From Gammaproteobacteria bacterium (GTDB lineage: Bacteria > Pseudomonadota > Gammaproteobacteria > UBA9214): a stretch of 34,959 bases of DNA. The DNA lies in assembly GCA_003230545.1 (NCBI GenBank), contig QIFB01000081.1:1-34959 (forward strand), given 5' to 3'. The translations under genes and the position numbers were made by a program. Shown here one piece after another: positions 1 to 34,959 of this stretch. The notes under the pieces are model-generated. The model searched no databases. It worked only from the letters and a program-made list of their open reading frames with translations, and was not told where the DNA came from. Position 1 is the stretch's first letter; the number at the start of each line of letters is the position of its first letter.

Positions 1-108
1 ATGCGCCTGCGCGCCGAATTCAACGTGCGTGGGGGAATCTATACCGACATTGTCGTCGAGCACCGCCAGCCCGGCTGGACTCCACCGGACCAGGTTGGAC
101 TGGAGTAA
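1..108 (+). CDS. 3' end of a CDS running in from outside the window; reads ...MRLRAEFNVRGGIYTDIVVEHRQPGWTPPDQVGLE*; resembles the C-terminus of a type I QueF (preQ1 synthase)
   Basis: Open frame from base 1 to TAA at 106-108; 'FNVRGGIYT..VVEHR' resembles short QueF C-termini from memory. Fragment only. Confidence 0.4.
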   Translation: MRLRAEFNVRGGIYTDIVVEHRQPGWTPPDQVGLE

Positions 109-145
109 ACGAGGACAGATCCCATTTTTTGCTCGGTTTTGAACT

Positions 146-280
146 GGCGGAATAAATTCCGCCCTACAATAATAAATTCCGCTCCACAACAATAAATTCG
201 CCCGAAAATAATAGATCCGCCCTACAATAATAAATTCTCCCAACAACATGGTTACCTTGTAGGGCCGAATTTATTCGGCC
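146..280. repeat. Cluster of short degenerate tandem repeats (unit about AATAAATTCCGCCCTACAAT, 5 copies) bounded by palindromes GGCGGAATAAATTCCGCC (146-163) and GGCCGAATTTATTCGGCC (263-280)
   Basis: Read directly: units start near 151, 171, 191, 210 and 229; inverted copy at 257-280. Confidence 0.8.
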
Positions 281-379
281 AGAGAGAATGGACGCCAAAC
301 TGTGCCACTACCTCATTTTTATATAATATAATCAGTTTGTTATAACGAATCAGTCAAAATAAAACGGGGCTGTCCGCCA

Positions 380-1640
380 GTGATTCCTGAGCCGCTGTAT
401 ATCGGTATCGACTTCGGCACCTCCGGGTGCCGCGCATGCGCTATCGACACGGACGCCAGGGTACGGGCCACCCCTGCCCGACCCGGTCGATCGACAGCAG
501 GACCCGGCCACCTGGTGGGCGGCGCTGACCGACAATCTCGACCGGCTAATTTTACGACTCCCGCCGGGGCGCGTTGCCGCCATGGCGGTAGACGGCACCT
601 CGGCCACCCTGCTGCTGTGCACGGCCGACGGCACCCCGCTCGGGCCGGCGCTGATGTACAACAACACGGCAGCAACGGCAGCGGCTGACCGGGTCGCACA
701 GGTCGCACCACTCGATTGCGCCGCCCACGGACCCAGTGCCGGCCTCGCCAAGCTGCTGTACCTGCAGTCCCTGCCGGCCAGCGCGGATGCCCGGTTCGCA
801 CTCCACCAGGCCGACTGGATCAGCGGCCATCTCTGTGGCCGCTACGGCATCACCGACGAGAACAATGCCCTGAAGCTCGGCTATGACCCGGTCGCGCGTG
901 CCTGGCCGGACTGGCTGGACCGGCTCGGGGTGCGGCATGAGCTGTTGCACGCGGTGGTACCCCCCGGGAAGGTGCTGGGACCCCTCGATCCCGGGCTGGC
1001 CGCACGCTGGGGACTGGCAGACGCCACCCGCATCATCAGCGGCACCACCGACAGCACGGCCGGCTTTATCGCCACCGGTGCCGGCCCCGGGGAGGCCGTG
1101 ACCACACTCGGCAGTACCCTGGTACTCAAGGTATGTTCAGGGCAGCCGGTGTTCGCGCCGGAGCACGGTGTCTACAGCCATCGCCTCGGGGAGCACTGGC
1201 TGGTCGGCGGCGCCTCGAACAGTGGTGGCGCGGTGTTGCGCCGGTATTTCTCCGACGCGCAGATGCAACAACTGTCGCTGGCAGTCAAGACGGGTAAACC
1301 CACCGGCCTGGATTACTACCCCCTGCCCGGCAGCGGCGAACGCTTCCCGGAAAACAACCCGCGGCTGGCCCCGCGCCTGGAGCCACGCCCGGCGGACGAC
1401 GCGGTATTTTTCCAGGGCCTGCTCGAGGGCATCACCGCGATCGAGCTGCGCGGTTACCGCCTGCTGGAATCACTTGGCACACCCCGGCCGCAGCGCATCT
1501 ACACGGCAGGTGGCGGAGCCGTCAACGAGGCCTGGCGCGTCTTGCGCGAACAGGCGCTGGGCATTCCGGTGGCGGTTGCGCCACACCAGCAGGCCGCCTA
1601 TGGTGCTGCCCTGCTGGCACGACAGGGAGCAACCGGTTGA
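380..1640 (+). pseudogene. FGGY-family carbohydrate kinase, D-ribulokinase-like, interrupted by an apparent 1-nt frameshift near 465-480 (true lesion or sequencing error)
   Basis: N-terminal GIDFGTSGCRACAIDTDARVRA in frame 2. The continuation PLPDPVDRQQDPATWWAALTDNLDRLILRLPPGRVAAMAVDGTSATLLLC... is in frame 3. GTTDSTAGF and TLGSTLVLK...GVYSHRLGEHWLVGGASNSGGAVLR motifs. Confidence 0.75.
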
Positions 1641-2374
1641 TGAATGATGCAGTCAAGGGTTTCGGCTATCTCCGCGAGGGCATCAGGCTAATGCGCCAAC
1701 CCGGACTGCGGCGTTACGTGGCCATGCCTCTGCTGATCAGTACCCTGGTATTCAGCGCGGCCATCTGGTTCGGCATTCACTGGATCGGTGTCCTGGTGGA
1801 ATGGTTACTCGGCTATCTCCCCGGCTGGCTCGAGTGGTTGAGTTACCTGTTGTGGCCGTTGTTTGCACTGACCGGGTTACTGGTCGTGTTCTATACCTTC
1901 TCGATCATTACCAACCTGATTGCCGCCCCGTTCAACGGCCTGCTCGCGGAAGCGGTCGAGCTCCACCTGACCGGCCGGCCGATTGACGAGGCCAGCGGCT
2001 GGCAGGAACTGCTGAAAGATGTCATCCCGAGCATCCTCTCCGAGCTGCGCAAGCTTAGGTACTTCGCCTTGCGTGCGGCGCCACTTGCCGTGCTGTTTCT
2101 GATCCCGGGCGTCAACCTTGCTGCACCGTTTATCTGGGGCCTGTTCAGTGCCTGGATGCTGGCGATTGAATATGCCGATTATCCAATGGCCAACCACCTG
2201 TTGCACTTTACCGAGCAGAAGCAACGCCTGCGGCAGCGGCGCCTGCTGTCTTACGGATTTGGCAGCGGGTCACTGCTGCTGACCATGATCCCGGTGGTGA
2301 ATTTTATCGCCATGCCGGCCTCGGTGGCGGGCGCCACGGCGATGTGGGTCCGGGAGTTCAGGGAAACCGGGTAG
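1637..2374 (+). CDS. cysZ: CysZ-like sulfate transport / EI24 domain membrane protein
   Basis: 245 aa, several hydrophobic segments, CysZ-like N-terminus (GFGYLREGIRLMRQPGLRRYVAMPLLIS); start overlaps the preceding ORF stop. Confidence 0.8.
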   Translation: MMNDAVKGFGYLREGIRLMRQPGLRRYVAMPLLISTLVFSAAIWFGIHWIGVLVEWLLGYLPGWLEWLSYLLWPLFALTGLLVVFYTFSIITNLIAAPFNGLLAEAVELHLTGRPIDEASGWQELLKDVIPSILSELRKLRYFALRAAPLAVLFLIPGVNLAAPFIWGLFSAWMLAIEYADYPMANHLLHFTEQKQRLRQRRLLSYGFGSGSLLLTMIPVVNFIAMPASVAGATAMWVREFRETG

Positions 2375-2401
2375 CCATGTCCGGCGATTACGCGAACATG
2401 C

Positions 2402-3556
2402 TTACCCCAGAAATTCCCGCAGCCGCCTGACCCCTTCCTCGAGGTTCTCCAGTGACGTGGTATAAGCAAAGCGCACATGCCGTTCCGGGCGGTGACTGCC
2501 GAAATCGATACCGGGCGTGATGGCCACGCCAGCCTCTTCCAGCAAACGTGTGGCGAACGTGAAACTGTCATCGGTGAAACGGCTGCAATCGGCATACAGG
2601 TAGAAAGCCCCTTCCGGCGTGACCGGGATATCGAAACCTGATTCCCGCAGCGCCGGCAACAGGTAATCGCGCCGGGCACGAAACTCCTCGCGACGTGCCT
2701 CGAGGATCGCGATGTTGTCCGGCTCGAATGCGGCCAGCGCCGCGTGCTGTGCCGGCGTCGGCGCCGCCAGGAACAGGTTCTGTGCCAGCTTGTCGAGATC
2801 CGCGACGCTGGACGCGGGGGCCACCAGCCAGCCGAGCCGCCAGCCGGTCATGCCGAAGTATTTCGAGAAACTGTTGATGACGAAGATCTCGTCAGACACG
2901 GCCAGTGCCGTCTGTGCGTCACCGGCATAGGTCAGCCCGTGGTAGATCTCGTCGACGATGAGACTGCCCTGCTCCCGGACCATTGCAAACAGCCGGCGGA
3001 TATCCTGCAACCCGAGCAAGGTGCCGGTCGGATTGGACGGTGACGCCAGCATCAGCACAGTCACCTTCCCGTCCCAGTGCGCCTGCACCTGCTCCGGTGT
3101 CGGCTGATACGCGGTCGTTGCATCCACGGGAATACCGTGCGGCTCACCGTTCAGCAGGTAGACAAAATTCCGGTTACAGGGATAGCCCGGGTCCGCCATC
3201 AACACGCGATCGCCCGGGTTGACCAGGATGGACAGCACCAGCTGCAGTGCTGCCGATGCCCCCGGGGTGATGACAATGCGTTCCGGTTCCACCGTTAGCC
3301 GGTAACGTTCACGGTAGAACCCGGCAATGCGCTCACGCAGGGCAGTCAGCCCGACCGCCGGGGTGTAATGGGTGTGCCCCTGGCGCAGTGCAGCAATACC
3401 GGCATCGATCACCGGTTGCGGTGTCACGAAATCCGGTTCCCCGATTTCCATGTGTATTACCGAACGGCCCGCGGCTTCCAGTTCCCGGGCACGCGCCAGC
3501 AACGCCATCACGTGAAACGGCTGAATACGGGCCATGCGCTCCGCGCTGCGCGTCAT
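2402..3556 (-). CDS. Class I/II PLP-dependent aminotransferase
   Basis: ORF 2402-3721; likely start at MTRSAERMARIQPFHVM (3556), 4 nt after the upstream gene's stop. Motifs MEIGEPDF, SPSNPTGT, NSFSKYFGMTGWRLGW. Confidence 0.85.
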   Translation of the reverse strand: MTRSAERMARIQPFHVMALLARARELEAAGRSVIHMEIGEPDFVTPQPVIDAGIAALRQGHTHYTPAVGLTALRERIAGFYRERYRLTVEPERIVITPGASAALQLVLSILVNPGDRVLMADPGYPCNRNFVYLLNGEPHGIPVDATTAYQPTPEQVQAHWDGKVTVLMLASPSNPTGTLLGLQDIRRLFAMVREQGSLIVDEIYHGLTYAGDAQTALAVSDEIFVINSFSKYFGMTGWRLGWLVAPASSVADLDKLAQNLFLAAPTPAQHAALAAFEPDNIAILEARREEFRARRDYLLPALRESGFDIPVTPEGAFYLYADCSRFTDDSFTFATRLLEEAGVAITPGIDFGSHRPERHVRFAYTTSLENLEEGVRRLREFLG

Positions 3557-3560
3557 GCAG

Positions 3561-4367
3561 TCATCCGGACCGGGCGCGCCGCGCCTGGCAGTGCTCATGC
3601 AACCGCAACAGGAAGGCCGTGTTGACCAGGCCACCGGGGTCAGGCCCGCCGGCCAGCACATGGCAGGGTTGGCCCGGTTCGCCAAGGTGGTCAAGGACCA
3701 GCGCGGCTGCGCTGAAGTCATGGTCCTCGGTGTAGCGATTCACGGTGATCAGGGCATCGACACCGGCATCCTGTGCCGAACGCAGGCCATTGGCCGAGTC
3801 TTCAATCGCCAGGCACTGACTGGCCGGCAGCCCCAGCTGTTCCAGCGCATAGTGATAAATGTCCGGCGCCGGCTTCTTGTTGGAAACGACACTGCCGGCC
3901 GCAATCACATCAAACCAGCCGGAAGTATCCTGCGAAAAACTGTGCTCCAGCAGAGCCGTGACATTCACCGGCGTTGTTGTAGTCACGATGGCAAGCCGCA
4001 ACCCCTGCGCACGTGCATCCAGCATCAGCCGTTCGACGCCGGGCAGCAACGGCACATCACCGCGTTCCAGGGCATGGGTGTAGCTGGCCGTCTTGGACTG
4101 GTGCAGGCCGGCGATAAACCCGTCGCTTGTGCGCTTCGACAGACTATCCGTGCAAAACCTGTCGAGGTAGTAGCGGATACGTTCCTTGCCACCGGTGACG
4201 GTCAACAGCCGGTGGTACAGATCCCGGTCCCACGACCAGTCCAGCCCGGCCTCACGAAACGCAGCATTGAATGCCTGCCGGTGGATTTCCTCGGTGTCCG
4301 CCAGCGTTCCATCCACATCAAACAACAGGGCCACCAGCCTGTTTGTAAGAGAATTTTCCTGGGTCAT
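3561..4367 (-). CDS. HAD-IA family hydrolase, CbbY-like
   Basis: FDVDGTLADTEEIHRQAFN, IEDSANGLRSAQDAG motifs. Confidence 0.85.
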   Translation of the reverse strand: MTQENSLTNRLVALLFDVDGTLADTEEIHRQAFNAAFREAGLDWSWDRDLYHRLLTVTGGKERIRYYLDRFCTDSLSKRTSDGFIAGLHQSKTASYTHALERGDVPLLPGVERLMLDARAQGLRLAIVTTTTPVNVTALLEHSFSQDTSGWFDVIAAGSVVSNKKPAPDIYHYALEQLGLPASQCLAIEDSANGLRSAQDAGVDALITVNRYTEDHDFSAAALVLDHLGEPGQPCHVLAGGPDPGGLVNTAFLLRLHEHCQARRARSG

Positions 4368-4405
4368 GGCGCTGTCCCCGCACTCTATGAGCTGTTGGAC
4401 GGTTC

Positions 4406-4433
4406 TTGACTAATGGTAAAAGTGGCGTATAAA
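4406..4433 (+). promoter_or_regulatory. Candidate sigma70 promoter for dksA (TTGACT-16-TATAAA with GC-rich discriminator)
   Basis: TTGACT 4406-4411, TATAAA 4428-4433, followed by TAACGCCCC. Confidence 0.45.
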
Positions 4434-4547
4434 TAACGCCCCTGTAGCAAAATGCCTGCCTGGGAAAAGACCTGACAGCGCCATTTCATGTGCAATTAAT
4501 ATAAAGGAAACAGTGAATTATACAGACTGTTTCCGGAGACAGTTTAC

Positions 4548-5165
4548 ATGGCTGTAAAGAAGAAATCAGCGCCCCGGAAGACCGCAGCAAAGAAGAAGAC
4601 TGTTGCGAAGAAAAAGACTGCGAAAAAGGCAGCCAGCCGTAAAGCGCCGGTTAAAAAGAAGGTCGCCGCCAGGAAAACCGCGAAAACGGCTGCCCCGAAG
4701 AAAAAGGCGGTCGTAAAAAAGATCACTCGCCGCAAGAACGGATCGGGCCAGATCGGACCGGTCCCGGGTATCGCGCCCTATGCTGAAAAGCGCGGCGAGG
4801 AGTACATGAATGAAAAACAGGCCGAGCATTTCAGGAATATCCTGACAAGCTGGAAAAAAGAACTCATGGAAGAAGTCGATCGCACCGTGCACCACATGCA
4901 GGACGATGCCGCCAACTTCCCGGACCCGAACGACCGGGCCACGCAGGAATCGGAATTCAGCATGGAGTTGCGTGCCCGTGACCGCGAACGCAAGCTGATC
5001 AAGAAAATCGACGAGTCCATGTATAATCTCGAGAATGAAGATTATGGCTATTGCGAGGCCTGCGGTGTCGAGATCGGTGTCAAGCGACTGGAAGCCCGCC
5101 CAACGGCAAATCTGTGCATTGACTGCAAGATTCTCGACGAGATCCGTGAAAAGCAGATGGGCTAG
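4548..5165 (+). CDS. dksA: RNA polymerase-binding transcription factor DksA with Lys/Ala-rich N-terminal extension
   Basis: C-terminal DksA core with zinc finger [27 protein letters not shown]-terminal ~65 aa K/A-rich. Confidence 0.93.
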
Positions 5166-5190
5166 ACTGCTCCGTGCATACCGAATCCAC

Positions 5191-5214
5191 AAGGCCGGCA
5201 ATCGCCGGCTTTTT
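5191..5214 (+). terminator. Rho-independent terminator downstream of dksA
   Basis: GCCGGC-AATC-GCCGGC followed by TTTTT. Confidence 0.8.
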
Positions 5215-5240
5215 GGTTTCCGGGAAATCCTGATCAGGAT

Positions 5241-5329
5241 GTAGCCCGGGTGCCGGCCCGAAGGGCCGAATCCCGGGGAGCATATTTGAAACAAGTTCCC
5301 CGGATTCCGCTGCGCTTCATCCGGGCTAC
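5241..5329. repeat. Palindromic dispersed repeat (GTAGCCCGGATGAAGCGCAGCGGAATCCGGGG family), divergent left arm plus canonical right arm
   Basis: Left arm 5241-5279, right arm 5295-5329; the same motif recurs at 19316-19397 and 34915-34945. Confidence 0.8.
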
Positions 5330-5361
5330 GAACTGGCCGGCTTTGTACCGGGTTTCGTTAC

Positions 5362-6291
5362 ATGGAAACACCTGACATCACCCCCGCCTACCGTGGCCGG
5401 TTTGCGCCTTCGCCGACCGGGCCGCTGCATTTCGGTTCACTGGTTGCCGCGGTTGGCAGCTATCTCGATGCACGGCATCACGCCGGCGAATGGCTGGTAC
5501 GCATGGAAGACCTCGACCCGCCGCGCGAGGTTCCCGGTGCGGCCGATGAGATCCTGAGAACGCTGGAACACTATGGCCTGCACTGGGATGGTGAAGTGCG
5601 CTACCAGGGCCACAGGCATTCCGGGTACCAGCTGGCACTGGAGCAGCTGGACGCGGACGGCTGGCTTTACGGCTGCGCCTGCACCCGCAGGGAAATTGCC
5701 GACACCGCCCTGCCCGGCCAGGGTGGCAACATCTACCCGGGCACCTGCCGCAACGGACTGCCGGAGGGCCGCAAGGAACGTGCGCTGCGCGTCCGGGTCG
5801 GGGACACAGAAATCTGTTTTGATGATGGCCTGCAGGGCAGCCGTCGCCAGCATCTCGGGCGGGATGTCGGCGACTTCGTGGTACGCCGCGCGGACGACCT
5901 GGCGGCCTATCAACTGGCCGTGGTCGTCGATGATGCCGCCCAGCAAATAACGCATGTCGTGCGCGGGGCCGACTTGCTCGATTCCACACCCCGACAGATC
6001 CACCTGCAGGGCCTGCTGGGGCTGGCGACACCAACCTACCTGCACCTGCCGGTTGCCATCAACAGCGCGGGTGAGAAACTCGGCAAGCAGACGCACGCGT
6101 GTAGTATTGCGGGTACCGACCCGGTGCCGGTATTACTCGACGTGCTGCGCTTCCTTAAGCAGGAACTTCCGGATACGGACGGTGGGCCGGCGCCGGAAGA
6201 CCTGCTGGACTGGGCTACCAGGCACTGGGACAACACGCCCCTGTGCGGCCACGGTACGCGGCCGGCGCCGGCGGAATACCTGGCGGATTGA
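5362..6291 (+). CDS. gluQ: Glutamyl-Q tRNA(Asp) synthetase
   Basis: [38 protein letters not shown] in place of KMSKS; downstream of dksA as in many gammaproteobacteria. Confidence 0.93.
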
Positions 6292-6318
6292 CGCCGGGAT
6301 ACAACACCCGATTATAAT
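6288..6318 (+). promoter_or_regulatory. Candidate acs promoter (TTGACG-19-TATAAT)
   Basis: Perfect -10 TATAAT at 6313-6318; -35-like TTGACG overlaps the gluQ stop; spacer is long (19). Confidence 0.4.
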
Positions 6319-6358
6319 GACCTGGTTGCACCCGCCAGCACCAACAGGAGATCACTGC

Positions 6359-8296
6359 ATGTCTGACAGCAAGATCTACGATGTCCCTGGCCCTGTTGCC
6401 GACTCGGCCTTTATCGACGAGGCAAGATACCAGGCACTGTACCGGCAATCGATCGAGGATCCGGCCGGTTTCTGGGCCGAGCAGGCCGAAACCTTCCTGG
6501 ACTGGGAAAAGAAATGGGACAGCGTCCTCGACTGGGATTATCACAAGGCCCATATCCGCTGGTTTGAAGGCGGTGTACTGAATGCCTGCGTCAACTGCGT
6601 CGACCGTCACCTGGAAACCCGCGGTGAGCAAACGGCGCTGATCTGGGAAGGTGACGATCCCGCGGATGATGCCAAAATCAGCTACCGGGAACTTTATGAA
6701 CAGGTTTGCCGGCTGGCGAATGTCCTGAAGTCACGCGGCGTCAACAAGGGTGACCGGGTCTGTATCTATATGCCGATGATCCCGGAAGCGGTGTATGCCA
6801 TGCTGGCCTGCGCACGCATTGGTGCAGTGCATTCGGTCGTCTTTGGCGGCTTTTCTCCCGAGTCGATCAAGGACCGCATTCTCGATTCCGACTGCCAGAC
6901 GGTGATCACGGCTGATGGCGCAACCCGTGGCAGCAAGCCGATCGGCCTCAAGGCCAATGTCGACCAGGCGCTGGCGTCCTGCCCGAATGTCCATACCGTG
7001 CTGGTGGTGCGGCATACCCGGACAGACATTGATTTCCGGGAACCACGCGATGCCTGGTACCACGAACTCATGGAAGCGGCATCTGCCGACTGCCCGGCCG
7101 AACCGATGAATGCCGAGGATCCGTTGTTTATCCTGTACACCTCGGGTTCAACCGGCAAACCCAAGGGGGTCCTGCATACCACCGGCGGTTACCTGCTGTA
7201 TGCCGCCATCACCCACAAGTACATCTTCGACTACCACGACGGTGACATCTACTGGTGTACCGCCGACGTCGGCTGGGTCACCGGGCACTCGTACATTGTG
7301 TACGGCCCGCTCGCCAATGGCGCAACCACGCTGGTGTTCGAGGGCATCCCGACCTGGCCGGATGCCTCGCGTTTCTGGCAGGTCTGCGACAAGCACCAGG
7401 TCAATATCTTCTATACCGCACCGACGGCGCTGCGCTCGCTGATGCGGCTTGGCGATGAACCGGTCAAGCAAACCTCGCGCAACAGCCTGCGATTGCTGGG
7501 CACCGTGGGCGAACCCATTAACCCGGAAGCATGGGAGTGGTACTACCATGTCGTCGGCGATAGTCGCTGCCCGATTGTCGATACCTGGTGGCAGACCGAG
7601 ACTGGCGGCATCCTGATCACACCCCTGCCCGGCGCCACCCGGCTCAAGCCGGGTTCAGCCACCCGCCCCTTCTTCGGTATCCGGCCGGCGCTGGTCGATA
7701 ACGACGGCAAGGTGCTCGAGGGCGTCGCGGAAGGCAACCTCGTCATGACGCATCCCTGGCCGGGCCAGATGCGCAGCCTGTACGGTGACCACCAGCGGTT
7801 CATCGACACCTACTTCAAGGCCTACCCGGGGATGTATTTCACCGGTGACGGTGCGCGCCGCGATGCGGACGGCTATTACTGGATCACCGGCCGCGTTGAC
7901 GATGTGTTGATCGTCTCCGGGCACAACCTCGGTACCGCGGAACTGGAAAGCGCCCTGGTGCTGCACGCGGCCGTGGCCGAGGCCGCCATTGTCGGGTACC
8001 CGCACGATATCAAGGGACAGGGCATCTATGCCTATGTCACCCTGGTCAATGGCACCGAACCGAGCGATGCACTGCGCGACGAGCTGGTCCAGCTGGTACG
8101 CAGCGAGATCGGCCCGATCGCCACACCGGACATTATCCAGTGGGCGCCGGGACTGCCGAAGACCCGTTCCGGCAAGATCATGCGGCGTATCCTGCGCAAG
8201 ATTGCCGCCAACGAGATGGACTCGCTGGGAGACACCTCTACGCTGGCCGACCCGTCCGTCGTCGACGACCTGATCGAGAACCGGGTTCCCAGCTGA
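6359..8296 (+). CDS. acs: Acetyl-CoA synthetase (acetate-CoA ligase)
   Basis: Start [11 protein letters not shown] with upstream [49 protein letters not shown] motifs. ORF-track start at 5954 is too far upstream. Confidence 0.95.
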
Positions 8297-8486
8297 TCAA
8301 TGAAACCGGGGAAACCGGTGACCTGCAATAGCCATCCGGTACGGCGTGGATATTGCTTGAGATACGAGTCATAACCATATGTTATTCCATATATTTTACT
8401 GGCTTTCCTGCGTACTTATTAAAGGGCGCCGTCGTCCTGGCCGCTACAGTTGTTGTATGCAACCACCTAACGCAACAGGTACCCTC

Positions 8487-9812
8487 ATGCGAAAAGAAAT
8501 CTTTGGCCTGATCCTGCTCATGGCAACCACTGGTACGGCTGCTGCCGGTGACATCTGGCAAAGCCTGTTCAAGGAAAAGCTGCGCGATGCAAACAAGGGG
8601 GACAGTGTCGCGCAATATGATGTTGGCGCGATGTATCAAAAGGGTCGTGGCGTCAAGGCCAATCGCGACAAGGCAATCGAGTGGTATACCAGGGCAGCCG
8701 ACCAGGACAGCCGGAAAGCCGCTTCCCGACTGAAACTGATGAAGTCCAATGAAGCACGATTTTCCGCGGCCGCTGTCAGTGCCTCCCGGGGCGAAGTCGA
8801 CAGCCAGTTCGATCTCGGGAAAATGTACGAAAAAGGTATTGGCACCAGCATTGATTACCGGCAGGCACGCGAATGGTACGGGAAGGCTGCTGCAGCAGGA
8901 CATGCAAAGGCAAGCTTCAGCCTCGGGTTGATGTACCACGAGGGCACCGGCGTCAAAAGAAATAACAAGACGGCCTTCAAATGGTTCAATGATGCGGCCG
9001 GACAAGGCAGTACCCCGGCACAATATTACCTCGGCAAGCTGTACGCATCCGGATCCGGCGTACGCAGAAATTACACGAAGGCACTTGACTGGTATTCGAT
9101 GGCCGCCGATGGCGGATTTGGCCAGGCCAGGGGCGCGATCATCGAGGTAACTGAAAAGATGAATCAGCCGAAGCCTGAAAAGACCGCCTCGAAGAAAAAA
9201 ACGAAGCAAAAGCCCGTGGCAAAGTCGATGCCGAAGAAAAAAACGAAGACAGCAAAGAATCCAGAGAAACAGCCTGAACCGGTTGCCGTGAAAGAGAAGA
9301 AGCTGATTGCCCAACCTTCAGTAGTTCCCGGGATAACGGAAGATACCGGCGACAAGACACACAGCGACCAGCTCATGGAAGCCCTGATGCTGACCACATG
9401 GAGCCGGCAATCCCGGCCAGTCAGTTATCTGCCGTCTGCCGTCAATAGCTGCCGGATCGAGGGTAAGAGGATCTCCTGCTTCAGCGACGATCAGACCCGC
9501 AACAGTGGCGGCAATGATGTGAAATTCAAGACCAAGTCCATCATCAGTAACTTTGGCAGCGACGGAACCTTCCAGGTGGTGTATCGCAATCTGGTGGTCA
9601 ATACCACGCAGTCTGGAAAGAACATCCGACAGGAAACGGAAGCAGCCTATGGTGATGAGGGCACAGGTTCCACCCACACTGTCATTACCGGCTGGGGGAT
9701 CGAACATTCAGTCGAATGCAAAATGCATGACAGCAACTCGCTTACCTGCGTAAAAGACAAGTCACGCACTGTCAGGATCACCAGCCAGCAGAACATAGCG
9801 CGTGGCCGCTAG
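8487..9812 (+). CDS. Secreted/periplasmic Sel1-repeat protein with Lys-rich linker and uncharacterised C-terminal domain
   Basis: Signal-like MRKEIFGLILLMATTGTAAAG; about four Sel1-like repeats (GAMYQKGRGVKAN..A.EWYTRAA; GKMYEKGIGT; GLMYHEGTGVKRN; GKLYASGSGVRRN). Confidence 0.85.
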   Translation: MRKEIFGLILLMATTGTAAAGDIWQSLFKEKLRDANKGDSVAQYDVGAMYQKGRGVKANRDKAIEWYTRAADQDSRKAASRLKLMKSNEARFSAAAVSASRGEVDSQFDLGKMYEKGIGTSIDYRQAREWYGKAAAAGHAKASFSLGLMYHEGTGVKRNNKTAFKWFNDAAGQGSTPAQYYLGKLYASGSGVRRNYTKALDWYSMAADGGFGQARGAIIEVTEKMNQPKPEKTASKKKTKQKPVAKSMPKKKTKTAKNPEKQPEPVAVKEKKLIAQPSVVPGITEDTGDKTHSDQLMEALMLTTWSRQSRPVSYLPSAVNSCRIEGKRISCFSDDQTRNSGGNDVKFKTKSIISNFGSDGTFQVVYRNLVVNTTQSGKNIRQETEAAYGDEGTGSTHTVITGWGIEHSVECKMHDSNSLTCVKDKSRTVRITSQQNIARGR

Positions 9813-9840
9813 GTATAGGTAACATCCCATAAAAAGGTGC

Positions 9841-10170
9841 TTCCCCCGAGCGAGTGGGCGCACCTGTCGAGCGTGCATCCGCCGTCCCCGGCAGGCCTCC
9901 TTGTCAGGGATCGCTACAAGTCCCTCCCTGGATGCTCAACGGCTTCATCCCTGAAGCCGATGTCCCTGACAAGGAGGCCTGCCGGGTACACCGGATTGCA
10001 TGACGCGATATTGTGAGGGGTCACTCGGGGTCCGGGGGGATGGCTCAAGACCGTTGGCCGCAGGGATGCGGCCATCGAGCGTACAGGGACGTATTTACAG
10101 CGGGTCTTGAGCCATCCCCCCGGACCTCGAGTGACCTTGCTCGAATGGTGCGTCCGCTCGCTCGGGGGAA
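9841..10170 (+). repeat. Nested inverted-repeat element: outer stem enclosing two long hairpins; candidate structured RNA or mobile palindromic element
   Basis: Outer arms 9841-9864/10147-10170 (22/24 Watson-Crick, remainder G.U on + strand); hairpin 1 9887-9910/9963-9986 (24/24); hairpin 2 10019-10052/10103-10136 (33/34 + G.U). Confidence 0.85.
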
Positions 10171-10173
10171 GAA

Positions 10174-10199
10174 CAAAAAAAGGGGCCTTGCGACCCCTT
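10174..10199 (-). terminator. Rho-independent terminator of pnp
   Basis: On minus strand: AAGGGG-TCGCAAGG-CCCCTT followed by a T run. Confidence 0.85.
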
Positions 10200-10221
10200 C
10201 TGATATTCCTGGTATTCCGCT

Positions 10222-12309
10222 TCAGGGCTGACCGACGGCCTTCATACTCAAGCGGATACGGCCCTGCTTGTCGACCTCGAGGACCTTGACCTTTACCAGA
10301 TCACCCTCGGACAGCTTGTCGCTGACATTCTGCACGCGCTCCTCGCAGATCTGCGAGATGTGCACCAGTCCGTCCTTGCCCGGCAGGATGGTCACGAATG
10401 CACCGAAGTCCATCAGCTTGGCGACCTTGCCGTCATAGATCGTACCGACCTCGACATCGGCCGTGATCAGCTCAACCCGGCGGCGTGCCTCCTCGCCGGC
10501 GGCAAGATCCACCGAGGCAATCTTGACGTTGCCGTCATCATCGATATCGATGCTGGTGCCGGTTTCATCGGTGATCGAACGGATTGTGGCGCCGCCCTTG
10601 CCGATCACATCGCGGATCTTGTCCGGGTTGATCTTGATGGTGATATAGCGTGGTGCGAATTCCGATACATCCTCACGCGGTGCAGCAATTACCTTGTTCA
10701 TTTCGCCGAGGATATGCATGCGCCCGTCATTGGCCTGTGCCAGTGCCTTCTCCATGATCTCGCGGGTAATGCCCTGAATCTTGATATCCATCTGCAGGGC
10801 CGTGATGCCCTTCGCGGTACCGGCCACCTTGAAGTCCATGTCACCGAGGTGGTCCTCGTCACCGAGGATATCGGTAAGCACGGCGTAGTCATCACCTTCC
10901 TTGATCAGGCCCATGGCGACACCGGCGACCGAGCCACTGATGGGCACACCGGCATCCATCATGGACAGGCTGCTGCCGCAGACGCTCGCCATGGAGCTGG
11001 AGCCATTGGACTCGGTAATCTCGGAAACCACGCGGATGGTATAGGGGAAGCCTTCCTTTTCCGGCATCACGGCACTGACGCCACGTTTTGCCAGTTTGCC
11101 ATGGCCGACCTCGCGCCGCTTGGTACCGCCCATGCGGCCGGTCTCACCGACACAGTACGGCGGAAAATTGTAGTGCAGCAGAAACTGTTCCTTGTAGGAG
11201 CCGGACAAGCCGTCAATCAGGGCCGCATCGCGCTCGGTGCCCAGCGTGGTCACCACCAGCGCCTGGGTCTCGCCCCGGGTAAACAGTGCCGAACCATGGG
11301 CACGCGGCAATACACCGGTGCGGATCGCGATCGGGCGCACCGTACTGGTATCACGTCCATCGATACGCGCCTCACCAGCAAGGACGCGGCTGCGCACGAC
11401 TTTCTTCTCGAGCTTGCCAACGGCGCCCTTCACTTCTTCTGTTGAGAAACCGTCTTCGGCCTCGTCAGCAGCAACCTTGTCAACGATTTCCTGGCGTATC
11501 TTGCTCAGCAGGGTGTAACGGTCCTGCTTGTCGGCGACCTTGTAGGCAGCCGCAATGGCTTCCTGGCCTTCCTTTTCGACCGCCCCGGCCAGCGCGGTAT
11601 TTTCTTCCGGTGCCGTCCATTCCAGCGCTGGTGTGTTGACCTCGGCGGCCAGTTCCTTGATGGCCTGGATAACGACCTGTTGCTGTTCGTGACCGAAGAC
11701 CACGGAACCGAGCATGATATCCTCGGACAATTCCTTCGCCTCGGATTCCACCATCAGCACCGCGCTATCGGTACCGGAAACGACCAGGTCGAGTTGCGAT
11801 ACTTCCATCTGGTCTGCCGATGGGTTCAGGACATAGTTGCCATCGACATAACCGACGCGGGCTGCGCCGATCGGGCCGCTGAACGGCAGGCCTGAAATCG
11901 ACATGGCCGCGGATGCGCCGATCAATGCCGGGATATCCGGGTTGATCTGCGGATCATAGGAGATGACCGTGAGGACGACCTGCACCTCATTGGTAAAGCC
12001 CTTCGGGAACAGCGGCCGCAACGGCCGGTCGGTCAGCCGGCACAGCAGTGTCTCTGCTTCACTCGGGCGACCTTCACGCCGGAAGAAATTTCCGGGAATC
12101 TGGCCAGCTGCGTAGCCCTTTTCCTGGTAGTCCACCGTGAGCGGGAAAAAGTCACGCCCCTCCATCGGCTTCCTGGCCCCGACCACCGTGGCCAGCACCT
12201 GGGTGTCGCCCATACGAACGATAACCGCGCTGCACTGGCGGGCGATTTCTCCTGTTTCCAACGTGACCGTCTGGTCACCGTACTGAAATGTTTTCTTGAT
12301 TGCGCTCAC
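10222..12309 (-). CDS. pnp: Polyribonucleotide nucleotidyltransferase (PNPase)
   Basis: 695 aa; GxxGG KH motif ([20 protein letters not shown]), C-terminal S1 domain, RNase PH domains. Confidence 0.97.
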
Positions 12310-12375
12310 GGGTATATTTCCTTAACTCTTGATAAGGTGAATTGAACTTGGATTATAGAAAGGTGGTTGCAGGAA

Positions 12376-12645
12376 TTAGCGACGCAGACCCAGGCGACCA
12401 ATCAGATCCAGGTAGCGCTTGTGATCCTTGCCCTTGAGGTAATCCAGTAGCTTGCGGCGCTTGTTGACCATGCGCAGCAGCCCCTGACGGGAATGATGAT
12501 CCGCCTTGTGCTTGTTAAAGTGGTCAGTCAATTGGGTAATATTGGCTGTCAACAGGGCAACCTGTACTTCGGGCGAACCGGTATCGGCCTCCGCTTGCTG
12601 GTACTCCTTGACGACCTGCCCTTTTTGTTCGGCATTTAAAGCCAT
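12376..12645 (-). CDS. rpsO: 30S ribosomal protein S15
   Basis: 89 aa from [16 protein letters not shown] to [14 protein letters not shown]-track start trimmed. Confidence 0.96.
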
Positions 12646-12760
12646 GTAAAAACTCCGAATCTGCTGCAGATTTAGCGAGCTGGGTATTCTAACCGCCGGC
12701 TGGTTGAGCCACAAGCTACCCAAATGGGGATATTCGGGTCGTTCTGGCTGTCGTGTTTCG

Positions 12761-12818
12761 TCATTCCGGGTCTCAGCGACGCGCAGCCTGCCCCGGCGAA
12801 GGCCGGGGCCCGGAATGA
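12761..12818. repeat. Palindromic intergenic element (TCATTCCGGG...CCCGGAATGA) between truB and rpsO
   Basis: 10-bp perfect outer arms 12761-12770/12809-12818; inner hairpin CCCCGGC-GAAG-GCCGGGG 12791-12808. Confidence 0.75.
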
Positions 12819-12835
12819 AGGAAAATCAGGGTTCT

Positions 12836-13762
12836 TTAACTGGTATTCAGCAGGCGCCGTGGCGCCACCCGGCCGTCATCGAGGATTTCCCCTACCCCGA
12901 GAAACTGCGTCTCGCCCTCGTACAGCCGCACCCAGCCGGCAGTCGGGGCATGCGGCACCAGCACCGGCTGGCCCTGGCGCAGGTAGAAGGCGGCATCGCC
13001 AGTCAGGCGCACATCAGGCCATTGTGACAGGCCGCTTTCCAGCGGCAGCAGCAGCGCGTCCAGGGCCGCTTCACCGCCCTCTGCCAACTGCTGCTCCAGT
13101 GTCTCCAGACTCACCATACCGGAAGCATCATAGGGCCCGACGCCGAGACGCCGCAGGTCCGCCACGTGGGCGCCACAACCCAGCTGCGCACCAATGTCCT
13201 CGACCAGGGTACGCACGTAGGTCCCCTTGGAACAGCGCACGTCGATCTCGGCCAGCGGGGATTCGAAGCCCAGCAGCTCCATCTTGTAGATGGTGATCTG
13301 CCGCGGCTCACGCTCGACCTCGATCCCCTGGCGCGCCAGCTTGTAGAGTCGCTGGCCCTTGTGCTTCACGGCCGAGTACATCGGCGGAATCTGTTCGATA
13401 TCACCGATAAACCCGCCCATTACCCTGCGCAGCTGTTTTTCCGTCACGCCGGTGACCGGGCGGGACTCGATCAGCTCGCCTTCCGCATCCGCGGTGGTGG
13501 TGCGTTCGCCGAGCTTGCAGGAAACCCAGTAATGCTTGTCAGCATCCAGCAGGTACGCGGAGACCTTGGTCGCCTCGCCGAGACAGACCGGCAACAGACC
13601 ACTGGCGAGCGGGTCCAGGCTGCCGGTATGACCGGCCTTGCGTGCCCGGTATAACTGCTTGACCTTCTGCAGCGCGGCATTGGATGTCAGCCCTGTCGGC
13701 TTGTCCAGCAACAGGATACCGTTCACACGCCGCTGGTTTTTTTTGTGATGGCGCTTACTCAT
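12836..13762 (-). CDS. truB: tRNA pseudouridine(55) synthase
   Basis: GILLLDKPTGLTSN, HTGSLDPLASGLLPVCLGEATK; start MSKRHHKK overlaps the rbfA stop by 8 nt. Confidence 0.95.
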   Translation of the reverse strand: MSKRHHKKNQRRVNGILLLDKPTGLTSNAALQKVKQLYRARKAGHTGSLDPLASGLLPVCLGEATKVSAYLLDADKHYWVSCKLGERTTTADAEGELIESRPVTGVTEKQLRRVMGGFIGDIEQIPPMYSAVKHKGQRLYKLARQGIEVEREPRQITIYKMELLGFESPLAEIDVRCSKGTYVRTLVEDIGAQLGCGAHVADLRRLGVGPYDASGMVSLETLEQQLAEGGEAALDALLLPLESGLSQWPDVRLTGDAAFYLRQGQPVLVPHAPTAGWVRLYEGETQFLGVGEILDDGRVAPRRLLNTS

Positions 13763-14129
13763 CTTCTGCTGTGTCATTCTTGCCGGAAATGGCCGCATTG
13801 ATCAGTGCATCCATGCGTGCACCCTCGGCCAGTGAACGGTCATAAAGAAATTGCAGCCGGGGCACGATGCGCAGACGCATCCGTGCACCCAGCTTGCGGC
13901 GCAGGAAGCCGGCGGCATTATTCAGTACCTGGACAGACGCGGTGACGACAGCGTCATCGCCCAGAACGGAAACGAATACCTTTGCATGCGCGAGGTCAGA
14001 TGACACCTCGACCCCGGAAATACTCACCATCCCCAGCCGGGGATCCTTGACTTCCTCGTGCACCAGGGCGGCCAGTTCACGCTGGATCTGTTCGCCGACT
14101 CGACGGGTTCTCGGGAATTCTCTTGGCAT
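13755..14129 (-). CDS. rbfA: Ribosome-binding factor A
   Basis: RTRRVGEQIQRELAALVHEEVKDPRLGMVSISGVEVSSDLAHAKVFVS; conserved operon position. Confidence 0.95.
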   Translation of the reverse strand: MPREFPRTRRVGEQIQRELAALVHEEVKDPRLGMVSISGVEVSSDLAHAKVFVSVLGDDAVVTASVQVLNNAAGFLRRKLGARMRLRIVPRLQFLYDRSLAEGARMDALINAAISGKNDTAEDE

Positions 14130-14162
14130 GGGGGAGACGTATCCAAAACACGTAGAAATATA

Positions 14163-14318
14163 GGGACAGACCCGAATGGCGCTTACTTCGGTTCAAAAGG
14201 CCGGGAATACTCACAATTCCCGGCCGGGGGCCGGTCCTACCTGGCTTCGGATCGGAATTCCCTGTAGGACCCGCGCCTCGCGGGGAAGCTTAAGCAAGCG
14301 CCAATCAGGGCTGTCCCC
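14163..14318. repeat. Composite palindromic repeat between infB and rbfA: outer imperfect stem with internal hairpins
   Basis: Outer GGGACAGACCCGAATGGCGCTT / AAGCGCCAATCAGGGCTGTCC; hairpin 14199-14225 (10 bp perfect); arms 14233-14240/14264-14271 (8 bp); hairpin 14270-14284 (6 bp). Confidence 0.75.
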
Positions 14319-14326
14319 GCTTAATA

Positions 14327-16885
14327 TTAAAGCTCCCGGGCAACTTCAATGCGCTCAAAGACCTCGATCTGGTCACCCGCCTCGACGCTGTAGTTCTTCA
14401 CGCCAATGCCACACTCGGTACCGGCCTTGACCTCGCTGACATCGTCCTTGAAGCGTCGCAGTGATTCCAGCTCGCCCTCGTAGATGACAATATTGTCACG
14501 CAACACCCTGATCGGCGCGCTGCGGCGTACCACGCCTTCCATGACAATACAGCCTGCGATATCGCCCAGCTTGCGCGAGCGAAACACTTCCTTGACCTCG
14601 GCAAGCCCGATAATTTCTTCCTTGAGCTCGGGCGACAGCATTCCGCTGGCGGCCTTCTTCACATCATCGATGGCATCATAGATGACGCTGTAATACTTGA
14701 GATCGATCTGGTTTTCCTCGACCATGTTCCTGGACGAGGTATCGGCACGCACGTTAAATCCGATGATGACGGCATTCGAGGCGACTGCCAGGTTGACGTC
14801 AGATTCATTGATACCGCCGACACCACTGGAGACAACCTTTACCTTCACATCCGTCTCGTCCGAGGTAATTCCGGCCAGCGCATCACTCAGCGCCTCGGCA
14901 CTGCCCTGCACATCCGCCTTCAGCACAATATTCAGCGTGGGCACCTGGCCCTTGCCAACCTGGGAGAACACATCTTCCATACGTGCCTGCTGCTGTTTGG
15001 CCAGCCGCGCATCGCGGAACCTTTCCTGACGCAGGTCAGCCAGTTCGCGTGCCTTGCGTTCATTGGCTACCGCGATGACGTCATCACCGGCGTTTGGTAC
15101 CGACGAGAGACCGAGCACCAGTGCCGGCATGGAGGGCCCGGCCGAATCGATGGCCTTGCCGTGCTCATCGAACATGGCGCGCACGCGGCCGTATTCCTGC
15201 CCGGTCAGGATCAAATCGCCCTTGTTGAGTACCCCGTTCTGCACCAGGATGGTGGCAACCGCGCCACGACCCTTGTCGAGACTGGATTCCACGACGATGC
15301 CGGTGGCCGGGCAATCATGGACCGCAGTCAGCTCCAGCAATTCCGCCTGCAACAGCACCGCATCCAGCAGGTTATCAATGCCCTCGCCGGTCTTGGCGGA
15401 CACCGGGATAAACTGGGTGTCGCCGCCCCAGTCTTCCGGGATCACCTCCAGGGCTGACAGTTCGTTCTTGACCCGTTCCGGGTCGGCCTCCGGCCTGTCA
15501 ATCTTGTTGACTGCCACGACGATGGGTACGCCGGCCGCCCTGGCATGCTGTATCGCTTCCTGCGTCTGTGGCTTGGCGCCGTCATCGGCGGCCACCACCA
15601 GAATAACGATGTCCGTTACCTGCGCGCCACGCGCACGCATGGCCGTGAACGCCGCGTGACCCGGTGTATCCAGGAAGCTGATGACACCCCTGGACGTTTC
15701 CACGTGGTAGGCGCCGATATGCTGGGTAATCCCGCCGGCTTCACTCTCGGCCACCCGGGTGGTGCGAATGAAATCCAGCAATGAGGTCTTGCCGTGATCG
15801 ACGTGGCCCATGATGGTAACCACCGGGGGACGTGGCAGCCGTTCGCCGGATACTTCGCGAATCTGCTCCACGAGTTCCGTCTCCAGGGCATTATCCTGCA
15901 TCGGCCGTGCATTGTGCCCCATCTCCTCGACCACGAGGATCGCCGTGTCCTGGTCTATTAGCTGATTGATGGTCGCCATGACGCCCATCTTCATCATCAC
16001 CATAATGACCTCTGCAGTCTTCACGGACATCTTCTGTGCAAGGTCGGACACCACGATATTTTCCGGGACTTCAACCTCGTAAATAACCGGTGCGGTCGGC
16101 CGTTCAAAGCCGTGCTCACCAGTGGACTCGATAGTAACCCGGCGCCTGGCCTTCGGTTTCTTCTTGCGCCGGCCGCTCTTGCTGGCATCGACGTGCAGTT
16201 CCTTGCGCCCGTAGCGGGTGTGCTTGTCTTCATCGCGCTTCTGCTTGCGCTCTGCTTCCGGTGCCTTTTTCTGCCTGCCATCATCGCGCGATGCAGACTG
16301 TGCCTCTGCATCGGCAACGGCCTGTTTCTGGCTGGCTGTCTCGGTCTTGCGTTTTTCTTCCTCCGCCGCCTTGAGCCGGGATTCCTCGTCGGCGATACGT
16401 GCTTCTTCCGCCTTGCGTGTAGCTTCCTTCTCCTGGTGGATTGCCTCCAGGCGCGCCTGCTCCTCGGCCTCAATCCGCGCCTTCTCTGCAGCCACTTCTT
16501 CCAGCCGCTCGTTTTCCTCGGAGACCAGGTCAGCACGTTTTACATAGGTGCGTTTCTTGCGGACTTCAACAGTGACGATCTTTTTTTCGGAACGTGCGCC
16601 TCGCGCGGGTCCGCGACCTGCAGGACCGCGTGGCGCGGGCACCGTGGTCTGGAGTTCGCTGATGGACTTGCGTTTCAGCGTAATTTTCCTGGGACCGGTG
16701 GTACCAATAGCACCGCGTTTGCCGTGACTATCGCGCAGGAAATCCAGCAGCTGGGTTTTCTGGGTCTCGGTAATGGTGGCATTCTCGTCACCGACGTGCA
16801 TCCCGGCCTCGACCAGCTGGACCAGCAGACGGTCGGCAGGTACACCGACGACTTCAGCGAACTGCTTTACCGTTACATCTCTCAT
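14327..16885 (-). CDS. infB: Translation initiation factor IF-2
   Basis: 852 aa; [42 protein letters not shown]. Confidence 0.97.
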
Positions 16886-16890
16886 TTTGC

Positions 16891-18459
16891 TTAACCCTCT
16901 GTCCCCTGGTCCTGCGCCTCATCTGCAAACCACGGTGCACGTGCCGCCATGATCAGAGCGCCGGCGCGTGCCTCGTCCACCCCCTCGATATCCACAATTT
17001 CATCGATCGCCTGTTCGGCCAGGTCTTCCATGGTGATGATCTGGCGGCCAGCCAGTGTATAGGCCAGTTCACGATCCATGCCTTCCATCTCGAGCAGGTC
17101 CTGGGCCGGTTCGGCATCGCCGATTTTTTCCTCGCTGATAATGGCCTGCGTCAGCAGCACATCACGGGCGCGGCCGCGAAGCTCGTCAACGATCTCTTCT
17201 TCAAACTCCTCGATGGCAACCAGCTCGCTCTTCGGGACATAGACGATTTCCTCAATGGTGGAAAACCCCTCCTGCACCAGGATGGCGGCAATTTCCTCAT
17301 CCACGTCGAGCTGTTCCTTGAACAGGGCCTGCAGTTCATGGGCCTCGGCCTCGCCTTTTTCCTCGGCCTGCGACTCGTCCATGACATTGAGTTCCCAACC
17401 GGTCAGCTGGCTCGCGAGACGCACATTCTGTCCGGCGCGGCCGATGGCCTGCGACAGCTGTTCCTCACCGACGGCGATATCCATGGTGTGCGATTCCTCG
17501 TCCACCACGATGGAAGCAACCTCGGCCGGTGACATGGCGTTGATGACAAACTGGGCGGGGTTGTCATCCCACAGGATAATGTCGACGCGCTCACCGGAGA
17601 GTTCGGTAGAAACCGTCTGCACGCGGGAACCGCGCATGCCGACACAGGCACCCACCGGGTCGATACGTGGATCATTGGACTTCACGGCGATCTTGGCGCG
17701 CAGGCCCGGATCACGGGCCGCGGCCAGGATCTCGATCAGCCCCTGTCCGACTTCGGGAACTTCCAGCTTGAACAATTCGATCAGGAACGGCGGGGCCACG
17801 CGGCTGACAAACAGCTGCGGTCCGCGCTGCTCGTCACTGATTCCGCAGAGGTAACCACGCAGGCGGTCACCCGGGCGTACCGCTTCCCGGGGAATCATCT
17901 CATCACGAGTGATAATGGCCTCGGCGTTGCTGCCGAGATCGATATAGACATTGCCGCGCTCGACACGCTTGACGACACCGGTCACCAGGTCACCGATGCG
18001 GTCCTTGTAGGCTTCCACGACCTGGGCGCGTTCCGCCTCGCGCACCTTCTGCACGATGACCTGCTTGGCAGTCTGGGCGCCGATGCGTCCAAACTCGACA
18101 GACTCCATCGGTTCTTCGATATAGTCGCCGTGCTGGAGGTCCGGGTCATTCTCACGCGCCTCGGCGAGCGTGACCTGGCGCTCCGGAAATTCATAAACCA
18201 GGGCGCCCTCTTCTTCGCTTTCGTCTTCCGTGTCGTCCGTCACCTCGGGAATGATCGATTCATCGATGACCTGCCAGCGCCGGAAGGTTTCATACTCACC
18301 GGACTCGCGGTCAATGGCGACACGCGCGTCGATCTCGCTGCCATGGCGCTTGCGGGTAGCCATGGCCAGCGCAGCCTCGATCGCCTCGAAGATGATTTCC
18401 TTATCGATGCCTTTTTCGTTGGATACAACATCAACGACCATCAAGATCTCTTTGTCCAT
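16891..18459 (-). CDS. nusA: Transcription termination/antitermination factor NusA
   Basis: [19 protein letters not shown]1/KH regions, acidic C-terminal repeats; start trimmed from 18474. Confidence 0.96.
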
Positions 18460-18483
18460 TCCTGCAACCTCCAAATCCTGCGC

Positions 18484-18942
18484 TCAGTATTCCGGTACCA
18501 GGCGCGCCTGTTCAATCTGGTCCAGCGGCAGGCTGACGTGTTCGCCATCCTGCTCGATCACAACATTCTCGCCTTTCAATCCCTGCAGGCGGCCCTTGAA
18601 CCGGCGCTGCCCGTTAAGCGGGAATCCCAGCCGTACCTTTACCAGGCTGCCGGCATAGCGTTCATAGTCCTGCGGCTTGAACAGCGGCCGGTCATATCCC
18701 GGCGAGGACACCTCGAGGGTGTAATGCTCCGGTATCGGGTCCTCGACATCCAGCAACCCGCTGACCTGGTAGCTGACGGTCTGGCAGTCATCCGCCGTAA
18801 TGCCCTGCTCGCTATCTATATACACACGCAGCAGGCCACCACCCTCGCCGCCGCTGCGGTATTCCACACCGACCAGCTCATACCCCAGCGACTGGATGGA
18901 TGGTCCCAGTAACTCACTGAGTTGTAACGGGTCCTGCCGCAT
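18484..18942 (-). CDS. rimP: Ribosome maturation factor RimP
   Basis: LSELLGPSIQSLGYELVGVEY, YIDSEQGITADDCQTVSYQVSGLLDVEDPIPEHYTLEVSSPG; start chosen at MRQDPLQ. Confidence 0.93.
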   Translation of the reverse strand: MRQDPLQLSELLGPSIQSLGYELVGVEYRSGGEGGGLLRVYIDSEQGITADDCQTVSYQVSGLLDVEDPIPEHYTLEVSSPGYDRPLFKPQDYERYAGSLVKVRLGFPLNGQRRFKGRLQGLKGENVVIEQDGEHVSLPLDQIEQARLVPEY

Positions 18943-19140
18943 ATCCCACTCCGGAAGCGGTTCTCCGGAAACAAAAAATGGGCCATAGGCCCACTCCATG
19001 AACTCCGATTTTCTCGTTGCCGGGGAGTATAGCAAACTGCGCTAAACCACCCAAGTATCAACGGTCTGGATCAATTCCCATGCCGTGACGGGACACCGAT
19101 TCAGAACACACACCCCGCTGGCGGGGCCGGTATTTCAAAT

Positions 19141-19217
19141 TGGTAGCGGGGGCAGGATTTGAACCTGCGACCTTCGGGTTATGAGCCCGACGAGCTGCCA
19201 GACTGCTCCACCCCGCA
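19141..19217 (-). tRNA. Initiator tRNA-fMet (CAT)
   Basis: Minus strand TGCGGGGTGGAGCAGTCTGGCAGCTCGTCGGGCTCATAACCCGAAGGTCGCAGGTTCAAATCCTGCCCCCGCTACCA; three G-C pairs in the anticodon stem, A11:U24, no 1:72 Watson-Crick pair, encoded CCA. Confidence 0.95.
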
Positions 19218-19315
19218 GCAACGGCCGGGAAGTGTAGCGACTGGCCCGCACTAATTCAAGTACAGACCGGGGAAAAAGACTTTGAATGCGGGGTCTTTCG
19301 GAGAGTAACCATATG

Positions 19316-19397
19316 GTAGCCCGGATGAAGCGCAGCGGAATCCGGGAAAGGCATTGCCCCGCTATCCCCGGATTCCGCTGCGCTTCATCCGGGCTAC
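19316..19397. repeat. Perfect 31-bp inverted repeat of the GTAGCCCGGATGAAGCGCAGCGGAATCCGGG family
   Basis: Arms 19316-19346 and 19367-19397 are exact reverse complements. Confidence 0.95.
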
Positions 19398-19411
19398 GCA
19401 GTGGCAAGGAA

Positions 19412-20848
19412 TCAGGTGAGGACGGCGCCGCAGAGTGCCAGCAGACCACCGGGGAAGATACCGAGATACAGTACGGCGAGGCTGTTCAGGCTCATGGCAA
19501 TTTGCAGGTCCGGGCTCACGGCCAGGGGTTCGTCCCCTTCCGGTGCATCGAAGTACATCAACTTGATGACACGGATGTAGTAGAACGCACCAATGATGGA
19601 GAAAAACACGGCGACAATGGCCAGCCACACTATGTCCACGTGAATCACTGCCTGTAGCACGGACAGCTTGGCGTAGAAGCCAACGGTCGGCGGTACCCCG
19701 GCCATGGACAGCATCAGGATCAACATCATGAAGGCGAACCACGGGCTGCGCTCATTCATGCCCTTGAAATCGTCGAGCTGGTCGGCCTCGAAACCGGCGC
19801 GGCTCAGCAGGATAATCATGCCAAACCCGCCGATGGCCGTTAACGCGTAGGTAATGGCATAGAACATGGCGGCCGAATAACCCTCGGTGGTGCCGGCCAG
19901 CAGGCCCAGCAGCAGAAAGCCGACATGCGAGATGGCCGAGTAGGCCAGCATGCGCTTGATGTTGGTCTGCGCAATCGCGATCACGTTGCCGATAACCAGT
20001 GACAGCACGGCGAGAATGATCAGCATGTCCTGCCAGTCTGCGAACAGGCCACCGAGCGCCTCCGTCAGCAGGCGCATGGCCATGGCGAACGCCGCGATCT
20101 TCGGCGCACTGCCGATGAACAGGGTCACCGGGGTGGGGGCGCCCTGGTAGACATCCGGCACCCACATATGGAACGGCACGGCGCCAAACTTGAAGGCCAG
20201 CCCGGTCACGACAAAGCACAGCGCAAATACCAGCAGGATGCCCTGTTCTCCCGGCGTGGCAACCGCTCTGGATACCTCGGCGATATCCAGGCTGCCGGTG
20301 GCCCCGTACAGCATGGAAATACCGTACAGCAGCATGCCGGAGGCCAGCGCCCCGAGCACGAAATACTTCATGGCCGCCTCGGAGGCGTCGCCGGAGTCCC
20401 GGTTAAACGCGACCAGTGCATACAGCGACAGCGACAGCAGTTCCAGCCCGAGGTAGATGGTCAGCAGGCTATGGGCCGAAACCAGCACCAGCATGCCGAG
20501 CACCGCGAACAGGCCGAGCACGTAGAACTCGCCGCGGAAGATGTTGCGTTCAACGAGGTAGCTGCGCGAATACAGGAACGCACCAAAGGTCACCAGCAGG
20601 ATGCTGGTCTTCAGCAGGGCTGCCATCGGATCACTGACAAAGGTACCGCTCAGCACGACCTGCGTGTCATTACCGAGCATGCTCCAGCTGATCAGGGCAG
20701 CCACCAGCAAGGTCAGCTGGGACAGCACGTAACTCACCACACGCCGCTCGTCGCTGATAAACACATCCACGATCAGGACGACACAGGCCATCGACAGCAG
20801 GAAGATTTCCGTGGCCAGGGGGGTGAAGTCGGAGAGCGCGTAAGTCAT
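19412..20848 (-). CDS. nuoN: NADH-quinone oxidoreductase subunit N
   Basis: 478 aa multi-TM antiporter-like subunit; last gene of the nuo cluster. Confidence 0.96.
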
Positions 20849-20860
20849 GGCAACATCCCG

Positions 20861-22411
20861 TTATTGACCTGCACCCAGCAGGGCCACGCCGGTCTCGCCC
20901 GGCAGCTTGGACACGATGACATGGGACAGCAGGTTGTCGACGCTGGCATGCATGACCTCGACCAGCGGCGCCGGCCAGAGCCCGAACAGCAGCACAACGG
21001 CCGCGAAGCTGGCGAGGATCACGAACTCGCGCCGGTTGATGTCCTCGAGCTGGCGTACCTTGTCGTTGGCGATGTCACCGAAGAGGACGCGCTTCACCAG
21101 CCACAGGCTGTAGGCCGCACCGAGAATCAGGGTGGTGGCGGCCAGGATGGCAAACCAGATATTCGCCTTGAAGCTTGCGAGGACCACCATGAACTCGCCG
21201 ACAAACCCGGAGGTGCCCGGCAGCCCGGCGTTGGCCATGGCAAACAGCACCATGAAACCCGCGAACACCGGCATGGTATTGGCCACCCCGCCGTAGTCAC
21301 TGATCTGCCGGCTGTGCATGCGGTCATACATGATGCCGACGCACAGGAACATAGCCCCCGATATGAAGCCGTGCGAGATCATCTGTACGATACCTCCTTC
21401 CATACCCAGCCCCGCGCCCTGCATGGAGCCGGTATTTTCCATCAGGGTAAACACCAGGAAGATGCCCAGCGTCACGAAACCCATATGCGCAATCGAGGAA
21501 TAGGCGATCAGCTTTTTCATGTCCTCCTGCACCAGCGCAACGAAACCGATATAGACAATGGCCACCAGCGACAGGAGGATAATCACCCAGTCAAGCGCCA
21601 TGCTGGCGTCCGGGGTGATCGGCAGGCTGAAGCGCAGGAACCCGTAAGCGCCGATCTTCAGCATGATGGCTGCCAGGATCATGGAACCCCCGGTCGGCGC
21701 TTCCACGTGCGCGTCCGGCAGCCAGGTATGCACCGGCCACATCGGCACCTTGACGGCGAAGGCCAGCAGGAATGCGATAAAGATCAGTACCTGCTCCGTC
21801 ATCCCCAGCGGCAGCGCGTGGAAACCGAGGATGCTGAAGGAACCCGACTGCAGATACATATAGATCAGCGCGACCAGCATGAATACCGAGCCAAAGAAGG
21901 TATACAGGAAGAATTTGATGGTCGCGTACACGCGCCGTGGCCCGCCCCACACGCCGATGATCAGGAACATCGGCACCAGCATGGTCTCCCAGAACACATA
22001 GAACAGCACGCCATCGAGCGCGGCAAACACGCCGTTCATCAGGCCTTCCATGATCAGGAAAGCGGCCAGGTACTGGCTGACCTTGGTCCGGATCACTTCC
22101 CAGCCGGCCAGCACCACCAGCACGGTAGTAAACGTGGTCAGAATAATCAGTGGCATGGAGATGCCGTCGATGCCAAGGTGATAATTCGCATTGAGCGCGG
22201 CGATCCACGGCACCTTTTCCTGGAACTGCATCGCGGCCGTGCCGACATCAAACTCCGTATACAGCCCGAGACTGAGCAGGAAGGTCGCGATGGCGACCAG
22301 CAGTGCCACCGGGCGGATATTCGGGAAACCCAGTCCGTCCATGACCAGCAGCAGGATGCCACCGGCAACCGGCAGCCAGATGAGCACACTCAGTAGTGGG
22401 AAATCGATCAT
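20861..22411 (-). CDS. nuoM: NADH-quinone oxidoreductase subunit M
   Basis: 516 aa; MWPVHTWLPDAHVEAPTGGSMILAAIMLKIGAYGFLR. Confidence 0.97.
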   Translation of the reverse strand: MIDFPLLSVLIWLPVAGGILLLVMDGLGFPNIRPVALLVAIATFLLSLGLYTEFDVGTAAMQFQEKVPWIAALNANYHLGIDGISMPLIILTTFTTVLVVLAGWEVIRTKVSQYLAAFLIMEGLMNGVFAALDGVLFYVFWETMLVPMFLIIGVWGGPRRVYATIKFFLYTFFGSVFMLVALIYMYLQSGSFSILGFHALPLGMTEQVLIFIAFLLAFAVKVPMWPVHTWLPDAHVEAPTGGSMILAAIMLKIGAYGFLRFSLPITPDASMALDWVIILLSLVAIVYIGFVALVQEDMKKLIAYSSIAHMGFVTLGIFLVFTLMENTGSMQGAGLGMEGGIVQMISHGFISGAMFLCVGIMYDRMHSRQISDYGGVANTMPVFAGFMVLFAMANAGLPGTSGFVGEFMVVLASFKANIWFAILAATTLILGAAYSLWLVKRVLFGDIANDKVRQLEDINRREFVILASFAAVVLLFGLWPAPLVEVMHASVDNLLSHVIVSKLPGETGVALLGAGQ

Positions 22412-24417
22412 GCCGAAGCTCCCGAGAGGAACACAAACCAGCCGATTAACAGCAGCAGTCCGATGATCATGCTGAAGGCATAGTGGTACAGATAGCCGGA
22501 CTGTATGTGCCGCACCACGCCCGCGACCCAGCCGACCACGCGTGCACTGCCGTTGACCATCAGCCCGTCGATGATGAGCACGTCACCGATGCGCCACAGC
22601 AACCGGCCAAAGCTGCGGGCCCCGCCCGCGAATACCACATCATTGAAATCGTCGGCATAGTACTTGTTGATCAATAACCGGTAGATCCCGCGGAAGCGCT
22701 GCTGCACATTCCCGGCGATTGCCGGGTTCTTGATATAGATGTACCAGGCGGTCGCGACACCGGCGATCGCGAGATAGATTGTAGAACTACCAAAGGCATG
22801 CAGCACGAAGGACACGGGTCCGTGGTATTGCGCGCCGACCTCGCTCAGCACGTCGTTCGCCGGGTCGACATAGATGACGCCATCGAAATAGTCGCCGAAT
22901 ACCACAGGATCGATCCAGTAACCGGCGATAACGGACGGGATGGCCAGCAGGACCAGCGGCACAGTCACGACCCACGGGGATTCATGCAGGTGCTCGCGGA
23001 TATGGTTATCCATGCGCGGCTTGCCGTGAAACACCAGGAAATACAGACGGAAACTGTACAGCGCGGTAATAAATACACCAAACAGCACCATCCAGTAGAC
23101 CAGTCCGGCGCCCGGCAGTTGCGAGTGATGCACCGCCTCGATGATGGTGTCCTTGGAATAGAACCCGGCGAAGAATGGCGTGCCGATCAGGGCCAGCGAA
23201 CCGATCATCATGGTGATCCAGGTAACCGGCATGTACTTGCGCAGTCCGCCCATGTTGCGGATGTCCTGGTCGTGGTGCATGGCCATGATCACGGAACCGG
23301 CACCGAGGAACAGCAACGCCTTGAAGAAGGCATGTGTCATCAGATGGAAGATACCGGCTGCGTAGGCAGACACACCCAGCGCCACCGTCATGTAACCGAG
23401 CTGCGACAGGGTTGAATAGGCGATCACGCGCTTGATGTCGTTCTGGACGATGCCGAGAAAGCCCATGAACAGCGCGGTGATGGCGCCGATAATCATAACG
23501 AAGGTCAGGGCAGTCGTTGACAACTCGAACAGCGGCGACATGCGCGCCACCATAAAGATGCCGGCAGTCACCATGGTGGCCGCGTGGATCAGGGCCGAGA
23601 TCGGCGTCGGGCCTTCCATGGAATCCGGCAACCACACGTGCAGTGGCACCTGGGCCGACTTGCCCATGGCGCCGATGAACAGGAAGATGCAGATGACTGT
23701 AATGACCTGCCATTCGGCACCGGAGAAAATCTCCATGGTCGTACCGACCAGCGCCGGGGCCGCGGCAAATACCGTTGCGTAATCCATGCTGTTGAAGAAG
23801 GCGTAGATGCCACCGATACCCAGCAGGAACCCGAAGTCCCCCACCCGGTTCACCAGGAAGGCCTTGAGGTTGGCATAGATGGCCGTGGGCCGGGTGTACC
23901 AGAACCCGATCAGCAGGTAGGACACCAGCCCGACCGCTTCCCAGCCGAAGAACAGCTGCAGGAAGTTGTTGGACATCACCAGCATCAGCATGGAAAAGGT
24001 GAACAGCGCGATGTAGCTGAAGAAGCGCTGGTAGGACGACGGTGCCCCGGCCTTTGAATGGGCCGGCCAGTTGTGATCGTCGTCTGCCATGTAACCGATG
24101 GTGTAGATGTGCACCATCAATGAGACAAACGTCACCACAGTCATCATCAGCGCGGTTAGATTGTCGACCAGGAAGCCGATCTCGAACTTCACGCCGTCGG
24201 AGACCAGCCAGGTATAGACGCTGCCGTTGAACGGCGCGCCACCGTCGATGGCGATGCGTTTCAGCACCACCAGCGACAGCACGAAGGAGATGCCCACACC
24301 GAGGATAGTGACGGTGTGCGCACCCACACGGCCAATGGACTTGCCGAACAACCCGGCGATAATGGCGCCGAGCAGCGGCGCGAGCGGGATGGCGAGGTAG
24401 ATGGTTTCCATGGACAT
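22408..24417 (-). CDS. nuoL: NADH-quinone oxidoreductase subunit L
   Basis: 669 aa; VPLHVWLPDSMEGPTPISALIHAATMVTAGIFMVAR. Confidence 0.97.
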   Translation of the reverse strand: MSMETIYLAIPLAPLLGAIIAGLFGKSIGRVGAHTVTILGVGISFVLSLVVLKRIAIDGGAPFNGSVYTWLVSDGVKFEIGFLVDNLTALMMTVVTFVSLMVHIYTIGYMADDDHNWPAHSKAGAPSSYQRFFSYIALFTFSMLMLVMSNNFLQLFFGWEAVGLVSYLLIGFWYTRPTAIYANLKAFLVNRVGDFGFLLGIGGIYAFFNSMDYATVFAAAPALVGTTMEIFSGAEWQVITVICIFLFIGAMGKSAQVPLHVWLPDSMEGPTPISALIHAATMVTAGIFMVARMSPLFELSTTALTFVMIIGAITALFMGFLGIVQNDIKRVIAYSTLSQLGYMTVALGVSAYAAGIFHLMTHAFFKALLFLGAGSVIMAMHHDQDIRNMGGLRKYMPVTWITMMIGSLALIGTPFFAGFYSKDTIIEAVHHSQLPGAGLVYWMVLFGVFITALYSFRLYFLVFHGKPRMDNHIREHLHESPWVVTVPLVLLAIPSVIAGYWIDPVVFGDYFDGVIYVDPANDVLSEVGAQYHGPVSFVLHAFGSSTIYLAIAGVATAWYIYIKNPAIAGNVQQRFRGIYRLLINKYYADDFNDVVFAGGARSFGRLLWRIGDVLIIDGLMVNGSARVVGWVAGVVRHIQSGYLYHYAFSMIIGLLLLIGWFVFLSGASA

Positions 24418-24422
24418 ACCGG

Positions 24423-24728
24423 TCAGCCCTTCAGGGTGTCCAGGTCATCGACATTGATGGTCTGCCGGTTGCGGAACAACACCACGAGGATGGCCAGCCC
24501 GATGGCGGCCTCGGCGGCGGCGACCGTCAGGATAAAGAACACGAATACCTGCCCGGCGATGTCGCCGAGAAAGTACGAAAACGCAATGAAGTTCATGTTG
24601 ACCGCCAGCAGCATCAGCTCGATGGCCATCAGCAGGATAATGACGTTCTTGCGGTTCAGGAAGATCCCGGCGACGCTCAGACCAAACAGGATGGCTCCCA
24701 GCACCAGGTAATCAGACAGGGCGATCAT
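24423..24728 (-). CDS. nuoK: NADH-quinone oxidoreductase subunit K
   Basis: 101 aa; [20 protein letters not shown]. Confidence 0.96.
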
Positions 24729-25333
24729 CCGTTTTTCTCTTCCGATTGCATTTTCACCAGCCGCACCCGGTCTTCGCGCTTCACGGCGACTTGCTCGACC
24801 GGGTCCTGCGACCGGGTTCCCGGGCGGCGGCGCATGGTCAGCGCGATGGCCGCGATGATCGCTACCAGCAGGATGACCGAGGCGATCTCGAACGGGTAGA
24901 CATAATCGGTATACAGCACGCTGCCGAGCTCACGGGTATTGCTGTAGTCGGCGCCGTGACGCGCAGGAATCGCAACGGCCTCGGCGCCGAAGTTCTTCAC
25001 CCCGAGCACCAGGAACATCTCCGCAAAAATGAGCAGCGCGACGGTGAAGCCCAATGGCAGATATTTCACGAACCCCTCGCGCAACGGCGAGACATTGATA
25101 TCCAGCATCATCACCACGAACAGGAACAGCACCATCACCGCCCCGACGTAGACCAGCACGAGGATGATGGCGAGAAACTCCGCCTCCAGCAACATCCACA
25201 GGCCGGCGCAGGTAAAAAACGCCAGTACCAGGTGCAGCGCTGCGTGCACCGGGTTGCGCACGGTAATCACGCGCCCGGCAGCGAACACCAGGATCACGGC
25301 AAACACGTAAAAGACAAAGCGTTCAAAATCCAT
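24725..25333 (-). CDS. nuoJ: NADH-quinone oxidoreductase subunit J
   Basis: 202 aa; [53 protein letters not shown]. Confidence 0.95.
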
Positions 25334-25338
25334 CCGGG

Positions 25339-25833
25339 TTACCTGTAGGCCGCATCCTGCATGCGGTCCTTTGCTATCTGTTCTTCGTACTTGTCACCGA
25401 CGGCGAGCAGCATCTCCTTGGTCATGATGTTCTCGCCGCGGTTCTCGAAGGCGTATTCAAAAATGCGTGTCTCGACAATGGAATCCACCGGGCAGGACTC
25501 CTCGCAAAAACCGCAGTAGATACACTTGAATAAATCAATGTCGTAACGCGTGGTGCGCCGCGTGCCGTCGGCCCGCTCTTCCGCCTCGATGGTGATCGCC
25601 AGCGCCGGGCACACGGCCTCGCACAGCTTGCAGGCAATACAGCGCTCCTCGCCATTGGGGTAGCGGCGCAGCGCATGCAGGCCGCGGAAACGATTCGACT
25701 GCGGGGTCTTCTCCTCCGGGTACTGCACCGTGAATTTGCGCTTGAACAGGTGGCGACCGGTCACACCCAGGCCCTTGCGCAGCTCACGTAATGTCAGGCT
25801 TTTCAGGAAGTTGATAAATCTTTCCATAATCAA
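25339..25833 (-). CDS. nuoI: NADH-quinone oxidoreductase subunit I
   Basis: Two 4Fe-4S motifs [12 protein letters not shown] and [12 protein letters not shown]. Confidence 0.97.
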
Positions 25834-25847
25834 TCTCAGAGCGGGCC

Positions 25848-26879
25848 TCAGTTAAACCACGGCCCGACTTCTCCCAGGACCAGGCCGCCGGCCACCACGA
25901 TCCAGACGATGGTGATCGGGATAAACACCTTCCAGCCCAGGCGCATGATCTGGTCATAGCGATAGCGCGGAAAGGTGGCGCGAAACCACAGGAAGCAGAA
26001 CAGGAACAGCGAGGTCTTGGCCAGCAGCCAGAAGATCCCCGGCACCCAGGCGAACCACGCTTCAAACCACGTGCCCTCGAACGGCGACAGCCAGCCACCG
26101 AGGAACATCAGGGCGGCCAGTGTAGCAATCAGGATCATGTTCGCGTATTCGGCAAGAAAGAACACCGCGAACGCCATGCCCGAGTATTCCACATGAAAAC
26201 CCGCGACAATCTCGGACTCACCTTCCGCGACATCGAACGGCGCGCGATTGGTCTCGGCCAGCCCGGAGATAAAATACACCAGGAACAGCGGAAACAGCGG
26301 AAGCCAGAACCAGTGCACGAGGCTGCCCTGCTGCGCCTTGACGATCTCGACGAGGTTGAGACTGCCGCCGGCGATCAGCACCCCGACCAGCGCAAAACCC
26401 ATGGCGATCTCGTAGGAGACGATCTGGGCTGCCGAGCGCATGGCGCCGAGAAACGCATACTTCGAGTTCGAGGCCCAGCCCGCGATGATCACGCCGTATA
26501 CGCCCACAGAGGTGAGCGCGAGAATATAGATAAGACTGGCATCGATATTGGCCAGCACCAGTGTGTCGGTAAACGGTATCGCGGCCCACGCGGCCAGTGC
26601 CGGGGCGATGGAAATCATCGGTGCAATCAGGAACAGATAACGGTTGGAACTCGTCGGCACGACGATTTCCTTCATCAGCAGCTTGAGAGCATCGGCAATC
26701 GGCTGCAGCCAGCCGCGCGGACCGACGCGGTTGGGGCCGATACGCACCTGCATGTAGCCGATGATCTTGCGCTCGGCAAAGGTCAGGTAGGCCACGGCCA
26801 GCAGCAACGGCACCAGGATCGCGACGATCTTGAGCGTGATGAAGAACGGCTCCCTGATAATTTCCCAGAACTCTGCCAT
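25848..26879 (-). CDS. nuoH: NADH-quinone oxidoreductase subunit H
   Basis: 343 aa; [37 protein letters not shown]. Confidence 0.97.
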
Positions 26880-26900
26880 GATGGTTGCGTCGTTACCTGT

Positions 26901-29297
26901 CTAGATCTTTTCTACGGTCACGGAGCCGAAGTCCGGTCCCAGTTCGGTGGTGGCACGGATTGCCCCTGGCAGCCATATGCAGCCTTCCGGCACGCGCTCG
27001 TCAATCTCCAGCCCGACACGGACGACGTGGTCATCCTGCAGCACCTTGATGGTCGTGCCGTCCTCGACCCCGGACTGTACTGCTTGCGCAGCACACATGC
27101 GCGCGGCACTGCCGGTGGCATCTGGCGTCTGCTGCAGTGACGCAGCGCGACGCACCAGCGCATCGACCGCATGCATCGGTACATCACCGATACGCTCCAG
27201 GCCACTGCCGTACGCTGCACTGGCTATCGTCTTGCCGGCTGCCGGGACAAACCCGGTGGCCGCATCCACCTGGCGGCGCAGCTCGTCACGGATTTCTTCG
27301 CTACCGGTGTAATCAAATCCTTCCAGGTCCAGCAGGTTGCCGAGAACCCGCAACACCTTCCAGCCGGGCCGGCTGTCACCAACCCGCGTGGCCACCCCGG
27401 TAAAACTCTGCCAGCGGCCCTCGGCATTGACGAAGGTACCGGAGGTCTCGGTAAACGGGCTGATCGGCAACATCACATCGGCACAGGCCTTGATGGATTC
27501 ACCGGCCCACGGACTCAGCGAGACCACGAAGTCGGCGCTGGCAACGGCGCGCAGGGCACCGGCCCCGTCATTGCAATCGAATTCGGGTTCCACGTTGAGC
27601 AGTACATAACCCTTGCGTGGTTGTGCGCTCAGCGCATGTGCATCCAGTCCGGGCGTCGCTACCAGTCCACCAGCCGCACCCCGGTGCGGCACCGCACCCG
27701 CCAGCCAGCCGCCCACGCTATTGGCACTCTCCGGCAGAAAGCCGAGCACCGTGCCACTGGCGGCGGCAATCACCCCCGCCAGTGCGCGTATCAGCGAAGC
27801 CTGCGGATGTGCTGCGGCCGTATTACCAAGCAGCACGATGGCTGAATCTGCCGCTTTCAATGCCTTGGCCATGGCCTGCTGGTCGGCATCCGGACTGGCA
27901 CTTGCGATCAGGGCGCGCACCGCCTCCGGCGCCTTGCCGGCGGCATCCGGAAAACCGGCGGCGATACCAGCGAGTACTGCCGGCATCCGGGACGGCGGCA
28001 CGATGGCACGTGCGGCGACCGGGTACAGGCTGTCGTAATCCACCGGGTTGACGAACATGACACTGGCGCCTGCCAGTGCGGCCTTGCGCAGACGATGACC
28101 GGCCAGCGGCTGCTCCTTGCGCGGGTTGGAACCCACCACCAGTGCCGCATCCACGGCTTCAAGCTGCTCCAGCGGCATGCCCAGGTCTGGCGCCAGCGGC
28201 GCACTGTCCTGGTCACTGAAATCCGAGCACCGCAGGCGATGGTCAATATTGTGTGTGCCGAGCCCGCGCATCACCGCCTGGGCAAGAAACATTTCTTCCA
28301 GTGTCGCGGTCGGTGAGACCAGCATGCCGAGCTGATCGGCTCCTGCTTCACTGGTGATTGACCGCAAGCCGTCGACAACGGCCTGCAGCGCGGTGTCCCA
28401 GTCGCTCGCTTCCCAGCGGCCATCGACCTTGATCATCGGGGAGGCCAGGCGGTCCTCGCTGTACAGGCCCTCGTAGCTGAAGCGGTCGCGGTCCGAGAGC
28501 CACACCTCGTTGATCTCCTCGTTCTCGCGCGGCACCACCCGCATGACTTCTCCACGACGGGTATGCACAAAAATATTCGAGCCAATGGAATCGTGCGGGG
28601 CGATGCTTGCATGCTGGTTGAGTTCCCAGGCGCGCGCCTTGAAGCGGAACGGCCGTGAGGTCAGCGCACCGACCGGGCACACGTCGATGACATTGCCGGA
28701 CAGCTCGGACTCCAGCGACTGTTCAATGTAGGTGCCAATTTCCATGTTTTCGCCGCGACCCGTGGCGCCGAGCTCCATTTTGCCGGCGACTTCCTGCAGC
28801 ATGCGGATACAACGGGTGCAGTGAATGCAGCGCGTCATGTCGGTAGCAATCAGCGAGCCGATGTACTTGTCCTTCACCACGCGCTTCTTTTCGGCGAAGC
28901 GCGACACGTCGCCGCCGTAGCCAAGTGCGAGGTCCTGCAGTTCGCATTCACCGCCCTGGTCACAGATCGGGCAGTCCAGCGGATGGTTAATCAGCAGGAA
29001 TTCCATCACCGCCTTCTGGGCGCCCTGCGCGAGCTCCGAGGTGGTATGGATCTTCATGCCGTCGGTCACCGGCGTGGCGCAAGCCGGCAGCGGCTTCGGC
29101 ACGTTCTCCACCTCGACCATGCACATGCGGCAATTGGCCGCGACCGAGAGTTTCTTGTGATAGCAGAAGCGCGGCACGCTGATGCAGGCGGCATCGGTGA
29201 CCTCGATGATCATCGCCCCCTTGCGCACCTGGAACTCGCGGCCGTCAACAGTGACGGTTACGGCATCTTCCGGCGGGATCCCGGGGCACGCACTCAC
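26901..29297 (-). CDS. nuoG: NADH-quinone oxidoreductase subunit G
   Basis: 798 aa; 2Fe-2S and 4Fe-4S motifs [32 protein letters not shown]. Confidence 0.96.
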
Positions 29298-30595
29298 GCT
29301 GCTTCTCCCTCGGATTTAGTGCCGTCACCGAGCATGCAGCGCTGGTGGGTGATGTGGTACTCGAATTCGTCGCGGAAGTGCCGCAGGAAACCCTGCACCG
29401 GCCAGGCCGCCGCCTCGCCGAAGGCGCAGATCGTCTTGCCGGCGATATTGTCCGCAGCGCTCAGCAGCAGGTCGAGGTCCTCGGGCCTGCCCTGTCCTTC
29501 CTTGATGCGCTTGATAATGCGGTACATCCAGCCGGTACCCTCGCGGCAGGGCGTGCACTGACCGCAGGACTCGGCGTAATAAAAACGCGACACGCGCATC
29601 GAGGCCTGCACCATGCAGGTCGAGTCATCCATCACAATGACGGCACCGGAGCCCAGCGCGGAACCTGCCTTGGCCAGCGAGTCATAGTCCATATCGGTTT
29701 CCATGATGATGTCCGTCGGCAGCACCGGCATGGAGGAACCGCCGGGGATCACAGCCTTCAGCTGGTGGCCGTCACGCACGCCGCCGGCCAGCTCCAGCAG
29801 TTCGCTGAACGGGATGCCCATCGGCACCTCGAAGTTGCCCGGATTGTTAACGTGGCCGCTTACTGAAAAGATCTTCACGCCGCCGTTGTTTGGCTTGCCG
29901 AGGTCCATGAACCACTCGCCCCCATTGCGCATGATGGCCGGCACCGAGGCGAGTGTCTCGGTGTTGTTGATGGTGGTGGGCTTGCCGTAGAGACCGAAAT
30001 TGGCCGGGAACGGTGGCTTGAAGCGAGGCAGCCCTTTCTTGCCTTCCAGCGATTCCAGCAGCGCGGTTTCCTCGCCGCAGATGTAGGCGCCCGCCCCGAG
30101 GTGACTGTAGCAATCGAAATCGATGCCGGAGCCCTGTATGTCTTTCCCGAGCAGGCCGGCCTCGCAGGCTTCTTTAAGCGCCTGCTCGAAACGCTCGAAC
30201 GGTTCGTGATGGAACTCGCCGCGCATGTAGTTGTAACCAACGGTCGCGCCCATGGCATAACCGGCGATTGCCATGCCCTCGACCAGGGCGTGCGGGTTGA
30301 AACGCAGGATGTCGCGATCCTTGCAGGTGCCGGGCTCGGACTCGTCCGAGTTGCAAACAACATACTTCTGCACCGGCGCAGTGCGTGGCATAAAGCTCCA
30401 CTTCAGGCCGGTCGGGAAACCGGCGCCACCACGTCCGCGCAGGCCGGAGGCCTTGACCGTCTCGATCACGTCTTCCGGCGGCGTCTTTTCCTTGAGAATT
30501 TTCTTCCACGCCTCGTAGCCACCAACCTTGAGGTAGTTCTCCAGCGTCCACGGCTTATCGAACTGCAGGGTATCAAAACAGACTTGTACGCTCAT
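29294..30595 (-). CDS. nuoF: NADH-quinone oxidoreductase subunit F
   Basis: 433 aa; [30 protein letters not shown]. Confidence 0.97.
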
Positions 30596-30598
30596 GCC

Positions 30599-31108
30599 CT
30601 ACTCCAGTCCGCCCAGGATCTCGTCCACCTTCCCGGGGGTGAGATTCTCGTGGTAATGCCCGTTGACGGTCATCATTGGTCCGCCGGCACAGGCGGCGAG
30701 ACACTCTTCCTCAAGCTTGAGAGTGATGCGCCCGTCGGCCGTGGTCTCGCCCAGCTTGATGCCGAGCTTGTTCTCGACATGCTCGACGATGCTCCCGGCA
30801 CCGCACAGCATGCAGGAGATATTGGTACAGACGGCGACCATGTTGCGACCGACCGGCTCCAGCTCGATCATGGAATAAAAGGTACCAACCTCGTAGACCC
30901 GCAACGGCGGCATGTCGAGGTACGCCGCGACCGCATCCATCAGCTCACGACTGACCCAACCACCGTTCTGGTGCTGAGCGGCATCCAGCGCCGTCAATAC
31001 GACCGACTGTTTCCGGTCGGCCGGAAATTTCTCCAGCCACGCATCGATGTGCGCACGCGACTCGGGCGTCAGCAGGTCAGACTTGCGTGTTGTGGTTCCG
31101 GCCGTCAT
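30599..31108 (-). CDS. nuoE: NADH-quinone oxidoreductase subunit E
   Basis: 169 aa; [27 protein letters not shown]. Confidence 0.96.
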
Positions 31109-32358
31109 CGGTCGATCTCCCCGAACACGATATCCTGGGTACCGATCACGGCCACCACGTCGGCCAGCATGTGACCACGCACCATTTCATCCATGGCGGA
31201 CAGGTGGGCAAACCCGGGTGCACGCACCTTCAGGCGGTACGGCTTGTTGGCGCCGTCGGAAATGATATATACGCCGAATTCGCCCTTCGGGTGTTCGACG
31301 GCCGCGTAAGCCTCACCCTCGGGCACACAGAAGCCCTCGGTAAACAGCTTGAAGTGGTGGATCAGCGCCTCCATGTCGGCCTTCATCTCCTCGCGCCGCG
31401 GCGGCGTGACCTTGTAATCTTCCAGCATCACCGGGCCAGGGTTGTTGCGCAGCCACTGTACGCACTGGCGGATAATCCGGTTTGACTGGCGCATCTCCTC
31501 GATGCGTACCAGGTAACGGTCATAGCAGTCACCCGTGGCGCCTACCGGGATATCGAAGTCCATGCGGTCGTAGACCTCATAGGGCTGCTTCTTGCGCAGG
31601 TCCCACTCGATACCGGAGCCGCGCAGCATGGGCCCACTGAAACCGAGTTGCATGGCACGTTCCGGCGTTACCACGCCGATACCGACGGTGCGCTGCTTCC
31701 AGATGCGGTTGTCAGTCAGCAGGGTTTCATAGTCATCCACGCAGCCCGGGAAGCGGTCGGTGAAGGCCTCGATGAAATCCAGCATGGAGCCCTGGCGGTT
31801 CTCGTTCTTCTTGTCGACTTCCTTCTGACTGTGCCATTTCGATGCTTCGTATTGCGGCATGGTGTCCGGCAGGTCGCGGTAGACACCGCCGGGCCGGTAG
31901 TAGGTGGCGTGCATGCGGGTACCGGAGACAGCCTCGTACAGGTCCATCAGGTCTTCGCGTTCGCGGAAGGCATACAGGAAGATGGTCATCGCACCCACGT
32001 CGAGACCGTGCGCGCCGATCCACAGCAGGTGATTCAGGATACGCGTGATTTCGTCGAACAGGACACGGACGTACTGTGCGCGCAGCGGCGGCGTAATGCC
32101 GAGTAATTTTTCCATTGCCAGCACGTAACCGTGCTCATTGCACATCATGGAAACGTAGTCGAGCCGGTCCATGTAACCGATGCTCTGGTTCCACGGCTTG
32201 CTCTCGGCAAGTTTCTCCGTGCCACGGTGCAACAGACCGATATGCGGATCGGCGCGCTCGATTACCTCGCCGTCCATTTCCAGGATCAAACGCAGCACCC
32301 CGTGGGCCGCCGGATGTTGCGGACCGAAGTTCAGGGTGAAATTGCGGATCTCCGGCAT
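31105..32358 (-). CDS. nuoD: NADH-quinone oxidoreductase subunit D
   Basis: 417 aa; [42 protein letters not shown]. Confidence 0.97.
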
Positions 32359-32361
32359 GGC

Positions 32362-33117
32362 CTACTCCGCCGGCTCCGCGGCTGGTTCTTCCGCAGCAGT
32401 TTCATCAGCAGCTGTCTCCGGTTCAGCAACTTTCCCGGCACGAATCACCTTCGGCACCAATACCCGCGGCTCGATCGAGACCGGCTGGTAGATAACACGT
32501 CGCTTTTCCGGGTCGTATATGACTTCCACGTTACCGCTTAAGGGGAAGTCCTTGCGAAACGGATGGCCGATAAAACCGTAGTCGGTCAACAGCCGGCGCA
32601 GGTCGGGATGGCCTTCGTAGAGGATGCCGTACAGGTCGAAGGCCTCGCGCTCGTACCAGTCGGCGCTGCTCCAGATCGATGTCACGGACGGGATCACCGG
32701 CAGGTCATCGTCCGGTGCATAAATGCGTACCCGCAGGCGCTGGTTATTCTTCAGAGAAAGCAGGTGCATGACCGAGGCAAAGCGGCGCGGGGAGCGTGGC
32801 TGTTCCACCACCAGGTCCCCGGTGACCGCCCGCAGGTGCCCGGCCGTCTGTGCCTCAACGCCGCGGCTGAAGCCGCTGCCGCTGGTCTCCTCGGTGGCCC
32901 ACTCGTCCTTGCCGTAATTCACATAATCGACACCGCACACGTCAAGCAGGATCTCGAAACCGAACTCACTCGTGTCACGCAGTTGGGTGGCAACCTCGAG
33001 CAGGTTTTCAGGGGTCACCTCGATGGTGACTTCACCTGCCGCGACCATAATGTCCTGCAGGCTTTCGCCAAGTCGATCCTGCAGTTGCTCTGCGAGCTGG
33101 GTGGTCATGTCTGGCAT
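32362..33117 (-). CDS. nuoC: NADH-quinone oxidoreductase subunit C
   Basis: 251 aa; [39 protein letters not shown]; Ala/Glu-rich C-terminal tail. Confidence 0.96.
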
Positions 33118-33129
33118 TTGGGAAGACCC

Positions 33130-33606
33130 TTAGCGGGCAATGGTGTTGGTGCGCTTTATCTTGTTCTGCAGCTGCAGGATGCCGTACAGCAGGGCTTCCG
33201 CCGTCGGCGGGCAGCCGGGTATATAGATATCGACAGGAACAATGCGGTCGCAACCACGCACCACGGAATAGGAATAGTGGTAATAACCGCCACCATTGGC
33301 GCATGACCCCATGGAAATCACCCAGCGCGGTTCCGCCATCTGGTCATAGACCTTGCGCAGCGCGGGCGCCATCTTGTTGCACAGGGTGCCGGCAACAATC
33401 ATGACATCGGACTGGCGCGGGCTGCCGCGGAAAATAATACCGAAACGGTCGAGATCATAGCGCGAGGCGCCGGCCTGCATCATTTCCACAGCACAACACG
33501 CCAGGCCAAAAGTCATCGGCCACAGGGAACCGGTACGCGCCCAGTTGATCAGGGCATCGGCCGAGGTGGTGACATAGCCTTCTTTCAGTATGCCTTCGAT
33601 ACCCAT
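33130..33606 (-). CDS. nuoB: NADH-quinone oxidoreductase subunit B
   Basis: 158 aa; [69 protein letters not shown]. Confidence 0.97.
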
Positions 33607-33706
33607 AGTTTCAATACCATAAATCCAGCACTAATTACGTGCCGTATCCCCAGGTGCCTCCGTGAATCCATTCAATACTGGAAATCCTTTGTGTCGGCAC
33701 TTCAGC

Positions 33707-33774
33707 ATCGCTCGCGAACGCTCGCATCCCCGCTGCGCGGGGCCCCTGCTCACTGCTCGCTCGCTTATTCCCAT
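33707..33774. repeat. GC-rich repeat-like insert in the nuoA-nuoB spacer (iterated GCTCGC flanking CCCCGC-TGC-GCGGGG)
   Basis: Hairpin 33728-33742; GCTCGC motifs on both sides; spacer about 158 nt while other nuo junctions are a few nt to ~32 nt or overlap. Confidence 0.55.
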
Positions 33775-34124
33775 TCGAGTGCACCCTTTTTCCACTCGTA
33801 GATAAAGCCGACCACAAGGATCCCGAGGAACACCATCATCGCGATAAAGCCAAACATGCCGATGGAATCAAGCACGATGGCCCATGGAAACAGGAAGGCA
33901 ATCTCGAGATCGAAAATAATAAACAGGATAGCAACAAGGTAGTAACGCACGTCGAAGCGCATGCGAGTGTCCTCGAAGGCCTCGAAGCCACACTCATACG
34001 GGGAGAGTTTTTCGCTGTCAGGCTTGCTGGGTGCCAGCATGAACCCCATCAGGATCGGAAGTATGCCGATCGCGATACCGATCGCAATAAAGATCATGAT
34101 GGGCAGGTAGTTTTCCAGCATCAC
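33765..34124 (-). CDS. nuoA: NADH-quinone oxidoreductase subunit A
   Basis: 119 aa; [41 protein letters not shown]. Confidence 0.96.
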
Positions 34125-34206
34125 TCTCGTCTCTGCTCGGCGCCGGGGAGTGCCCGCGCGGGCCTTGTTGTAGTTAGTTCAGACTGGTCACGGAAAAAGA
34201 TGGTGC

Positions 34207-34236
34207 AGTCTAGGCCAGAGGGACAAGGAGTGTCAA
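34207..34236 (-). promoter_or_regulatory. Candidate sigma70 promoter for the nuo operon (TTGACA-18-TAGACT)
   Basis: Minus strand: consensus -35 TTGACA (34231-34236), -10-like TAGACT (34207-34212), ~83 nt upstream of nuoA. Confidence 0.55.
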
Positions 34237-34289
34237 GTTGGCCACACCCTGATTATAATATATTTATCATATAGTTATGTGAGTTTTTG

Positions 34290-34318
34290 GGGGTATAAAA
34301 AAACCGCATATATACCCC
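34290..34318. repeat. 8-bp inverted repeat GGGGTATA / TATACCCC in AT-rich spacer
   Basis: Arms 34290-34297 and 34311-34318. Confidence 0.7.
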
Positions 34319-34483
34319 ACCCTGGAGATACTGACCAACTGACCCGCAGCCGCTGTCCGGGGATAGCGACTGGATACTCATGAGGTGTGCGGTTGTAGGT
34401 GGGCGGCTGCACCTCAACGTCCTGCGCCGGTAACCTGCCATCCGCGGTACTTAAGGATACCGGTTTTTCATGGCGCCGAAACA

Positions 34484-34507
34484 GTGAAAATCGGTCTACA
34501 TCAGACC
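34484..34507 (-). terminator. Weak candidate terminator downstream of the csrA-linked small ORF
   Basis: Minus strand GGTCT-GATGT-AGACC-GATTTTC; only 5-bp stem. Confidence 0.3.
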
Positions 34508-34524
34508 TTTAGCACCAACTGGAC

Positions 34525-34698
34525 TCAGCCAATCACGATCTCATCAATCCACTCGGATTGGATGTTGTTTATACGCCGATCTGGAATCTTCCTGCGACAG
34601 TACTCTATTGTTGCCCCGTTACTGTCCTTGAATGGAACTCCTGGAAAATCTTTATTCTGCCGCCTGTTGCTAAACTTGAATTTCTTATTTCTCATCAT
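34525..34698 (-). CDS. 57-aa small protein of unknown function, ATGA-coupled to csrA
   Basis: [57 protein letters not shown]; start overlaps csrA stop (ATGA). Below ORF-track size cutoff. Confidence 0.7.
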
Positions 34699-34868
34699 TT
34701 CTGCTCCTCGGCTTTAATGCGCTTATAGATTTCTTCTCGATGCACAGCTACCTCTTTGGGTGCATTAATACCGATTCTTATTTGATTACCCTTAACCCCA
34801 AGCACAGTCACCGTCACATTATCGCCAATCATCAGTGTCTCACCCACTCTTCTAGTAAGTATTAACAT
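34695..34868 (-). CDS. csrA: Carbon storage regulator CsrA/RsmA family RNA-binding protein
   Basis: [57 protein letters not shown]; canonical CsrA motifs; 57 aa so absent from the ORF track. Confidence 0.97.
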
Positions 34869-34914
34869 GCTCCATCTCCCTGGTTAGGGTCCATCCATAA
34901 ACAAGCGAAAATTT

Positions 34915-34945
34915 GTAGCCCGGATGGAGCGCAGCGAAATCCGGG
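34915..34945. repeat. Third copy (single arm, 2 substitutions) of the GTAGCCCGGATGAAGCGCAGCGGAATCCGGG family at the window edge
   Basis: GTAGCCCGGATGGAGCGCAGCGAAATCCGGG; a partner arm may lie outside the window. Confidence 0.85.
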
Positions 34946-34959
34946 AAATTAAATGGCTG

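Follow-up and report, generated by a model that had tools for sequence, protein, structure and literature searches.

A dispersed palindromic repeat of gammaproteobacteria with conserved double-hairpin heads that match CsrA/RsmA ligands

Dispersed palindromic repeats are known as a kind, and several described systems share features with the one reported here. REP/BIME elements and REPINs with their RAYT are dispersed palindromes that form inverted pairs and are mostly encountered downstream of genes (PMC3733652, PMC2817692). The TIR families of the Stenotrophomonas 'TIRtrons' display self-complementary long terminal repeats and dimers, occur in Xanthomonadales and are defined by a flanking RAYT-like gene (PMC3733652). 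MITEs such as ERIC, YPAL and Correia are non-coding, 70-300+ nt long, bear terminal inverted repeats and fold in RNA. Among RNAs, CsrB, CsrC and RsmX/Y/Z are sponges in which multiple ANGGA-type loops occur on short hairpins with dual-site spacing (PMC7652899). The CsrA SELEX consensus is RUACARGGAUGU, and most of the selected hairpins have no more than four base pairs; the ligand of RsmE is a hexaloop, ANGGAN, that is variable at its two N and nowhere else, and a single CsrA dimer can bridge a pair of sites separated by 10-63 nt, with an optimum above 18 (PMC7652899).

The element studied here lies in a window of 34,959 nt (the whole stretch of DNA that was analysed); a Sel1-repeat gene stops on one side of it, the pnp terminator stands on the other, and it is without coding capacity (Table 1). 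The original prediction described it as a nested inverted repeat in which an outer stem encloses two long hairpins, and all three stems were confirmed. Both strands of positions 9841-10174 folded far better than dinucleotide shuffles (-264.7 kcal/mol versus -155.4 and z -15.5 for the + strand, z -17.1 for the - strand), with a three-way junction predicted on each. The perfect 24-bp stem proposed for hairpin 1 was recovered inside arms that are 91% complementary over 34 nt, and the proposed 34-bp stem of hairpin 2 pairs at 33 of 34 positions. The element was also correctly said to end just before the pnp terminator: a terminator-like hairpin adjoins its end at 10174. The composite ends read CCCCTGATCGAGC...GCTCGATCAGGGG. 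At its tips, each hairpin carries a head made of two mini-hairpins, alpha and beta, and the two heads are oppositely oriented, that of hairpin 2 on the + strand (10056-10102) and that of hairpin 1 on the - strand (9912-9959), so that a transcript of either strand would display one intact head. In head B, the beta GGA follows the alpha GGA by 23 nt.

Table 1. Position and evidence of the features of the composite element and of neighbouring or related genes in the window.
Feature	Position	Strand	Evidence or remark
Sel1-repeat gene, upstream of the element	8379-9812	+	Pfam PF08238
Composite element, outer stem around two inverted head-bearing hairpins	9837-10174	.	Folding; boundaries from alignment of own-genome copies
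Outer stem, left arm	9837-9872	.	86% complementary to 10139-10174; compensated changes among copies
Outer stem, right arm	10139-10174	.	Arm-complementarity comparison
Hairpin 1 (type A), one long-stem arm	9877-9910	-	Helix 3 (16-copy alignment A1): 15 pairs changed on both sides
Hairpin 1 (type A), other arm	9963-9996	-	Arm-complementarity comparison
Head A, mini-hairpin beta, GAGC-ATCC-AGGGAG-GGAC-TTGTAGCG	9912-9937	-	One mismatch to class-wide pattern
Head A, beta ANGGAN loop	9924-9929	-	
Head A, mini-hairpin alpha, AGGGAT loop 9947-9952	9940-9959	-	Invariant in 16 copies
Hairpin 2 (type B), 5' arm	10019-10052	+	97% complementary over 34 nt
Hairpin 2 (type B), 3' arm	10103-10136	+	Arm-complementarity comparison
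Head B, mini-hairpin alpha, GGCCGC-AGGGAT-GCGGCC, GGA 10064-10066	10056-10073	+	Invariant in 16 copies; class-wide
Head B, mini-hairpin beta, GAGC-GTAC-AGGGAC-GTAT-TTACAGCG, GGA 10087-10089	10077-10102	+	Class-wide pattern
pnp intrinsic terminator, just outside the element	10178-10201	-	Terminator-like hairpin
pnp, gene beyond the element	10222-12309	-	
csrA	34713-34868	-	

Nucleotide searches of the own draft genome (1.92 Mb in 220 contigs) detected 59 stretches of similarity, of which about 30 are substantial copies, and the head motif, with one mismatch allowed, occurred 49 times. The true copy number is probably higher since many contigs end inside a copy. Copies were also present in genome G001 of the same genus, some sharing flanks with G000 copies at 88% identity, and these are thus older than the split. 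A search of a second same-genus genome, G002, found none, and its orthologous sel1-pnp junction provided the empty site sought in the original prediction: 31 nt separate the homologous flanks versus 374 in the window, the pnp terminator is intact and its AAAAAGGGGCC...GGCCCC counterpart can be read there. The 25 copies compared showed no consistent target-site duplication, their flank repeats being no better than those of swapped flanks; the AAAAAGG found on both sides of the window copy was discarded because it belongs to the terminator poly-A. The dispersed copies and the empty site suggest that the repeat is mobile. The proposal of a non-autonomous palindromic mobile element thus fits the dispersed copies, the empty site and the lack of coding capacity; searches for a transposase and for a target-site duplication yielded none. 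Two junctions in G001 deserve mention: in L039 (C139) the right flanks of own-genome copies L002 and L013 are joined to each other, through either rearrangement at the repeat or misassembly, and at L031 (C169:1-440) a long perfect palindrome extends the flank of the element as far as the contig end, which is probably an assembly artefact.

Compared with the described systems, the repeat resembled MITEs by its dispersed non-coding copies and terminal inverted repeats, but displayed two internal conserved heads and no detected target-site duplication or known parental IS; no transposase of a related autonomous element was found among ORFs between neighbouring heads in the loci searched. It is much longer than REP/BIME and REPIN units (head plus stems of at least 15 bp), is conserved at its tip rather than at its foot, and was not seen to carry the GTAG tag that marks the foot of the 20-40 nt REP palindrome. 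In 35 Y1_Tnp loci, no RAYT gene was found between two inverted copies, nor was a RAYT-like gene, which defines TIRtrons, found near heads. The sponge RNAs are few dedicated sRNA genes, in contrast to a many-copy repeat for which no sigma70-like promoter was detected in 9600-10400, and the window element matched no Csr/Rsm family of Rfam. In fact, no Rfam family reached its gathering score. The one weak match was RF02770, Yersinia sRNA 224 (Ysr224), on the - strand (E 0.0022, 24.3 bits versus a gathering score of 70, in a 401-base search). The complementary strand of its consensus holds a head of the same layout (alpha loop CAGGGATG, GAGCCTACATGGATGTATTTACGGC), whereas the modelled strand has UCC instead of GGA loops and forms a single hairpin, not a composite. 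This likeness suggests that one antisense member of the family has already been catalogued as Ysr224, which in Rfam is described neither as a repeat nor as a CsrA ligand. Ysr224 is among the most frequently annotated sRNAs in a 2022 review (PMC9029176), as fits a repeat.

Covariation was examined in an alignment of 16 full own-genome copies (A1), whose consensus has 115 base pairs. Compensated double changes were observed in 39 of them; none of 500 shuffles matched A1 on any of five measures, and shifting the partners destroyed the pairing. Other copies and covariation, both of which the original prediction relied on, are therefore present. The changes were located in the arms and the hairpin tips were almost constant. 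The conserved part of the element is the tips and not the stems, a point that the original prediction had missed, as it had the inverted orientation in which the two hairpins bear this tip. Both hairpins follow the same plan: stem, alpha mini-hairpin (C-AGGGAT-G loop), GAGC, beta GTNC-AGGGAN-GNAY, TTRCAGCG, stem.

The same head is widespread. The beta pattern GAGCNTNCAGGGANGNANTYRCNGCG was found in 40 of 370 gammaproteobacterial genomes and a reversed control pattern in none. Named hosts include Marinobacter, Microbulbifer, Halopseudomonas, Stenotrophomonas, Xanthomonas, Shewanella, Rheinheimera and Pectobacterium; no E. coli genome matched a consensus-like head. The motif GCGTACAGGGACGTATTTACAGCG, which the original prediction placed in intergenic repeats of other gammaproteobacteria, indeed recurs there. 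Methylotuvimicrobium buryatense 5G (G243) and Xanthomonas sp. LMG 31884 displayed 289 and 234 matches, many of which form inverted pairs about 185-290 nt apart. Stems around the heads are unrelated between genomes, yet paired. Among 79 de-duplicated heads from many genera, pre-filtered on GGA at the alpha position, every listed alpha-stem pair uses all four Watson-Crick types and most outer-stem positions use three or four; the feet vary class-wide and the loops stay C-A-N-G-G-A-N-G. In a sample taken with an anchor that ignores the loop and from 20-kb regions picked by position instead of motif, 52 of 59 stem-bearing matches had an ANGGAN beta loop, the alpha loop contained GGA in 42 of 59 (versus 6.8% of control hairpins), and most heads showed a GGA-GGA spacing of 22-24 nt. 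Carriage by phages or plasmids was rejected since five of 2.9 million viral contigs matched the head and no plasmid matched the composite.

Some heads contain extra nested GGA-loop hairpins (GTACAGGGATGTAC and GGCAGGATGCC). A second hairpin type, GTACAGGGATGTAC-GAGTGTCGCGGGAGGCAGGATGCCGGGAGCGAC, lies within the beta loops of L016, L018, L021, L023, L024 and L045 and within the alpha loops of L050 and L087, where it adds further GGA loops, and heads L247, L251 and L260 of G243 carry a different nested hairpin. The 5-nt bulge after beta (26-mer) reads T-T-Y-A-C or C-T-T-G-C, and its first and fourth bases (26-mer positions 17 and 20) covary: almost all of 296 heads combine either T with A or C with G.

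At the level of the loops, the match to CsrA/RsmA ligands is exact. The heads share the ANGGAN hexaloop with conserved A and GGA and a C-G closing pair, and their two GGAs, 22-24 nt apart, fall within the bridging range of the dimer. Beta column statistics read A-C-A-N-G-G-A-N-G-U, with just two N positions free, on a stem of 3-4 bp; this mini-hairpin (ACA-N-GGA-N-GU) fits the whole SELEX ligand, and in alpha the loop recurs on top of a stem of 6-7 bp. Three csrA genes occur in the own genome, two of them in contigs C10 and C46. Overall, csrA was found in 39 of 40 head-bearing genomes versus 285 of 330 others (Fisher p 0.04), a weak association that is uncorrected for phylogeny and genome size. 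The single head of G036 lies about 2 kb from csrA (C18:546826-549113), probably by chance. In the open literature, no paper was found that joins CsrA with REP, MITE, palindromic or intergenic repeats, most subscription journals being outside this coverage, and we rate the CsrA-like head of this family as previously unrecognised.

The mismatches in the stems revealed on which strand selection acts. Symmetric mutation in a palindrome should yield G.T and A.C mismatches equally. On the GGA strand of the outer stems of heads, their ratio was 80:16 (p 2e-11), and 29:4 in the de-duplicated set. Among own-genome copies, hairpin B had 13 columns with G.T against one with A.C, and hairpin A was its mirror image, as expected from a head on the other strand. 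The outer stem of the composite was balanced (14:14) and the alpha stems alone displayed no asymmetry (9:13). This excess of G.T over A.C points to the folded GGA strand, be it RNA or single-stranded DNA, as what matters. Asymmetry was no weaker in antisense (9:2) or divergent copies (8:0) than in those in sense orientation (10:1) and is thus not maintained by local transcription; nor did heads prefer the sense strand of the genes next to them (36:40; 14:22, 9:9, 21:23), with gene calls from a simple codon-usage script that small biases could escape. The structured RNA of the original prediction held at the structural level, by its 39 compensated pairs in 16 copies and its strand-asymmetric wobble pairs, and found no counterpart in the sense-strand orientation of heads. 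Two orientation patterns were set aside. That heads lie nearer the antisense gene in convergent regions follows from the -/+ order within inverted pairs. In G243, an apparent replichore bias, with every head on + along 3 Mb, came from the way in which matches are listed, since 40 regions of 20 kb showed mixed strands.

Taken together, orientation-independent asymmetry and absence of sense bias fit selection during propagation and not at each copy, which is what would be predicted if the element were a palindrome moving as single-stranded DNA, its head recognised by some mobilising enzyme, e.g. an HUH transposase with the single DNA strand of GGA polarity as its substrate, and the CsrA-like loops a coincidence or side effect. 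The orientation data favour such recognition of DNA, and the dispersed copies, the empty site and the GGA-loop hairpins nested in head loops also fit mobile DNA. Yet a mobiliser failed to appear. No Y1_Tnp gene lay within 1.5 kb of a head in 35 transposase loci, which led us to reject a nearby RAYT/IS200-type transposase, and G235, a 99% complete genome, has 28 heads and no Y1_Tnp. An autonomous form in which two heads would enclose a gene was likewise rejected, since the ORFs between neighbouring heads are host genes (those matched in Pfam being metabolic or repair genes) or, in three cases, unmatched. The missing target-site duplication also weighs against such a palindrome, which moreover leaves unexplained why both loops match CsrA at every specified and free position. 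We consider it less likely than not, but a strong competitor that comes close behind the CsrA/RsmA ligand.

The repeat could also be an ordinary REP/BIME-like hairpin of 3' untranslated regions, merely stabilising or terminating mRNA and having no specific protein partner for its head. Its very stable stems agree with such a role, as does its location between convergent or co-directional genes, divergent promoter regions being mostly avoided outside G243; but a near-invariant head and a fixed loop spacing are not accounted for while stems change freely, making this explanation unlikely. Very improbable is an upkeep of pairing by mutation alone (template-switch correction in the palindrome or conversion between copies), by which compensated pairs would be uninformative on function: helix 3 of hairpin 1, with its many double changes and no one-sided intermediates, would suit it, but symmetric correction predicts equal G.T and A.C on the GGA strand, where the ratio was 80:16, and the constant head is not explained.

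The exact motif match favours the CsrA/RsmA ligand. Several points stand against it, namely the lack of sense bias and of a detected promoter, the G.T excess in antisense and divergent copies as well, the modelling of Ysr224 on the opposite strand, and G199, a head-bearing genome showing no csrA. The window holds one member of a dispersed family of non-coding palindromic repeats; with a confidence that falls slightly short of even, we propose that its head, when transcribed, most likely binds a CsrA/RsmA dimer, the copies being a ligand pool. The repeat unit is a long hairpin with a stem that drifts freely but stays paired, topped by a conserved head in which two mini-hairpins with ANGGAN loops are set 23 nt apart, and the composite consists of two such units in inverted orientation plus the outer stem. 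Transcription of either strand would then produce an RNA presenting one intact two-site head, most likely bound by one CsrA/RsmA dimer bridging both loops, and many copies would amount to a CsrA ligand pool scattered over 3' regions.

Extended to the whole class, our proposal is more tentative: mobile hairpin repeats capped by double CsrA/RsmA docking sites might form a strand-independent ligand pool of tens to hundreds of copies and tie a mobile repeat to the global post-transcriptional regulator of its host. CsrA/RsmA activity is set by the balance between protein and RNA ligands, and the latter are thought to be a few sponge sRNAs and mRNA leaders. Were optimal double sites present on hundreds of repeat copies, the titration of CsrA would need recounting in many gammaproteobacteria. 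Should the head instead be a structure recognised in DNA, it would point to an unrecognised mobilising system of very wide host range; if it is a CsrA ligand, a mobile repeat would have acquired, or would depend on, the main RNA regulator of its host.
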